The notes under the pieces: model-generated
The model's database searches: none
What the model saw: the letters and a program-made list of their open reading frames with translations, nothing else
Told to the model about the DNA's origin: nothing
In this document: piece by piece, positions 1 through 64,000 of the stretch
How positions within the stretch are numbered: the stretch's first letter is position 1
Layout of the letters: each line of letters starts with the position of its first letter
DNA from: Paenibacillus woosongensis
GTDB taxonomy: Bacteria; Bacillota; Bacilli; Paenibacillales; Paenibacillaceae
Assembly (NCBI RefSeq): GCF_009725165.1
Contig: NZ_WNZW01000002.1
Span: 434,001 to 498,000, forward strand
Length of the DNA: 64,000 bases
Direction of reading: 5' to 3'
Program-made: the position numbers and the translations under genes

Positions 1-1187
1 CGGGCGAACTGCTCCATTTGCTCGGGGAGAAGGCTGCCAACGGGCAGTGCGTCCGGCTTGCTTCCCACCAGCGAGGCCGGAACCCATGCCGGTATTTTAT
101 TTCTCTCAAATTCGAAATACAACGATTTAAGGACAGGCAGATGCCCTGTAGTTTCATGCCACTCCCGTTGCCTGCCGGCTCCGGTCATTTCCTCAATCCA
201 CGCTCCTGCAGCTTCGGCATTTGGGCTCTTGGAGGAAACTACGAAGCTGCGCCCATAGCTCCACATTGCAGTGCCCGTATTCCCCGAATCGGGTATGAAC
301 GCCTCCATTCGCGGATGCTGCCCGTCTCTGATCTGTGATGCACGGGTAAGGCAAATCGCCACCTCGCCGTCATAAATACGCTTCCAAACGTTTGATGCAG
401 ATTGGGCTTCCGTATCATAACGAAGCAAATAAGGGCGAAGTTCTTCGAGGTACCGAATGCCTCGCTGCATCCCCTCAGACATTTCAAACGGCGGGCTTCC
501 TGCCGCCGCATTCCCGCCAAACTGCCAAAGCAAGGATAGAGCCGCGTAAGGCTCGCTAATATCCGCCGCTAAAAGACTGGGGATGCGGCTCTGTTTCTTG
601 AATGAGGATAAAAGCTTCTCCCAGTCGTCGGCCGATTGAGGAGGATGATCCAGCCCTAATTCCTTGATTAATGCGGGATTGTATGCGAATACATAAGGAT
701 CGGTATCAAAGGGGACTCCCCATAAGTAGCCATTCCATTCATTCTGGCCCAATGTTACGCTCAGTACCTCTCCTGATAAAGGGCTGGAGTAGTAGCGCTC
801 GGCAGGCAGCAGATACCCGCTGGACGCGAATTTCCGTATCCAGTCATTGTCCAGCAGCAGGACATCTGGAGATTCCCCCAATTCGAACTGCTGCAGTAAA
901 TCGCGGTACGATTCACCGGATGGCAAATTCACCAGTTCTACCTGATCCGCAAACTGATTCATATATTCATAGTTCCATTGCTGCAGACGCAGAAATTCTC
1001 CTTCATTCATTTGTACAGCAACTCGAAAATGCCCCGGCTCCTGAACCTCTTTTGGGTTCGGAAGAGATACGGGCTCAGGAATGACACCTTCCTCATTGCG
1101 GATAAGAGTCGACTGCTTACTTGGAGACAAGTTAATTAAAGCAAGTAAAAGGATAGCAAAAAGCACCCAATAATTTCTACGCTTCAC
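1..1187 (-). CDS. Extracellular solute-binding protein, family 1 (5' part, gene continues past the left edge)
   Basis: An open frame runs leftwards from a GTG at 1187 to the window edge without a stop, giving 395 residues of an incomplete protein. The GTG lies about 9 bases after a purine-rich GAGAGGAAG ribosome-binding site. Residues 5-20 are a hydrophobic signal or anchor segment. No lipobox cysteine follows, which is unusual because Gram-positive binding proteins are normally lipoproteins. The mature part has the layout of the maltose/sugar ABC binding proteins (SBP_bac_1): 'DVLLLDNDWIRKF', 'GVPFDTDPYVFAYNP' and a cycle of aromatic residues. It would capture a sugar-like ligand outside the membrane. 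The ligand cannot be read from sequence, and the partner permease is not in the window. Confidence 0.85.
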   Translation of the reverse strand, partial: MKRRNYWVLFAILLLALINLSPSKQSTLIRNEEGVIPEPVSLPNPKEVQEPGHFRVAVQMNEGEFLRLQQWNYEYMNQFADQVELVNLPSGESYRDLLQQFELGESPDVLLLDNDWIRKFASSGYLLPAERYYSSPLSGEVLSVTLGQNEWNGYLWGVPFDTDPYVFAYNPALIKELGLDHPPQSADDWEKLLSSFKKQSRIPSLLAADISEPYAALSLLWQFGGNAAAGSPPFEMSEGMQRGIRYLEELRPYLLRYDTEAQSASNVWKRIYDGEVAICLTRASQIRDGQHPRMEAFIPDSGNTGTAMWSYGRSFVVSSKSPNAEAAGAWIEEMTGAGRQREWHETTGHLPVLKSLYFEFERNKIPAWVPASLVGSKPDALPVGSLLPEQMEQFA

Positions 1188-1285
1188 ACCTGTTCTTCCT
1201 CTCTGGCGTTCCGATCGCCGTCCGGCATCCAATCAACCCTTATTGTAACAAATTACCTCATACTTTGTCCCCTACAAAACATGGC

Positions 1286-1320
1286 AAAAACCGCCGAATC
1301 TAAGTCCGGCGGCTCATTTT
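1286..1320 (-). terminator. Rho-independent terminator after ylaK
   Basis: The stem CCGCCG/CGGCGG (1291-1296 with 1307-1312) is followed on the minus strand by TTTTTG. It sits just beyond the ylaK stop and also separates ylaK from the binding-protein gene. Confidence 0.8.
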
Positions 1321-1350
1321 TAAATATTTTATTTTCAGAAATATACAAAA

Positions 1351-2682
1351 TTACAGCAAATCCGCGGCGGCCTGAGCCAATTTGGATCGTTCCCCCTTTT
1401 CCAAGGTGATATGGCCGCTCAGGCTTTGTTCTTTGAAGCGCTCCACCAGATAAGTCAGACCGTTGCTGGCGGAATCCAGATAAGGATGGTCGATTTGCTC
1501 AGGGTCACCGAGCAGTACAATTTTACTACCTTCTCCGACCCGAGATACGATGGTTTTCACTTCATGACGCGTCAAATTCTGGGCTTCATCCACAATAATG
1601 AACTGTCCTGGAATGGAGCGGCCTCTTATATAAGTCAGCGCCTCAACCTGTATGCTCCCGAGACCCATGAGGATCTTCTCGATATCCCCCGATTTCTTCG
1701 TATCAAATAAATACTCCAGGTTATCATAAATAGGCTGCATCCATGGCCGAAGCTTTTCTTCTTTCTCTCCGGGCAGGTATCCGATATCCTTCCCCATCGG
1801 AACGACGGGACGGGCAATCAACAACTTCTTATATTTATGCTCATCCTCTACCTTCAGTAATCCGGCGGCCAGAGCAAGCAAGGTCTTTCCAGTGCCGGCT
1901 TTACCTGTAATAGTCACAAGCGGGATTTCGTCATTTAACAGCAGCTCAAGGGCCATTCGCTGCTGGGCATTGCGTGCGCTGATCCCCCAGACGGGTTCAT
2001 TGCTGAGAAATAGCGGAGCAAGCTTTAGGCTATCCTCGCTGACCTTGAGCAGAGCTGACTTTCCACTGCCCATTTCATCCTTCAGGATAACGAATTCATG
2101 TGGATACAGCGGATAGGTTAGTCCCAGCGGCTTGATGGGTAGAGAGCGGTAGGAATAAAACTCGTCAATTACGCCGGGATGGACTTTGACGGTGGAGTAT
2201 CCGCCATACAGCTCGCTTGGACCCGCTGTGCGGTCGGAGAGGTAATCCTGGGCTGTTAGACCAAGTACGTCAGCCTTAATGCGGACAAGGACATCTTTAC
2301 TTACCAGCACGACTGTTTTAGAGGAGCCGAGCTCGGCTTCCTCAAGGTGGTAGTTAAGCGCGACAGCCAGAATCCGGTTATCGTTTGAAATATCCCCGAA
2401 CATCTCCTGTACTTTGGCGAAGCTGCGGTGGTTTAGCTCCACCTTCACCGTCCCGCCATTATGCAGCCTTACTCCATCGTGAAGATGTCCTGTTTCGCGA
2501 AGTCCGTCAAGCAGCCTGGAGACTCCCCGTGCATTTCGGCCCAGTTCGTCAGCGTTCCTCTTCTTAGAGTCGATTTCCTCCAGGACGATGGCCGGAATGA
2601 CGACCTCATGTTCCTCGAAGGCAAAAATCGCATTGGGATCATGCAGCAATACATTCGTATCCAATACAAATATCTTTTTCAC
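1351..2682 (-). CDS. ylaK: PIN domain plus PhoH-type ATPase (YlaK family)
   Basis: The 443-residue protein joins an N-terminal PIN ribonuclease domain to a PhoH ATPase domain. In the PIN domain, 'VLDTNVLLHDP' near residue 8 carries the first acidic residue of the metal site. In the PhoH domain, the Walker A motif GKAGTGKT is near residue 258 and the Walker B-like 'FIIVDEAQNL' near 364. The family is thought to couple helicase or ATPase activity to RNA cleavage, but its substrate is not established. I start at the GTG at 2682, six bases after GGAGGGG. A longer in-frame GTG at 2697 would overlap that ribosome-binding site. Divergent ylaJ lies upstream, as in B. subtilis. Confidence 0.9.
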   Translation of the reverse strand: MKKIFVLDTNVLLHDPNAIFAFEEHEVVIPAIVLEEIDSKKRNADELGRNARGVSRLLDGLRETGHLHDGVRLHNGGTVKVELNHRSFAKVQEMFGDISNDNRILAVALNYHLEEAELGSSKTVVLVSKDVLVRIKADVLGLTAQDYLSDRTAGPSELYGGYSTVKVHPGVIDEFYSYRSLPIKPLGLTYPLYPHEFVILKDEMGSGKSALLKVSEDSLKLAPLFLSNEPVWGISARNAQQRMALELLLNDEIPLVTITGKAGTGKTLLALAAGLLKVEDEHKYKKLLIARPVVPMGKDIGYLPGEKEEKLRPWMQPIYDNLEYLFDTKKSGDIEKILMGLGSIQVEALTYIRGRSIPGQFIIVDEAQNLTRHEVKTIVSRVGEGSKIVLLGDPEQIDHPYLDSASNGLTYLVERFKEQSLSGHITLEKGERSKLAQAAADLL

Positions 2683-2791
2683 AGTTATCCCCTCCACCGC
2701 TTGTCATTGCAGCCTATTTCATTTACATACATATTTCTTCCCGCTAGCGGGAAGCTTAAAGACAGACATTATTCCCGAAAGGACGATTAAC

Positions 2792-3445
2792 ATGCGAATA
2801 TGGCTGTGTTTGTTACTGGCGGCTATTCTTCTTGCAGGCTGTAATACAGCATCACAAAAGGCATCACCCTCTCCCCAAGGTCAACCTAACAACAACCCGC
2901 GGGCTCAAAGCACCGCACCAGGCAATACACCGTCGGCTCAAAACGCCGGCAACCAAAATCAAATTAATAAGCAAGCCCATCTGGAACAGCTCGTTAAGCG
3001 GGTGCCCGGTGTAAAGGGAGCTCGCTGTGTTGTTTTGGGCAATACAGCCGTAGTCGGCATCGATGTCGACGGCAAGCTGGAAAGAGCCCGCGTGGGTAAT
3101 ATCAAGTACACTGTTGCCGAGGCTCTGCGCAAGGATCCGCATGGAGCCGGTGCGATCGTCACCGCAGATGTCGATTTGAACAATCGCCTTGCGGAAATCG
3201 GCTCCAAGATCAGGCAAGGACACCCCGTATCCGGGTTTGCAACAGAGTTAGCCGATATTATCGGTCGAATCATGCCGCAAATGCCGAGGGATACCGTTCC
3301 GAGAACCGAAAACGATGTCCAGGGCCGCAAGCCGGGGGCTTCGGTAAACCAGCCTTCCACGCAAAGCCATACCTACAAATCCAAGGCAAACCAGAACAAA
3401 CAAAGAAATAACAATATGCAAATGGCTCCGCAAGGAAATCGATAG
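2792..3445 (+). CDS. ylaJ: YhcN/YlaJ family sporulation lipoprotein
   Basis: The 217-residue protein begins MRIWLCLLLAAILLAGC, a clear lipoprotein signal with lipobox LAGC and acylated Cys17. A Gln/Asn/Pro/Ser-rich linker (about 20-70) follows, then the conserved YhcN/YlaJ domain (about 70-165): 'VKRVPGVKGARCVVLGNTAVVGIDVD' region, 'VAEALRKDPHGAGAIVTAD'. The polar tail is Asn/Gln/Lys-rich. Members are made in sporulating cells and are found in the spore inner membrane; their molecular role is unknown. The start at 2792 has AAAGGA seven bases upstream. The reading frame is open further upstream to 2588, but that would bury the signal peptide. Confidence 0.9.
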   Translation: MRIWLCLLLAAILLAGCNTASQKASPSPQGQPNNNPRAQSTAPGNTPSAQNAGNQNQINKQAHLEQLVKRVPGVKGARCVVLGNTAVVGIDVDGKLERARVGNIKYTVAEALRKDPHGAGAIVTADVDLNNRLAEIGSKIRQGHPVSGFATELADIIGRIMPQMPRDTVPRTENDVQGRKPGASVNQPSTQSHTYKSKANQNKQRNNNMQMAPQGNR

Positions 3446-3458
3446 TTAGATGAGAACG

Positions 3459-3497
3459 AAAAAAAGCCCGGCGAAAAACAATTCGCTAGGCTTTTTT
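3459..3497. terminator. Bidirectional terminator between ylaJ and ylaL
   Basis: The hairpin AAAAAAGCC...GGCTTTTTT is flanked by A and T runs on both sides, so it can stop the convergent ylaJ and ylaL transcripts. The right arm includes the ylaL stop codon at 3486-3488. Confidence 0.85.
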
Positions 3498-3938
3498 CAT
3501 GGCTTCAAACACTTGTGCGTCCAGCATGTCCGCTGCACGGCGATCATAAACTTTATTGTACACAGGAGCAGCAACAAGCTGAGCTCCATAGAACAGAGCA
3601 TTGTGAACCGCCTCGATATGCACGTCGAAGCAGCACATCTTGAAAGGGACACTTTCAAGCGGGTCTTGAGCTACGGCCGCTCTGCCGTTAATGGCATAGA
3701 TCGTCCCTTCGCCAAAGACAGTAATCGTTACCTTCGGGTGAGCTTTGATATTGGCGACCAGCCGCGAACGATGGTCAAGAGCAAGGCGAAGCGTGGAATA
3801 ATCCAGTGCGTAGACCCAGGAAATCGCGCTTGAAGTCGGCCCGCCGGACTCGATATCTACGGTGCTCAATAATACAAACATCTCGGACTGGAAAGCGGTG
3901 TATAAAGGTTCGGATAACTGCGTAACGATATCAGACAT
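3486..3938 (-). CDS. ylaL: Pyridoxamine 5'-phosphate oxidase-like flavin-binding protein (YlaL type)
   Basis: The 150-residue protein has the split-barrel flavin-binding fold of the PNPOx-like family: 'FVLLSTVDIESGGPTSSAIS' forms the first strands, followed by 'RLALDHRSRLVANIKAHPKVTI' and the 'GRAAVAQDP' strand. Members bind FMN, F420 or heme, and most are not true pyridoxamine oxidases. The start ATG is preceded by TAGGAGGG. It lies next to ylaJ/ylaK, matching the place of ylaL in B. subtilis. The symbol rests on that context as well as on family resemblance. Substrate unknown. Confidence 0.8.
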   Translation of the reverse strand: MSDIVTQLSEPLYTAFQSEMFVLLSTVDIESGGPTSSAISWVYALDYSTLRLALDHRSRLVANIKAHPKVTITVFGEGTIYAINGRAAVAQDPLESVPFKMCCFDVHIEAVHNALFYGAQLVAAPVYNKVYDRRAADMLDAQVFEAMKKA

Positions 3939-4008
3939 GAACCAGCCCTCCTATACAATCCTTCTATATGATTGTATTATAGCATGCTGCAAAACTTGCC
4001 TTCAATCA

Positions 4009-5097
4009 TCAGTTGCCTGCTACCGCGGCCTCCGCATCCCCGGTTTCACTGGCCGCCGGCCTGTTGCCCGAGAGCTCATCCTTCAGGGCCTGCTTAGCCT
4101 GCTCGAACTCGTCCTTGTTCAAATAAACGTATGGGCTCTTCCATTGGCCGGTGACCGGCATGAACGCCACATTTTCCTTGGATATGTTCCAATAGGCTGA
4201 AATGATGTTCTTCATTTGTTGGGATTCCAGATCCGTCTCCATATTCTTACCGACCGACTGGATTACTTTCCCGGCACCAAGCACACCGTCAAGCGATTTA
4301 GCCTGGTCGATGAGGGCATGCAGCACTTCATTCTGGCGGCGGTTGCGGTCGAAGTCATCGGAAGCCTTCGTTCTTGGACTGCAGTTAGATTTGCGGTACC
4401 GGACATAGCCGAGCGCATCCTCTCCCGATAAATGCTGTTGTCCCTTCTTCAGGTTGATGTTCGTATTATCCGCACGGTCGCGGTAACACATATCCGCATC
4501 AACATTGATATCGACGCCGCCAAGCGCATCCACAACATCACGGAAGCCCTGGAAATTCAATACGGTGACGTAATCGATGTCCAGATCGAAATATTTACTC
4601 ATCATCGTTTTCATCTCATATTTGGCTGTAATTCCTGACTTCTTCTCCTGGACGAGAAAATTCGGATAATAAGCATTCAGTTTGTCAGGCTTGTATCCCT
4701 TAAGCTCCAGCAGCGTATCACGCGGCAGCGATACTACGGTAGCCGATTTTGTGTCGGGATTCATGGCGATGACCATCATCACGTCGGTAAGATGCGTCTT
4801 CGTCTCCGGACGGTAGTCTGTCCCCAATAGCAGCATCGTCAGTGGTTTGACTTTGGCCGACTGCTGCGGCGCAACCTTCTCGTCGGTTCCGGTTTCCTCA
4901 ATGACCTGATCGATCGTGACGGACAAATAGCCGATGTACACGCCTACGCCGAGTGCCAGTACAACCATCAAGGCCAGCAGCGTTCGCAGAAATATCTGGA
5001 ATCCGCTGGCTTTCTTTTTCTTCTTGCGAGAGCCTTTTTTAGGTGACTTTCTATGGCTTTGCTCCCGAGGAGGCAGGCCACTACGTGTAGAACTCAT
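4009..5097 (-). CDS. LytR-CpsA-Psr (LCP) family cell-wall ligase
   Basis: The 362-residue protein starts with a very basic cytoplasmic tail (KKGSRKKKKK). One transmembrane helix (about 35-58) follows, then an extracellular LCP domain from about residue 85. LCP signatures are visible: 'LLLGTDYRPETKTHLTDVMM', 'VSLPRDTLL' with the phosphate-binding arginine, 'GGVDINVD', and 'RYRKSN...DFDRNRRQ'. LCP enzymes transfer undecaprenyl-linked wall teichoic acid or other anionic glycopolymers onto peptidoglycan. The C-terminal tail is Ala/Gly/Glu-rich. It stands alone between ylaL and ylaH, a position not shared with B. subtilis. Which polymer it attaches cannot be told. Confidence 0.9.
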   Translation of the reverse strand: MSSTRSGLPPREQSHRKSPKKGSRKKKKKASGFQIFLRTLLALMVVLALGVGVYIGYLSVTIDQVIEETGTDEKVAPQQSAKVKPLTMLLLGTDYRPETKTHLTDVMMVIAMNPDTKSATVVSLPRDTLLELKGYKPDKLNAYYPNFLVQEKKSGITAKYEMKTMMSKYFDLDIDYVTVLNFQGFRDVVDALGGVDINVDADMCYRDRADNTNINLKKGQQHLSGEDALGYVRYRKSNCSPRTKASDDFDRNRRQNEVLHALIDQAKSLDGVLGAGKVIQSVGKNMETDLESQQMKNIISAYWNISKENVAFMPVTGQWKSPYVYLNKDEFEQAKQALKDELSGNRPAASETGDAEAAVAGN

Positions 5098-5199
5098 GGA
5101 TTAAAACACCTTTTTCATGTGAATTAGCAATTTGACCTACAATCCTAAAAACGTATCTGCACTTCAAATAGTTACAAGCCTTATCCCCGCTGCCAGTTA

Positions 5200-5517
5200 T
5201 TACGGAGCATTTCCTCCGTCTCCCCCCACGGCGGATGAGCTGTTTTTCTTATTCCGGCGCCCCTCCACAAAATAGCGGATGCGCACCATGAGCATAAGAG
5301 CAACTGCTACGAGAAGACACTGGATGATCGGCAGCTTGTCGATTTGAAAAATGAGCAGCATGAAAGAGCCGATCGCCATCAACACGTACAAGATGACTTC
5401 TTTCCATAAGGGCAGCTTCTGCTGAGCCCGAAACACCTTATTGTACACGAAAGTAACCAATACAAAAATGAGAATATACGCGATCACCGGGTGATCGGCA
5501 AACCATTGTTGCAACAT
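5200..5517 (-). CDS. ylaH: YlaH-like membrane protein
   Basis: The 105-residue protein has three predicted hydrophobic helices (about 10-27, 39-57, 60-80) and a polar, charged C-terminal tail. The N-terminal 'FADHPVIAYILIFVLVTFVYNKVF' region matches the YlaH-like family, as does its place just downstream of typA. The start ATG has AAGGAGGG at good spacing. Function unknown. Confidence 0.85.
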   Translation of the reverse strand: MLQQWFADHPVIAYILIFVLVTFVYNKVFRAQQKLPLWKEVILYVLMAIGSFMLLIFQIDKLPIIQCLLVAVALMLMVRIRYFVEGRRNKKNSSSAVGGDGGNAP

Positions 5518-5575
5518 AGTTCCCTCCTTCGAGGCAGTAGCATCGTTATAGTTTTCTTACAGCCTTACTTTACCA

Positions 5576-7417
5576 TTATAAGTTGGCTTCGGACATTTTG
5601 CGATGTTTTTCGGCACGCTCGCGTTCGCTCTTGTTCAAAACTTTCTTCCGCAAGCGAATGTTTTTGGGAGTAATCTCGCAATATTCGTCATCGTTGAGGT
5701 ATTCCAGCGCCTGCTCCAAGGAGAAAATCCGTGGCGTCTTCATCTTCACCGTATCTTCTTTCGTCGCCGAACGAACGTTAGTCAACTGCTTTTCTTTACA
5801 AATATTCACGACGATATCATTATCGCGGTTATGCTCTCCGACGATCATCCCTTCGTATATCTCCGAGCCGGGCTCGAGGAACAGCACGCCGCGATCTTCG
5901 ATCGACAGAATGCCGTACGTAGTCGACACGCCGTTTTCGCTGGAAACGAGAACCCCCTGATGACGTCCTCCGACTTGTCCGCCAACGAACGGTCCATAGC
6001 TGTCGAACGCATGGTTCATGATGCCGTAACCTCGGGTGAGCGTCAGGAAATGCGTGCCGTAACCGATCAGGCCCCGGGCAGGAATGAGGAACTCCAGGCG
6101 AACCTGTCCGTTGCCGCTATTGATCATGTTGACCATTTCCGCTTTGCGCGAACCCAGACTTTCCATAACCGTTCCCATATGCTCCTCCGGTACATCGATA
6201 AGCAGGCGTTCGATCGGCTCCATCTTAACTCCGTCGATTTCCTTCACGATCACTTCCGGCTTGGATACCTGAAGCTCATATCCCTCGCGGCGCATATTCT
6301 CTATCAGTATGCCGAGATGCAATTCTCCCCGTCCCGACACGATAAAGGCATCCGGGCTATCCGTCTCATCTACCCGGAGGGATACATCGGTCTCAAGTTC
6401 CTTCATCAGACGCTCCCGCAGCTTGCGGGAAGTAACCCATTTTCCTTCGCGGCCCGCAAACGGGCTATTGTTGACAAGGAAGGTCATCTGCAGAGTCGGC
6501 TCGTCGATTTTGAGCACCGGCAAGGCTTCCGGATGATTCGGGTCAGCGATCGTCTCGCCGATGTTGATATCTTTAATACCGGCAATCGCTACGATATCGC
6601 CTGCTCCGGCTTCATCGATTTCGACGCGGTTAAGGCCCTGGAAGCCGAACAGCTTCTCGATCCGGGCGGATTTTTTGCCGCCTTCGCGCGTCATGACCGC
6701 AACCGGCTGGCCTTGACGGATGACCCCGCGGTTAACCCGGCCAATCGCGATACGTCCTAAATATTCGTTATAATCCATCAGCGTTACAAGGAATTGCAGC
6801 GGCTCTTCCACGTTCTCCGTCGGCGCCGGAATATGATCGATAATCGTATCATACAGCGCCTGCATATTGCTGTCCTGCTTCTCCGGATCCAAGCTGGAGG
6901 TGCCGTTCAAAGCGGATGCATACACGACGGGGAATTCCAGCTGTTCGTCATTGGCCTCAAGCTCGATGAACAAATCAAGCACCTCATCGATGACTTCCGA
7001 TGGGCGAGCGGCCGGACGGTCGATCTTATTTACGACAACGATCGGGGTAAGCTGATGCTCCAGTGCTTTGCTAAGCACGAATTTCGTCTGCGGCATGCAG
7101 CCTTCATAAGCGTCAACTACGAGCAGAACACCGTCTACCATTTTCATAATCCGTTCCACTTCTCCGCCAAAGTCGGCGTGTCCCGGCGTATCGACGATAT
7201 TGATTAAATAGTCTTTGTACGTAATTGCCGTATTCTTCGCCAAAATCGTAATACCGCGCTCACGCTCCAAATCATTGTTATCCATCACGCGCTCTTGTAC
7301 AGTTTCATTATCGCGGTAAATGCCGGACTGCTGAAGCAGCTTGTCGACAAGCGTTGTTTTGCCATGATCGACGTGAGCAATAATGGCTATATTGCGAATA
7401 TTGTTTCTATCATGCAT
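5576..7417 (-). CDS. typA: Translational GTPase TypA/BipA
   Basis: The 613-residue ribosome-associated GTPase supports 50S subunit assembly and stress or low-temperature growth. It shows G1 '[15 protein letters not shown]' (residues 14-28), switch II '[11 protein letters not shown]', 'NKIDRP', an EF-G-like domain III/V, and the BipA-specific C-terminal domain with '[18 protein letters not shown]' and '[13 protein letters not shown]'. Length matches the family. I choose the ATG at 7417, preceded by GGAGAAAACTT. The frame is open upstream to 7483, but that extension is not conserved in the family. Confidence 0.97.
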
Positions 7418-7490
7418 AAGTTTTCTCCAAATCCTTTCATGTCTGCGTCTTTGCAGTAAATTGACATATACCGACTGGTCCACCCAAAGA

Positions 7491-7516
7491 AGCGCCGGAC
7501 GAAAACTTCCGACGCT
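7491..7516 (-). terminator. Probable terminator upstream of typA
   Basis: An imperfect hairpin, AGCGCCGGA with TCCGACGCT (one mismatch), lies between the membrane-protein gene at 7574 and typA. On the minus strand it is followed by TCTTT only, so it is a weak candidate. Confidence 0.45.
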
Positions 7517-7573
7517 AACCTATCCTTAATATTATACGCAAAACCAGAATTAATTCAAGAACTTTCCAGAGAT

Positions 7574-8071
7574 CTACCAGATTCGGCGGCTATTCCCGCG
7601 GTTTACAATCAGCCAGATCCCAGCGGCGATCATTACGATCGCCAGCAGATAAACAAAGGAAAAGGCGAACAGGCTCCAGCCCAGTAAGAAGATGGAAACA
7701 GCAGCGAGCACAATGGCCGTCAACAGCATACCGCTCTGACGCTGCGTTGAATACGCATAATACTCAAACAAGCCTACCGCAATGCCAAGTATAAATGCCG
7801 GCCATAATCTGTAGAACAGGAACGTCCAGCCCCCAATGATGCCTATAAAGAACAGAATGGAGTATATGACAAGAATCCCCGCAGGCAGCAGCAATTCGGC
7901 AGAAGCTCTTCTGGAGATAACCCATATATGCAGCAGGATGCCGGGAATCAAAAGAATCAGCGGCCACAGCGCTTTTCCGAGAAAGCTGAATACTCCCCAC
8001 TTCCCAAGCAAAATGATGACTCCCGCAGCTAAGATCAGTATGCCGGTCATAAGCTTGTTGTTGTCGGACAT
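7574..8071 (-). CDS. Small polytopic membrane protein, LiaF/LiaI-type transmembrane repeat
   Basis: The 165-residue protein is almost entirely hydrophobic, with about six short transmembrane segments in three pairs. Pieces such as 'GILILAAGVIILLGKWGVF' and 'ALWPLILLIPGILL' resemble the N-terminal membrane module of the LiaF/DUF5668 family. The soluble LiaF C-terminal domain is absent. I start at the ATG at 8071, with GGAAGG about ten bases upstream. The in-frame GTG at 8083 directly abuts that site. No function can be assigned. Confidence 0.65.
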   Translation of the reverse strand: MSDNNKLMTGILILAAGVIILLGKWGVFSFLGKALWPLILLIPGILLHIWVISRRASAELLLPAGILVIYSILFFIGIIGGWTFLFYRLWPAFILGIAVGLFEYYAYSTQRQSGMLLTAIVLAAVSIFLLGWSLFAFSFVYLLAIVMIAAGIWLIVNRGNSRRIW

Positions 8072-8170
8072 TCTGTCACTCACCTTCCAATTGACAATTA
8101 CGGACAGGACTACCCTTTTTGTGCCATCCTTATTCCAGTTTATATGAAGAAGAGCGAAAACGCTACTCCC

Positions 8171-8824
8171 TCATGTCGCTTTATAATTGCCGATCCAACC
8201 GAACATAATAACAAGCGCAGCAAGAATGACCGGAATCCATCCGTGTACGGATGGCAGCATTTCTGTCAATAATACGCCTAATTTTGCATCCTTTATCAGC
8301 ATTTCCCCGGCCGTATAACCTAATATGCCTGCGCCGGCGAATGTCAATATTGGAAACCGCTGCAGCCATCCTGTAATGATATTACTTCCCCAAATCACAA
8401 TGGGTATACTTATGGCAATGCCTATAATCAGTATCGCAAGGTCTCCGTCAGCCAAAGCAGCAATCGCCAGTACATTGTCCAGACTCATGATAAAATCGGC
8501 CAACAGTATCGTTTGTATCGCCTTCCAAATCGTGTCCGCGTGGCTTCTTGTCGAATCGTTATCCCGGTGCTGGAGCAGATTAAAAGCAATCGTACCTAGC
8601 AGCACTCCCCCAATGGCTTGAATATAGGGAATTTTGAGCAAAATCGTCGCCAGCCATGTCAGGATGCAGCGCATCAGCACCGCGCCAAGCGCTCCCCACC
8701 ATACGGCTTGCCTGCGCTGCTGAAGGGGAAGATTTCTGCTGGCCATGGCGATAACGACAGCATTGTCACCGCTAAGCACCAAATTAATAATAAGGATTTC
8801 GGTTAACAATATTACATGCTCCAT
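8171..8824 (-). CDS. TerC family integral membrane protein (copy 1)
   Basis: The 217-residue protein has about seven transmembrane helices and the TerC signatures 'LVLSGDNAVVIAMASRNLP' (about 14-32) and 'LADFIMSLDNVLAIAALADGD'. The paired Asp-Asn motifs lie inside the membrane. Several TerC members export manganese and help to metallate secreted proteins; others are linked to tellurite resistance. Starting at the ATG at 8824 uses the strong site GGGAGGGAT. A second terC is divergently transcribed from the same intergenic region. Confidence 0.9.
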   Translation of the reverse strand: MEHVILLTEILIINLVLSGDNAVVIAMASRNLPLQQRRQAVWWGALGAVLMRCILTWLATILLKIPYIQAIGGVLLGTIAFNLLQHRDNDSTRSHADTIWKAIQTILLADFIMSLDNVLAIAALADGDLAILIIGIAISIPIVIWGSNIITGWLQRFPILTFAGAGILGYTAGEMLIKDAKLGVLLTEMLPSVHGWIPVILAALVIMFGWIGNYKAT

Positions 8825-8967
8825 AGGCTTATCCCTCCCATACACTTGTATGAGGGGATGTGCCAAGCTATACCCTTTCTTTTACAAAAACAACACTGGA
8901 CAAAAACCATTTTTAGTGAATAAATAATAAAGTGCATGGCAAAAAATTTATGGAAGAAGTGACCGTA
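8825..8967. promoter_or_regulatory. Shared upstream region of the two divergent terC genes
   Basis: On the minus strand, CATACA-AG-TGTATG forms a hairpin, extended by ATCCC/GGGAT. Its 3' arm includes the GGGAGGGAT ribosome-binding site of the left terC. Translation of that gene could therefore be gated by RNA folding. I looked for the yybP-ykoY manganese riboswitch often found before terC genes and did not find its conserved core. Confidence 0.4.
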
Positions 8968-9678
8968 GTGGAACTATTTAGCGCTGCTTTTTTTATCGCT
9001 TTAATTAATATTATATTCATCGATCTAATTCTGGCTGGAGATAATGCCATCGTCATCGGCATGGCCGCCAGAAAGCTGCCCGCACATATCCAGAAGAAAG
9101 CTATCCTGCTAGGTACGGGCGGAGCGGTTCTGCTCAGAATCGCCGCGACGCTTGTTGTCGTATGGCTGCTCAATATTCCTTGGCTGCTTGCCATAGGCGG
9201 AGCTATGCTGGTTTACATTGCCTATAAGGTGCTGGTCGATGAGAGCGGCCATGAAACGATAGATGCGAAGGAATCCCTCTGGCCTGCAGTTAGGACCATC
9301 GTTATTGCCGATGCAGCGATGGGACTCGATAACGTGATCGCCGTTGCCGGAGCCTCTCAGCGGCATATGATTCTTGTCGTCCTCGGCCTGCTGATCAGCG
9401 TCCCGATCGTCATTTGGGGCAGCACACTTTTCATCAAGCTGTTAGGACGTTTCCCTTGGATAGCTTATGTGGGCTCTGCCGTACTCGCCTATACCGCTTC
9501 CCATATGATCACGGAAGAGCCGCGTTTAGCGCCGTTCTTTGCGGACAAGCCCGTGGTTAAATATGTGTTTATTATCCTGACGATTCTAGGCGTGCTTGGC
9601 GCCGGCTATGCAGCAAAACAAAGACAGCGGCGGCGTGAGCAGAACAATAAGCGCCCCTCGCGTCATGCTACACGCTAA
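8968..9678 (+). CDS. TerC family integral membrane protein (copy 2)
   Basis: The 236-residue protein is a paralogue of the neighbouring TerC. It has 'IDLILAGDNAIVIGMAARKLP' and 'IADAAMGLDNVIAVAGASQ', about seven membrane helices, and a basic C-terminal tail (KQRQRRREQ). The start is uncertain. GTG at 8968 gives the family-like N-terminus 'MELFSAAFFIALI' with GGAAGAAG eight bases upstream. The ATG at 8950 and GTG at 8932 are also in frame but lack ribosome-binding sites. Likely role: cation (probably manganese) export or metallation of exported proteins, inferred from family only. Confidence 0.85.
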   Translation: MELFSAAFFIALINIIFIDLILAGDNAIVIGMAARKLPAHIQKKAILLGTGGAVLLRIAATLVVVWLLNIPWLLAIGGAMLVYIAYKVLVDESGHETIDAKESLWPAVRTIVIADAAMGLDNVIAVAGASQRHMILVVLGLLISVPIVIWGSTLFIKLLGRFPWIAYVGSAVLAYTASHMITEEPRLAPFFADKPVVKYVFIILTILGVLGAGYAAKQRQRRREQNNKRPSRHATR

Positions 9679-9690
9679 TCTGGGATGACA

Positions 9691-9736
9691 AACAACAAGG
9701 CTGCCTCACCATATTAGTGAGGCAGCCTTGTTGTTT
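9691..9736. terminator. Strong bidirectional terminator between terC and thiI
   Basis: A near-perfect 18-19 bp stem (AACAACAAGGCTGCCTCAC with its complement, 7-base loop at 9710-9716) lies between the convergent terC and thiI genes. T-rich sequence follows on both strands. Confidence 0.9.
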
Positions 9737-9776
9737 ATTCCGGAGCTATAACGAGTTGCGCCTAACCTTTACCCTC

Positions 9777-11012
9777 CTAAAACCACTTATCCTGTGCAAC
9801 CGGTTCCCCTTGCGATCTTCTAATGACGGTTTCACCCGGTTTGATCAAGATCGTCTCGGTCTTGCTGACCGCTTCTTTAATTTGCTCATCCAGTTGAGGC
9901 AGGGATGCCTCGATTTTCTCGATGATATGCAAATTCGGGTTCGTCGATGGTGACTTCGGTACAAACAGGGTACAGCAATCTTCATAAGGCAGGATAGATA
10001 ATTCATAAGTGCCAATTTGCTGCGCCAAACCGATAATTTCCTCTTTGTCGGTTGTCACTAACGGCCGAAGAATCGGCAGAGACGTAACCTTTCCGATAAC
10101 GTTCATGCTGGCCAGCGTCTGGCTGGCAACCTGTCCGAGACTATCCCCTGTAACCAGGGCGAGCGCGCCGTTTCGCTCGGCCAGATTGGTAGCGATTCGC
10201 AGCATCGCCCGGCGCATGAGCGTAATCATGACGTTCTCATGATTGCCTCCGGCGAGCGTGGTCTGAATCTCTGTGAACGGAACGAGATGAAGCTTGATTT
10301 TTCCGTAAAATCCGGACAGCACCTGAGCGAGATCGATAACCTTCTCCTCTGCCTTTTTGCTCGTATAAGGATAACTATGAAAATGCACGCATTCGATTTC
10401 CAATCCCCGGCGCATCGCAGCCCATCCGGCAACCGGGCTGTCGATGCCGCCGGACAGCAGAAGCATCGCTTTCCCGTTCGTACCTCGCGGAAACCCGCCC
10501 GCGGCCGGCACGACCTCGGAGAACAGGTAAGCCCCCTGCTCGCGGACCTCGATCCGAAGCTCGATTTCTGGATGGCGCACATCGACTTTTAAATAAGAGC
10601 ACGATTTCAGGATCGGCGAACTGATGATTTGGTTCATTTCCTGAGAAGATACAGGGAACTTCTTCCATACTCTTCTTGCATTGACTTTAAAGGTCGTTTC
10701 CCTGACGATATTCATGCTCTCGATGAAGCTGATTGCCTGAGTAATAATCTCATCGATCTCGGGTGCCGCTACCTTGACTGGACTAATCGACGTAACGCCG
10801 AATACATTTTTCAAAACCTCGATAATTGGAGCTGCAGGCTCTCCGTTCAAAACGACATAGATCCGCCCGTATTCCTTCTTGATTTCGGTCGCCGGGTAAA
10901 TCTGCAGTAAATCTTGAACATGAGCTAAAGCAGCTTTTTCAAAACGAGAACGATTTCTGCCCTTAACGGTAATTTCCCCGAAACGAAGCAGAAGCATATC
11001 ATATTGCAGCAT
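9777..11012 (-). CDS. thiI: tRNA 4-thiouridine sulfurtransferase ThiI
   Basis: The 411-residue enzyme adenylates and thiolates U8 of tRNA. It has an N-terminal ferredoxin-like part, a THUMP domain (about 60-165), and a PP-loop ATPase domain with 'LLSGGIDSPVAGW' near residue 185. The conserved 'EDCCTLFVPKSP' lies near residue 345. The C-terminal rhodanese domain of the enterobacterial enzyme is missing, as is normal in Bacillus, so sulfur must come directly from the adjacent cysteine desulfurase. The ATG at 11012 follows the desulfurase stop after a single base (TAAAATG), indicating translational coupling. Confidence 0.96.
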   Translation of the reverse strand: MLQYDMLLLRFGEITVKGRNRSRFEKAALAHVQDLLQIYPATEIKKEYGRIYVVLNGEPAAPIIEVLKNVFGVTSISPVKVAAPEIDEIITQAISFIESMNIVRETTFKVNARRVWKKFPVSSQEMNQIISSPILKSCSYLKVDVRHPEIELRIEVREQGAYLFSEVVPAAGGFPRGTNGKAMLLLSGGIDSPVAGWAAMRRGLEIECVHFHSYPYTSKKAEEKVIDLAQVLSGFYGKIKLHLVPFTEIQTTLAGGNHENVMITLMRRAMLRIATNLAERNGALALVTGDSLGQVASQTLASMNVIGKVTSLPILRPLVTTDKEEIIGLAQQIGTYELSILPYEDCCTLFVPKSPSTNPNLHIIEKIEASLPQLDEQIKEAVSKTETILIKPGETVIRRSQGEPVAQDKWF

Positions 11013-11013
11013 T

Positions 11014-12165
11014 TTATCTGTTTCCACCTTTCACGATCTGCAGGCGCTCCATCATGCGCGTGACAGCGCCCAGCAATTGTCTGACATCCTCTTCGGTATG
11101 CTCATCTCCCAAGCTGACGCGGATCCCCGACAAAGCGCAATCCTTCTCTTTCTGCATAGCAAGCAGGACGCGGCTTGGTTCGCTTCGTTTAGAGGAGCAG
11201 GCAGACTGCGTAGAGACCAGGAAGCCCTCCTCCTCAAGCATATGAAGCATCGCCTCGGCCTTCATTCCCGGATAGGAGAAATGCACGATATGCGGCGCTC
11301 CATCGGGGCTGGAATTGACCACAAGGCCAGGCAAGCCTGCCAGTCCTTCATGGAGTTCGCGGCTCAGCTTGGACCAGTGCGAAGCAAGAGCAGGTTGGCG
11401 TTCCGCCGCCATTCTCATCGCCTTCGTCATACCAACAATGTACGGAATGTTCTCAGTACCGGAGCGCAGCCCTCCTTCTTGCCCACCGCCTGTCAGCAGC
11501 TGTGTCAGATGCACTCCTTCCCTGACATACAGGAGTCCGGTTCCTTTAGGTCCGCGGAATTTATGAGCCGATAAACTATACAGGTCAATCCTGCTGTCCC
11601 GAATGGACAGCGGCAGCTTGCCGAATCCTTGAACGCCGTCAACATGGAAGAGAACCCGGGGATGACGATTCTTCAAAGCTCTGCCGATTTCAGCGATTGG
11701 CTGAACCGCCCCAACCTCGTTATTGACATGCATGACGGACACAAGCACCGTGTTATCTGTTACCGCTGCTAGGACATCCTCGACCCGTACAGCACCGTTG
11801 GCCTGTACCGGCACATAAGTCACCTCGCACCCCTGCTGTTCTAGATGTCTGCAGGTCTCATATACGGAAGCATGCTCTACCGTGGTTGTCACGATATGAT
11901 TTCCACGCTGGCGGTACCTGGCCATCGCGCCCCTGATTGCCAAATTGTTGCTCTCCGTGGCTCCCGACGTAAACACGATTTCCCCCGGATTAACCTGAAG
12001 CGCATGCGCGCACACTTCTCTGGCTTTGGACAACAGCTTCCCGCTGTCTTCTCCCATACGATGCAAGGAGGACGGGTTCCCAAAGTGTTGGGCCATCACT
12101 TCTCCAACGGTACGAATAACGTCTTCATAGGGCGGCGTAGTAGCTGCGTGATCAAAATACTTCAT
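11014..12165 (-). CDS. Cysteine desulfurase (NifS/IscS family), ThiI partner
   Basis: The 383-residue PLP enzyme has 'FDHAATTPP' at the N-terminus, 'TSGATESNNLAI', 'HVNNEVGAVQPI', the PLP-lysine motif 'SLSAHKFRGPKGTG' (about 200) and the mobile catalytic cysteine in 'STQSACSSKRSEPS' (about 322). It removes sulfur from cysteine and passes a persulfide to ThiI. It corresponds to B. subtilis NifZ, which also pairs with ThiI. The ATG at 12165 follows AGGGGGGATGAA. It is the first gene of a two-gene operon. Confidence 0.94.
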   Translation of the reverse strand: MKYFDHAATTPPYEDVIRTVGEVMAQHFGNPSSLHRMGEDSGKLLSKAREVCAHALQVNPGEIVFTSGATESNNLAIRGAMARYRQRGNHIVTTTVEHASVYETCRHLEQQGCEVTYVPVQANGAVRVEDVLAAVTDNTVLVSVMHVNNEVGAVQPIAEIGRALKNRHPRVLFHVDGVQGFGKLPLSIRDSRIDLYSLSAHKFRGPKGTGLLYVREGVHLTQLLTGGGQEGGLRSGTENIPYIVGMTKAMRMAAERQPALASHWSKLSRELHEGLAGLPGLVVNSSPDGAPHIVHFSYPGMKAEAMLHMLEEEGFLVSTQSACSSKRSEPSRVLLAMQKEKDCALSGIRVSLGDEHTEEDVRQLLGAVTRMMERLQIVKGGNR

Positions 12166-12339
12166 TTCATCCCCCCTAATGAACAATATAATCCTTGTCT
12201 ATTGTAACGGATTCCTAACGATATCGTCATTGTCAAAAAAAAGACCAAATGGGAAATCGCAGCGAATCAGCGCTTTCTCAAATGATCTCTGACTTCTTGC
12301 TATAACGAATATAAGCCCAGCCACCTTGCTAGCAAGCCG

Positions 12340-13083
12340 CTAAGCCTGATACTTCAATTGAGCAGTTTCAATCTTTCTAATATAATTCTGCGTTTCCTTC
12401 GGGAGCAAATGCAGCTTCTCCATCAATTCCTGGTCATTGCTGATACCAAGCCGCTGGACACGCCCAGGTCCTGCATTATAAGCAGCCAACGCTGTCTTTA
12501 CACCGCCGAAACGCTGAAGCTGATATGACAGGTAGCGCGTGCCTCCGTCAATATTCTGGGCAGGATCAAACGGGTTGCTTACGCCCAATCCTTTAGCTGT
12601 TCCATCCATGAGCTGCATCAGCCCTTTCGCTCCCGCTGAGGATACCGCATTGGCATTAAAGGAGGATTCGGTCTCAATGACAGCCTTAATCAAGCTCTCC
12701 GCTACACCGTAAGCCCGGCTGGCACGGCTGACGAGCTCGTCGATATCCCTTCCCGCGCCTGTTGGTGCCGATAAACCCGAAATTGGATTAGAAGCTTCAA
12801 CCGGAAGCGATGCCATGTCCGCATCACTGTATGTAGTTTGCCCGACAAAATACCATAAGGCATCCTCTAGAGTACCAGGCAGCATCCCGCCGGCAGCAGG
12901 CAAGCCGCCCTGCGGCAATGTCTGCTCTTGTCCTTCCGCCACCATTAATTCTTTCAGCAATATATCGAATAAAGAACCTTCACTTCCGGAAGAGGTTCTT
13001 TGAACAGAAGTGCCTTGTAGGTCGATATCATTCATCATTTGGAGCTGAATCAGCTGTCCCATCGTACGCGTATCGATTTCCAT
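12340..13083 (-). CDS. Lytic transglycosylase, SLT domain
   Basis: The 247-residue protein has a C-terminal SLT domain from about residue 125. The catalytic glutamate is in 'AVIETESSFNANAVSSAGAKGLMQLM' (about 138), and 'ALAAYNAGPGRVQRLG' and 'ETQNYIRKI' are typical of the Slt70/MltC-like fold. These enzymes cleave the MurNAc-GlcNAc bond of peptidoglycan, forming an anhydro end. The N-terminal 120 residues are low in complexity, and I see no clear signal peptide, a feature also reported for Bacillus CwlQ/YjbJ relatives. Start ATG 13083 has AGGAG about eleven bases upstream. Confidence 0.87.
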   Translation of the reverse strand: MEIDTRTMGQLIQLQMMNDIDLQGTSVQRTSSGSEGSLFDILLKELMVAEGQEQTLPQGGLPAAGGMLPGTLEDALWYFVGQTTYSDADMASLPVEASNPISGLSAPTGAGRDIDELVSRASRAYGVAESLIKAVIETESSFNANAVSSAGAKGLMQLMDGTAKGLGVSNPFDPAQNIDGGTRYLSYQLQRFGGVKTALAAYNAGPGRVQRLGISNDQELMEKLHLLPKETQNYIRKIETAQLKYQA

Positions 13084-13185
13084 CTCGTTCTTAACTCCTC
13101 TTTCTCCCCATGGAATGCTATATCCTATATTTTACACTTGAAATCCGACAATAACCACCTTTTTTCGAAAAATTATTTCGTTTAC

Positions 13186-13219
13186 GCGAAAAGACCTTCG
13201 TCTGAATAGACGAAGGTCT
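13186..13219 (-). terminator. Terminator after the 132-residue membrane-protein gene
   Basis: A perfect 12-bp stem, AGACCTTCGTCT with AGACGAAGGTCT and a four-base loop (13192-13219), is followed on the minus strand by TTTTCG. Confidence 0.85.
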
Positions 13220-13243
13220 GTGCCAATACGGAGAAAACTGAAA

Positions 13244-13642
13244 TTAACGAGTAAAAGGAATCAAAAAGAAATAGCTGAGCGTAGCGATAGCGCCGAGACC
13301 GATCGCCCAGGCTCCTGAGGTTTTGCTTCCCTGGCTGTAGGCGTAAAATCCCATAATCGCGGCAAGGGGCCCGAGCACAATTGACCAAACAAATAAAGAA
13401 GCGATTCCTAAACCTACGCCAACATAGCCAACGGTACGGCCTGCCGTTCCGGTGTCTGCCGCTGCATCGTCCTGGTTCGCTTCACGGTCTGTCCGGGAGC
13501 TTTCGTACGTTCTTGTCGGAGCAACCTCGGCGGAATATTCCTCCTCGTGTGTTCGGCGAGGATAGTCCACCCGCTTCGGATCGCCCGTCAGTTCTTCATC
13601 ATCAAGGATATTCTCCACATAATCCTTATTCTCATCCGTCAT
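13244..13642 (-). CDS. Small acidic-headed membrane protein (DUF4190-like)
   Basis: The 132-residue protein has a very acidic, hydrophilic first half (residues 1-70, rich in Glu, Asp, Thr, Arg). Two Gly/Ala-rich membrane helices follow (about 73-95 and 108-128), resembling DUF4190-type proteins with their 'GIASLFVW...GPLAAIMGFYAYSQG' layout. The ATG at 13642 has GGAGG eight bases upstream; an in-frame TTG further up abuts that site. Function unknown. Confidence 0.7.
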   Translation of the reverse strand: MTDENKDYVENILDDEELTGDPKRVDYPRRTHEEEYSAEVAPTRTYESSRTDREANQDDAAADTGTAGRTVGYVGVGLGIASLFVWSIVLGPLAAIMGFYAYSQGSKTSGAWAIGLGAIATLSYFFLIPFTR

Positions 13643-13682
13643 CTTCTGCACCTCCAAAAGTTATTATGATTTGCTTACCTTG

Positions 13683-13910
13683 TTACGATGATTTCGGCTT
13701 AAACGTATGACAGCATGTAGCGGCGGATGAACTTGCGGTATCCTTATGCTCGCTATCAAAAGCTTCGCCTGCGAATTCCGCATTATATTTGCGGTCTGCA
13801 TGCTTGTCGATATCGATCATGATCAGATCCGCATTGCAATAATTCTGCTCCCCCCAATAAGCGCAATTCGATACGCTGCATCTGACAATTGGTTTATTTT
13901 CATTTGGCAT
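13683..13910 (-). CDS. DUF1540 cysteine-containing small protein
   Basis: The 75-residue protein has the DUF1540 pattern 'VRCSVSNCAYWGEQNYCNAD' with a Cys cluster near the N-terminus and a terminal 'TCCHTF'. The cysteines suggest metal binding, common in this family of Firmicute proteins of unknown role. Start ATG at 13910 has GAGGTGA six bases upstream. Confidence 0.85.
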   Translation of the reverse strand: MPNENKPIVRCSVSNCAYWGEQNYCNADLIMIDIDKHADRKYNAEFAGEAFDSEHKDTASSSAATCCHTFKPKSS

Positions 13911-14056
13911 ATTGATCACCTCGCATACATTTTCCCCCGACAGTATGCCGGATATGCGGCCGAATTAATGTCAAATCGATACAGAAGCTCAGGAATAAAA
14001 TGAAGGCAAAATCCTCAACCTACAGTTACATGAAACTACAGCAGGAGGGATGATCC

Positions 14057-15982
14057 ATGAAATGGGGCAGATGGGTCGCTATTGGAGTGTCCGGTGTGGC
14101 AGCCATCACGGTCTTGACGTTGTTGCCGCAGTTTAACATTAGTCCACAGCCGCAAGCAGGGCAGCAGCGGACAAAACAGCAAATTATGCAAAATACGAAG
14201 CAGAAAGAGGTGCCCAGGCCCGCTGAAGAGAAGCAATTGAAGCAGTTGATGCTGCGCCGGGACGTCACAGCAACAGAAAGGCTGGCCAGACTTGATGCCA
14301 AAAGACATTTACAGGCGCTGGCTGAAGGTATCAAGGATTCCTCGTTATCAAAGCTGTCCACCGATATCCGGGAACTGCAAAAAGGGCATAAGCAGTTTCG
14401 TTCGATTATGCTGTACAGTTCTACGGGAAAGGATAAGCATTTCCGCGGCAGCAATGAACGAACCGCCCCAGATGTACAAGAACAGACAAATTACTATGTC
14501 GCCCTGGCGCGAAAAGCACTACGCAAATCTGAGCCCTATGAATCGCCAGTTTTTCCGGAAAAGAATCCGCATTTTTTTGTCATTGCCGAGCCTTCCAGAC
14601 ATAACAAAGATGGAATCATCGCCGTCATGGATACCCACATTCTAAGACGCGTCAAAGAGCATCAAGACAAAAATCTGCGCTTGATCCCTTATCCGAAGGA
14701 GGGCAAATACAAAATCGAATCGGTGCATACCGACACCCTTAAGGACCTTACTGTCAAAACCGGGCATGACAATGAAAAAGCAAGCCATTTTTATGAAAAT
14801 GAAATCGTCGTGACCTTTAAAGAGCCTCCGTCCGACCAACAGCTCGCCCAAATCCAGAAGGATATTAAAGCAAAACATACGAATAAGCCGCGGTCGATTC
14901 GCAACACCTATATTTTTCAATCGGATAGCATGAGCATGGACGAGCTGAAAAAATATTTTGTCCAGAAATGGCGCCCGGCCTTTATCGAGCCGCATTATTT
15001 GTATATGACGAATGAAACAGCGCCCGCGGCCGATTCGCCGGAAATTCCTAATGATTTGCTGTTTTCCGAATACCAGTGGAATTTGCCCATCATCGAAACG
15101 AACCGGGGCTGGAAATTATCTAAGGGCAGCAATGACGTCATCGTTGGAGTTGTCGACACCGGCGTGGATCTGTATCACCCTGATCTGGAGGGACGGCTGC
15201 TGAAGGGATATAATGTCATCGATCCCGACAAGGATCCTACGGACGATGTAGGGCACGGCACGCATGTCGCCGGCATCATTTCGGCCAACGTAAACAACAA
15301 TGAGGGCATCGCCGGAATGACGTGGGGCGGCAAAATATTGCCGGTTAAGGCGCTGGATCAGTCCGGCTCGGGTACGACCTACTCCGTTGCCCAGGGCATT
15401 ATATGGGCTGTGGACAACGGGGCTAAAGTTATCAACATGAGCCTTGGCAACTACGCGGATGCCCAATTTCTGCATGAAGCCATCAAGTATGCCTTCGACA
15501 AGGACGTCGTTCTGGTCGCGGCCACCGGCAATGACAATACGGAGCGGCCGGGATATCCGGCAGCATATCCCGAAGTGCTGTCCGTGTCGGCTACCGACAA
15601 CAACTTAAAGAAAGCGTCGTTCTCCAATTACGGCGACTATGTTGACGTAGTTGCTCCCGGCGAAAGCATTGCCAGCACGTATCCCGATAACCAGTACGCC
15701 GCATTGTCGGGCACCTCGATGGCTAGTCCGCATGTGGCCGCGCTTGCCGCTTTGATACGATCCATCAATCCGGATCTGAAAAATACGGAGGTCATGGACA
15801 TTATCCGCAGCAACGTCATCGATCTCGGCGATCCCGGCCATGACAATATGTACGGATATGGACAAATCGACGTGTTCGCGGCGCTGGAAGCCGCCGGAGC
15901 CAGCGGGGCTCCGCTGCAGCTGTGGCCCCAGCATATCGACCAGAAGCTGAAGCGGCTGCTGGATGATACTCTGCAGCGCTAA
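14057..15982 (+). CDS. Subtilisin-like serine protease (S8 family), exported
   Basis: The 641-residue protein begins with a signal or anchor segment (residues 4-25). A long Lys/Gln-rich N-terminal region (about 30-340) includes an inhibitor-like propeptide: 'EIVVTFKEPPSDQQLAQIQ'. The S8 catalytic domain follows, with Asp in 'VGVVDTGVDLYHPDLEG' (about 366), His in 'GHGTHVAGII' (about 402) and Ser in 'GTSMASPHVAAL' (about 554). All three catalytic residues are present, so it should be active outside the membrane. The protein ends soon after the catalytic domain with no sorting signal. Start ATG has GGAGGGATGATCC just upstream, and it is transcribed divergently from the DUF1540 gene. Target proteins unknown. 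Confidence 0.95.
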   Translation: MKWGRWVAIGVSGVAAITVLTLLPQFNISPQPQAGQQRTKQQIMQNTKQKEVPRPAEEKQLKQLMLRRDVTATERLARLDAKRHLQALAEGIKDSSLSKLSTDIRELQKGHKQFRSIMLYSSTGKDKHFRGSNERTAPDVQEQTNYYVALARKALRKSEPYESPVFPEKNPHFFVIAEPSRHNKDGIIAVMDTHILRRVKEHQDKNLRLIPYPKEGKYKIESVHTDTLKDLTVKTGHDNEKASHFYENEIVVTFKEPPSDQQLAQIQKDIKAKHTNKPRSIRNTYIFQSDSMSMDELKKYFVQKWRPAFIEPHYLYMTNETAPAADSPEIPNDLLFSEYQWNLPIIETNRGWKLSKGSNDVIVGVVDTGVDLYHPDLEGRLLKGYNVIDPDKDPTDDVGHGTHVAGIISANVNNNEGIAGMTWGGKILPVKALDQSGSGTTYSVAQGIIWAVDNGAKVINMSLGNYADAQFLHEAIKYAFDKDVVLVAATGNDNTERPGYPAAYPEVLSVSATDNNLKKASFSNYGDYVDVVAPGESIASTYPDNQYAALSGTSMASPHVAALAALIRSINPDLKNTEVMDIIRSNVIDLGDPGHDNMYGYGQIDVFAALEAAGASGAPLQLWPQHIDQKLKRLLDDTLQR

Positions 15983-16022
15983 GTCACGAATTCTGGAGTT
16001 GCATGTTTATAAAATATAAATA

Positions 16023-16065
16023 AAATGCCCGTTACCCAGTATGCTGTATGGAGTTACGGGCATTT
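16023..16065 (+). terminator. Terminator after the S8 protease gene
   Basis: The hairpin arms AAATGCCCGT and ACGGGCATTT are separated by about 23 bases and followed by TTTCTCTG. It marks the left limit of the AT-rich islet. Confidence 0.75.
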
Positions 16066-16183
16066 CTCTGTAAATACATTCACATTTAATTCACCTATCA
16101 CCCAGAAATTTAGGAATTCATTTTTATCGCACTTGTAAACAATAATATAAATTGTAATTTTATTGGTTAAAAGACATTTTTTA

Positions 16184-16212
16184 TTGACGAAGATAATCTT
16201 CTGACTTATAAT
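16184..16212 (+). promoter_or_regulatory. Canonical sigma-A promoter of the orphan gene at 16247
   Basis: TTGACG (16184-16189), a 17-base spacer and a perfect TATAAT (16207-16212) lie 35 bases before the start codon. AGAAGGAGG follows at 16228-16236. The gene therefore looks equipped for strong expression. Confidence 0.8.
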
Positions 16213-16246
16213 ACAATGCAATTATCCAGAAGGAGGTTATATCTAA

Positions 16247-17275
16247 GTGAGGAAAGTCCTTGATGTCGAAAAACCTACTGTTGCAGTTTATAAAAGATAC
16301 TCGCATTTTCTAGCAATTATGGAGAAGGATAAAGAAGCTTTAGGCTGGGTCATTAATCATTTTCTTCAATTACAGACGGAGAGACCAATAGAAGAGGACG
16401 TACATTGGCTAAGCTTTTACACTGGTCATAATTTATTGGCTCGGCATTGCAATAATCCATTCTTATATATTCAAGAAATAGAGACTAGGCTGGTGTCTTC
16501 CCTAACAGACTTAGCCCAATTTATTATCAATTGTATTAATAATGATCAATTCGTTTACATAAACTGCAACTCTTATTACATACCTAACTCTAGATCTTAC
16601 TTAAAACACCATAGGCGCAGCCAAATATTAGTTACCGGATATCATTTGGAAGAGGGGCTCATCTATTATATGGACTACTCCTTAAGAGATCGATATGAAT
16701 TGCTTTCATTGCCGATCTCCGACTTTACCGATGCTGCTATGCAAGGATTTGTTGGTGAACCGAACAACAGGGCTAAAATTCTCGTTATAGAACGGGAGAA
16801 GGACGTAAAGTACCAATTTAATATCCGGTTAGCTTATAATTTGCTCGATGATTATTTGCATGCCCGTAATACATACGAGAGGTTTTCTGTTTTTCCAAAA
16901 CCACGGGATCATGCGTTATTTGGGATGGACATATACAATGATTTTTCCAGATTCATAGAACTTATCGGGGAAAACAATACCGAAGTAGACCAAACTATTC
17001 TGCCGTATCAAGTTTTGATGGAGCACAAACGTTGTTTATTACTGCTTATACAATATTTAACCGAGCATTCCTATATCGAACACTCAGACGATCTTATACT
17101 GGCTTTTGCAAAAATAGATGAGAAAGCTCGTATTTTAAGAAACATCTACATTAAATATCATCTGAGCAAGGATATATCGTTGAAAAAACGGCTGCTTCTT
17201 CATCTTTACGAAATAAAAAATATGGAGCTAGACTACATTCCGAAATTAATAACTATTCTCGAGAAAAGAATTTAA
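16247..17275 (+). CDS. Orphan protein in an AT-rich islet, possibly BtrH/C39-peptidase-like
   Basis: I do not recognise this 342-residue protein with confidence. It has no signal peptide or membrane helix. Residues about 105-150 ('VYINCNSYYIPNS', 'ILVTGYH', 'LIYYMDYS') recall the strand pattern of butirosin BtrH-type and C39 peptidase-like domains found beside peptide or NRPS clusters. Those proteins have a His before the 'ilvyGyd' strand; here the spot reads RSQILVTGY, so a catalytic His may be missing. The C-terminal third is Leu/Lys/Glu-rich and helical. Base composition is far more AT-rich than in neighbouring genes, suggesting acquisition. It starts at a GTG with a strong ribosome-binding site and a consensus promoter. 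Confidence 0.55.
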   Translation: MRKVLDVEKPTVAVYKRYSHFLAIMEKDKEALGWVINHFLQLQTERPIEEDVHWLSFYTGHNLLARHCNNPFLYIQEIETRLVSSLTDLAQFIINCINNDQFVYINCNSYYIPNSRSYLKHHRRSQILVTGYHLEEGLIYYMDYSLRDRYELLSLPISDFTDAAMQGFVGEPNNRAKILVIEREKDVKYQFNIRLAYNLLDDYLHARNTYERFSVFPKPRDHALFGMDIYNDFSRFIELIGENNTEVDQTILPYQVLMEHKRCLLLLIQYLTEHSYIEHSDDLILAFAKIDEKARILRNIYIKYHLSKDISLKKRLLLHLYEIKNMELDYIPKLITILEKRI

Positions 17276-17376
17276 TGAACGATTAAATTGAAAGGGCTTA
17301 CAGGGAAAAGGTTCGCAGTGCCTCAAGGTAAACCGTGCCCCGAGAAGTTATTACGACATCGCATCATGTACATTAA

Positions 17377-17412
17377 AGAAGATGACTCCTAACAGTTTAG
17401 GAGTCATCTTCT
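17377..17412. terminator. Long perfect hairpin, likely bidirectional terminator
   Basis: A perfect 16-bp stem (AGAAGATGACTCCTAA with its complement) has a 4-base loop. It lies between the orphan gene and the 3' side of rnpB, which converge on it. Only a short TTTAA follows on the minus side; on the plus side the T-run starts twelve bases later. Confidence 0.7.
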
Positions 17413-17445
17413 AACAGCATAGTGTTTTTTTATTAACCGACCACA

Positions 17446-17526
17446 TTAAGAACCACAGCTCCAAGGCCAGGCCCAGTGATCTACTTCAATTGGATTTAAA
17501 ATTGGAACAGCGCTAGGACCGTTCAT
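17446..17526 (-). CDS. Tiny peptide-like ORF (26 codons) just after rnpB, uncertain
   Basis: A frame beginning at an ATG at 17526, or continuing open into the rnpB 3' end, closes with a striking end: IEVDHWAWPWSCGS. Three tryptophans, a single cysteine and two prolines in the last eleven residues look more like a peptide product or RiPP core than chance. However, there is no ribosome-binding site before the ATG. It may be the surviving 3' end of a gene whose start was lost next to rnpB, or a coincidence. Confidence 0.25.
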   Translation of the reverse strand: MNGPSAVPILNPIEVDHWAWPWSCGS

Positions 17527-17543
17527 AAAAACTTGTTGCAGTG

Positions 17544-17963
17544 ATGAAAGTTTGCCATAAGCCGGGTTCTGTACCGTTCGCGGTAATCGGGAACTACCCT
17601 CCCGCTAGTAAGTGACAATCATCTATCTAGGCCGTACATTACTGCACGGCTCCAGCGACCAACCTAGACGCGCTTCGGGCGAAAGCTGCCTGTGCCCGCA
17701 GGCGCAAGCTGCGTCTCATTAGGTCTTGCTCCAGGTGGGGTTTACCAGGAACGAAGTCACCAGCGTTCCTCGGGGTCTCTTACACCTCGGTTCCATCCTT
17801 GCCTGTGCACGCCTTGCGGCGGCCATCGGCGGTCCGTTTCTGTGGCACTATCCTTCGGCTCGCGCCGACTGGACATTATCCAGCACCCTGCCCTTTGGAG
17901 CCCGGACTTTCCTCCCGCGGCTAATAGCCGCCGGCGATTGTCTGTCAAACTTTCGAAGGCAAC
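17544..17963 (-). ncRNA. rnpB: RNase P RNA, A-type
   Basis: The catalytic RNA that matures tRNA 5' ends. Universal parts are visible on the minus strand: GAGGAAAGTCCGGGCTCC, GGTAAACCCCACC, AGATAGATGATTG and ACAGAACCCGGCTTAT. GAAAGTTTG near the 5' end pairs with CAAACTTTC near the 3' end to form P1. The arrangement (GGGTGCTGGATAA, ACCTGGAGCAAGACC, ending CCCGGCTTAT) follows the ancestral A type seen in E. coli rather than the B type of B. subtilis. Ends are estimated from P1 and the promoter. Confidence 0.95.
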
Positions 17964-17970
17964 ATTAAAT

Positions 17971-17999
17971 AGTATACAGGGATTACTCTGCAATCACAA
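17971..17999 (-). promoter_or_regulatory. rnpB promoter
   Basis: On the minus strand TTGTGA (17999-17994), a 17-base spacer and TATACT (17976-17971) place the start about seven bases downstream, at the 5' end of the RNase P RNA. Confidence 0.75.
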
Positions 18000-18051
18000 G
18001 TATAAATCAGCGCCAATGCTGACGTTTTCTTCCAATGCCAGCAATTTGACC

Positions 18052-19167
18052 TCAGCGGAATGCAAACGGCTCTGTATCAATGGCCGAAGCATGGACCTTC
18101 GTCTCATACTTGTGCTCGGCAATCTTATCGGCAAGCCAGGCCGCCACTTTTGCTTTCATGATTTTCTCGGCGTTGTGCCCTGGATCGATCAAGGTAATAC
18201 CCGCCATGAGCGCGTCCTGGGCGGTATGATAGTCGATATCGCCGGTAACAAGCACATCCGCACCCCGGAACTGGGCATGCCTCCAGTAGCGCCCTCCCGA
18301 GCCGCCGACGACAGCCGCCTTCTTGATCTGCCGCTCCAAATCCCCTACGACCCTTACGGCGGGAACATCCAGCTTCTCTTTAACCCGCTCGACAAATGCC
18401 CCCAGAGTGACAGGCTCGGCAACCCTGCCTACTCTCCCTAATCCAAGGCTCCGTCCCTTCAAATCCATTGGATAAAGATCATAGGCCACTTCTTCATATG
18501 GATGATTTTTGAGCATGGCCTGAATAACCTTATTCCTCACGCTGTCAGTGATAATCGTCTCGATGCGGACTTCCTCCGCCCGCTCCAGCTTGCCCTGCTC
18601 TCCCAGGTATGGATCGGTTCCCTCCCTAGGCAGAAACGTGCCGTATCCTTCAATATTGAAGCTGCAGTGGCTGTAGTTGCCAATCCATCCCGCCCCGGCA
18701 TTCAGAATCGCATCCAGCACTTTCTGATGGTGGTTCTTCGGCACGAATACGACCAATTTGTACAGCTTGTCCGTATGAATATCTTCCAATGGGGCCGTAT
18801 TCTCAATGCCTAGCGCCTCAGCCATCCAGTCATTCATACCGCCTTCCGTTACATCCAGGTTCGTATGGCTGATATAGACGGCGATGTCATTCTTGATCAG
18901 CTTCTCATAGACCTTCCCCATCGGCGTATCGGTTTGCAGACCCGCTAACGGCCTGTAAATAATCGCATGATGCGCGATGATTAAATCCGCGTCAAGCGCA
19001 ATCGCCTCATCGACCACCTCTTCGTTTACATCCAAGGCGACGAGCACATTGCGGACTTCCTTCTGCAGCGTCCCAAGCTGCAGTCCGATTTTATCGCCCT
19101 CCATGGCGACATGCTTCGGAGCCAGCTGCTCCATATACTGGATTACGGTTTGACCTTTGGCAAACAT
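18052..19167 (-). CDS. yqfO: Nif3-like dinuclear metal centre protein (YqfO)
   Basis: The 371-residue protein is the long form of the Nif3/DUF34 family, with a CutA-like insertion ('KLVVFVPKNHHQKVLDAILNAGAG', about 130-230) between the two halves. Metal ligands are visible: 'LIIAHHAIIYRP' near residue 65 and 'VTGDIDYHTAQDALMAGITLIDPGHNAEK' near 320. Family role is unsettled. In B. subtilis the gene follows trmK, as here: the two overlap by 25 bases. Start ATG has AAGGAGGTGCTGGC in front. Confidence 0.92.
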   Translation of the reverse strand: MFAKGQTVIQYMEQLAPKHVAMEGDKIGLQLGTLQKEVRNVLVALDVNEEVVDEAIALDADLIIAHHAIIYRPLAGLQTDTPMGKVYEKLIKNDIAVYISHTNLDVTEGGMNDWMAEALGIENTAPLEDIHTDKLYKLVVFVPKNHHQKVLDAILNAGAGWIGNYSHCSFNIEGYGTFLPREGTDPYLGEQGKLERAEEVRIETIITDSVRNKVIQAMLKNHPYEEVAYDLYPMDLKGRSLGLGRVGRVAEPVTLGAFVERVKEKLDVPAVRVVGDLERQIKKAAVVGGSGGRYWRHAQFRGADVLVTGDIDYHTAQDALMAGITLIDPGHNAEKIMKAKVAAWLADKIAEHKYETKVHASAIDTEPFAFR

Positions 19168-19922
19168 GCCAGCACCTCCTTAAGCTGCTTGATTAATATA
19201 CTTAACTCCTGCTCTTTCTTCTGGGAGGACGGAAGCTGGGAACCCGCAACAGAACGCTGGATTTTCTCCAATTTGGAGATTTCGGCATTCCATTTATCGA
19301 AGAACACCTCTCCAGCCTGCGCAGTTAATCTCGGTCCCATCATTAACAACAATTCCTTCGTTAACGCTGCGCCGCTATTGGCATCACCCCGCACTTGCTG
19401 CAGCAGTCTTTGAGAATACAGCTCATCATTCAGACCTGCTGCACCGGAAACGGCATCCGCCGTAATGATCTCGTATATTTTTCCATCCTCCGCCACGATC
19501 ACCTCATCCGAAACATACCAATCATGCTCCAGCAGCCAGCGCCTGACGAACTCCTCCCCAACATTGGGCTGCAAAATGAGCCGTTTAACACCTGCAAGCT
19601 TATCTACTCCCGCCTCTAATATGGAGCTGATTAAGGCGCCTCCCATACCCGCAATCGTAATCGCGTCCACTTCGCCGGGAGCAATCACCTCCAAGCCGTC
19701 TCCCTTGCGGACGGATACCGATTGACTTAGTCCCGCTTCCGCTACCTGTCTTCTCGCAGCCTCCAGCGGCCCGTCATTGACCTCTCCAGCAACGGCAGAT
19801 ACCGCTGTCCCGTGCTTTACTGCCCATACCGGCAGCAGCCCATGATCAGAGCCAATATCCGCAAAACGGCAGCCCGGAGGCAATCTGTCCGCGATATGCT
19901 GTAATCTTGATGATAATTTCAT
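19143..19922 (-). CDS. trmK: tRNA (adenine-22-N1)-methyltransferase TrmK
   Basis: The 259-residue SAM-dependent enzyme methylates N1 of A22 in the tRNA D-loop. The Rossmann domain starts with 'CRFADIGSDHGLLPVWAV'; 'ITIAGMGGALI' and 'RLILQPNVGEEFVRRWLLEHDW' are family marks. The C-terminal helical part (about 165-259) is the TrmK coiled-coil domain. Start chosen at ATG 19922, after ATGGAGGGAG; an in-frame ATG at 19943 has no ribosome-binding site. Confidence 0.93.
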   Translation of the reverse strand: MKLSSRLQHIADRLPPGCRFADIGSDHGLLPVWAVKHGTAVSAVAGEVNDGPLEAARRQVAEAGLSQSVSVRKGDGLEVIAPGEVDAITIAGMGGALISSILEAGVDKLAGVKRLILQPNVGEEFVRRWLLEHDWYVSDEVIVAEDGKIYEIITADAVSGAAGLNDELYSQRLLQQVRGDANSGAALTKELLLMMGPRLTAQAGEVFFDKWNAEISKLEKIQRSVAGSQLPSSQKKEQELSILIKQLKEVLACLPKVKP

Positions 19923-20060
19923 CCGAGTAATTACTCCCTCCATCCAACAAATATCCGCACCATTTTCATTTGCATTGGGCCAGGAAAAAAGCTAAAATAA
20001 AATCAGCAAGAAAAAATAGGAAAAAAGTAAAACTAATGTAAACCATATGCCGCTTTCCTG

Positions 20061-20094
20061 AAAAAAAAGACCTTTCTGCTGCTGCAGAAGGGTC
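20061..20094 (-). terminator. Terminator of the yqxD-dnaG-rpoD operon
   Basis: The stem GACCCTTCTGC/GCAGAAAGGTC with a short loop is followed by eight T on the minus strand, directly after the rpoD stop. Confidence 0.9.
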
Positions 20095-20110
20095 AGGGTA
20101 GCACGACGAC

Positions 20111-21238
20111 CTATTCCAAGAAATCCTTCAACCGTTTACTGCGGCTAGGATGGCGAAGCTTGCGCAATGCTTTCGCTTCGATTTGACGAATTCTTTCCCG
20201 TGTCACGCCAAATACTTTGCCAACTTCCTCCAGCGTTCTCGTCCGGCCGTCATCCAAGCCGAAGCGCAGGCGCAGGACGTTCTCTTCCCGCTCGGTCAAC
20301 GTATCCAGCACATCCTCCAACTGCTCCTTCAGCAGTTCATAAGCCGCGGCATCCGCAGGGGCCAACGCCTCCTGATCCTCAATGAAGTCCCCTAGATGCG
20401 AATCATCTTCTTCGCCGATCGGCGTTTCCAGCGATACGGGCTCTTGTGCTATTTTCATGATCTCACGAACTTTTTCAACGCTAAGCTCCATCTCCGCTGC
20501 AATTTCTTCCGGCGTCGGTTCGCGCCCCAACTCCTGCAGCAATTGACGAGAAACGCGGATTAGCTTATTGATCGTTTCTACCATATGCACCGGAATACGG
20601 ATCGTACGGGCTTGGTCAGCGATGGCCCGCGTGATGGCCTGGCGAATCCACCATGTCGCATAGGTACTGAATTTAAAGCCCTTCTTGAAGTCGAACTTCT
20701 CCACTGCTTTGATCAAACCCATGTTTCCTTCTTGAATCAAATCCAGAAAGAGCATGCCGCGGCCTACATAACGTTTCGCAATGCTGACCACGAGTCTGAG
20801 GTTAGCTTCAGCCAGACGGCGCTTCGCTTCCTCGTCGCCATTCTCAATGCGTTTAGCCAGCTCAATTTCATCATCGGCCGAGAGCAGGGGCACCCTGCCG
20901 ATTTCCTTTAAATACATGCGTACCGGGTCGTTGATTTTGATACCGGGAGGCAATGTCAAATCATCATCAAAGCTGAATTCGTCGCCGTCGCTGCGACTTT
21001 CATCATCGCCGCGATGGCCGAGCTCATCATCGCTGTCATTTACAACATCTATCCCCAAATCCCCTAAATGCTCAAAAAACTCGTCCATTTGCTCAGGATC
21101 CTGATCGAAAGGCGAAAGCTTCTCCATAATTTCTTTATATGTTAACGAAGATCTTTTCTTGCCTAATTCCACCAGTTGATCTTTGACCTGGTCCAATGTC
21201 AGTTCTGTTTCAGATTCCGTATGCTGATCATTCGCCAT
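20111..21238 (-). CDS. rpoD: Primary sigma factor SigA/RpoD
   Basis: The 375-residue vegetative sigma factor directs RNA polymerase to TTGACA/TATAAT promoters. It has region 1.1 at the N-terminus, an acidic linker (about 70-100, Asp/Glu runs), and region 1.2 '[16 protein letters not shown]'. Region 2 contains '[16 protein letters not shown]' and '[22 protein letters not shown]' ends; region 4 contains '[20 protein letters not shown]'. Start at ATG 21238 with GGAGGGAGTCAAGT in front; the upstream frame to 21265 overlaps that site. The gene closes the macromolecular synthesis operon after dnaG, 45 bases downstream. Confidence 0.98.
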
Positions 21239-21283
21239 ACTTGACTCCCTCCTCCCTAGAAACATCCGCGAAAATTCATCCAG

Positions 21284-23104
21284 CTATTGTCTCTCTAGGG
21301 CTATAATCTCACTTGCAATTTGTGCCGCTCGCAGAAAATCCCCGGCACGCTCTGCCGAAACCATTTCTTCCTTCTTACGCTGAATTTGGGCCTGCAGCGG
21401 AACACGCTTAATTTCCCGGATACAGTCGTCAAGCTCCTGAGTCGTCCATTCCTCCGGAGTATCCATCATCGCGATAGATGTGACGGCCTGCTCCAGCCGT
21501 TCATCCTGCAAAGATGAAATAAAACGGCTGACATCCGGCGCTTTCCCCCCTGCGTAATAGGCGTATAGATAAGCAGCAATCGCCGCATGATCATTGATGT
21601 TAAAACTATCTCCAAGACGATCGCCAACATAACGGGCGACTTCTTCATCCTGAAGCATGAAGGATAACAATCTCCGTTCCGCGACATGATAAGCAGGCAG
21701 TAAAGTCGGCATGGATGCCTTGCCTTTTTTATGCCTAACATTATTCCACCTTTTGGCGTTATTATCCCCATGGGATGACCTTTTTTGCATGTCTTGACGG
21801 AATTGATTGCATTCCTGTTTCAAGCTATCAAATGAAACCTGCAGTTCGGCAGACAATTCCTTCAAATAAATCTCCCGCTCTGTCGGCGACGGCAGAGGCG
21901 CGATGACTTCCAGAGCATCTTTGATGTATGCGACCTTTCCATCTTCTTCTAGCAGTATATGGTTTTTTTTCAGATATATAAGCTTAAATTTAACCGCTGA
22001 AACAGCGCCATCCAAGACTTGCAATCTGAACCTCTCGGCCCCGTATTTACGAATGAACTCATCAGGGTCAAGTCCTTCACTGAGCAGTGAAATTTTAATT
22101 TGGAAGCCTGCGGCCTCCAGTATCGGGATACTCTTCAAAGCTGCGGCTTGTCCGGCATTGTCGCCGTCATAGCAGACGATGATTTCGTCCGCGAGTGTTC
22201 TCATGATGCTGGCGTGACTTTCGGTAAGCGCGGTTCCCATCGTAGCAACACCGTTATGGACCCCAGCCTCCCAAGCACTAATGACGTCGCCGTATCCTTC
22301 GAATAATACGATCTGACGCGACTTGCGGATTTCCGTCTTGGCCTGATGAAGATTATAGAGCGTTCGGCTCTTGGTAAATAACCTGCTCTCCGGAGAATTT
22401 AAATATTTGGGCTGGCCTTCCCCAAGTATCCGGCCCGCAAAAGCGATCACTTTGCCGCTCCGGTTGTGCAAGGGAAAAATGATCCGGTCGCGAAAGCGGT
22501 CAACAAATCCTGATCCGTCTTGCTTGGACGATAATAAACCGCCTTTCTCCATGGCACTGAGATCAAACGAGCGCTTCTCCAGAAACTGGACAAGCGTATC
22601 CCAGCGTGCCGGGGCATAACCGATTTGGAATGTGTCGATGGCCTTATCGCTAAACCCCCTTGACTTCAAATAGTCCATGGCCGGTTTGCCATGCTCTGTA
22701 TTGTTCAGTAGAAAATGATACAGCTTGGAAGACCATTCGTAGGCCTGCAGTAATTGTTCCATCTCCCGGCTTACAGGGGCGCTCCCTGTCCGGAAGGCAT
22801 TGTCCTGAAAGGGGATATGAGCCTCTTCCGCCATGACTTTGACAGCTTCGGGAAAGGATAATCCTTCGATTTCCATCCTAAATCTGATGGCATTTCCGCC
22901 TTTGCCGCAGCCATAGCAGTGGAACATTTGCCGTTCGGGCGTCACCGTAAATGACGGCGTCTTCTCCGAGTGGAAAGGACAAAGACCTTTCATATATTTG
23001 CCCTGTCTAGTTAGATGAACGTGCTTGCCTACCGTATCGACGATATCATGCTGCTGCAAGACCGCCTCGATGATCTCCTCCGGAATTCCTCGTCCGGTAC
23101 TCAT
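21284..23104 (-). CDS. dnaG: DNA primase DnaG
   Basis: The 606-residue enzyme makes RNA primers at the replication fork. The N-terminal CHC2 zinc ribbon is seen as 'CPFHSEKTPSF' and 'FHCYGCGKGGN' (about 40-65). The TOPRIM catalytic core contains 'VLFEGYGDVISAWEAG' and 'CYDGDNAGQAAA' (about 265-320). A C-terminal helicase-binding region follows after a basic, Asn/Arg/Lys-rich linker (about 440-465). The ATG at 23104 has AAGGTGG before it. It sits between yqxD and rpoD as in B. subtilis. Confidence 0.97.
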   Translation of the reverse strand: MSTGRGIPEEIIEAVLQQHDIVDTVGKHVHLTRQGKYMKGLCPFHSEKTPSFTVTPERQMFHCYGCGKGGNAIRFRMEIEGLSFPEAVKVMAEEAHIPFQDNAFRTGSAPVSREMEQLLQAYEWSSKLYHFLLNNTEHGKPAMDYLKSRGFSDKAIDTFQIGYAPARWDTLVQFLEKRSFDLSAMEKGGLLSSKQDGSGFVDRFRDRIIFPLHNRSGKVIAFAGRILGEGQPKYLNSPESRLFTKSRTLYNLHQAKTEIRKSRQIVLFEGYGDVISAWEAGVHNGVATMGTALTESHASIMRTLADEIIVCYDGDNAGQAAALKSIPILEAAGFQIKISLLSEGLDPDEFIRKYGAERFRLQVLDGAVSAVKFKLIYLKKNHILLEEDGKVAYIKDALEVIAPLPSPTEREIYLKELSAELQVSFDSLKQECNQFRQDMQKRSSHGDNNAKRWNNVRHKKGKASMPTLLPAYHVAERRLLSFMLQDEEVARYVGDRLGDSFNINDHAAIAAYLYAYYAGGKAPDVSRFISSLQDERLEQAVTSIAMMDTPEEWTTQELDDCIREIKRVPLQAQIQRKKEEMVSAERAGDFLRAAQIASEIIALERQ

Positions 23105-23147
23105 CCAAACCACCTTCATCTCTATATAACACGTAAATAGTAATTCG

Positions 23148-23609
23148 CTAAAATTGTACATTCTCCTGCATATCTCGCAAAACTTTTGACAACGCATCTA
23201 TAAACTTCTTGCGGTCATCGTCCGTAAAAGGCTTTGGCCCTTTGAAATACCGCCCGCCGCGCCGTGCTTTGGCATGATGGTGACGACGTTCCAGCAAATA
23301 ATCTATATTGCCGGGATGATACTCCTCGCCTCTAGGCGACAAGATCCGGCACGATTTGGCTAAAGCCAAGGCAGCAAGTCCATAATCCTGAGTAATGACG
23401 ATATCATCCTTGGCAATATGGTTGGCAATGTACAAATCCGCGCTTTGCTGACTGCGGTCAACCTGAACAATGGTAACCCCCGAGACCTGCTTAATCACAT
23501 GGTCATAGGAGGATACCATCAATACGCCAACTCCGAACTTTGCAGCTGTAGCAGCGATTTCAGCCTTGACGGGACAGGAGTCTCCGTCAACGACGATCCG
23601 TGTATTCAT
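23148..23609 (-). CDS. yqxD: YaiI/YqxD family protein (UPF0178)
   Basis: The 153-residue protein has the family marks 'VVDGDSCPVK' at the N-terminus, 'DIVITQDYGLAALALAK' in the middle and 'RGGRYFKGPKPFTDDDRKKF' near the end. The conserved acidic residues suggest a PIN-like nuclease fold, but activity is not established. ATG at 23609 follows GGACGGGAG. First gene of the yqxD-dnaG-rpoD operon. Confidence 0.9.
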   Translation of the reverse strand: MNTRIVVDGDSCPVKAEIAATAAKFGVGVLMVSSYDHVIKQVSGVTIVQVDRSQQSADLYIANHIAKDDIVITQDYGLAALALAKSCRILSPRGEEYHPGNIDYLLERRHHHAKARRGGRYFKGPKPFTDDDRKKFIDALSKVLRDMQENVQF

Positions 23610-23642
23610 CAGACTCCCGTCCTTCAAAACCGTATTATGCTA

Positions 23643-25718
23643 TTATGCCCAAACCAGCTTGCTAAAATCAGCAAACATGCTTAATTCCTCGTCAATTGCC
23701 TTAAGCAAGGCCAGTCGATTCGCACGAACCGTCTCGTCCTCAGCCATAACCATAACTTTGTCAAAGAATAAGGTGATGCTCTCCTTCAAGCCGGAGATCA
23801 GCTTCAGGGCCTGCGCTGCGTCCCGCTGCTCCAATGCTTCGCGATATGCCGCAGTAACCGACTTCCAGGCTTCGTATAGCTGAGATTCCGCCGGATCATT
23901 CAACAGGTCTGAGCGAACCTTCTCCGCAGAAGCCTTGGCAGCGAGATTGCTCACTCTTCCGAACGACTCGACCGTCGTCTTAAAATCATCCTGTTTCACC
24001 GCAGCCATCAGCGTCTCGCCTCTGGACACGACGGAAACGACATCATCATAGCCTGCGGAAATGACGGCGTCTACAACATCGTAACGCACATGATCGGATA
24101 GAGTTTTCTTAATGCGCAGTCCGAAGAAATCGGTAAGATCCTTCAGAATCTCGTCCTTCGTCCGTTTCAGCTCATGGAAATGCTCATGCGTTTCAAGTGC
24201 GATATCGAACAGCACCGGCAGAGCAAGCGAGAGCTTGTGCTCCAGGATGATCTGCACGATACCGGCAGCCTGGCGGCGAAGACCATACGGATCCTGCGAT
24301 CCCGTTGGAACGATGCCGATAGAGAAGCAGCCTGCGATCGTATCAATTTTGTCGGCAATGCTTACGATTGAACCTACCTCGGACGCCGGAACCGCATCCC
24401 CGGCAAATCTCGGCTGGTAATGCTCGAAGATCGCTTTGGCTGCAGCCTCGGGTTCTCCCGCTTTGCGTGCATAGTCTTCGCCCATTACGCCCTGCAGCTC
24501 TGGGAACTCATAAACCATTTGGGTAACGAGATCGAATTTACAAATTTCCGCGGTCCGGTTAACCGCTTCCGTCGTACCGGCATCCGTTTTAAGCACGGCA
24601 GACAGTTTCTCCGCATTCCGCCGAATCCGCCGCACTTTGTCGCCGACCGTCCCTAATTCTTCGTGGAAGACGATACTCTCCAGCTTGGACAAGGCATCCT
24701 TGATCGCCAGCTTCTGATCCTCTTCATAGAAGAATTTGGCATCCGACAGCCGGGCGCGCAGCACCTTCTCGTTGCCTCTAGCAATAAGCTCCAGATGCTC
24801 GGCATTGCCATTACGCACCGTTACAAAATAAGGAAGAAGCTCTCCTTGATCGTTCAGCACCGGGAAATAGCGCTGATGTTCGCGCATCGAAGTAATCAGC
24901 ACCTCTTGCGGAATATGCAGGAAGGATTCCTCGAACGTCCCGTACAACACTGTTGGCGTCTCTACCAGGAACAGCACCTCCTCTAGAAGGTCATCCTTCA
25001 CGGAGATATTCCAGCCTTGCGCCTTGGCCAAGCTGTTAATTTGCTGCACAATCATTTCCTTCCGCTCATTCACGTCGGCGATGACATACCCGCTGCGAAG
25101 GGCCTCCACATAATCCGCCGGCTGACCGATTACGATCTCGCCGCCCAGAAAACGATGTCCGCGCGTTACATTTCCGGACTTCACGCCAGTAATTTCAATA
25201 TCGATAATCTCGCTGCCGAGCAGGGCAACAATCCAGCGGATCGGCCGCACGAATTTAAAATCATAGCTGGCCCAGCGCATATTTTTCGGGAAGTTCATCG
25301 CATGGAGAATACTCAGCAGGCCTTCGGCCACGATCGAGGACGTCTCTACGCCGTTACGGCTTTTGCTGATATAGACATACTCCGTGCCCCCGAGCTCCTT
25401 GAAGGTGAATTGCTCCGGGTCGGCGCCTTGGCTGCGGGCAAAGCCGAGCGCAGCCTTGCTCCATTGCCCGTTCTCGTCCAGAGCGATTTTGCGCGAAGGG
25501 CCTTTCACCTCTTCGTGAACGTCCTCCTGCTTGTCCGCCACTTCTTTAACGAGTACGGCAAGACGGCGAGGCGTGGCGTAAACAGCAACTTCTCCATGCC
25601 GGATCAGCTGCTCGTCGAGCCATTTCACCGTCCGGTCCTTTAACTGCTCCATAGCACCGCGAATAAAGCGAGCCGGCATTTCCTCAAGCCCGATTTCAAA
25701 TAGCAGATCTTTAGCCAT
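23643..25718 (-). CDS. glyS: Glycyl-tRNA synthetase beta subunit
   Basis: The 691-residue beta subunit of the alpha2-beta2 bacterial glycyl-tRNA synthetase recognises and positions tRNA-Gly. The N-terminal '[22 protein letters not shown]' and the core stretches 'WGS'-type '[20 protein letters not shown]' and '[12 protein letters not shown]' mark the family. The C-terminal anticodon-binding (DALR-like) part ends with '[12 protein letters not shown]'. It overlaps glyQ by eight bases, and both lie under the upstream glycine T-box. Confidence 0.97.
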
Positions 25719-26598
25719 GGATTTCGCCCCCTTTCTTCAGCATCGGGAATCCAAGCTTCTCCCGCTCCTCCAAATACGTCGCTGCCACCTGGCGGGCCAA
25801 ATTCCGCACCCGCGTAATGTATCCGGTGCGCTCGGTCACGCTGATCGCGCCCCGTGCGTCAAGCAGGTTGAACGTATGCGAGCATTTCAAGACGTAATCA
25901 TAAGCCGGAAATACAAGATGCTGCTCCATCGCTTTCGAAGCTTCCTGCTCGTACATATTAAATAAAGTAAACAGCATTTTCACGTCCGAGGTCTCGAACG
26001 TGTACTTGGAATGCTCGAACTCTGGCTGATGGAATACATCGCCGTAAGTCGTACCGTTCACCCATTCCAGATCGAACACGTTCTCCTTCTCTTGGATGTA
26101 AGAAGCAAGCCGCTCCATACCGTACGTGATTTCAACGGCGACCGGGTTCGTCTCAATGCCGCCGACCTGCTGGAAATACGTAAACTGCGTAATCTCCATT
26201 CCGTCAAGCCATACCTCCCAGCCGAGTCCCCAGGCGCCAAGCCCAGGATGCTCCCAGTTATCCTCAACAAAACGGATGTCATGCTCAAGTGGGTTAATGC
26301 CAAGCCGCTTCAAGCTCTCCAGATAAATCTCTTGAATGTTGTCAGGGGAAGGCTTCATGATGACCTGGAACTGATGATGCTGGTACAGACGGTTCGGATT
26401 CTCCCCATAGCGTCCATCCGCCGGTCTGCGGGAAGGTTCCACATATGCGACATTCCACGGTTCCGGACCGATTGAACGTAGAAATGTCATCGGGTTAAGT
26501 GTACCGGCACCCTTCTCTACATCGTAAGGCTGCACGACGATACAATTCTGCTCCGCCCAGAACTGCTGCAGCGTTAGAATCATTTGCTGAAAATTCAT
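25711..26598 (-). CDS. glyQ: Glycyl-tRNA synthetase alpha subunit
   Basis: The 295-residue catalytic subunit forms glycyl-adenylate and charges tRNA-Gly together with GlyS. '[24 protein letters not shown]' and '[26 protein letters not shown]' are class II synthetase parts of this subunit. Start at ATG 26598 with AAAGGAG in front; the frame upstream runs into the T-box terminator and is not coding. Confidence 0.97.
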
Positions 26599-26650
26599 GA
26601 CCACAACTCCTTTACACATGTTCGTGTTCAGCCGGCGTGCAATGACGTGC

Positions 26651-26928
26651 AAAAAGCCCCCGTCACCTACGCCTGCTGTTCAGACGTAGGGACGAGAGCT
26701 GTTACTTCCCGCGGTTCCACCCTACTTGATTTGCATTATAGCAGCGCAGACTACAAATGTCGCTTGCCGCTGATGCAAAATCCGCTTTTCACGATCGTTT
26801 CCGTGCTCCAGGGCCGCCATTTTCATGAGTTTCTCCGGCTCGGGCTTCCACCATCCCCGACTCGCTAATCCGGTTTAAGAACGCATTACTTTTCCCATTC
26901 AACGCACGGGTCTCTATTAAGAGAAATC
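26651..26928 (-). promoter_or_regulatory. Glycine T-box riboswitch controlling glyQS
   Basis: The T-box GGGTGGAACCGCGGG lies at 26722-26708 on the minus strand. Upstream, a stem I with a GGATGGTGGAAGCCC apical part is visible (about 26875-26840), and the likely glycine specifier GGC is near 26812-26818. The intrinsic terminator (26694-26651) pairs CGTCCCTACGTCTG with CAGGCGTAGGTGACG, then runs into TTTTT. Uncharged tRNA-Gly should bind stem I and the T-box bulge and favour the antiterminator. Specifier placement is my inference; the rest is direct. Confidence 0.93.
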
Positions 26929-26934
26929 TTTTTT

Positions 26935-26964
26935 ATAATACATGAATAATGAACATAAAGTCAA
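26935..26964 (-). promoter_or_regulatory. glyQS leader promoter
   Basis: TTGACT (26964-26959), which overlaps the recO stop codon, an 18-base spacer and TATTAT (26940-26935) lie just before the T-box leader. Confidence 0.65.
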
Positions 26965-27710
26965 ATTTCATATTTGTCTAATTGATCCAGGAAGTTTCTG
27001 GATTTGAGCTGCAATCCCAGCTGCATATCAATAAACGCGCGCATCAGTTTTTTCAGTTCCGCCTTCGTCGCGTCCTTCACCTCGACATTGCCTAGACGGC
27101 GAAGGTCCATTCGCTCAAATAGCGACAGCAGCTTGAATGTGCCGGGAGCAACCATCATGGCGGCCGGATCATGATGCCTGCAGCTTCGGCACAGCCTTCC
27201 CCCGAGACGTGGACTGATGAAATACGAATCATCCTGCCGGCCGCAGGACAGGCACTCCGCAAAAACGGGCCCGTATCCGGCCGCCTGCAATATTTTCATC
27301 TCAAATAAGCGAAGAACGATTTCCGGATCCTTGCCTGCCGACAATCCGTCCAAGCACGCCTTAAGCTGATTAAACCAGAAGCTGCCGACTTCTTCGTCCT
27401 GCAGCGTCCGGTCCAGAAGCTCGCAGGCATAAGATGCGTAAGCCGCCAAATACAGATCTTCACGTAAAGAAAAGTGAGATTCGATAATCTCACCTTGATT
27501 CAGCGTTCCAAGGCCTTCCTTCTGCCTGTAGAACGTATATTCACCATAAGTAAACGGCTGGGTCAGAGCAGCATGTCGACTCTTGACCTTCTTAGCCCCG
27601 CGGGCGAGCACCCCGATCTTGCCATGCGTTGCCGTGCACAGCGTAATGATTTTGTTCCCCTCGCCATAATCCATGCTGCGGATGACGATACCTTCCACCC
27701 TGTATAGCAT
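26961..27710 (-). CDS. recO: DNA repair protein RecO
   Basis: The 249-residue recombination mediator loads RecA on SSB-coated DNA with RecR. It has an N-terminal OB fold ('LYRVEGIVIRSMDYGEGNK', 'HGKIGVLARGAKKVKSRHAA') and a helical domain. The zinc motif consists of four cysteines in 'CLSCGRQDD...LCRSC' (about 145-175). Start ATG has GGGGGAGAGAC in front. It follows yqzL within the era operon. Confidence 0.95.
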   Translation of the reverse strand: MLYRVEGIVIRSMDYGEGNKIITLCTATHGKIGVLARGAKKVKSRHAALTQPFTYGEYTFYRQKEGLGTLNQGEIIESHFSLREDLYLAAYASYACELLDRTLQDEEVGSFWFNQLKACLDGLSAGKDPEIVLRLFEMKILQAAGYGPVFAECLSCGRQDDSYFISPRLGGRLCRSCRHHDPAAMMVAPGTFKLLSLFERMDLRRLGNVEVKDATKAELKKLMRAFIDMQLGLQLKSRNFLDQLDKYEI

Positions 27711-27731
27711 GTCTCTCCCCCAAGCGTGATG

Positions 27732-27884
27732 TTACAGCGGAGCGGCGTCTGCATCCTGCTCCACAGCTTCCAGCTCTGCCGCAGCTGCGGCCTCCTCTTC
27801 ACAATTGCTGCAAGCTTCCTTGTACAGCATGTAAGCATCGACATCTCCAGTCATCGCAAAATACTTCCACGAAAAATCTCGCAA
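27732..27884 (-). CDS. yqzL: YqzL family small protein (TTG start)
   Basis: A 50-codon gene lies between era and recO. It reads RDFSWKYFAMTGDVDAYMLY after the start, which is the YqzL family core. It then has two cysteines (CSNC) and an acidic, Ala/Glu-rich tail. The start is a TTG at 27884 preceded by AAAGGGTGA at seven bases; the only in-frame ATG would cut off the conserved N-terminus. Position matches B. subtilis yqzL. Function unknown. Confidence 0.9.
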   Translation of the reverse strand: MRDFSWKYFAMTGDVDAYMLYKEACSNCEEEAAAAAELEAVEQDADAAPL

Positions 27885-27978
27885 TCGTATTCACCCTTTC
27901 TTCGGAAATGAAGCTGCGTTTATGAAGAATAGGATGGCCTAGCTAGCTTAGAGTATGTGATGAAATTACTGCCATTCG

Positions 27979-28881
27979 TTAAGCGTCCCGGTGAAAACCG
28001 AGATCCTTCAAAATCCGCTCCTGGTTGCGCCAGTCTTTTTTCACTTTGACCCACAGCTCAAGAAAGATCTTCGAACCGAGCAGGTTCTGGATATCCTGTC
28101 TGGCCAGTTTCCCGACTTCCTTAAGCAGCGCTCCTTGCTTGCCGATAATGATCCCTTTCTGGGAATCGCGCTCGACGAAAATGACAGCGGAAATATAGAC
28201 GACCCCATTGTCCTCAACACGCATATCCTCAATCGTCACGGCAATAGAGTGCGGCACTTCCTCACGGGTTAAATGCAGGATCTTCTCACGGATCAATTCA
28301 GCGCAGACAAACTGCTCCGGATGGTCCGTAATTTGATCCTCGGGATAATATTGCGGCCCCTCCGGCAAATACTTGCCGATTTGCTCCAGCAGCGTAGTGA
28401 CGTTGTTGCCAAGCATGGCGGAGATCGGCACGATCTCCGCAAAGTCATATAGCTCCCGGTATTGCCCGATCAGCGGCAGCAGCTGCTCCGGTTCGATCCG
28501 GTCGATCTTGTTCATGACCAGGATTACGGGAGTGTTTACATCTTTTAATCGTTCGATAATGAACCGGTCGCCTCCGCCCAATCCTTCCGAGGCGTCAACA
28601 AGGAATAATACGGCCTCTACTTCCCCTAACGTATTCAATGCAGTCGTGTTCATGAAATCCCCGAGCTTGGATTGGCGTTTATGGATGCCCGGGGTATCCA
28701 GAAAGACAATTTGCATGTCTTCCGTCGTATATACACCATGGATTTTGTTCCGCGTTGTTTGCGGTTTATCGGACATGATTGCGATTTTTTGCCCGATGAT
28801 GTGGTTCATCAGCGTCGATTTGCCGACATTCGGCCTGCCGACGATCGCCACAAATCCTGATTTGAAAATTGTTTTTGCCAT
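27979..28881 (-). CDS. era: GTPase Era
   Basis: The 300-residue GTPase binds the 3' end of 16S rRNA during 30S assembly. It shows G1 '[14 protein letters not shown]' (about 15-28), G3 'DTPGIHKRQ', G4 'NKID', and a C-terminal KH domain with '[20 protein letters not shown]' (about 225-245). Length is normal. AAAGGA precedes the ATG. Confidence 0.97.
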
Positions 28882-28914
28882 TTCGTCTAGTCCTTTCTGT
28901 CTTCCGTAACGATG

Positions 28915-29322
28915 CTAAGTTTTCTGCAAATCTGCAGGACCAAAGGCATACGGCAGCAGCTCCGCCACGGTCGTCTCTCTGACATCGCCTTTCATGTTGC
29001 CGAGAATCACCGGCATGTCCGGGCTGCACAGCTCCAGTATGACCTGGCGGCATACGCCGCATGGCGCGATGGGGTCATCCGTCTCGCCGATAACGGCTAG
29101 CGCCCGGAAGCTGCCTGGAGCAAGTCCGTCGGCTACAGCGCGGAACAGCGCGGTTCGCTCGGCGCAGTTTGTTGGCCCGTATGCCGCGTTCTCGATGTTG
29201 CATCCATAGTGGACATGCCCGTTCGCATCCAGCAGTGCGGCGCCGACGGCAAAGCCGGAATACGGCGTATAGGCAGCAGCCCGCGCTTTAATCGCTTCTA
29301 ACAGCAAACTCGTGTTATCCAT
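28915..29322 (-). CDS. cdd: Cytidine deaminase
   Basis: The 135-residue zinc enzyme converts cytidine or deoxycytidine to uridine forms in pyrimidine salvage. 'YTPYSGFAVGAALL', 'NIENAAYGPTNCAERTALF' (zinc Cys and catalytic Glu) and 'PCGVCRQVILE' (two more zinc cysteines) are all present. ATG at 29322 is nine bases after GAGGAG; the alternative ATG at 29331 abuts that site. Confidence 0.95.
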   Translation of the reverse strand: MDNTSLLLEAIKARAAAYTPYSGFAVGAALLDANGHVHYGCNIENAAYGPTNCAERTALFRAVADGLAPGSFRALAVIGETDDPIAPCGVCRQVILELCSPDMPVILGNMKGDVRETTVAELLPYAFGPADLQKT

Positions 29323-29384
29323 TGTCGTCATCTCCTCAGGCAATATAGTGGTAAGCCTTGCTCATTCCCTGTGCTGTGGAATAG

Positions 29385-29756
29385 TTACTGTCGAAAATAA
29401 GCCATCACCGGCTCATAAAACAACAAACAGCCTACGCATACCGCAATAATTGCCGCAACAAGCACGGCTCCTGCCGCCGTATCTTTTGCCGTCTTCGCAA
29501 GCGGATGCCAGTCGGGCGAAACAAGATCCACGACGGCCTCCAGCGCCGTATTCACCAGCTCTGCCGCGATGACGAGGCCAATGACGATCAGGAGCAGGGC
29601 GACGTCGCGTCCCGGAAGGCGAAAATACGCTGCGGCCAGCAGAACAGCGACCGCGGCCAGCAAATGTATTTTCATGTTCCGCTCAGATTTCAGCGCCGTT
29701 ACGATTCCTTCCGCCGCATAGCGGAATGTGTCGCTCCATTTGGATGCAGGCTTCAT
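29385..29756 (-). CDS. dgkA: Undecaprenol/diacylglycerol kinase (DgkA family)
   Basis: The 123-residue membrane kinase has three helices and the active-site stretch 'AAELVNTALEAVVDLVSP...KDTAAGAVL'. In Bacillales this protein phosphorylates undecaprenol, recycling the lipid carrier of cell-wall synthesis, rather than diacylglycerol. Its ATG overlaps the ybeY stop (TAATG), so the two are translationally coupled. Confidence 0.93.
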   Translation of the reverse strand: MKPASKWSDTFRYAAEGIVTALKSERNMKIHLLAAVAVLLAAAYFRLPGRDVALLLIVIGLVIAAELVNTALEAVVDLVSPDWHPLAKTAKDTAAGAVLVAAIIAVCVGCLLFYEPVMAYFRQ

Positions 29757-30253
29757 TAACGGGTTAGCCCCACCTGGGCCAGGACGGCTTCCTGCTTGCC
29801 CATCATCTCTGCCTCGCTCGCCTCATCCTGATGATCATAGCCCAGCAGATGAAGGAAGCCATGCACGAACAAAAATCCGATTTCCCGATTGAGGGAATGG
29901 CCGTACTCTTCACTCTGAGCCTTCGCCGTTTCCACGGAAATAATAATATCCCCGAGCATGTCGCCAAAGCCTTCCAGCTCTTCGCCTTCTTCAAGCTCAT
30001 AGACGATTTCCTGCTCTTCTTCAACTGATTCGTTCATGGCAAAAGAGAGTACATCCGTCGGCCGGTCGATTCCGCGATACTCGCGATTGAGCGCATGAAT
30101 TTCTTCGTCGGTTACGAACGTCAGGGCAACCTCGCCGTCAGTTACGCCTTCGGCCTCTCCGGCTTTTTGCAGCAGTGTATGCAATAGCTCTATTAAATCT
30201 TCCCCAATTTCGATGATTTCTTGCTCATTACTGTATTCGAGCTGTAATGCCAT
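29756..30253 (-). CDS. ybeY: Endoribonuclease YbeY (rRNA maturation factor)
   Basis: The 165-residue zinc-dependent RNase is involved in 16S rRNA 3'-end processing and ribosome quality control. The metal motif HGFLHLLGYDH (about 128-138) is intact, preceded by 'RGIDRPTDVLSFAMNE'. Start ATG follows GGGAGGGCAAGTAAGCT. It lies between pgpH and dgkA as in B. subtilis (yqfG). Confidence 0.96.
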   Translation of the reverse strand: MALQLEYSNEQEIIEIGEDLIELLHTLLQKAGEAEGVTDGEVALTFVTDEEIHALNREYRGIDRPTDVLSFAMNESVEEEQEIVYELEEGEELEGFGDMLGDIIISVETAKAQSEEYGHSLNREIGFLFVHGFLHLLGYDHQDEASEAEMMGKQEAVLAQVGLTR

Positions 30254-30282
30254 AGCTTACTTGCCCTCCCGTCTTTGCTCCA

Positions 30283-32514
30283 TTAGTTCGCTTTCTTGAT
30301 TTCTTCCGGATATTCGATCCGCGAGTGGAAAATGCCCATCACGGTTTCTTTCAATGTCTGTGCAATGACATCGAGCTCTCTCATCGTCAGGTCGCACTCA
30401 TTGAATTGATGATCGTCGAGACGGCTCTTGATAATCTTCTCGATCATTGTCTCCACCTGCTCCACGGTAGGCTTGCGCAAAGACCGCACCGCCGCCTCCA
30501 CGCTGTCAGCGATACCGACGATCGCAGCTTCCTTCGATTGGGCTTTCGGCCCCGGATAGCGAAAATCTTCTTCCGTGAAGTCAGGCTCTACGCCCTGCTC
30601 TTCAGCCAATCTAAGCGCCTTATGATAGAAATAATGCAGAAAGGTCGTCCCGTGATGCTGCTCTGCAATATCCCGAATCGGCTTCGGCAGCTTATAATCC
30701 TTCTGCATCTCGACCCCGTCGCGAGCATGGGCAATAATAATCGACTTGCTCAGCTTAGGATCGATAAAATCATGCGGATTCTCCATATTGTTCTGGTTCT
30801 CTATAAAATAGCTCGGACGCTTGGTCTTGCCGATATCGTGATAATAAGATCCGACCCGGCACAACAGTCCGTTGGCCCCAATCGCTTCTGCAGCCGCCTC
30901 CGACAAATTGCCGACCATCACGCTATGATGGTATGTGCCCGGCGTCTCCGTCAGCAGCTTGCGCAGCAGCGGATGATTCGGATTGGACAGCTCGACGAGC
31001 TTCAGCGCCGACAGGATGCCGAAAGTGACCTCGAAGAACGGCATAAGGCCGATTACGAGGATCGTTGTCAATAGTCCGCCCGCCACGGCAAAACCGATCG
31101 CATACAGCGTGCTGGATTCCGTCCAGCCGTTGTTGTTGACCAAAATCAGCGTAAATACCGCCAGGGAGCCAAACAGCGTAATCATGATCCCTGCCTTTAG
31201 CAGGGTCGAGCGCTGACTGGCCCGGTGAATAGCGAAAATAGCTGCAAAAGAAATAACGACAGCAAAAAATCCGAACTGAAAGTCAAAAATCTGCCCTTTG
31301 TGCACATTTAGAATAACGCTGGCCAATATACTGAACAATATAGAGCATATATATGCCAAAGACATGTCAAGCAACAGCGTAATCAGCATGGCCCCTACCG
31401 CGACTGGCGCAATATAGCCGATATAAGGCCGCTGTTCATTTTGTACGATGTTGACCACATGCATCGACAGGATCGTTATCAGAATGATCAGCAGCAGCAT
31501 AACAAACTGCGAATTGTTGTATTTGAAGCGGCTAACGCCTTCCGACTGGCGGATATACATAATCAGGCCCAGTGCCAATAGCGAAGACAGAATGATCAGG
31601 CCAAATTGCGGCCAGTAATTTACTTCATCCTTGAGCAGTCCGTTCTTTTCCAGCAAGGAGTACATTTCCGGGGTGATTTTCTCCCCTTTCTGCACCAATA
31701 CATCACCCTGCTTGATGAACACGGTCGGCGTCTTCTCACGCGCTTCTACCTTCGCCGCTTTGGTAGCTTCCTCGTCGTAGAACTTGTTGGCCGTAATCGC
31801 CAGCCGGGCCAGTTCCTGAACAACTTCCCGCGATACACGCTTGCTCAGCGAGCTCGTGCTCACCTGCTCCGCAACCTTGGCGCGCGCTGTCTGAGCGTCC
31901 ACGATTTGGTCCGTAGTCAGCCGGGCGACGATATCTGCCGCCACAGGCTTCATTTCATTAATATCCTCCGGCGTCAGCCTCGGTATTTTGATAAAAGTCT
32001 CCTCAGCAATATGATATGCCTGCTCGCTGATCTGCTCATTTACTTCTTCGAACAGCTTCTCCGAATAGTTCGGTGAATTTCGGTTGTTCCTGATAAAATT
32101 CTGGATATGATCCTGCGCCCTTTGCGGGAGCTCCTCGCGATAAATTTTGATTTTGTCCTCGGTCGACACCTGATCATCCTGATTCAGACGGAAAATCCGG
32201 TCAAGCATTTGCCCAACGAGCACCTCATTGCGCAGCGGAAGAATCGTGTAGACTTGTCCTACTTTTTCGGCCGCTTCTTCCTGAGCCTTTAATGTCGCTT
32301 TGGTATCCGGAATGTCCATCGGCGCCAGTATCTCCTTGTCGCTCGGCAGCCCGACGGCAATATCATAGGTTTCCGGCAGCAGCTTGGGTGCAAGACTGGC
32401 ATAGAACATAATAATAAGCAGCGCAAACAGAACATAGCGTACAGATACGCTATGTTTCCATCCGGCTGTTCGGGATTGCAGCGTTTTACCTTTTTGCATT
32501 TCGTTTGAGGTCAT
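30283..32514 (-). CDS. pgpH: Cyclic-di-AMP phosphodiesterase PgpH (7TM-HD family)
   Basis: The 743-residue membrane protein consists of one N-terminal helix, an extracellular domain (about 55-300), seven membrane helices (about 305-500) and a cytoplasmic HD hydrolase domain. HD ligands are seen in 'TPGTYHHSVMVGNLSEAAA' and 'VGSYYHDIGKTKRPSYF' (about 555). Members hydrolyse c-di-AMP to pApA, so it should tune cell-wall and potassium homeostasis. Start ATG has AGGAGGGCTGCACT in front. Confidence 0.95.
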   Translation of the reverse strand: MTSNEMQKGKTLQSRTAGWKHSVSVRYVLFALLIIMFYASLAPKLLPETYDIAVGLPSDKEILAPMDIPDTKATLKAQEEAAEKVGQVYTILPLRNEVLVGQMLDRIFRLNQDDQVSTEDKIKIYREELPQRAQDHIQNFIRNNRNSPNYSEKLFEEVNEQISEQAYHIAEETFIKIPRLTPEDINEMKPVAADIVARLTTDQIVDAQTARAKVAEQVSTSSLSKRVSREVVQELARLAITANKFYDEEATKAAKVEAREKTPTVFIKQGDVLVQKGEKITPEMYSLLEKNGLLKDEVNYWPQFGLIILSSLLALGLIMYIRQSEGVSRFKYNNSQFVMLLLIILITILSMHVVNIVQNEQRPYIGYIAPVAVGAMLITLLLDMSLAYICSILFSILASVILNVHKGQIFDFQFGFFAVVISFAAIFAIHRASQRSTLLKAGIMITLFGSLAVFTLILVNNNGWTESSTLYAIGFAVAGGLLTTILVIGLMPFFEVTFGILSALKLVELSNPNHPLLRKLLTETPGTYHHSVMVGNLSEAAAEAIGANGLLCRVGSYYHDIGKTKRPSYFIENQNNMENPHDFIDPKLSKSIIIAHARDGVEMQKDYKLPKPIRDIAEQHHGTTFLHYFYHKALRLAEEQGVEPDFTEEDFRYPGPKAQSKEAAIVGIADSVEAAVRSLRKPTVEQVETMIEKIIKSRLDDHQFNECDLTMRELDVIAQTLKETVMGIFHSRIEYPEEIKKAN

Positions 32515-32566
32515 AGTGCAGCCCTCCTGAAAAATTTAGAGCCCGGCAACCTTGTATTTAAGCAGA

Positions 32567-33538
32567 TTAACCCTGATTTTCAGCGGCACGGTCATAAGCA
32601 ACGATAATTTTCTGTACAAGTGAGTGGCGCACAACATCGGATTCCACAAAATAAACGAACCCGATTTCTTCAATTTGCTGAAGAATATTCTTTGCTTCGA
32701 TCAATCCGGACTTTTTGCCTTTCGGCAAATCAATTTGCGTCACGTCGCCCGTAATCACCATCTTCGAGCCGAAGCCGAGGCGCGTCAGGAACATCTTCAT
32801 CTGCTCTGGCGTCGTATTCTGAGCTTCGTCCAAAATAATGAAGGAATCGTCAAGCGTCCGGCCGCGCATATATGCAAGCGGCGCAATTTCGATGAGGCCG
32901 CGCTCCAAGGCTTTGGCCGTCTGCTCCGGCCCCATCACATCGTATAATGCATCGTACAGAGGACGTAAATAAGGATCTACCTTCTCCTGCAAATCGCCCG
33001 GCAGGAAACCAAGGTTCTCTCCGGCTTCTACAGCAGGCCGGGTAAGGATGATCCGTTTCACTGTACCTTCCTTAAGCGCAGTTATCGCGAGGACGACGGC
33101 CAGATAGGTTTTGCCCGTACCTGCTGGACCGACCCCAAATACGATGTCGCGCTTCTTGATCGTCGTTACGTAATGCTTCTGTCCGATCGTTTTGACCCGA
33201 ATCGGCTTGCCTCGGTAGGTTAGAGCTATTTCCCCCTTATACAGATCAAGCAATTGATCGGCCCGAAGATCCTTTGCCAAATCGATGGCATAGAGCACAT
33301 CACGCTCTGTCAAAATATATCCGTTGCGGATCAGCTCCAGTAAAACCTCGAATAACTGCTGGGCAATTTCCACCTGACGGGCTTCGCCACGAATCGATAT
33401 TTCTGATTCCCGCAAAACGATCCCTGCATTCAGACTGCTCTCGACAAGCTTCAGGAACGAATCCTGCGGACCGAATAGCGACAATCCCTCAGAGGCACTT
33501 TGTAATGTAATTTTGGTATGCGAAATTTGTTCTGACAA
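32567..33538 (-). CDS. phoH: PhoH family ATPase (YbeZ type, TTG start)
   Basis: The 323-residue protein has an N-terminal RNA-binding-like region and a PhoH ATPase core with Walker A 'GPAGTGKTYLAVVLA' (about 138-152) and 'FIILDEAQNTTPEQMKMFLTRLG'. The start codon is TTG at 33538 with GGAG eleven bases upstream. It sits before pgpH and ybeY; YbeZ and YbeY are known to act together in rRNA processing in other bacteria. It is a different paralogue from the PIN-PhoH protein at 1351. Confidence 0.95.
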   Translation of the reverse strand: MSEQISHTKITLQSASEGLSLFGPQDSFLKLVESSLNAGIVLRESEISIRGEARQVEIAQQLFEVLLELIRNGYILTERDVLYAIDLAKDLRADQLLDLYKGEIALTYRGKPIRVKTIGQKHYVTTIKKRDIVFGVGPAGTGKTYLAVVLAITALKEGTVKRIILTRPAVEAGENLGFLPGDLQEKVDPYLRPLYDALYDVMGPEQTAKALERGLIEIAPLAYMRGRTLDDSFIILDEAQNTTPEQMKMFLTRLGFGSKMVITGDVTQIDLPKGKKSGLIEAKNILQQIEEIGFVYFVESDVVRHSLVQKIIVAYDRAAENQG

Positions 33539-33544
33539 ATAGAC

Positions 33545-34735
33545 TCATTCTCCTTGATCGTATACTATCGGAAGATCTTCCGCTATATTCTGCTCTACTT
33601 CAAAAAGCACTTTCATATAAACTTTACCATTGTCTGTCTTCTCATGCAAAATTTTTTGACTGACAATTTTCGATTCGACGCCCTGTTTCGCATAAATGTC
33701 GCGTAAAGCTCTGTCGATTCCGTCTTGTTTCGCTTGCTCCGCCGAAAGCTTCAATTGGATTACCGTCGTCTCCAGCAGCTTCTCGCTCATCCAGCCGAAC
33801 GGCAGCTTCCAGCTTCTCCAGGTCAGCGGATCAAGCTCGCTCAAGGTTTGGAACTCGGCAAAGCCCGGCCTGCCGTATCCGGTGATCTGGACAGCGGTCT
33901 TGCCGAAGAACAGGTAGCCCCGCTCCTTTTTTTCTCCCGTATAGACATTCTGCTTTCGCACAAGCGGCACCTCGATGTTATATTCATGCCAGACGATCCC
34001 CTTAATCTCTCCCTTGGCTACGACAAATTCATTCCCCTGTATGCCGGCAATTAGCACTTGTCCTTTTCTCACCCGGTCATGCTTCTTCACCTGGGGTTGT
34101 CCCCGCTCGGAATAAATCTGCGTAATCACGGCATCGGAGCTGCTGACGAGATGGCTGGGGCTTCGAAGCTCCTGTTCCTTGGGGCGCGTAGCTTCGACGA
34201 CCTGGATTGTGATGCGCGTCCCGCTGCGGGATACGCCTACCCAGGAAGATCCGGCCAGTTTGCGGGTTAGCTCTGCGGATAACTTGTCCTGTTTTTGAAG
34301 GCGGAATATCCATTGAAAAGGATAAATCCCTTCTTCGCGTGCAGCACGCAGCACGTCTTCGGTTGATATGTTCTCATTGCCCTGCACTTCAATATCCCAC
34401 ACAAGTGACGAGAGGGCAAATATAATCGCGATGAACAGGGCAAACCCCGCGATGAAAATTTTGCGGCGCCACAGCCTGGCGAGCAGAAAAGGCATGCCGC
34501 TGCGCCGCTTTACGGACATTCTGCAGCCTGTCCGCTTCAGCAGCGGACGGAGGGAGAAATAATCGCTTAGCTGAACATTCATCTCCATCTTCCGCTCCGG
34601 TAAGGAGCGCACATCCCATATCTCTATGCCTTCCTTGGCCAGTTCATTAATGAGCCTCTCGAGATTCCCGCCGCGCACAACAATCCTCACACTGCCGCGC
34701 AACCGGGATAAGACCGATGATTTCACGCGATTCAC
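33545..34735 (-). CDS. yqfD: Sporulation protein YqfD
   Basis: The 396-residue membrane-anchored protein has the conserved N-terminal 'GSVRIVVRGGNLERLINELAKEGIEIW', one membrane helix (about 90-112), then an exported domain with 'GVSRSGTRITIQVVEATRP'. In B. subtilis it is made under sigma-E during sporulation. It starts at a GTG that overlaps the yqfC stop (GTGA), so the pair is coupled. Confidence 0.93.
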   Translation of the reverse strand: MNRVKSSVLSRLRGSVRIVVRGGNLERLINELAKEGIEIWDVRSLPERKMEMNVQLSDYFSLRPLLKRTGCRMSVKRRSGMPFLLARLWRRKIFIAGFALFIAIIFALSSLVWDIEVQGNENISTEDVLRAAREEGIYPFQWIFRLQKQDKLSAELTRKLAGSSWVGVSRSGTRITIQVVEATRPKEQELRSPSHLVSSSDAVITQIYSERGQPQVKKHDRVRKGQVLIAGIQGNEFVVAKGEIKGIVWHEYNIEVPLVRKQNVYTGEKKERGYLFFGKTAVQITGYGRPGFAEFQTLSELDPLTWRSWKLPFGWMSEKLLETTVIQLKLSAEQAKQDGIDRALRDIYAKQGVESKIVSQKILHEKTDNGKVYMKVLFEVEQNIAEDLPIVYDQGE

Positions 34736-35019
34736 TCCTCCACTCCATGATATTTAATGCCGGAAATCCGGCCCTCAATAATAACTTCTTCAGGCATGAT
34801 TGCCTTGATCACAAGCTCCGCTCCCTCGACCCTCAGCACCCCTTGCTTCAGTTCGAGATGAAGCTCCTCTGGTGAGAAATGAACCACCCCTTTGTGATTC
34901 TCCACCAGCAGCTGCTTGTTGCCAATCATGGTGAGCCTCGGTAAATCGAATACGAGATCCCCCGGCAAGTCGAGCGCTTCGACCGCCCATTTGCGGATTT
35001 TCCGTGATAGCTGGCTCAT
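34732..35019 (-). CDS. yqfC: Sporulation protein YqfC
   Basis: The 95-residue protein contains the YqfC pattern: 'DLPGDLVFDLPRLTMIGN' followed by 'VENHKGVVHFSPEELHLEL'. ATG at 35019 has GGAGG ten bases upstream; the longer open frame to 35139 adds a Pro/Cys-rich stretch unlike the family. First gene of the long yqfC-to-dgkA run. Confidence 0.92.
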   Translation of the reverse strand: MSQLSRKIRKWAVEALDLPGDLVFDLPRLTMIGNKQLLVENHKGVVHFSPEELHLELKQGVLRVEGAELVIKAIMPEEVIIEGRISGIKYHGVEE

Positions 35020-35337
35020 CTGAGGCAACCCTCCTTCCTCTACCCTACAAAATATGCGCCAGAAGCGGAATTTATGAGACCCGGGGCAAAAAGGAGGGCA
35101 AGGGGAGATTGGAGCGGATCTTGATATCCTTTTTTTCAAGGTGAATTAAACGGATTGTGGATGGCGGCCCCGTCAGGCGTGAGAACAACGAGCATTGAGG
35201 GCTGCAGGATGATGCGTAAAAGTGTAATTTGTGGTCGACCTGTCGACCCACTGCCCCATCGACCCACCGCTATTATGCAGCAGATTACTGCTCTCTTAGA
35301 GCGGAGCGGTGCGAAAAAGAATTTTAAGGTAAAGAAT

Positions 35338-35396
35338 GTGAAGTGTGTGAAGTGCAGGAAGTGCGTGAAGTGCAGGAAGTGGTGGAGTGCAGGAAG
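35338..35396. repeat. 18-base tandem repeat, about three copies
   Basis: Units of the form GTGCGTGAAGTGCAGGAA follow each other with a few changes and one shortened unit. The last full unit ends at 35396. Confidence 0.8.
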
Positions 35397-35604
35397 TTGT
35401 GCCGCGTTGTAAAGTGAGAGATATGGTTGGCGAAGGCCCAAATACCAGAAAATCCTGCACTTTCCTCACGGTGCCTTAATAGAACTGAAATCTTTCTCTC
35501 CAATAAATTAAACTACGGATTTATGACTGTCCTAAATGGTCAGGACACAGATGATGACTAAATTGACTGTACCTAGATAGCAAGAATCAGGTAACTAAAA
35601 AGAC

Positions 35605-35797
35605 AACTAGATGTAATTCATGCAGTTAGTTCAGCGGTTTTGGCCGTGTTAGAGGGAACTAACTGCATAACCTACACTTAGTTTTAAGCTATTTCGACGT
35701 ATTCGCTCCATTCAAGCAAACTAACTGCATGTTTTCCATTTAGCGCATAGTTTTTTTGATAAAAGAGCTTAACTAGTTGTATAAAATACATTTAGTT
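35605..35797. repeat. Four copies of a 27-base palindromic-ended element
   Basis: Copies lie at 35605-35631 (inverted), 35657-35683, 35719-35743 (shorter) and 35771-35797. Each begins AACTA, contains TGCAT or TGTAT and ends with TTAG, mostly TTAGTT, so its ends are inverted repeats. Spacing is about 25-35 bases. Confidence 0.8.
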
Positions 35798-36114
35798 TTA
35801 AATAATCAATGAATGGTTGCTTGAGTGTGGGTACAAGTTACTTGCCCCAGTGAACTTTGGAGAAACCGTAACCTCATCTTAGAGAAGAGCGAGCCCTATC
35901 GTCCTAGGGAAAGCAAATCCTATCGTTTGTGCAATGAGCCTGGCATCCTCCAGAAACAACGTAAGGAGAAAAATAAAAATCAATGTCGCTTTCCTCCAAA
36001 ACGTCGATCGTGACAGGTCCTAACCAAACATAGCAATTGCATCGTTCGCCTCTAGGCCTTATATTTTTAGCCTCTAAATATAGGGCCTTTGATTCCCAAC
36101 CCCCTCCGCCACAC

Positions 36115-36146
36115 AAAAAACACCTTCTACATTCGTAGAAGGTGTT
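36115..36146 (-). terminator. Terminator after yqeY
   Basis: A perfect stem ACACCTTCTAC/GTAGAAGGTGT with loop ATTC is followed by TTTTTTG on the minus strand, 13 bases past the yqeY stop. Confidence 0.9.
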
Positions 36147-36158
36147 CATTTGCGTATG

Positions 36159-36602
36159 TTATTGCAAAAGCTGCTGAACCGCTTGATTCACGAGCTTCCC
36201 GTCCGCCCGGCCTTTGACCTTGGGCATTAGAGCGCTCATGACTTTCCCGATATCCGCCTTCGAAGAAGCACCGGTTTCCTGGATGGTCTGCTGTACAATG
36301 ACTTTAATTTCTTCTTCTGTAAGCTGTTCAGGAAGGTATACGGCAATAATCTCAGCTTCAGCTTTGACATTTGCAGCAAGATCATCGCGACCTGCTTTTT
36401 CAAATTCTTGGAGGGCATCTTTGCGCTGTTTGATTTCACGACTTAGGATATCAAGCACTTCATTATCGTTCAAAGGTCTTTTCAGATCTATTTCAAGATT
36501 CTTGATCGTAGCACGAACCATTCGAATGGTGGAGAGTTTGAACTTGTCTTGACTCTTCATCGCTTGCTTCATATCTTCGTTCAATCGCTCGCTAAGATTC
36601 AT
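36159..36602 (-). CDS. yqeY: GatB/YqeY domain protein
   Basis: The 147-residue all-helical protein has 'MNLSERLNEDMKQAMKSQDK' at the N-terminus and 'DIGKVMSALMPKVKGRADGKLVNQ' at the C-terminus. The fold matches the tRNA-binding tail of GatB, so a tRNA-related role is suspected but unproven. It follows rpsU by 15 bases, the usual Bacillales order. Confidence 0.94.
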   Translation of the reverse strand: MNLSERLNEDMKQAMKSQDKFKLSTIRMVRATIKNLEIDLKRPLNDNEVLDILSREIKQRKDALQEFEKAGRDDLAANVKAEAEIIAVYLPEQLTEEEIKVIVQQTIQETGASSKADIGKVMSALMPKVKGRADGKLVNQAVQQLLQ

Positions 36603-36617
36603 GGTAGCTAATTCCTC

Positions 36618-36791
36618 CTAAAACTTTCTCTTACGAGCAGCCTCGGACTTTTTCTTGCGCTTTACGCTTGGCTTTTCATAATGCTTGCGTTTCTTCACCT
36701 CAGCCAATACGCCATCTTTTGCGATGGAACGCTTAAAGCGACGAAGTGCAGCATCAATTGTCTCGTTTTTGCGAACTTTAGTTTCAGACAC
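36618..36791 (-). CDS. rpsU: 30S ribosomal protein S21
   Basis: The 57-residue basic protein contains '[20 protein letters not shown]' and ends [10 protein letters not shown]. It starts at the GTG at 36791 with GGAGGGAAAACTG in front; the ATG of the longer frame at 36851 would add an unrelated 20-residue head. S21 helps mRNA binding on the small subunit. Confidence 0.97.
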
Positions 36792-36921
36792 CAGTTTTCC
36801 CTCCCTCCGACCAGACCGTCCAAGAGCATAACACGGTTCATCATTCTTCATTATAGGGGAAAAATAAATCGGGTGTCAACCAAACACCTAGTTTTTATCT
36901 TTCATTTTCACCATTAAATTT

Positions 36922-37287
36922 TTAAATGGCGTGAGAATCGGAACTTTGCACCAAAGCGCCTAGCTTTGCTCCGCCTATCAAATGATAGTGAATGTGGTAG
37001 ACGGCCTGTCCGCTGTCCGGGCCGCAGTTGTTAATCAGGCGATACCCTGTCTCGGCAACGCCAAGCTTCTTCGCGGCTTCTTGGGCTACCCGGTGGAGTT
37101 CCCCGATCATCGCATAGTCCTCAGGGCCCACGTCGTTCATTGTCGCAATGTGCTTCTTTGGAATAATTAAGACATGCGTCGGAGCGGCCGGCTGAATATC
37201 ATGGAATACGAGAAAAGTATCGTCTTCGTACACTTTGTTTGAAGGAATTGATCCATTTGCGATTTTGCAAAACAAACAGTTTTCCAT
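36922..37287 (-). CDS. HIT family nucleotide hydrolase (HinT-like)
   Basis: The 121-residue protein has 'CLFCKIANGSIPSNKVYEDD' at the N-terminus and the histidine triad HIHYHL near residue 99. The two N-terminal cysteines resemble a zinc site found in HinT-type members. Such proteins hydrolyse AMP-lysine or nucleoside phosphoramidates. ATG at 37287 follows GGAGGCTTGGAA. A structured RNA element with a U-tract lies upstream and could regulate it. Confidence 0.93.
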   Translation of the reverse strand: MENCLFCKIANGSIPSNKVYEDDTFLVFHDIQPAAPTHVLIIPKKHIATMNDVGPEDYAMIGELHRVAQEAAKKLGVAETGYRLINNCGPDSGQAVYHIHYHLIGGAKLGALVQSSDSHAI

Positions 37288-37336
37288 TTCCAAGCCTCCT
37301 ACAAAATATATATGTACCATCATACCTAAAATTAGC

Positions 37337-37473
37337 AAAAAAAAGAAGCACCCTGCTTCCTCGAAGACGAGTTCGCTGGTCGCACGGACGTATTGGACCC
37401 AAATTCAAATAATCTCTGTCACCAATACGTCCGGCGGGGTGCTTGCAAAATGATGTCGGCTAACTGTAGTATA
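37337..37473 (-). ncRNA. Structured RNA or leader, three-way junction with terminal U-tract
   Basis: On the minus strand an outer helix (37444-37434 with 37356-37346, 10 of 11 pairs) encloses two inner elements. One is a perfect 12-bp stem (37433-37422 with 37396-37385, 25-base loop); the other is a small CTCG-TCTT-CGAG hairpin (37371-37360). The 3' arm of the outer helix runs into CTTCTTTTTTTT. An extended -10 promoter (TGTTATACT, 37476-37468) lies about 24 bases before the first helix. An alternative GAAGCA/TGCTTC hairpin next to the U-tract competes with the outer helix. I do not recognise the family. Confidence 0.6.
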
Positions 37474-37586
37474 ACAGCCGGGTGAAGCTGTATCTGTGAT
37501 ATGCATCACGGTCGCAAAAAATATCGGCCTATTTATAACCTCGAGAATTTCGGGCGTGTCGCCGAGGGCGCCCTTGTTCACAGCCC

Positions 37587-40500
37587 TTATAATCTTTCGA
37601 GCACCACCCGTGAGCCCTCCCCGCCGCTTTCTGCCGGGATGACGATCAGCTTGCGGGCTAATCTTGCCCGAAGCTCGGCCACGTGGCTTATAATCCCAAC
37701 AGATAAATGATCGTGATGGAGATGCTCCAGTGAGGTAATCACCGTATCCAGCAGCTCTGGGTCCAGCGTGCCGAAGCCTTCGTCCAGGAAAAAGAACTGC
37801 AGCGGGTATTGGCCGCGAAGCTGAATCTGCGCCGATAAAGCCAGGGCGAGCGCCAAAGAAGTGAGGAACGTCTCCCCGCCGGAAAGAGTAGCTACCGGAC
37901 GTTTTACCCCGCCGTTCGCATCGTCGCAAATGACAAAACCTCCGCCGGAATCGCATTCCAGCGCATATCTCTGATTCGTCAGGAACCTCAGCCTCTGCGA
38001 TGCCGCTTGGCTGACGTTCATCAACTGCTCCTCCGCTACGTATTCCACAAACGCATTTCCGCGCAGCGAGGACTGCAGCTTGGCCAGCAGACCCGCTTCA
38101 TGCTCCCGCTTCAGGCGGACTTTCTCGAGCTCCTGCCAGCGGACATGCCGTTGTCCGAGATCCTCCAGATCACGCTGCGACCTCGCCTTCAACTGCAAAG
38201 CAGCCTCATCCTGCTCCTTTGCAAGCCGCAGTGCTTCGCAGCATTCCTGCCACTCCGCCTCAGTCACCACCCGGCCTTCCAGCTTAACCTCGAGCTCCTT
38301 GAGGCTAATCAACAGCTCGCGTTCAGCATCCCGGTGGGATTGGATTTGCTCCTCCATGGAGCTCATCTGCTCCTTATCCATAATAGCTTCAGCAACTTGC
38401 TGCTCGCTATCGAACGGGGAAATCTTAAGCTCAGCCTGCCACTGCTCCCGCAGCCTCGCTTCCTGCTGCCGGGCCTCCATGGCGGCCTGCTGCGCGAGTA
38501 CATCCGTCTGGCTGCAGCGCTGGCGCTCCGTCTCGGCTTCCGCTTGGCGGCGTTTGCCCGCCTCGGCCTGCGCCCGCAGCCAGTCGATTCGCTGGCGGGT
38601 GCTCTGCAGCAGCTCATCTGCCGATTCTTCGCCGATCCATGCCGTCAGGCGCGTCTTTTTGTCACGAAGCAACTCCTGTTTGCCCTGCTCCTGAAGCTCC
38701 CACTGCAGCAGCGACTTGTCAAGCTCGGCGATGTCTTTTTGCAGCTGGGTAATATTCGCTGTTTTCTCTTCAATAAAAGGAATGCTTAGAGACAGCCGCT
38801 GCTTGATATCGTCCGCAGCCTGATCCCGCTCGTGAAGCTGCTCCATGCGGATGACCGCCTCCTCCGGCGACAAGCCCGGATGCTCCAGCTCCCATTCCTT
38901 CATGAGCCTAGACAGCGCTTCGCGGCACTCGCGGCTATTCCCCTGGGACTGCTCAGCCAGTTGAGAAATCGAAGCCGCCTCCGCTGCCGCGGAAGCCCGC
39001 TTCGTCTGAATTTCGGCCAGCTTATGAGTCAAGGTCTTGACTCCTCGTTCCAAAGCTGCGAAGCCCTCGCGCCATTCGGCCTGCCAGCTCTTCAATTCCT
39101 CATATCGCTGTGCTAGTACAGCTATCGTCTGCGCTTTTCCGGACAGATCAGCCTCTAATCCGCCGGCAAAATCAGAGCCATCAGTATGGAGCGAGGGTAC
39201 CGGGAAGGCTGCGGCTTGAGATGCGGCTGCTTCGCGGCGTGCAATCGCACCAGACGAATCCTCTTCAAGAACTGCCTCCAGCGTGCTGGCCAAGCTGCCC
39301 AAAGCATCGGAATCCCTCGATGCTGCATAGCGTAAATCGCGGGCTTGTACCAGCAACACGCCAGCCTGCTCCAGCTCCGACTCGCTGCTCAGCAAGCCCT
39401 GCTCCTCCAGCTCAGGAGCAGCCGGAGACGGATGCTCTGTCGAGCCGCATACCGGGCATGGATGGCCTTGGCTTAAGGCTTCGGCCAAGCGCAATGACCA
39501 TTGGTGCTCATCCCGTTCTTTCGCGGTGCGCTTCAAAGCCGCTTCATAGCGCTCAATCCGCTCAGCCAGCCCGGCAGCCTCGGCAGCAAGCCCCGCCAGA
39601 CTCGACCCGGCTTCCCAAGCCTTCTCCGACAGAGTCAACCGCTCACGTACCAATCCGGCTTCCTCCTGGGCCAGCGCTTCCGAGCGGGCGCTGGCTTCCC
39701 TCGCCTTCGCAAGCTGCTTGCTCTCTTCCGCCTCGGCCCTGTTCAACGCTTCACGGGCACTGTAGATCCCCTGCTGCCGGGATATCGCGTCCTGCAGGCT
39801 GCGCCGCTCGGAGGCTTTTACCTCGTTGCTCTTGAGCTGCTCCTCCAGCTCCTGCTTACGCTGCTGCGCTTTGACCAGCAGCTGCTCCTGCTTAACCAGC
39901 TCTTCACCGAGCTGCCGGTGCTGCGCGCTTGCCTGCTCGCGCTGGGCCGCAAGGCTCCTCGCCTCCGCAAGCAGCTGCTCGCACTCCGCCTGCAGCACCT
40001 TCGCCTGCTCGAGCTGGTCCAGCCGCAGCAGCAGCGCCGGCTCCTCGCGCCCGAGCTCAGCCGCAGCCGTCTCTGCGGCCTCTGTCGCGGCGCGGGCGCT
40101 GCTTGCCGCGGCCTCCGCCGCCTCGCGAGCCTCGGCAGCCGCGGCGGCACGTGCAGCGGCGAGCTGCTGCGCTTCTTGCCAGGCCGCTAGCGCCGGCCTG
40201 ATCCGCTCGGCAGCAGCCGCGGCCGCGAGCCGCGCTTCCAGCTCGGCGACGGCGCCGTCCCGCTCGCGCAAGGCGGCAAGCTGCGCGGCACGCGCGCTGC
40301 GCTCAAGGCTCAGCTCGCGCACCTTCGCGAGCTGGTCGCTGCGCTGCTGCGCATGATCGAGCTCGCGCCGGCGCGTCGCCGCCAGCGCCGCAGCTGCTTT
40401 AAGCGCAGCCTCTGCCTCGCGCAGCGCTGCCTCCGATGCGTCGCCGAGCCCCTGCTGCTCCGCTGCGAGCTCTTTGAGCGCTTGATCGTTCTCCTTCACC

Positions 40501-41072
40501 TTACGGCTCAATTTCTGGGCCAGCAGATCGCCGTATTTCTCGAGATGGAACAGGCGCTGCAGCATCGCTCTGCGCTCCGCCCCCTTCAAGGAGAGAAATT
40601 CGGCGAACTTGCCCTGGGGAAGAACGACTGCACGGGTGAAATCATCCATTTTAAGGCCGATTTTCTCTTCGACGCAGCGCGTAACTTCGGCCAGCTTATC
40701 CGCCACGACCTTTTCTCCGTCGGGCGATATTTCAATGAAGCGGCTAACCGTATTGCTGACGGAAATATCACCTTGGCGCTTGAAGCGGCGCTCTACCCGG
40801 TAGCGCTCCTCGCCTTTTGCCGACATCAGCTCGAAGGTGAAAGCTACGAACAGCGAATCCTCCGAATGGTTCATAATCCCCTGTGTTCCCCCGGAGGCAC
40901 GGCCGACTTTGCCATACATCGCCAGTGTGATGGCATCGAGAATCGTAGATTTGCCGCTGCCGGTCGGACCGAAAATGCCAAACAGTCCGGTGTCGCATAG
41001 CGTCGTGAAATCAATTTCCTGCATGCCCCGGTAGCTCTGCAAGCCCGATAACTTCAGCGAGATCGGCTTCAT
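37587..41072 (-). CDS. sbcC: Nuclease subunit SbcC
   Basis: The 1161-residue SMC-like ATPase works with SbcD to cut DNA hairpins and process blocked ends. Head parts: Walker A 'FGPTGSGKSTILDAI' (about 33-47), signature 'LSGGETFLTSLALALALS' and Walker B 'FFLDEGFGTLDPE' near the C-terminus. Between them are two long coiled coils meeting at the zinc hook 'HPCPVCGSTEHP' (about 539). The first coiled coil (about 200-400) is extremely Ala/Glu/Arg-rich, with local GC content far above the rest of the window. It overlaps sbcD by four bases. Confidence 0.96.
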   Translation of the reverse strand: MKPISLKLSGLQSYRGMQEIDFTTLCDTGLFGIFGPTGSGKSTILDAITLAMYGKVGRASGGTQGIMNHSEDSLFVAFTFELMSAKGEERYRVERRFKRQGDISVSNTVSRFIEISPDGEKVVADKLAEVTRCVEEKIGLKMDDFTRAVVLPQGKFAEFLSLKGAERRAMLQRLFHLEKYGDLLAQKLSRKVKENDQALKELAAEQQGLGDASEAALREAEAALKAAAALAATRRRELDHAQQRSDQLAKVRELSLERSARAAQLAALRERDGAVAELEARLAAAAAAERIRPALAAWQEAQQLAAARAAAAAEAREAAEAAASSARAATEAAETAAAELGREEPALLLRLDQLEQAKVLQAECEQLLAEARSLAAQREQASAQHRQLGEELVKQEQLLVKAQQRKQELEEQLKSNEVKASERRSLQDAISRQQGIYSAREALNRAEAEESKQLAKAREASARSEALAQEEAGLVRERLTLSEKAWEAGSSLAGLAAEAAGLAERIERYEAALKRTAKERDEHQWSLRLAEALSQGHPCPVCGSTEHPSPAAPELEEQGLLSSESELEQAGVLLVQARDLRYAASRDSDALGSLASTLEAVLEEDSSGAIARREAAASQAAAFPVPSLHTDGSDFAGGLEADLSGKAQTIAVLAQRYEELKSWQAEWREGFAALERGVKTLTHKLAEIQTKRASAAAEAASISQLAEQSQGNSRECREALSRLMKEWELEHPGLSPEEAVIRMEQLHERDQAADDIKQRLSLSIPFIEEKTANITQLQKDIAELDKSLLQWELQEQGKQELLRDKKTRLTAWIGEESADELLQSTRQRIDWLRAQAEAGKRRQAEAETERQRCSQTDVLAQQAAMEARQQEARLREQWQAELKISPFDSEQQVAEAIMDKEQMSSMEEQIQSHRDAERELLISLKELEVKLEGRVVTEAEWQECCEALRLAKEQDEAALQLKARSQRDLEDLGQRHVRWQELEKVRLKREHEAGLLAKLQSSLRGNAFVEYVAEEQLMNVSQAASQRLRFLTNQRYALECDSGGGFVICDDANGGVKRPVATLSGGETFLTSLALALALSAQIQLRGQYPLQFFFLDEGFGTLDPELLDTVITSLEHLHHDHLSVGIISHVAELRARLARKLIVIPAESGGEGSRVVLERL

Positions 41073-42253
41073 ACTTCCTCCTCCTCTTCGATGCCGGCAG
41101 CTTCATCTTCGGCCACCAGCGACATAAACAGCTCCACCAGCTCCTCTTCCGGCTCCGCTCCGCCGCTTTGCCGCTGGTAAAATTTGCGGAACAGCTCGTG
41201 AACCGGCATTTGAGCGCGCGAGGCGGCCGCCGTCTCCTCGGACCGTCCCGGATACACCGGTCGGATATGTACAATTCCCTCGTGAGCCTTGCGGAGCGTC
41301 TGGATATCGCTCATCGACATCGCTTCGGTCAGGCTGATCTCAAGGTCGATGAAGGCGTTTTTGTCCCGCCCCTCATCAAGCCAGCGATGAGCCTCTTCCA
41401 AGCCGCCGCGGCATGTCCAGCGCACCAGCGGGCGGCCGCTGCTGAGAAACAGTTCTTCCATTCTCGGAATCTCACCAGGAGCTGTATCCAGCAGCATCAC
41501 CGATTTTGCCTGCCCGGCCTCCGAGAAGCTGTAGGAAAGCGGAGAACCGCTGTACCGGATCAGACCGCTGCTCTTGACGAGCTGGGGGCGGTGCAAATGC
41601 CCCAGCGCCGTATACTGTGCTCCAACATCCAGAGCCGCAGGGTCTACCGTATACGCGCCGCCGACCTGGATTGGACGCTCGGAGTCCGATTCTACTCCGC
41701 CCAGCACATAGATATGGCTCATGGCCAGATTCACAGTGTCAGGCCGAAATTCCTGGGCCAGCTGCCGCATTAGCTTGCCGACCTTTGCGCTGTAGGCCGA
41801 GCGCAGCTCCCGTTCGTCCCCGTCCTCGGCCAGCAATTCGGATAATCTCGCTTCCGAGGGGTAAGGCAGGGCCGCGATAACCGCCCGTTCTTTCGTACGC
41901 GGCACGTCCACGATCACACTTCGAGGACTGGGCAGACCCACCAGCGTAATACCGCGCTGTGCGACAAGCGGAGAAACGGCAGAAATGCGCTCAGGCTGGT
42001 CATGATTCCCGGCGATAACGACAAGCTGGCAGCCGTTGTCATTCAGACGGGCCGCGGCATCGTAGAACAACCCCTCGGCAGCCGCAGGCGGGTTGACGCT
42101 GTCATATACATCACCGGCCATTAATATCATATCGACCTGGTGATCGCGGGTAAGCTGGATAAGCTCATCCATAAACATCTCCTGTTCCCTAAAACGGCTT
42201 CTTCCCTCCAGCGTCCGTCCCAGATGCCAATCTCCCGTATGCAAAATGCGCAT
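41069..42253 (-). CDS. sbcD: Nuclease subunit SbcD
   Basis: The 394-residue manganese-dependent phosphoesterase partners SbcC. Metal motifs are present: 'LHTGDWHLGRTLEG' at the N-terminus, 'LMAGDVYDSVNPP' (about 45-57), 'VIAGNHDQPERI' (about 81-92) and 'GHLHRPQ'. The start ATG at 42253 has GGAGGAGGAACAGGAA in front; the upstream extension to 42343 overlaps addA and is not family-like. It lies 25 bases after addA. Confidence 0.96.
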   Translation of the reverse strand: MRILHTGDWHLGRTLEGRSRFREQEMFMDELIQLTRDHQVDMILMAGDVYDSVNPPAAAEGLFYDAAARLNDNGCQLVVIAGNHDQPERISAVSPLVAQRGITLVGLPSPRSVIVDVPRTKERAVIAALPYPSEARLSELLAEDGDERELRSAYSAKVGKLMRQLAQEFRPDTVNLAMSHIYVLGGVESDSERPIQVGGAYTVDPAALDVGAQYTALGHLHRPQLVKSSGLIRYSGSPLSYSFSEAGQAKSVMLLDTAPGEIPRMEELFLSSGRPLVRWTCRGGLEEAHRWLDEGRDKNAFIDLEISLTEAMSMSDIQTLRKAHEGIVHIRPVYPGRSEETAAASRAQMPVHELFRKFYQRQSGGAEPEEELVELFMSLVAEDEAAGIEEEEEV

Positions 42254-42278
42254 TTCCTGTTCCTCCTCCAAATTGAAA

Positions 42279-45200
42279 CTACTGCGATGAGTCCTGCAAT
42301 TTGACCGCTTCCCCATGATCGAAAAAGTACAGCCATTTCTCATCGACCTTGCGGCCCATGATCTGTTCGATCGCTTTGGCGTACAGCTCGAGCTGGAAAC
42401 GATAGGTTTCCGCCAGCGCCGGCACGCCTCCCTGGTGCTCCAGCACCCGGTCGCTTTTATAATCCAGCAAGTACAGCTTATCCCCGACAGCGAACAAGCA
42501 GTCGATAATCCCTTGAATCAGCACGGTCTCTCCGGCCAATTCCTCAATCGCCAGCCGTTTCCCGTCCGCTTCAGCTTCATCTGCGACGCCCGCTGTAGCC
42601 GAAGCGAACCGCGGGTAAGCTTCCTCTACAGACAGGCCGTAGCTAAACGGCATCTCCCGCCGAATCCAGTCAGCCTGGCGCAGCAAAACGCCCAGCGGGC
42701 TTTGCAAAAATCCGGCAACCCGTGCAGTATCCATTTCCGCGCTCTGCTCCCGGGACATGATCTGCAGCTCCACAAGCTGCTGCAGCGTCCGGCGAACCGT
42801 CTCTTCGTCCGCCTCCTGGTCAAAAGGAAGATGCTGCATGAGCAAATGATATGCCGTTCCCCGTTCGGTCGGCGTCATCCGCTTCTCCTCCATAAACTTC
42901 GGACGGCGCAAATGCAGCTTGTATTCGGCCTTATCTTCAAGAACGTTCCGCCGCTCCATGCGCGCTTCCTCTACGGCGAGCCAATCCATCGGCGGCTCCT
43001 CCTGCATGGCCAAAAGCGTCTTCATTTCGGTAACTGACGTCTTGGCCGAAATCCGGCCGGCCATTTCGTAAGGGTAGCGCCAGTCCAGCCTTGCCCTCAC
43101 GGCATCTTCGAACCTCGTATCCTCCGCCGGGCGGACAGGAACAGGAGCGCCGGCTACCAGCGCCTGCAGCATGGCCTTCTCCTCCGGAGCCCAAGCTTTG
43201 GTTGCTGCCGCTTGCGCATAGGCAGTCACGAACTGCTCGGCGGCGATGAAGCCGACCACCCAGTCCGGACCGCTTCCCTGTCCATAGTCCGCTGAAGGCT
43301 CCGGTAACCCGGCGAATTCGCGAAGCTGTGCCGCAGCCGGGTGGCGGATTAACGAAGGCCCGATCCAATCCAGGTAACTGCGCCCCCGGGCAATCAAATA
43401 ATCAGGAAGCTGCTCAGTGCGGCTCGCCAGAATGCTTCCCCATGACTCCACCGACTTGGCCAAATCTTTGACCGAGGAAATCAGAATGAGCTTGTCCTTA
43501 GGTCTGGTCAGGGCCACGTACAACACCCGTATTTCCTCGGCCAGCAGCTCCAGCTGCGCCCGGCGGCGAATCGCCAGATTCGGAAGCGTGGGATAGCTCA
43601 CCCGCGTATTCTCATCGACGTATTTAGGCCCGTAGCCCATTTCCTTATGCATCAGGAACGGCGTATTCAAATCCTGCCGGTTGAACATTTTGGACAAGCC
43701 CGCTACAAAGACGACCGGGAACTCCAGCCCTTTGCTTTTGTGGATGGTCATAATCCGAACCGCATCCTCCTGTTCTCCGGCAGAAGCCGCCGCGCCAAGG
43801 TCACCGCCGTTCTCCCGCAGCCTCGTAATATATCTCAAAAACCTGAACAGGCCGCGCGCGGCTGAGGATTTCTCGAATTGTCTAGCCCGGTCAAGAAGGG
43901 CCCGCAGGTTCCCCTGCCGCTGAGCTCCTCCCGGCAAGCCGCCGACCCAATCCAAAAATCCGGTTTGCCGATAAATGTCCCTAATCAGGTCGCCAAGTTC
44001 ACCCTCCCTGGCTTTATTCCGCCAAGCTTCGAGCTGCCCCGTATAGACGATTAGCCTGTCCCTTAACGAAGCGTGCTTTACTCCGGCATGAGCCGCCGAG
44101 TGCTCCGCGGCCCAAAGCTCGCCCGGCGCTGTTCCAGCTTCGCCGCCCTTTTCTCCTGAGGATGCAGCTGCAAGTGGACCTTTAGGTTCATCTGCCAGGG
44201 CTTCTGGCGCCAGCAGCCCGCTATTCCTTATCTCTGCTGTCGTCTCTTCCGCAGTCTCTGCCATAGCAGCTGTCGAAGCTTCAGCCGAAGCCCATGACGC
44301 AGCCTCCGCCCCTGCCATATCCGTCTTCTCCGGGTCAATGTAAGCCTGCACAGCCTCATAGAAATTGCCTTTTGGAGCAGCAAGGCGTATTTCAGCCAGC
44401 TCCTCCTCGGACAAATTGCAGAGCGGTGAACGTAGGACAGCGGCCAGCGGAATATCCTGCATCGGGTTATCAATGACCTGGAGCAGGGACATCATCGTTT
44501 CGACCTCAGAGGCGTCGAAATACCCCTGGCTCACTTCTCCATAGGCCGGGATGCCTTCCATCCGAAGCTCCTCCATCATGGCGGGAGCCCAGGTCAATGT
44601 AGAGCGGAGCAAAATGACCATGTCCCGGTATTCTACGGGACGCAAGCCCTTCAGATGTTTATCGTAAATGCGCAGAGGCTTCTGCCGCATCTCCCGAATT
44701 TTGGCCGCAATGGCCCGGGCCTCCAGACGAACCGCCTCCAAATCAGCAAGCTCCTCGTCGATTCTAGCTCCCTCTGACTCGCCCTCCGCTGCCGGCGTTT
44801 CACCCTCTGCAGCCGCATCGCCGCTCCGGTCGATCAGAAGCAGCTCAGGGCGGTAGTCCTCCCCGTCATTGTCAGGGTAGCCTTCCCCATACACGAGCTC
44901 CGAACGGGAATCATATGCAATTTCCGCAACGGTCTCATTCATGATTTGCCGGAAGACATAATTGACGGCATCGATCACTTCCCGCCGGCTGCGGAAATTG
45001 CGGGCAAGGTCAATTCTAAGCCCTTCCGCCGACGCATCCCCGCCATAGCTCCGGTATTTCTGCAGGAATAGTCCAGGCTCGGCCAGTCTGAACCTGTATA
45101 TGCTCTGCTTCACGTCGCCGACCATAAAGCGGTTGCCCGGCTCCCGCCGGGAAATCAGCCGGACGATATCCTCCTGCACCGTATTCGTATCCTGATATTC

Positions 45201-46436
45201 GTCGAGGAGAACCTCTTCGAATTGCTGCTGATATTCCAACGCGGCATCGGAAGGCATGACCTTCTCCCAAGTTGACTCCGGATGCCGCAGAATTTGCAGA
45301 CAGTAATGCTCAAGGTCAGAGAAGTCGAGCCAGCCTTTGGCCGTTTTCTCCTTGCGGTACCGCTCGGCGAATTCCATAACGAAAGAAGACAGCTCGGCCA
45401 TCAGCGGAGCCATCTGGTTCATCTCGTCCAGAAACGCCTCGGGCGAGCGGCCGAACAGCTGCGTACGCAGCTCTGTGAGCGTCTTCTTTGCTTCCTCGCG
45501 AAGCGTTTTAACCCGCTCCTGCAGCGCCGGATCGGTCTGATCCTTCTTGCACGGCTTCAGCTTGCCAAACGCGACGGCATCGAATTTCCCATGCAGCAAA
45601 GACCACTGCCCTTCATGAACGTAAGCCAGCATCAGCTCGACCATCGCGATGTCCTCTTCCAGCGTGGCAGCGTAAGGCTGCGGTCCGCCAGGGGACATCG
45701 CGATCGCCTCGGCCTGCCGCAGCAGCTGAACAGCTCCTTCGAGGGTCAGCTTCGCATCGCTCAGTATGCTGCTGACCCACACGCTTTTCTCCAAAGCCTC
45801 CACGCCAGGAGCGGCAAAAGCCTCTGCGGCCTGCCGCAGCCAAAAGTCCGGCCACGGATGGCTCCGCGAGAAATCGTACAATTTCTGCACCAGGAAAAAG
45901 ACAGCATCGTCGCTGCGTTCTCCGCCAAACCAGTCCACCAGACGCAAAAACGGGCTGTCCTCCCGCTCGAGAGCATATTTCTCCTCAAACAGCTCCTCGA
46001 GCACTTCCTGGCGAAGCAGGGCCGTCTCGCTTTCCGATGCGATGCGGAATCCGGGGTCAAGCGGGATCAACGTATAATAGCGCTGGATCACTTCCATGCA
46101 AAAAGAGTGAAGGGTCGTAATCGAAGCACGCCCCAGCATGGCAAGCTGACGCCCCAGATGCTCATTCGCAGGATTCCGGGACAGCTCCTTCTCTAGCGCC
46201 TCCCTGATGCGCTGCCTCATTTCCGTAGCGGCTGCTTTAGTAAAAGTCGCAACAAGCAGGCGGTCCACACTAAGCGGCTGATCCGTGCTGCACAGCTTCC
46301 GGATGATGCGTTCCACCAGCACTGCCGTTTTGCCCGAGCCGGCCGCTGCGGCGATCAGCATATTGCTTCCGGACAGCGATATCGCTTTCCACTGATCGTC
46401 GCTCCAGTAGCTGCCCGGCGGCTTCGGTATGCTCAT
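42279..46436 (-). CDS. addA: Helicase-nuclease subunit AddA
   Basis: The 1385-residue UvrD-type helicase with a RecB-like nuclease processes double-strand breaks with AddB until Chi. Motifs: Walker A 'AAAGSGKTAVLVERI' (about 30-44), 'LLDEYQDTN', 'GDVKQSIYRFRLAEP', 'MTIHKSKGLEFPVVFV', and the nuclease 'KLYLLDYKSDRV' near the end. It is roughly 140 residues longer than usual because of an Ala/Glu-rich insertion at about 700-790. It overlaps addB by four bases. Confidence 0.96.
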   Translation of the reverse strand: MSIPKPPGSYWSDDQWKAISLSGSNMLIAAAAGSGKTAVLVERIIRKLCSTDQPLSVDRLLVATFTKAAATEMRQRIREALEKELSRNPANEHLGRQLAMLGRASITTLHSFCMEVIQRYYTLIPLDPGFRIASESETALLRQEVLEELFEEKYALEREDSPFLRLVDWFGGERSDDAVFFLVQKLYDFSRSHPWPDFWLRQAAEAFAAPGVEALEKSVWVSSILSDAKLTLEGAVQLLRQAEAIAMSPGGPQPYAATLEEDIAMVELMLAYVHEGQWSLLHGKFDAVAFGKLKPCKKDQTDPALQERVKTLREEAKKTLTELRTQLFGRSPEAFLDEMNQMAPLMAELSSFVMEFAERYRKEKTAKGWLDFSDLEHYCLQILRHPESTWEKVMPSDAALEYQQQFEEVLLDEYQDTNTVQEDIVRLISRREPGNRFMVGDVKQSIYRFRLAEPGLFLQKYRSYGGDASAEGLRIDLARNFRSRREVIDAVNYVFRQIMNETVAEIAYDSRSELVYGEGYPDNDGEDYRPELLLIDRSGDAAAEGETPAAEGESEGARIDEELADLEAVRLEARAIAAKIREMRQKPLRIYDKHLKGLRPVEYRDMVILLRSTLTWAPAMMEELRMEGIPAYGEVSQGYFDASEVETMMSLLQVIDNPMQDIPLAAVLRSPLCNLSEEELAEIRLAAPKGNFYEAVQAYIDPEKTDMAGAEAASWASAEASTAAMAETAEETTAEIRNSGLLAPEALADEPKGPLAAASSGEKGGEAGTAPGELWAAEHSAAHAGVKHASLRDRLIVYTGQLEAWRNKAREGELGDLIRDIYRQTGFLDWVGGLPGGAQRQGNLRALLDRARQFEKSSAARGLFRFLRYITRLRENGGDLGAAASAGEQEDAVRIMTIHKSKGLEFPVVFVAGLSKMFNRQDLNTPFLMHKEMGYGPKYVDENTRVSYPTLPNLAIRRRAQLELLAEEIRVLYVALTRPKDKLILISSVKDLAKSVESWGSILASRTEQLPDYLIARGRSYLDWIGPSLIRHPAAAQLREFAGLPEPSADYGQGSGPDWVVGFIAAEQFVTAYAQAAATKAWAPEEKAMLQALVAGAPVPVRPAEDTRFEDAVRARLDWRYPYEMAGRISAKTSVTEMKTLLAMQEEPPMDWLAVEEARMERRNVLEDKAEYKLHLRRPKFMEEKRMTPTERGTAYHLLMQHLPFDQEADEETVRRTLQQLVELQIMSREQSAEMDTARVAGFLQSPLGVLLRQADWIRREMPFSYGLSVEEAYPRFASATAGVADEAEADGKRLAIEELAGETVLIQGIIDCLFAVGDKLYLLDYKSDRVLEHQGGVPALAETYRFQLELYAKAIEQIMGRKVDEKWLYFFDHGEAVKLQDSSQ

Positions 46437-49400
46437 CTTTGCCCCTCCTCTCTGTCATTTTGCTCGAACAGCTCCCACAGCTTATCCTTGCCGGGCTTGC
46501 TCAGTACCTGATAAGAAACGTCCTCCACTGTTTCATCAAAACGGCAAACCGGCTTAAAGGCGCAGTGCGTGCATGCCGTCTCGGTGCCCAACCGATACGG
46601 AGTGATCCGGACGTCTCCTTCCGTAATTCTCGTTCCGATTTCCGTTATGGTCCGCTTGGCCGATCGAAGCAGCTTGTGCCATTGCTCTTCCGTAGCGACA
46701 GAAGCGCTGCTGTAGAAGCCCCCGTCGGCTTTGACGGCGACCGGAAGAATATCGGAATACCCTTTATCCAAAACGCTGTCCATCTTGGAAATGACATCCC
46801 TATCCGCAAGCAGCAGTCCCTTCATCTTGAATCGTTTCAGCATCTCCTGTTCAGCTTGCTCCGGGCTCATGCCGTTGCTGCTCTGCAGCAGCGGGTTATG
46901 AACATGGAAGTACAGCGTGCCCGCGGGCATTGCCCTTTCCCCAAGCCACGATTCGCTGGACGCAAGCAGCACCTCAAGATAGGTCAGCATTTGCAGCGAT
47001 AAGCCGTAATACACCTCGTGAAGCTTCAAATCCGTCTGGCTTGACTTGTAATCAATAACTCTTAGCAGCAGCCCCTGCTCTCCCTCCGCGACGTCAACCC
47101 GGTCGATCCGTCCGACGATTTCCATGACGCATCCGTTTGGAAGCTCAAAGGTAAGCGGGGGAAGAGCTTGCCCGGGACCGAAATCCAGCTCCAGGCCGAT
47201 CGGCTCGAAGCTGCCTCTTCTGGAATGTTCTCCGAGAATGATAGAGGCACGGCCCACGATATTCTTAAGCTTGCGGGTAATGTACCCATACCGCTTCGAG
47301 CTCAGCAGAATTTCACCCTGCAGCTTTGGCGCAATCCGGTCAACCGCTTCCTCCGCCTCTTTCAGACATTGTTCGGGGGAAAGGCTGCCCCAGCTGCGAT
47401 TCTGTTCCTTGAACGTAAGCGCCATCGAGCTTAACGCCGCATGGAACAGTTGGCCGATATCCGGCGCCTTCAGCCGGTAAATTTGCCGTTCCTTCAGCTT
47501 TAAGCCGTGAGAGGCAAAATGTGAAAACGGACAAGCCGAAAATTTCTCCATCCGGGACACGCTCGTCCGAAGACGCTTGCCGTATAATCGCCGGCTCGTC
47601 GCGGCAGATAGCCCCCGCACCTTGTTGCGGTATTCCAGCGAGCCAAGCAGGCGAGCAACTTTGCCATCCCATTCCGGGCTGGTCTTATACCAGCCCAGAA
47701 CGTCCCACCATACCGGAGAGATCGGCTCGCCGTTTCTCCATTGCCGCAGTTGATCGATTAACCGGGACAACGTTGGCGCCGGACGGCTCACATATTCAAG
47801 CTGCTGTTGCTCGGGATCGCCCGCGGCTGGAGCTTCCGCCAGGAAGCGTTCCTGCAGACTCGGAAAAATCGTCTTTACATGCCGGATAACCTCGGAGGGC
47901 AGAAGGGCCTTGCCGTCTTCGTCAGCCAGCGGATAGCTTAGCCACAGCGAGCGGCTCGCCGCCGACAAGGCCTCGTAAATAAGGAAGCGCTCATCAAGGA
48001 GTCTTCTTGTCAGGCCAGGGGCGAGCCCGATGCCGATCTCGGAGAGCCGTGTCCGCTCCTGATCGTTGAGCACGCCTTCTTCCTGGAGGCTGGCAGGCAT
48101 GATGCCTTCATTTATTCCAAGCAGAAATAGATGCTTAACATGGCTTGAACGCGTACGATCCGTGCTCCCGATCAATACCTGATCCAGGGATGGCGGAACA
48201 AGAGACAGCTTGAGATCCTGCAGCCCCGTCTCCATAATTCCAGCGAATATATCCAGGCTAAGCTCCTCTTCTCCCATCATTTCTACGATTTGATCAAGGA
48301 GGTCCAGGACGGCGCTCCATAGCTGGCGATGTTCCATTGCCTCCTGCGGCCTTCCCTGGCGCTGGGCTTCATGCGCCAGCTTGTCTAGACGGTGGGCAGC
48401 CTCGGTATCTTCGAGCAGCCTGTAGACCGCCGTGCACATTTCACGGGTATTGCGGCTCCGCTTCAATCTCGTCTCGAAAGCGGACAAAGGCGTTACAATC
48501 GCCTCGCGGCAGCGCTCCAGCAAGCGCATGGACTCGTTCTCCGCTTGCTCGGCCGGACGCTCAGGTCCTTCTAGTGACAGGCTGGGCGTGCCCTTCCATG
48601 GCCGGCCATCGTTCCAGCGATAGCCGTGAATCCCACTCGCCAACGCATAGTTTTCGAGCCGGTCCATATCGCTGCGCGTCAAGCTGCCGTCCAGCGGCAG
48701 TAGAAATTCGCTCTTGACGCAGCGGAATACATCCTCGTATTTCCAAAATTTCAACACAACGTCCAGGGCGCCCCGAATCAGCTCTACCATGGGATGATAG
48801 AGGACGCTCCGCTTCTGGTCGAAAAAATAGGGAATGCCGTATTCCTCAAATAACGGGCCGACGAGGTGGTCGTAGTCCTCCAAATTTCTAACAAGCAGAG
48901 CCATGTCACGCCATCTAGCCCCCTGCTCCCTGGCCAGGGCAACCATCGCCCGCGCGGCTCCTTCAATTTCCACGCGTCGGCTGCCTGCCGCTTGCAGAGA
49001 CAATGCGGCCGATAAATTCTCCGGCGCCGCCGCGCCCTTCCACGGGGTCCGGTGTTCATAGGCAAACTCCAAATGCGATAATGTCACATTGCTCTTAAAG
49101 CGTGGAAACGGACGGACGCCGAGAACCTCCGCCGGCTTAACCTCCACTCCACATTCCTCCGCAAGCTCGCGAAGCTTCATGTAAGTTACCGCTGTGGAAT
49201 GAAACAGATTCAGTTCATGCGGCAGAGCTCCGTCATCATAAGGACGGTCCAACGTAAGCGATACGGTCATCGACGAGGCCGCCGACATAAGCACGCCGAT
49301 GGCTTTGTACTCCTGGGGGGTAAAGGACTGGAACCCGTCGATCCAAATGTCGGCCCCGCGAAGATAGGAAGAATTCGGAGCACCCTCGGCAAGCTTGACG

Positions 49401-49957
49401 ACATGATCCTCAGCATCTATGTAGAGTTGGGATAATTCCTGGTCAAATTCACGATAGATAATGCTGAGATCATGCAGCTTATCCTTCAGGAGCGGCGATT
49501 CGCCATCGGACCTTTCGAGGATCTCCCCGTATTTGTCCAGAGCCGAGAAATCGGCATCATGTTTCTTCAGCTCGCTGTACAGCGCATTGATCCGGTCAAT
49601 TACACCAAGCTGATCGCCCGACTGCTTATATAGCTTCAGCTCTTTGCGGTGCCTGCGCATAATTTTGTAGAGAAGCATCTTCTTGCCCTCTTCACTGATC
49701 GGTATAAGCGCCGATCCACCCGTTTCCTGCATAACCCGCAGAGCCAGACGGTGAAAGCCGAGAACCTGGACTCTGACGGTACCATATAATTGCTCCGACT
49801 GGACGATAGCCCGTTCAATCTGGAACGTCCCCTGTTCCGGGGCGATCAAAATAATCGGCGGACCCGCCGGGTCGGCTCTTAGCATCGAGGTAATCCGCTC
49901 CAGAATCAAGCTGCTCTTGCCGCTTCCTGAACGGCCGATGATCAATTGAAGTGACAT
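46433..49957 (-). CDS. addB: Helicase-nuclease subunit AddB
   Basis: The 1174-residue partner of AddA has an N-terminal Walker A 'GRSGSGKSSLILERI' (8-22), an inactivated helicase core that in this family reads Chi, and a C-terminal nuclease with 'LLRVIDYKSSQTD'. Four cysteines of the iron-sulfur staple are visible: one in 'FSACPFSHFA' (about 810) and three in 'TACTHCAFKPVCRFDE' near the end. First gene of the four-gene repair operon; the 260-base region before it shows no clear promoter I can name. Confidence 0.96.
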   Translation of the reverse strand: MSLQLIIGRSGSGKSSLILERITSMLRADPAGPPIILIAPEQGTFQIERAIVQSEQLYGTVRVQVLGFHRLALRVMQETGGSALIPISEEGKKMLLYKIMRRHRKELKLYKQSGDQLGVIDRINALYSELKKHDADFSALDKYGEILERSDGESPLLKDKLHDLSIIYREFDQELSQLYIDAEDHVVKLAEGAPNSSYLRGADIWIDGFQSFTPQEYKAIGVLMSAASSMTVSLTLDRPYDDGALPHELNLFHSTAVTYMKLRELAEECGVEVKPAEVLGVRPFPRFKSNVTLSHLEFAYEHRTPWKGAAAPENLSAALSLQAAGSRRVEIEGAARAMVALAREQGARWRDMALLVRNLEDYDHLVGPLFEEYGIPYFFDQKRSVLYHPMVELIRGALDVVLKFWKYEDVFRCVKSEFLLPLDGSLTRSDMDRLENYALASGIHGYRWNDGRPWKGTPSLSLEGPERPAEQAENESMRLLERCREAIVTPLSAFETRLKRSRNTREMCTAVYRLLEDTEAAHRLDKLAHEAQRQGRPQEAMEHRQLWSAVLDLLDQIVEMMGEEELSLDIFAGIMETGLQDLKLSLVPPSLDQVLIGSTDRTRSSHVKHLFLLGINEGIMPASLQEEGVLNDQERTRLSEIGIGLAPGLTRRLLDERFLIYEALSAASRSLWLSYPLADEDGKALLPSEVIRHVKTIFPSLQERFLAEAPAAGDPEQQQLEYVSRPAPTLSRLIDQLRQWRNGEPISPVWWDVLGWYKTSPEWDGKVARLLGSLEYRNKVRGLSAATSRRLYGKRLRTSVSRMEKFSACPFSHFASHGLKLKERQIYRLKAPDIGQLFHAALSSMALTFKEQNRSWGSLSPEQCLKEAEEAVDRIAPKLQGEILLSSKRYGYITRKLKNIVGRASIILGEHSRRGSFEPIGLELDFGPGQALPPLTFELPNGCVMEIVGRIDRVDVAEGEQGLLLRVIDYKSSQTDLKLHEVYYGLSLQMLTYLEVLLASSESWLGERAMPAGTLYFHVHNPLLQSSNGMSPEQAEQEMLKRFKMKGLLLADRDVISKMDSVLDKGYSDILPVAVKADGGFYSSASVATEEQWHKLLRSAKRTITEIGTRITEGDVRITPYRLGTETACTHCAFKPVCRFDETVEDVSYQVLSKPGKDKLWELFEQNDREEGQR

Positions 49958-50146
49958 GATGCTCCTCCTAACAGCAAAACTGCCATAAACCTAAATTTTA
50001 TATCAAAGCAAGAAGCAATGCTGTCGCGGCTTCTTGTCACGGTAAAGTTGTTAATTTACATTATAGCATACAGATCTTAGCGATTAAGCCGCAAACAAGA
50101 ATATATGTTCTGTTCATTGTAAACTAGTAAACGCGCAAAATACAAC

Positions 50147-50174
50147 AAGACTTCTGAAAATAATCAGAAGTCTT
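50147..50174. terminator. Terminator between rlmI-like gene and addB
   Basis: A stem AAGACTTCTGA/TCAGAAGTCTT with a six-base loop sits 46 bases past the methyltransferase stop. T-tracts are short on both sides (TTTT plus-strand, TTGTTG minus-strand), so efficiency is uncertain. Confidence 0.6.
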
Positions 50175-50219
50175 TTAATGCAGCTGCCGTCATTTCCTTT
50201 TTTTGCCACCCTGGATAAG

Positions 50220-51590
50220 TTAAAACGTCTTGCTCCGCACCTCAAAGATTGCAAACTTCAAATAATGCCCTTCATTAACGCCTAAAATTTGCGGATGGTC
50301 TTTCCCGGCCGCCCGCCATTCAATCAGCCTGAGCACCTTGCCCGCGTCCATCGCCGCTTCCTGAATCGTCTGCAGGAACAGCTCCGGCTTCATATGGTAG
50401 GAACAGCTGGCAGTAACCAAATAACCGCCCTCGTTCACCAGCTTCAGGCCATGTAAATTAATGTCCTTGTACCCTCTGCACGCCCCTTTGACCGCCCCTT
50501 TCGTCTTGGCAAAAGCCGGCGGATCGAGTATGACGACGTCCCAGGTACGGCCACCGCCGGCCGTCATTGGCTGAGAGGTGTCTACTTTGCCGGTATCGGC
50601 AGCGCGCAGACGCCGTTCGTCCAGCCCCTTGACCTGGGTGCGCAAATACTCGAAAGCATCCGCCACGACGAACTCCACCCGGTCCTCAAAGCCGTTCAGC
50701 CTGACGTTCTCCTGGGCGCTTTGGATCGCGTGCTCGGAAATATCGAGGCAGGTTACCTTTTTGGCGCCGTACTTGCATGCATGAAGCGTAAAGCTGCCCG
50801 TATGAGAGAAACATTCCAACACGGTTGCCCCGTCCCAATAGGGAAAAACAACCTCCTTGCCCTTCCGGTTGACCGGAGCCATGCGGAATCCCCCGCCGTC
50901 CGCGGGAAGCTGCTGCAGCGTAACCCCGCTCCTTTCTCCCCAACCCGTCATCAGCGGTTCAATGGAAGCGCGGTTCTCACGCTGATCAAAGAAATACCCC
51001 GTCTTCTGGCCCTGCCAGATGTCGACTTGGATCAACAGGCCATTCTCCGTCACGGTCACATGCCGCGGCGGATCGCCGTACAGCGGACCTTTGACCTCCT
51101 CAAGACCTTCCAGGGCGCGGACGGATACGTCGCTGCGCTCATAGATGCCCGCCGGCCGAAGCACAGCTGCCAGAGCTTCAACAATGCTGTCGCGGCAGCG
51201 GTCCATCCCCAGTGTAAGCAGCTGTACGACAAGAACATCGCCAAACCGGTCTACGATCAGTCCCGGCAAGAAATCAGCCTCTCCGTAGACAAGCCGGTAG
51301 GCATCCTCCTGAAGAAATCTGTTACGGTGTGCAAGACACTGTTCGAAGCGCTGGATGAAGAAAGCGGTGTCCATCGCTTCAAGTGGTTGATAGGACACGA
51401 CACGAACTGTAATTTGCGAATCGGGATTGTAGTAGCCTGTTGCCAGAAACTTGCCTCTCCAGTCCAACACGGATACTAGGCTACCCGGCTGCGGTCCGCC
51501 CTCTATTTTCTCGATTTCATTGCTGTAAACCCATGGATGCCCCTGTTCCAGCCGTTTCTTACGACTGCGTTGCAATATGACTGATGGCAC
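50220..51590 (-). CDS. Class I rRNA large-subunit methyltransferase (RlmI family)
   Basis: The 456-residue protein has an N-terminal PUA domain ('KKRLEQGHPWVYSNEIEKIEG') and a C-terminal SAM methyltransferase of the RlmI/YxjB-like COG1092 family. 'GQKTGYFFDQRENR', 'VLECFSHTGSFTLHACKYGAKKV' and 'VILDPPAFAKTK' are seen; members methylate a cytosine in 23S rRNA. It is about 55 residues longer than usual, with insertions near residues 222-250 and 325-350. It starts at a GTG at 51590 with GAGGAGTGGGTCAGC in front. Confidence 0.9.
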   Translation of the reverse strand: MPSVILQRSRKKRLEQGHPWVYSNEIEKIEGGPQPGSLVSVLDWRGKFLATGYYNPDSQITVRVVSYQPLEAMDTAFFIQRFEQCLAHRNRFLQEDAYRLVYGEADFLPGLIVDRFGDVLVVQLLTLGMDRCRDSIVEALAAVLRPAGIYERSDVSVRALEGLEEVKGPLYGDPPRHVTVTENGLLIQVDIWQGQKTGYFFDQRENRASIEPLMTGWGERSGVTLQQLPADGGGFRMAPVNRKGKEVVFPYWDGATVLECFSHTGSFTLHACKYGAKKVTCLDISEHAIQSAQENVRLNGFEDRVEFVVADAFEYLRTQVKGLDERRLRAADTGKVDTSQPMTAGGGRTWDVVILDPPAFAKTKGAVKGACRGYKDINLHGLKLVNEGGYLVTASCSYHMKPELFLQTIQEAAMDAGKVLRLIEWRAAGKDHPQILGVNEGHYLKFAIFEVRSKTF

Positions 51591-51747
51591 GCTGACCCAC
51601 TCCTCTTATTCTTAAATAGCTTCTCCTCAACTTGCACTGCCGCCCGGTATAGGCAACTGGCTTATAAAACCGGCCGGAGGCTCGGGCATGAGAGCTGCAA
51701 GTACTGCATATATGTAACTTGTACAGCTTTATCAGAGGAGGGAGCTC

Positions 51748-52788
51748 ATGTTTCACGAAATTGTGTTCCCGGCGACGTTTGGCTTTGCTCTGTTTCTGCT
51801 TGGCATGAAAATTATGGAGGCGTCGCTTCAGGCCTGGGCCGGACCGAGGCTGATCAAACTGCTGCAAGCCTCGACGCGCACGCCATGGACGGGCCTGTTA
51901 TCGAGCACCTTCGTTACGGCCGTGCTCCAGAGCAGTACGGCCGTAACGGTGATGACAATCGGGCTCGTCAATGCCGGGCTGTTGTCTTACGGCCGGACAC
52001 TGGGCATCATCCTCGGCGGCAACATCGGAACCTGCCTGACTACCGAACTGATCGCCTTGAATATTTCGCGCCTCGGCATTCCGCTTATGATTGGCTCTCT
52101 CGTCATATGGGCTTGCGCCGTAATGGGCGAAGAAGCGTATGCCCACGGCCAGGATGGCGGACGCTGGGCGCGAAGGCTGCGGCCGATCCAGTTCGGATCG
52201 CTCGCTGCGTTCGGCTTCAGCCTTATTATGATCGCGATCAAATGGATGCAGTCGATCGGTCCAGCTCTAGAGAACCGCGGCGTGATCTCCTGGCTGCTGA
52301 TGCACGCGGACGACAGTCTCCTCTGGGGGGCCATCGCCGGAGCAATTCTCACGGCACTTATCCATAGCAGCGCAGCCGTTATCGCCATGACGATGGGGCT
52401 TGTAGCTGCCGGGGCGCTCCCGATTGAATTTGGCATTGCTATGGTCATCGGCTCTAACGTAGGCACATGTATTACGCCGCTGATCGCCTCGGTCGGCAGC
52501 TCCCGTTCAGGACAGTTCGTCGCCTGGTCCCACGTCATCCTCAACGTGCTTGGCGCAGTGCTCTTCATGCCCCTGGTTCCATGGCTTGAAGCGGCGGCAG
52601 TCTGGCTTAGCCCTGATCCCGCGGCACAGATCGCCCATACGCAGACGATTTTCAACGTGGTCTGTTCCTTGCTCGCGCTCCCCTTTTGCTATTTGCCCAT
52701 CTGGTCAAAATGGAGCGGGCCGACGCATCGGCCCCGGGAATATTCCACGCGGCCGATGGCGCTGCCTCCTGCCAAAATGCGCGATTAA
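51748..52788 (+). CDS. yqeW: Sodium/phosphate cotransporter family protein (YqeW)
   Basis: The 346-residue membrane protein has about eight helices and the duplicated Na/Pi motif: 'TAVLQSSTAVTVMTIGLVNAG' (about 53-73) and 'ALIHSSAAVIAMTMGLVAAG' (about 207-226). These QSS/HSS repeats line the transport path of the NptA family. Likely role: sodium-driven phosphate movement. It corresponds to yqeW, next to mtaB in B. subtilis. Its stop overlaps the stop of the convergent Nudix gene by four bases. Confidence 0.9.
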   Translation: MFHEIVFPATFGFALFLLGMKIMEASLQAWAGPRLIKLLQASTRTPWTGLLSSTFVTAVLQSSTAVTVMTIGLVNAGLLSYGRTLGIILGGNIGTCLTTELIALNISRLGIPLMIGSLVIWACAVMGEEAYAHGQDGGRWARRLRPIQFGSLAAFGFSLIMIAIKWMQSIGPALENRGVISWLLMHADDSLLWGAIAGAILTALIHSSAAVIAMTMGLVAAGALPIEFGIAMVIGSNVGTCITPLIASVGSSRSGQFVAWSHVILNVLGAVLFMPLVPWLEAAAVWLSPDPAAQIAHTQTIFNVVCSLLALPFCYLPIWSKWSGPTHRPREYSTRPMALPPAKMRD

Positions 52789-53216
52789 ACCTGAACGCCC
52801 AGCAATTTTAACGCTTTTTCCAGTATAAAATCATTGTTGTCATAACCGGCATTGCACTGCCTCTCCCAAGCGACTGCAGGCTCATACCAGGCCACGCTGC
52901 GTATTTCCTCCGTTTGGGGTATCAGCATGCCGCCTTCGCTTTCAACAAGATAGTAGTGAACTTCCTTTTGGATATCTCCATGCTGCGGATGATGATAAGT
53001 ATAGGCAATAATATCGATGGGCTCGACGATTCGGCCAAGTATTCCGGTTTCCTCTTTAATTTCACGAAGCGCGGTTTGCTCGATCGTCTCCCCGTTCTCC
53101 TGTTTTCCTTTAGCATAGGATATTTTGCCGTATCGGTCCGTAATGAGCTGTATTTGCAATTGTCCCGCTTCTCTGCGGTAGACAATGCCTCCTGCGGATA
53201 TTTGCTTGGACGGCAT
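52785..53216 (-). CDS. Nudix hydrolase
   Basis: The 143-residue protein contains a full Nudix box, 'GKQENGETIEQTALREIKEETGI' in pattern (about 40-62), with the catalytic REIKEE. N-terminal 'SKQISAGGIVYRR' resembles diadenosine-polyphosphate or ADP-ribose-type members, but the substrate is not predictable. ATG at 53216 has AAGGAGGG upstream; the longer frame to 53294 would place that site inside the coding region. Confidence 0.88.
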   Translation of the reverse strand: MPSKQISAGGIVYRREAGQLQIQLITDRYGKISYAKGKQENGETIEQTALREIKEETGILGRIVEPIDIIAYTYHHPQHGDIQKEVHYYLVESEGGMLIPQTEEIRSVAWYEPAVAWERQCNAGYDNNDFILEKALKLLGVQV

Positions 53217-53303
53217 AACATGATCCCTCCTTATTCGTAGCACATTCTCTAAAAAACGGATTCTCAGCTTGCCCCTACCGGGGATAATACCCAAATGGAC
53301 AAC

Positions 53304-53331
53304 AAGGATTTCACCCCGGGGTGAAATCCTT
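53304..53331. repeat. Perfect 28-base palindrome
   Basis: AAGGATTTCACCCC is followed at once by its exact reverse complement. It lies between the mtaB stop (53377) and the Nudix gene start, with no T-tract on either side. It may act as a terminator hairpin after mtaB or as a protein-binding site. Confidence 0.6.
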
Positions 53332-53376
53332 GAAGGCAGGTATGATATTCAAACACGCGATAAGCCGGACAGATTG

Positions 53377-54717
53377 TTAGGCCAATGCTCTGGAGGAATC
53401 CTCCAAAATGCGTACAAGCTGGCCTTCACAGGTGTTGACGCCCGCTTTTGTCAATTTGACCCGGCACACTTTTCCAGTCAAGTCACCGGAAGCCTCAAAG
53501 CGAATTTGCAGGTAGTTGTCGCTGAAACCGGCAGCGTAGCCTTCGCCTGCGACTCCCTTCTCATCCTTCTCCGGTATGACATCGACCACCTCGCCGACGA
53601 ATTTCTGTGCATACGCCAGCTGCATCGATTCTGAGAGATCAATCAGCTCATGGACGCGTGCGTGCTTCACTTCCTCGTCCACCTGGTCCTCCATCCGCGC
53701 TGCCGGCGTACCGGTACGCTTGGAATAAGGGAATACGTGCATTTCCGAGAAGCCGATGCGCTTAATCGCCTCGAAGCCCTCCCGGAACAGTTCATCGGTC
53801 TCGCCAGGAAAGCCGACGATAATATCTGTCGTAATCGCCACATCCGGCATGAATTCACGAATCTTCTTAATCTTGAGTTCGAATTCTTCAATCGTATATT
53901 TCCGTCTCATCCGCTTCAGCACTTCGTTGCTTCCGGCCTGCAGCGGAATGTGAAAATGACGGCACATTTTGCTGGAGCCCTTCAGCACTTCCAGCATCTT
54001 ATCGTCGATCTGGCTTGCTTCGATCGAACTGATCCGCACGCGCTCAAGCCCCTCGACCTTATCCAGCTCCCAGAGCAAATCGGACAGGCGGTAGTTTTCA
54101 AGATCGTCGCCGTATCCCCCGGTATGAATGCCGGTCAGTACGATTTCCTTGTATCCTGCGGCGACCAGCTGCTTCGCCTGATTCACGACGCTTTGCGGAT
54201 CGCGGCTGCGGGACAAGCCCCGCGACCATGGAATGATACAGAAGGTGCAGAAGTTATTGCAGCCCTCTTGAATTTTGAGAAAGGCGCGTGTCCGGTCTGC
54301 AAAATCCGGTACGTCCAGCTCCTCGAAATCCCGGGTTTTCATAATGTTGCGCACGGCATTAATCGGCTGGCGCTGCTCCTGAAGCTGGCCGATCAGGGGC
54401 ATGATCTTCTCCCGGTCCTGGGTACCGATCACAAGATCCACCCCAGGGATGTCCAATATTTCGGCAGGCGATGTCTGGGCATAACAGCCCGTAACCGCAA
54501 CGATCGCGTCCGGATTGCGGCGGATCGCCCGGCGAATGATTTGCCGTGATTTTTTATCGCCAGTGTTCGTGACCGTGCACGTATTAATCAAGTATACATC
54601 TGCGGTCTGTTCAAAATCGACCTGCTCGTAGCCTTCGTTCTTAAAGAGCTGCCAAATGGCTTCTGTGTCATAGAAGTTGACTTTGCAGCCCAACGTGTAA
54701 AAAGCGACGGATGGCAT
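53377..54717 (-). CDS. mtaB: tRNA (N6-threonylcarbamoyladenosine-37 C2) methylthiotransferase MtaB
   Basis: The 446-residue radical-SAM enzyme converts t6A37 to ms2t6A in ANN-decoding tRNAs. The N-terminal UPF0004 domain begins 'VAFYTLGCKVNFYDTEAI' with a cluster cysteine. The radical-SAM triad is in 'EGCNNFCTFCIIPWSRG' (about 148-164), and a C-terminal TRAM domain closes the protein. It starts four bases after the rsmE stop. Confidence 0.96.
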   Translation of the reverse strand: MPSVAFYTLGCKVNFYDTEAIWQLFKNEGYEQVDFEQTADVYLINTCTVTNTGDKKSRQIIRRAIRRNPDAIVAVTGCYAQTSPAEILDIPGVDLVIGTQDREKIMPLIGQLQEQRQPINAVRNIMKTRDFEELDVPDFADRTRAFLKIQEGCNNFCTFCIIPWSRGLSRSRDPQSVVNQAKQLVAAGYKEIVLTGIHTGGYGDDLENYRLSDLLWELDKVEGLERVRISSIEASQIDDKMLEVLKGSSKMCRHFHIPLQAGSNEVLKRMRRKYTIEEFELKIKKIREFMPDVAITTDIIVGFPGETDELFREGFEAIKRIGFSEMHVFPYSKRTGTPAARMEDQVDEEVKHARVHELIDLSESMQLAYAQKFVGEVVDVIPEKDEKGVAGEGYAAGFSDNYLQIRFEASGDLTGKVCRVKLTKAGVNTCEGQLVRILEDSSRALA

Positions 54718-54720
54718 TGT

Positions 54721-55485
54721 TTAAAACTCCCCCATTTCTCCGGTTTCATACATGATGCAGGTCAAGGCGGCCATACCAGCCGTCTCCGTTCTCAAAATCC
54801 TTCGGCCCAGCCCTATGGATACGGCACCTGCCGCTTCTAATTGCGTGATTTCCTGCTCCGTAAATCCGCCCTCAGGACCGATCGCAATCAACACCCGCGG
54901 CTTCGCCCCCTCCTCCATGCGCTCCGCAAAAGGCTTCAGCACGTCCCGCAGCTGCTGGCCGTGCTCCTTCTCATAGCATACACAGGCGAGGTCATATTCC
55001 GGCAGCTTGGCGAGCAGCTCCTTCCAGGCCGCCGGCGAATCCACCGTCGGAATCCTGCTGCGGTGAGCCTGCTCAGCCGCCTCTTTCGCGATTTTGCGCC
55101 AGCGGAGCGCCCGCTTCTCCTCTTTCCGCGGATCATATTGAACGACCGTCCGTTCCGACATGAAAGGCAGAAAGGAGGTGGCGCCGATCTCCGTGCATTT
55201 CTGGATGACGACTTCCATTTTATCGCCTTTCGGCAAACTTTGGGCGATCGTCACCTGAACACGGGGTTCTCCGGATGGCTCAAGCATTTCTATAATACGG
55301 GCTGTCACTTCCTGCGCTTCAATCTCCGTAATCTCGACAAGCGCTTCCCTAGCGATCCCGTCACTGACAATCAGCTTATCTTCAAGCTTGGAACGCATCA
55401 CTTTGCCTATATGGCGAGCGTCCTCACCGGTTATGCTCACCGTCTTGTCCCCAAACTGTATCGGGTCAATAAAATAACGCTGCAT
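54721..55485 (-). CDS. rsmE: 16S rRNA (uracil-1498-N3)-methyltransferase RsmE
   Basis: The 254-residue SPOUT enzyme methylates U1498 of 16S rRNA. The N-terminal PUA-like part has 'GEDARHIGKVMRSKLEDKL'. The knot domain has 'AQSLPKGDKMEVVIQKCTEIG' ends, 'IGPEGGFTEQEI' (about 205-216) and 'LGRRILRTETAGMAAL'. Start ATG has GGTGAGGTTGATGAGAA upstream. Confidence 0.96.
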   Translation of the reverse strand: MQRYFIDPIQFGDKTVSITGEDARHIGKVMRSKLEDKLIVSDGIAREALVEITEIEAQEVTARIIEMLEPSGEPRVQVTIAQSLPKGDKMEVVIQKCTEIGATSFLPFMSERTVVQYDPRKEEKRALRWRKIAKEAAEQAHRSRIPTVDSPAAWKELLAKLPEYDLACVCYEKEHGQQLRDVLKPFAERMEEGAKPRVLIAIGPEGGFTEQEITQLEAAGAVSIGLGRRILRTETAGMAALTCIMYETGEMGEF

Positions 55486-55576
55486 TTCTCATCAACCTCA
55501 CCTTAATCACCAAAGAACATCATACAACTTTTGAATTATGGATTCCAGTATTTATTCCTCGAAAAAACGGGCAGGA

Positions 55577-56260
55577 CTACCCGCCAAACAGCATGAGGAA
55601 AAAACTGCCGAACTGAAAATAAATCGAACTGGCTGCCGCATATAAAGGTTCAATAATCACACTGCGGAGCTGGGGAATGATCAGGATGAGCAAAAAGATG
55701 AGTATAGACCACTGCTCAAATTGCTTCAATGAGATTCTGGCCCGGTCAGGTACGATATCCTCCAGAATACGGTAGCCGTCAAGCGGCGGCAGCGGCAATA
55801 AGTTAAATAGGAATAGAAAAAAGTTCCAGAAATTAAAAATCCCAAAAAAAGTATGAACGGCATTATACAAGATTTCATTCGAAATCATGTCGAGTATGCC
55901 GAACTTGGAAAGCGCGACATAAATCATCGTCCCGAGAAAACCGAGCAGCAAATTGCTCAGCGGCCCTGCCGCGGCGACGACGATCCCCATTTGCCGCGGC
56001 TTCTCGAAATTATCCCGGTTGACGGGAACCGGCCTCGCCCAGCCAAATCCCGCAATGAGGAGCAAAATCACTCCAAACAGGTCGAAGTGGACAGCCGGGT
56101 TCAGGGTGAGCCGCCCCTGCAGCCGTGCTGTCGGGTCCCCAAATTTATTGGCAAAATAAGCGTGGGAAAACTCATGCACGGTAAAAGCGATAATCAGCGT
56201 AATTAAAAAATAAGGCAGCTGATCCAGGGGAATCCGCAATATTTTATTTAAAAAATCCAT
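55577..56260 (-). CDS. Site-2 protease family membrane protein (M50)
   Basis: The 227-residue polytopic protein carries the zinc motif HEFSH in 'IAFTVHEFSHAYFANKFGD' (about 25-43). A second metal-site motif, 'FNLLPLPPLDGYRILEDIVP' (about 148-167), matches the NPDG-like site of this group. There is no PDZ domain. Members are putative intramembrane proteases; the substrate is unknown. It begins six bases after the prmA stop and ends upstream of rsmE, within a run of RNA and protein modification genes. Confidence 0.92.
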   Translation of the reverse strand: MDFLNKILRIPLDQLPYFLITLIIAFTVHEFSHAYFANKFGDPTARLQGRLTLNPAVHFDLFGVILLLIAGFGWARPVPVNRDNFEKPRQMGIVVAAAGPLSNLLLGFLGTMIYVALSKFGILDMISNEILYNAVHTFFGIFNFWNFFLFLFNLLPLPPLDGYRILEDIVPDRARISLKQFEQWSILIFLLILIIPQLRSVIIEPLYAAASSIYFQFGSFFLMLFGG

Positions 56261-56266
56261 GAACGG

Positions 56267-57235
56267 CTACCTCTTTCTCGCAACGAAAGCGACCCAATCC
56301 TCTTCGCGGGCAGTCTCCTCGATTTCGAAGCCCGCCGCAAGCAGCGCTTCCTTCACGGCTTGTTCTTTATTTTTGTATATTCCCGAAGCAATATAATATC
56401 CGCCCGGCTGCAGCGCCTGGTATACGTCATCGATGAATAACAGGATAATTTCCGCTAGTATATTAGCTACAACCACACGAACGGGAAGTTTAACGTCTAG
56501 CTCGGCCCCGGCTTCCTGCTTCAAAACGGATAACAGGTCGCTCTCCACGACCGTAATTTGCTCCTCCAGCTTGTTGAGCCTCGTATTCTCGATTGCGCTG
56601 GAAACAGCAACCGGATCCAGATCCAATGCTAGAACCCGGGATGCGCCAAGCTTAACCGCCCCGATGGCGAGAATGCCTGAGCCAGTCCCAACGTCAATAA
56701 CCTCATCCCCTTCTTGAATGACGCCCTCCAGCGTACGGAGACACAACGAAGTCGTCGGATGCGTGCCGGTTCCAAAAGCCATCCCTGGATCAAGCTCGAT
56801 AATTTTCTCCTGTTGCGATTGGGGGACGTAATCCTCCCAGGTCGGTTTGATCGTCAGCCTCTCGGACACGCGGATCGGCTTAAAATATTGTTTCCAGTTG
56901 TTCGCCCAGTCGTCCTCGCTGACATCCTTCACAGCGATTTCTGCCTTGCCCGGATCAATGTCGTAATTCGGCAGCTCCGCAATCCGTTCCTTTACGGAAG
57001 CTACCACCGCATCAATGTCCGTTCCTTCCGGGAAATAGCCGCTAATTCTTGCTTCCCCCTGGGGAATATCGTTGGGCGGTATTTCAAACCATTGTCCCAA
57101 GGACGTATCTCTAGGCTTATTGTTATCCACGTACTCTTCAATGGTAACGCCGCCAGCCCCCTCCTCATGCAAGAAGTTGGTAATCATCTCTACCGCTTCT
57201 TCCGTTGTATGTATAGATATTTCCTTCCAAATCAT
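56267..57235 (-). CDS. prmA: Ribosomal protein L11 methyltransferase
   Basis: The 322-residue SAM enzyme trimethylates L11. The N-terminal substrate domain begins 'MIWKEISIHTTEEAVEMI'. The methyltransferase core has 'LDPGMAFGTGTHPTTSLCL' (about 170-190), 'DVGTGSGILAIGAVKLGA' and 'VVANILAEII'. Start ATG has CGAGGAGGATAAATCAAC upstream. In B. subtilis it follows dnaJ directly; here a slipin and small genes lie between. Confidence 0.96.
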   Translation of the reverse strand: MIWKEISIHTTEEAVEMITNFLHEEGAGGVTIEEYVDNNKPRDTSLGQWFEIPPNDIPQGEARISGYFPEGTDIDAVVASVKERIAELPNYDIDPGKAEIAVKDVSEDDWANNWKQYFKPIRVSERLTIKPTWEDYVPQSQQEKIIELDPGMAFGTGTHPTTSLCLRTLEGVIQEGDEVIDVGTGSGILAIGAVKLGASRVLALDLDPVAVSSAIENTRLNKLEEQITVVESDLLSVLKQEAGAELDVKLPVRVVVANILAEIILLFIDDVYQALQPGGYYIASGIYKNKEQAVKEALLAAGFEIEETAREEDWVAFVARKR

Positions 57236-57300
57236 GTTGATTTATCCTCCTCGGTTCATACGCATACCGTTTATTGTACTATATAATATCCAGGGAAACA

Positions 57301-57318
57301 AAGGCCGCTAACGGCCTT
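57301..57318 (-). terminator. Short hairpin before prmA
   Basis: AAGGCCG-CTAA-CGGCCTT is a perfect 7-bp hairpin, followed on the minus strand by TGTTT, 66 bases before the prmA start. It could be a second terminator of the upstream genes or an attenuator. Confidence 0.5.
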
Positions 57319-57352
57319 ATCTCGATCGTTCTAAGTCCGGTTGAAGGCTCAT

Positions 57353-57390
57353 GAAAAAAGGGCAAAAGACGCAAATTGTCTTTTACCCTT
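57353..57390 (-). terminator. Terminator after the YfhD-like gene
   Basis: The stem AAGGGTAAAAGAC/GTCTTTTGCCCTT (one mismatch) is followed by TTTTTT on the minus strand. Confidence 0.85.
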
Positions 57391-57500
57391 AAACTTAAAG
57401 TTTCCCCGGCTGCTCTGTGCGCCAGGGATTCGTCGTTTTTCCGGAACTCCATGAACAGCGGCTGCCTGCGGCGCCTGCTGTACGGCTTCGCCCTGCTTGA

Positions 57501-57671
57501 TCAGAAGCGCTGCTGCTGCCTGCGGTCAGCGCGTTCGCTGCGCTCCAACGCTTCCCAATCCTCCTGATCGGCCAAGTCTTCGGAGAACTCCACGTCCTCG
57601 TTGTGCCCAATGGACATTCTTGATGACTTTGCCGTATTGGAGCGCTTCGCGTCCTGCTTGTGCTCGCTCAT
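57501..57671 (-). CDS. YfhD family small protein
   Basis: This 56-residue gene is overlapped by longer shadow frames. The core EDVEFSEDLADQEDWEALER followed by RADRRQQQ matches the YfhD pattern of Bacillales. The ATG at 57671 has AAGGAGGG ten bases upstream. The protein is highly charged with no membrane segment. Function unknown; YfhD-type genes are often linked to sporulation. Confidence 0.85.
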   Translation of the reverse strand: MSEHKQDAKRSNTAKSSRMSIGHNEDVEFSEDLADQEDWEALERSERADRRQQQRF

Positions 57672-57703
57672 CTTCCCGTTTCCCTCCTTCGGATAGTTGC
57701 AGG

Positions 57704-58099
57704 TTACATCATCCCGCCAAGTTCTTCAATGATCCGCAACGCTTGATGATGACTGGACTCGTCCACGACAACCGTCAGCAGGATATCGTGTCCGGTCGGT
57801 CCGCCTTGACCGCCATGACTCATCCCGCTTGCTGCAGGATCGGCAGCCGACAAAATGCCGGCCGACCTGTTGGTGATCTCCGCATCCTGAGTAATTGCCG
57901 CCAGGCTCGAAATTTTGCCGGTGACCGGATTTAGCGGGTCATAACCCTCGCCCGAATATCTGCTAAAACGGTCGATGGACAAGTCCACGACCCGAAGGGC
58001 TTGCAATTTTCTGGCCGCGCCCTCTGCCTCTTCCGGGCTTTTAAAATAAGCGAGTATGTTTTTTTCACCCACCCGTGATCGCCTGCCTTCCTTCGGCAT
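57704..58099 (-). CDS. Conserved hypothetical protein, 131 residues
   Basis: I do not recognise the family. The N-terminal part 'ILAYFKSPEEAEGAARKLQALRVVDLSIDRFSRYSG' looks like a small alpha-beta fold resembling stress proteins that bind by a beta-alpha-beta unit. A Gly/Ser-rich middle and 'DILLTVVVDESSHHQALRIIEELGG' at the end suggest a second strand-helix pair. No signal peptide or membrane helix is seen. The start is less certain: only a weak GAAGCAGG lies upstream of the ATG at 58099. It is cotranscribed with the YfhD-like gene, 32 bases away. Confidence 0.65.
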   Translation of the reverse strand: MPKEGRRSRVGEKNILAYFKSPEEAEGAARKLQALRVVDLSIDRFSRYSGEGYDPLNPVTGKISSLAAITQDAEITNRSAGILSAADPAASGMSHGGQGGPTGHDILLTVVVDESSHHQALRIIEELGGMM

Positions 58100-58264
58100 G
58101 TATTGAACCTGCTTCTTCCGCAGCTTCTTAGTCTGTAGGATGCAAAAATGAATGGCATTTTATACAAATGATTCGTTCTTTTAAAATTTGAAACTATTAT
58201 CGGGAGGTTTCGTATATACTCTTATATAAATACCATTTTTACATTAGGAGGGTTTACTTTTAGT

Positions 58265-58720
58265 ATGTTCAAGAAAATGACGGCGCTCGTGATGGTATTC
58301 ACTTTATTGTTTGCTTTCGCCTCTGCGGATTTCGCGGACGCGCGGCGCGGCGGTGGTTTTAAATCCGGGCCACGCAGTTACACGACAACACCAAAGAAAT
58401 CAAGCAACGTCAATAAGTCGGATTCCAACACGACCAACAAATCGACTGCAACTCCAGGCGCTACGAATAATAGAACCGGATTTTTCGGCGGTGGCAGCTT
58501 CATGAAAGGCATGATGGTCGGCGGTTTGGCCGGACTTCTGTTCGGCGGACTGTTCGGGGGCATGGGCTTTTTCGGCGAGCTGCTGGGGCTCGCAGTCAAC
58601 TTGATTGCCATTTACCTGATCGTAATGGTGGCGGTTGCCCTGTTCCGCAGGTTTAAGAAGCCTCAGGTGTATCAAGGCCCGCGTCATGACGACCATGACA
58701 ATCGCGGAGGAAGATTTTAA
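58265..58720 (+). CDS. Secreted/membrane Gly-rich protein, 151 residues
   Basis: There is a signal peptide (residues 1-25, cleavage after ASADFADA), then a Ser/Thr/Asn/Lys linker. A Gly/Met/Phe-rich region 'GGSFMKGMMVGGLAGLLFGGLFGG' (about 77-100) and a membrane helix (about 105-125) follow, with a charged tail ending HDDHDNRGGRF. The layout recalls the N-terminal part of bacterial Tim44-like membrane proteins without the Tim44 domain. It is followed three bases later by the DUF2653 gene, so the two form an operon. Confidence 0.75.
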   Translation: MFKKMTALVMVFTLLFAFASADFADARRGGGFKSGPRSYTTTPKKSSNVNKSDSNTTNKSTATPGATNNRTGFFGGGSFMKGMMVGGLAGLLFGGLFGGMGFFGELLGLAVNLIAIYLIVMVAVALFRRFKKPQVYQGPRHDDHDNRGGRF

Positions 58721-58723
58721 GTT

Positions 58724-59002
58724 ATGATTCTAAGCATGGATGAAATCATCAACGCCATTTGTATTCATACAGCCGAACGTACCGGCTTGCGGCCAACAGA
58801 CATCCAAGTGGAGCTGAGCTGGGATGAAGATACAGGTTATACCGGCGAAGTCTGGGCTAACGGGCGCAGCCGTTACCTGATCGAATTGAATATTATAGAA
58901 GCGATTATCCAGTATGTGTACAAGGAATATGGTATTCGGGCTTTCAAAGACGATATTACCCTGGAGCTGGATGAAGAAATTACAGCGTCCATAAGGCAGT
59001 AA
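58724..59002 (+). CDS. YxcD family protein (DUF2653)
   Basis: The 92-residue protein has 'MDEIINAICIHTAERTGLRPTDIQVELSWDEDTG' and 'LIELNIIEAIIQYVYKEYG', the DUF2653/YxcD pattern. It is soluble and acidic. The ATG at 58724 is used here; the ATG at 58736 (MDEII) is also possible. Function unknown. It is coupled to the preceding secreted-protein gene. Confidence 0.88.
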   Translation: MILSMDEIINAICIHTAERTGLRPTDIQVELSWDEDTGYTGEVWANGRSRYLIELNIIEAIIQYVYKEYGIRAFKDDITLELDEEITASIRQ

Positions 59003-59022
59003 AGGTTGACTGCTGTAATATG

Positions 59023-59064
59023 CAAAGGCACCCTCTCGTTCTAGACGATAAGGGTGCCTTTTTA
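59023..59064. terminator. Bidirectional terminator between DUF2653 and slipin genes
   Basis: AAAGGCACCCT pairs with AGGGTGCCTTT around a 16-base loop. TTTTTATT follows on the plus strand and TTTGC on the minus strand. Confidence 0.88.
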
Positions 59065-59132
59065 TTGTCTCTGTTCGAAGAAAAGTGTATTCGTTTAATT
59101 TATAGCTAGTTTACCCTAACTCTCTTCAGACC

Positions 59133-60248
59133 TTAAGACTGATCTGCCCGCTTGCTTCCCAACAAGAAATTAAGCTGCTCCAGCAGGCTGCTGCCCCCGG
59201 TTAAGGAGATCGAGCCGATCTTCTCGCAAATCTTCTCCAGGAACTCAAGCTCTTTCAAACGGTACAGCGTCTCGTTCTCATCCATCAGCTTGGCTGTATT
59301 GAGCAGGCTGCGTGTCGATGCCGTTTCCTCACGGCGGGTAATGAGGTTGGCTTGCGCTTTCTTTTCGGCTAAGAGAACGGTATTCAAAATATCTCTGATA
59401 TCCCCCGGCAGGATGATATCCTTCACCCCGGCTGATATGAAACGGACGCCATACTCCTGTTCCTTCTCCTGAAGGCGCGCCAGCACGAAAGCGGCAATTT
59501 CCTGCTTCGTTCTAAGCAGATCATCGAGCTTAAAGGCTCCGATATATTCACGCAATATCAATTGCAGCTGGATATAAATCTGCTCCTCGAAGGATTTGAT
59601 AGCCAGAACTTGCAGCGGATGAATGACCTTGTATTGGCAAACGAAGTTCAGCCTTAGCGTAACCTTATCCTCCGTCATCATTTCCTGCCCCGTCATATCC
59701 AACTGCTGTTGCCGTAAATCGACCTTCTGCAGCGACACCGCCGTCGGCCCTCTCCAGAAATAATACTTCCCGGGCGCAAGCTCCCTTTGCATGACATGGT
59801 TGTAATATAGTATACCTGCTTCATGCTCTGCTACTTCCAGCATATGGTAATAGCCATGCAGTTTCGGCAAAACAACGGGATCGACCTCGGCCGGCAGCTC
59901 CGGATTGCGAATATCGACATGAACGAAGCTATGCTTCTTCAGAACGTTCCAAAAAGCGTATGTTCCCGGCTTAAGAAGCCCGCTGAACCGGCCATCCTCG
60001 TAATGCAGCACATATTCGTGATCCATCACCTGGACGACCTCTAGCTCCCGCTTGAGTATGTCGTCATGCATGAACAGCTGCAAATCCTGGCCATCTACTT
60101 CAAACGGCATGGCTGTATCGACAACGATGATATTGCTCTCCGTAAACGGGGACAGACGGTACGTACCCGGGTGCAGCATTTTTTCATAGTTCCCCTGCTT
60201 GAACAGCAAGCCGCGCTTACCCTTATGTATCGCAATTTTTTTCAGCAT
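59133..60248 (-). CDS. Slipin family SPFH-domain protein
   Basis: The 371-residue protein opens with repeats of a short beta unit ('GKRGLLFKQGNYEKMLHPGTYRL', then 'ALHYEDGRFSGLLKPGTYAFW'-like and 'EHEAGILYYNHVMQRELAPGKYYFW'). An SPFH/band-7 domain follows (about 165-300: 'MTEDKVTLRLNFVCQYKV', 'EKEQEYGVRFISAGVKDIILPGDI'), then a coiled-coil tail. It lacks the usual N-terminal membrane hairpin. Slipins of this type occur in operons linked to RNA repair and stress in other bacteria. The ATG has GGAGGAAGAATGAG upstream, and a CGGCGG/CCGCCG hairpin precedes it (60283-60267). A tRNA-like RNA lies upstream on the same strand. Confidence 0.85.
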   Translation of the reverse strand: MLKKIAIHKGKRGLLFKQGNYEKMLHPGTYRLSPFTESNIIVVDTAMPFEVDGQDLQLFMHDDILKRELEVVQVMDHEYVLHYEDGRFSGLLKPGTYAFWNVLKKHSFVHVDIRNPELPAEVDPVVLPKLHGYYHMLEVAEHEAGILYYNHVMQRELAPGKYYFWRGPTAVSLQKVDLRQQQLDMTGQEMMTEDKVTLRLNFVCQYKVIHPLQVLAIKSFEEQIYIQLQLILREYIGAFKLDDLLRTKQEIAAFVLARLQEKEQEYGVRFISAGVKDIILPGDIRDILNTVLLAEKKAQANLITRREETASTRSLLNTAKLMDENETLYRLKELEFLEKICEKIGSISLTGGSSLLEQLNFLLGSKRADQS

Positions 60249-60266
60249 CTCATTCTTCCTCCTTCA

Positions 60267-60283
60267 CGGCGGCTCCACCGCCG
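60267..60283 (-). promoter_or_regulatory. Hairpin just before the slipin ribosome-binding site
   Basis: CGGCGG-TGGAG-CCGCCG on the minus strand ends six bases before GGAGGAAGAATGAG. It has no U-tract, so it may stabilise or gate the slipin mRNA. Confidence 0.45.
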
Positions 60284-60479
60284 ATTTATGGCCTCTTGCA
60301 GAGGCATCCTCCTGCCGCATCAACGGAGCTCTGTTTAAGAAATGCCGGCCGCCTGCGTCCCGCCGAAGCATCCATGAGCTTACCGCAAGACTCGTTTGCC
60401 TTCTTCCGGTCTGCCCGTTTCTCCTTCATGGGCAGCAATCAGCTAGCAATTTCGGTATCCACAAAGCTGCAAAGCATCT

Positions 60480-60690
60480 GCTGCAGTGTGCATAACAAGC
60501 CACCGAGAACCCTCCACCAGGCCATCATCTGTACCTTTGTCTCTCGATTAAAAGTCGAGCGCTCTACCACTGAGCTAATCCTTCTCTAAGGATAAGGGAT
60601 TCGAACCCTTGCATTGGAGATTTCATGCCTCTGACAATACAGCATGCCAAGCATAGATGGTATGCCTGCACTGCGGAATGATCGGACATC
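60480..60690 (-). ncRNA. Circularly permuted tRNA-like RNA (Y-RNA/YrlA-like candidate)
   Basis: Reading the minus strand: T arm AAGGG-TTCGAAT-CCCTT (60610-60594), acceptor 3' strand ATCCTT, cap AGAG, acceptor 5' strand AAGGAT (60593-60578), then TA. Next come the D arm GCTC-AGTGGTA-GAGC (60575-60561), G, and anticodon arm CTCGA-CTTTTAA-TCGAG (60559-60543, anticodon UUU). All arms pair perfectly, but the 3' half of a tRNA comes first and no CCA end exists. The module is closed by a helix (60624-60615 with 60516-60507, 9 of 10). An outer stem of CCATC, GCATA and GCAGTG segments (60656-60674) pairs with 60483-60504, interrupted by bulges. This resembles tRNA-mimicking bacterial Y RNAs. Exact ends are unknown. 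Confidence 0.75.
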
Positions 60691-60800
60691 CCAGCCTGGG
60701 TAAAGCCAGCTGTGCATGAACTCATAGCTATCATCGCTTATTATGGAAAGAACGAACATGGCGAAAGTATTACGAACCGGGAATTTCTTCTCTGAAAAAG

Positions 60801-60832
60801 AAAAAAACCGACGTCTTGATGACGTCGGTCGG
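60801..60832 (-). terminator. Terminator after dnaJ
   Basis: The stem CCGACGTC/GACGTCGG with a five-base loop is followed by TTTTTTTC on the minus strand. Confidence 0.9.
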
Positions 60833-60862
60833 CTACCCCTGTGTTTATTTAGCTTATGATTC

Positions 60863-61981
60863 TCAATCCCCGCGGAATGCCCGCTTCATCCGGTCGAAGA
60901 ATGACTGCTCATTCTCGTGTGTATGCTCCCCGTCGAGCGCGGCAAATTGCCGCAGCAGATCTTTCTGCTCGTCGCTTAGCTTGCTTGGCGTTACGACGAC
61001 CACCTTGATATGCTGGTCGCCTTGGCCGATGCCGCGAAGCCGCGGCACCCCTTTGCCTTTCAGGCGGAAATAAGTGCCGGTCTGTGTACCAGCCGGTACC
61101 TTCAGCTTCACCTTCTCCGTCAGCGTAGGGATTTCAATTTCATCCCCCAGGGCGGCTTGTGCAAAAGTTAATGGGATTTCACAGTAAATATCATCGCCTT
61201 CGCGATCGAAGAAATCATGCGGCTTCACGCGAATGACGATGTACAAATCCCCGGCCGGACCGCCCCGTAGGCCGCCTTCCCCTTCGCCGGTCATCCGCAA
61301 TTGAGCGCCGTCGTCTACCCCGGCTGGAATGCGAACATGGATTTTACGCTGTTTTTTCACTTTGCCGCTGCCTTGGCAAGTCGAGCATTTCTCTTTAATA
61401 ATTTGTCCTCTGCCCGAGCAATTGCTACAAGCACGGCGGTTCACCATACGGCCGAACGGCGTATTCTGAACCACTTCCTCCTGTCCTGTGCCACGACAGA
61501 CGGAACAGGTCTCTGGCTTCGTGCCCGGCTTGGCTCCTGAGCCAAAACATGTGTCACAATTCTCCGTACGCGGAATCGTAATATCGCTCTCTTTGCCAAA
61601 GACAGCTTCCTTGAACTCGATCGTCATCGTATACTGCAAATCGTTGCCGCGCTGCGGCGCATTCGGATCGCGACGGCCGCCGCCGCCGAAGAACATATCA
61701 AAAATATCGCCGAAGCCGCCGAAATCCGCCCCGGAAAATCCGCCGCCCATCCCCTGATTCGGATCGATATGGCCATATTGGTCATAGCGGGCGCGTTTTC
61801 CCGAGTCGCTCAGAACATCGTATGCTTCCTTGACTTCCTTAAATTTATCCTCCGCATCCGGCGCCTTGTTCACGTCAGGGTGATATTGACGCGCCAGCTT
61901 GCGGTAGGCCTTCTTAATCTCATCGTCTGAGGCACTCTTGCCAACGCCTAGCACCTCATAGTAATCGCGTTTTTCAGCCAT
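60863..61981 (-). CDS. dnaJ: Chaperone DnaJ
   Basis: The 372-residue co-chaperone stimulates DnaK ATPase and delivers unfolded clients. The J domain carries HPD in '[21 protein letters not shown]' (about 30-50). A Gly/Phe-rich linker follows, then four CxxCxGxG zinc repeats (about 145-205: [32 protein letters not shown]) and the client-binding C-terminal domain. ATG follows GGGGGTGGAAGG. It lies 150 bases after dnaK with a partial attenuator between. Confidence 0.98.
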
Positions 61982-62049
61982 CCTTCCACCCCCACTATTG
62001 CTATAGCTCTGCTCTCTCCCGGATCATCCCTCAATCCGGCAAAAGGAAA

Positions 62050-62079
62050 GTCAAAGCACGGAATGCCCCGCGCTTTGAC
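62050..62079 (-). terminator. Attenuator-like hairpin between dnaK and dnaJ
   Basis: GTCAAAGC pairs with GCTTTGAC, extended by CGG/CCG, around a short loop. The minus strand continues TTTCCTTTT. It may lower dnaJ expression relative to dnaK. Confidence 0.6.
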
Positions 62080-62132
62080 CTTCCCGGTTCACCAAAGTTG
62101 TATGGTTAACCAATCGCTGCTATCCAGCACGA

Positions 62133-63998
<1,866 letters not shown>

Positions 63999-64000
63999 AA

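What the first reader, a model, noticed from the sequence alone, without database searches (positions are those of the whole stretch)
60480..60690. A circularly permuted tRNA-like RNA with capped acceptor stem
Seen: perfect T, acceptor, D and anticodon arms with tRNA loop sequences (TTCGAAT, AGTGGTA, CTTTTAA) and the correct TA and G linkers. They are in the order T arm, acceptor, D arm, anticodon arm. The acceptor strands are joined by AGAG, so it cannot carry a CCA end as it stands. The module sits at the tip of two further helices, including one of 9/10 pairs. Known: YrlA-type bacterial Y RNAs contain a tRNA-mimicking module on a Ro60-binding stem. Inference: this is such an RNA, or a related free-standing class, in a Bacillales genome without a neighbouring Rsr gene.
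Basis: partly seen in the sequence, partly recalled or inferred. Interest (0 to 1): 0.87.

Follow-up and report, generated by a model that had tools for sequence, protein, structure and literature searches.

The report
Permuted tRNA-like leader of slipin operons
A stretch of RNA about 420 bases long, which carries a shape copied from transfer RNA but with its arms in a rotated order, sits in front of one particular gene in many bacteria and keeps company with their RNA-repair genes; it matches no entry of the public RNA library at full score and looks like a new relative of the bacterial Y RNAs.

Summary
The four tRNA arms in the order T, capped acceptor, D, anticodon are really there (window 60543-60610, minus strand). 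They are one domain of a ~420-nt structured leader (about 60725-60300) of a slipin (SPFH) gene. A covariance model finds it in 123 of 394 family genomes at 45 bits or more; slipin sequence follows in 110 of 110 fetched loci, once as a remnant. Seeded from slipin proteins, the RNA lies upstream in 79 of 80 titled loci at E<0.001 (68 at 36 bits or more), from Bacilli to Spirochaetes; 9 of 80 carry two permuted modules. T, acceptor and anticodon stems covary; the anticodon itself varies. It is not a Y RNA by our tests: below the YrlA cut-off, no Ro60 gene here. But its promoter motif is shared with Ro60-linked YrlA and RlaP genes and tracks a WYL regulator (18 of 18 genomes), and in some Clostridia the order is WYL, RNA, slipin, RtcB. 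Most likely an RNA-repair RNP component paired with slipin; a cis-regulatory leader is the chief rival. No transcript or binding data.

The parts
60753..60775 (-). promoter-associated motif TCGTAATACTTTCGCCATGTTCG, probable site of the WYL regulator
   Evidence: exact copy upstream of Rsr-linked YrlA in G005, G010, G025, G061; <=3 mismatches in 20 of 39 genus genomes; co-occurs with the WYL regulator. That the WYL protein binds it is inference.
60728..60739 (-). block AAGCGATGATAG, 13 nt after the motif, probable -10 region
   Evidence: AGCGAT in 9 of 9 genus homologues, the rest with few substitutions; the sigma-70 consensus scan found no site
60806..60830 (-). terminator-like hairpin after the upstream dnaJ gene
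   Evidence: 10-bp stem, T run; shuffles of the region give 0.7 such sites on average
60300..60725 (-). whole structured leader RNA (limits approximate)
   Evidence: covarying, mostly paired columns lie between 60718 and 60291, the outermost ones weak (ranks 83 and 91); no terminator-like site between it and slipin
60624..60718 (-). 5' domain: helix P1 (60703-60698 with 60643-60637) and hairpins P2 (60691-60687/60680-60676) and P3 (60663-60660/60656-60653)
60594..60610 (-). T arm, loop TTCGAAT
   Evidence: covariation ranks 1, 10, 20; T-loop pattern TTC[AG]A in 108 of 110
60578..60593 (-). acceptor stem capped by AGAG
   Evidence: covariation ranks 7, 11 and 86; five pairs standard in 93-100% of weighted sequences, the sixth (60588/60583) in only 25%
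60561..60575 (-). D arm, loop AGTGGTA
   Evidence: stem absent from a subclade; TGG[TC] within 25 nt after the acceptor in 104 of 108 (no control run for this count)
60543..60559 (-). anticodon arm, loop CTTTTAA
   Evidence: changes on both sides in 5 of 5 pairs (helix 3); triplet and loop length vary
60449..60512 (-). 3' domain, 5' strand of the long rod; holds hairpin 60503-60488 and the conserved GGATACCG (60453-60460)
   Evidence: covariation with 60303-60343
60303..60343 (-). 3' domain, 3' strand of the long rod
59133..60248 (-). slipin: 371 aa, three SPFH1-like beta repeats then the SPFH domain, no transmembrane segment by hydropathy
   Evidence: PF01145, AF2 models, fold searches, hydropathy

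Best explanation
Shown by comparison: window 60300-60725 (minus) encodes a conserved ~420-nt structured RNA. One domain is a circularly permuted, capped tRNA mimic that keeps the T-loop and D-loop sequences of the tRNA elbow but not a fixed anticodon. It lies directly upstream of, and on the strand of, a slipin (SPFH) gene in nearly every genome checked, and it shares a promoter motif and a WYL regulator with RNA-repair genes (RlaP and RtcB in the own genome; YrlA-Ro60 and Hen1 in relatives). Inferred: on RNA damage the WYL proteins switch on the regulon; the RNA is made together with slipin and acts as the RNA part of an RNP. Slipin multimers supply a ring or cage (as other SPFH proteins do), and the elbow mimic docks factors that recognise tRNA elbows (damaged tRNA, its nuclease, PNPase or the RtcB/RlaP machinery). 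This is the job that Y RNA does for Ro60, with slipin in place of Ro60.
For: RNA class: 123 of 394 family genomes at >=45 bits; 88 of 246 order genomes at >=50 bits; 13 of 299 class genomes at E<=1e-10. Covariation: 16 of the 20 strongest pairs are standard in >=80% of weighted sequences against 6.4% of random column pairs; 154 cells with changes on both sides against 26 in shuffles, 0 of 500 as high. Pairing with slipin: sequence in 110 of 110 loci, two of them incomplete; 122 of 123 genomes, the exception holding a 75-aa remnant at the site; 18 of 20 further slipin upstream regions hold the RNA at E<=1e-7; 79 of 80 titled loci at E<0.001. Strict T-arm plus capped-acceptor module in 64 of 80 leaders against 1, 0 and 1 of 80 in three controls. 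Regulon: full-length WYL regulator in 18 of 39 genus genomes, all 18 with the motif, 2 of the other 21 with it (Fisher p 3e-9). Own genome: WYL gene, motif (3 mismatches), RlaP and RtcB in one cluster. G032: WYL divergent from RNA-slipin-RlaP-two unknown ORFs-RtcB. 35 of 80 titled loci have RtcB, RlaP or Hen1 within the fetched flanks. Parallel: YrlA lies between the same motif and rsr in five genus genomes.
Against: No transcript, processing or binding data. The RNA is always directly upstream of slipin and no terminator was found between them, as a cis-regulatory leader would have it. Nothing shows that slipin binds RNA. None of RtcB, RlaP and Hen1 is within the fetched flanks of 45 of 80 titled loci. 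The motif is not found at up to 6 mismatches in 14 of 110 family loci, and two genus genomes have it without a full-length WYL gene. The D stem and the anticodon loop decay in parts of the family, so whatever binds does not need the whole tRNA shape.
Confidence: 0.5

Rival explanations
1. Cis-regulatory leader: the tRNA mimic senses a tRNA-directed activity (RNase P or tRNase Z, an anticodon nuclease, the RtcB machinery, or competition by damaged tRNA) and this changes slipin expression, for example through cleavage in the capped acceptor loop or refolding of the rod that ends ~55 nt before the start codon.
For: Constant position upstream of slipin and a narrow spacing (GGATACCG to slipin start: median 193 nt, IQR 186-209, n 109); no terminator-like site between; the covarying rod ends shortly before the start codon.
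Against: YrlA has the same arrangement (motif, RNA, rsr) and is described as a tether in a Ro60-PNPase complex, that is, acting in trans (PMC8394870, passages); RlaP and RtcB of the own genome stand under the same motif with no room for this RNA; tandem modules and ~420 nt are more than a simple switch needs; no obvious sequestering of the ribosome-binding site (by eye).
Confidence: 0.35
2. It is a YrlA Y RNA that has lost or left its Ro60 partner.
For: YrlA model matches T arm, acceptor and D arm (30.4 bits); module 1 of three two-module leaders matches the whole YrlA model, best 42.4 bits in Pelosinus; promoter motif shared with Rsr-linked YrlA.
Against: Below the gathering score in each of six slipin leaders scanned, although the Rsr-linked Paenibacillus YrlA are below it too; anticodon arm on the other side of the module than in Rsr-linked YrlA; 106 of 123 RNA genomes lack TROVE while the RNA is conserved; the YrlA match in the window leaves out the basal stem.
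Confidence: 0.08
3. A circularly permuted tRNA gene that is processed to a working tRNA-Lys.
For: All tRNA arms and linkers present; permuted tRNA genes exist in other organisms (PMC3978253, start of abstract in the listing).
Against: Anticodon triplet differs between close relatives (TTT in the window, GTT in G011) and the loop is irregular or shorter in others; D stem missing in a clade; the short cap leaves no room for CCA; three other places in the same genome match the D-anticodon part, presumably ordinary tRNA genes (not run through a tRNA finder).
Confidence: 0.02
4. Rearranged tRNA remnant or chance.
For: Single-sequence fold energy is not unusual; the anticodon stem does not vary in nine genus sequences and the covariation there is thin.
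Against: Compensatory changes in the wider family, deep conservation and near-perfect linkage to slipin.
Confidence: 0.01

Closest known systems
YrlA bacterial Y RNA (Rfam RF02553; rsr-yrlBA-rtcBA operon of Salmonella)
   Same: T arm, capped acceptor and D arm in this order, a circularly permuted tRNA mimic (PMC11472068 and PMC8394870, passages); located in an RNA-repair operon with RtcB (PMC7790460, passages); in Paenibacillus under the same promoter motif
   Different: about 420 nt instead of 90-150 nt (length from PMC8394870, passage); anticodon arm after the D arm as in tRNA, whereas Rsr-linked Paenibacillus YrlA have one before the T arm; partner gene slipin instead of rsr; long extra 5' and 3' domains; sometimes two modules
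RNA repair operons (RtcB, with RtcA and RtcR in Salmonella; RlaP, Hen1, KptA in other bacteria)
   Same: RtcB and RlaP beside the RNA-slipin pair or under the same motif
   Different: WYL regulator instead of RtcR; slipin and its leader RNA as components. An earlier mention of slipin in unread papers cannot be excluded.
Anabaena TrcR regulon
   Same: rtcB and a slipin gene stand in one table of genes changed in the trcR study (PMC10272220, passages)
   Different: different regulator; whether that slipin has an RNA leader was not tested
Vault particle (MVP, TEP1, vPARP, vault RNA)
   Same: SPFH protein with N-terminal beta repeats and a noncoding RNA; TROVE proteins in the same regulon of relatives (that TEP1 has a TROVE domain is recalled)
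   Different: three repeats instead of nine (nine: PMC13347060, passages); weak fold match for the repeats alone; no evidence of a particle; likeness of the RNAs not tested
Circularly permuted tRNA genes of algae and archaea (details recalled)
   Same: tRNA parts in rotated order
   Different: here no conserved anticodon, no room for CCA, found as a gene leader

Membership tests
YrlA / bacterial Y RNA | permuted T-capped acceptor-D module | tested here: met
YrlA / bacterial Y RNA | RF02553 gathering score (69 bits) | tested here: not met
   30.4 bits for the window; 29.9-42.4 bits in four of five other leaders scanned, no match in the fifth (L328) at E<=0.1. The Rsr-linked Paenibacillus YrlA also stay below it (41-45 bits), so this test alone is weak.
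YrlA / bacterial Y RNA | basal stem formed by the 5' and 3' ends that binds Ro60 | tested here: inconclusive
   not found in the window: the drawn closing helices are not conserved and the match covers model positions 30-81 only; but module 1 of L357, L369 and L374 matches positions 1-114
YrlA / bacterial Y RNA | Ro60/Rsr (TROVE) gene in the genome | tested here: not met
   0 matches in G000, 99.7% complete; 106 of 123 RNA genomes without
YrlA / bacterial Y RNA | binding to Ro60 or PNPase | not testable with these tools
   needs biochemistry
RNA-repair operon component | shared promoter motif or gene cluster with RtcB, RlaP, Hen1 | tested here: met
Functional tRNA gene | detected by tRNA finders, conserved anticodon, free acceptor end | tested here: not met
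   ARAGORN none in the window and in 24 slipin loci; anticodon varies; acceptor capped. RF00005 just reaches its cut-off, 29.0 of 29 bits.
Vault-like protein | N-terminal MVP repeats followed by the SPFH shoulder | tested here: inconclusive
   full model aligned to MVP 324-672, Z 12.3, rmsd 7.8, 206 aligned; repeats alone Z about 4 to MVP and 5-6 to the SPFH1 part of prohibitin, erlin and HflK

The most novel reading that the evidence does not exclude
A deeply conserved bacterial RNP in which a soluble SPFH protein with tandem SPFH1-like repeats forms a ring or vault-like cage, paired with its own ~420-nt tRNA-mimicking RNA and devoted to tRNA repair or decay: a slipin counterpart of the Ro60/Y-RNA machine, and a possible prokaryotic analogue of the vault, which also unites an SPFH cage, a TROVE protein and a small RNA.
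Probability: 0.2. Interest if true: 0.97.

Novelty: new variant of a known kind. Interest (0 to 1): 0.87.

Why it matters
It extends permuted tRNA mimicry from Ro60-bound Y RNAs to a large RNA class tied to slipins, in Bacilli, Clostridia, Negativicutes and Spirochaetes. It gives this group of SPFH proteins a likely setting (RNA repair) and names a regulator, a promoter motif and partner genes, so the open question of what a tRNA-shaped RNA does among RNA-repair genes can be tested in cultivable Paenibacillus and Ruminiclostridium.

Tried and rejected
A mutually exclusive switch between a local hairpin and the long rod was considered because one column pairs with two partners (ranks 8 and 50); it was not tested further. 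The N-terminal repeats of slipin show no firm family: Pfam gives weak Band_7 matches and scattered low-scoring others, the PDB sequence search nothing below E 0.008. RNA and TROVE are not strictly exclusive at family level (17 genomes have both, 24.4 expected, p 0.056), although none of the nine RNA genomes of the genus has TROVE. Of the 38 slipin genomes without an R1 hit of 45 bits I fetched 20 and left 18 unchecked, among them genomes with weaker R1 hits, one with a partial slipin (G035) and five with a more diverged slipin (G311, G313, G315, G316, G318); of the 20, two (L288, L305) have no convincing RNA. A strict regex for the module misses diverged leaders (16 of 80; 15 of 20, where the model does find most). 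A permissive hairpin scan had a high background for the acceptor and anticodon hairpins (39% and 57% in shuffles) and is not used as evidence. Of the 80 titled loci, the lowest RNA scores (18-30 bits) are no better than tRNA-like background in a genome-wide search and count only because of their place before slipin. The protein called the WYL partner has weak or no Pfam support, though one copy matches a PADLOC WYL model. Slipin relatives in viral contigs: 1 locus, 35% identity, not followed. Literature: no paper on a slipin-associated RNA was seen in the listings of searches (held library only; slipin was a search term in 28, 38, 75, 93 and 99). Chen 2014 (Y RNAs), Wang 2018 (YrlA structure) and Burroughs and Aravind 2016 (RNA repair) are not held and were not read, so an earlier mention there cannot be excluded.

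Full report
Observation. On the minus strand, window 60610-60543 holds a T arm, an acceptor stem closed by AGAG, a D arm and an anticodon arm, with the tRNA linkers TA and G. The isolated stretch folds into exactly these arms. The fold energy is not unusual, for the module (z -0.85) or for 60450-60720 (z -0.26), so the case rests on comparison. Rfam matches YrlA over T arm, acceptor and D arm at 30.4 bits (cut-off 69) and tRNA at 29.0 bits (cut-off 29). ARAGORN finds no tRNA in the window.

Two kinds of permuted RNA in the genus. A pattern for a T loop followed closely by a D arm, run over 40 genus genomes, gave mostly what read as tandem tRNA genes, and two kinds of capped modules. The first kind stands next to a TROVE (Rsr) gene in exactly the 5 of 39 genomes that have TROVE; these score 41-45 bits against YrlA over the whole model and carry an anticodon-like arm before the T arm. 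The second kind is ours, with the anticodon arm after the D arm, in genomes without TROVE.

A shared promoter motif. Both kinds are preceded by TCGTAATACTTTCGCCATGTTCG and, after a spacer, AGCGATGATAG or a variant of it. With up to 3 mismatches the motif occurs in 20 of 39 genus genomes; the reversed-pattern control rings once in all. Other copies stand before RlaP and Hen1-type genes (recognised by likeness to proteins scanned), before other genes, and before five diverged relatives of our RNA. A WYL-domain regulator has full-length orthologues in 18 of 39 genomes; all 18 have the motif and only 2 of the other 21 do (Fisher p 3e-9; these genomes are related, so p overstates). The gene lies divergently beside the RNA in G032, G021, G026 and G024, beside YrlA in G010, G025 and G016, and beside the RlaP site in the own genome (coordinates).

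Size of the class. Model R1 (nine sequences) reaches 45 bits or more in 123 of 394 family genomes; at about 38 bits and below, matches at tRNA clusters set in. Model R2 (100 sequences) reaches 50 bits or more in 88 of 246 order genomes and E<=1e-10 in 13 of 299 class genomes, 8 of these outside the family. Slipin followed in 10 of 10 order loci and 7 of 7 class loci looked at, 5 of them outside the family. I fetched 110 of the 123 family loci (30, 80). tblastn finds slipin sequence in 110 of 110; in 109 its start lies 127-949 nt (median 193) after the conserved GGATACCG. L155 keeps only a 75-aa remnant, and the best match in L125 covers 162 of 371 residues. The promoter motif is found at up to 6 mismatches in 96 of the 110. 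Seen from the protein, slipin (E<=1e-50) is in 160 of 394 genomes and in 122 of the 123 RNA genomes. Of the 38 slipin genomes without an R1 hit of 45 bits I fetched 20; 18 have an R2 hit at E<=1e-7 upstream of slipin. The 80 include Paenibacillus, Ammoniphilus, Saccharibacillus, Seinonella, Kroppenstedtia, Shimazuella, Acetivibrio, Ruminiclostridium, Petroclostridium, Herbivorax, Pelosinus and two Spirochaetes MAGs; the single miss is a Sporomusa locus. A strict T-arm plus capped-acceptor test finds the module in 64 of 80 leaders, against 1 (reversed), 0 (shuffled) and 1 (inside the slipin gene) of 80; nine leaders have two modules, as reading them shows.

Structure. In the 100-row CM alignment A4, 94.4% of cells are paired, 18 of 20 pairs show a change on both sides (11 of 13 in T, acceptor and anticodon stems) and 154 cells do (26 in shuffles, 0 of 500 as high); that alignment is fitted to the model, so it leans towards the structure. 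Nine genus sequences alone gave thin covariation. Independent MAFFT alignments with a mutual-information test (110 sequences; 102 sequences) put the T stem, acceptor, P1, P2, P3 and a long 3' rod among the strongest pairs; 16 of the first 20 are standard in at least 80% of weighted sequences, against 6.4% for random column pairs. The anticodon stem covaries as well (ranks 43 and 59). The RNA runs from about 60725 to about 60300, ~55 nt before the slipin start. T-loop TTC[AG]A is kept in 108 of 110 and TGG[TC] after the acceptor in 104 of 108, while the anticodon, the anticodon loop length and in one clade the D stem are not. What is kept is the sequence of the tRNA elbow.

Setting. In the own genome RlaP and RtcB lie in tandem beside the WYL gene and a copy of the motif (3 mismatches), on another contig. 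In G032 one cluster runs RNA, slipin, RlaP, two unknown ORFs, RtcB, with WYL divergent. In Petroclostridium and Ruminiclostridium the order is WYL gene, a partner protein without Pfam match, RNA with two modules, slipin, RtcB. Within the flanks (at most 2.5 kb), 35 of 80 titled loci have RtcB (26), RlaP (14) or Hen1 (1); 29 have the WYL gene, 32 counting its partner protein. TROVE is in 78 of 394 family genomes; 17 of the 123 RNA genomes have it, 24 expected, so 106 do without. At E<=0.1 Rfam reports in five further slipin loci only YrlA, tRNA and tmRNA matches, each below its cut-off, and one snoRNA model.

Slipin. Pfam Band_7. No window of 19 residues is hydrophobic enough for a membrane segment (maximum 0.97). 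The AF2 model (pLDDT 75.6, pTM 0.53) has three beta repeats of about 45 residues, then the SPFH domain and helices; the repeats alone model at pLDDT 91. The SPFH domain matches stomatin at Z 15-16. In six of the ten MVP rows the match starts at the first repeat and runs into the SPFH domain (Z 10.8-12.3, rmsd 7.1-8.1), and no other row there does so; the repeats alone resemble SPFH1 at Z 5-6 and MVP repeats at about 4. The vault likeness is therefore a lead only.

Mechanism. Shown: a conserved RNA, a protein partner, a co-occurring regulator and an RNA-repair setting. Inferred: function as the RNA of a slipin RNP. YrlA stands in the same position relative to motif and protein gene, and it is a circularly permuted tRNA mimic that tethers Ro60 to PNPase and sits in an RNA-repair operon (PMC8394870, PMC11472068 and PMC7790460, passages read). 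A cis-acting leader is the strongest rival. I put the RNP reading at 0.5 and the leader reading at 0.35. That the module would be seen by RNase P, TruB or PNPase is inference from its shape and from YrlA.

Novelty. The permuted, capped tRNA mimic is a known kind (YrlA). Its use in a ~420-nt slipin-linked RNA, with the anticodon arm after the D arm and sometimes in tandem, has no Rfam 15 family of its own in the scans made and was not seen in the literature searches named under Tried and rejected.

Noticed in passing
L094, L102, L115, L118, L119, L120 (downstream of the motif): A second unannotated leader under the same motif: two tandem elements (AGGCTA ... CCTTCCTTCT ... TTAG ... TTCC) in front of a protein of about 420-460 aa that was not scanned for families; no Rfam match at E<=1.
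   Followed up: partly
L086-L090: Rsr-linked YrlA RNAs of Paenibacillus carry a tRNA-like anticodon arm before the T arm, with compensated stem changes by eye, so the whole tRNA may be mimicked in another permutation; G016 has two such RNAs 6.9 kb apart, one before an ORF that looks like a Hen1 N-terminus and one before rsr.
   Followed up: partly
L350, L353, L357, L358, L360, L364, L365, L369, L374: Leaders with two permuted modules in tandem; module 1 of L357, L369 and L374 matches YrlA over the whole model, a possible evolutionary link.
   Followed up: partly
window 17543-17953 (-): RNase P RNA class A, 272 bits.
   Followed up: no
window 58265-59002 (+): Two small genes convergent with slipin: a 151-aa protein without Pfam match and a DUF2653 protein.
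   Followed up: no
L389 2707-4117 (-): Two proteins without Pfam match (199 and 280 aa) between RlaP and RtcB in the G032 cluster.
   Followed up: no
L169 and L172: Leaders whose T loop has decayed while acceptor, D-loop and anticodon parts remain.
   Followed up: no
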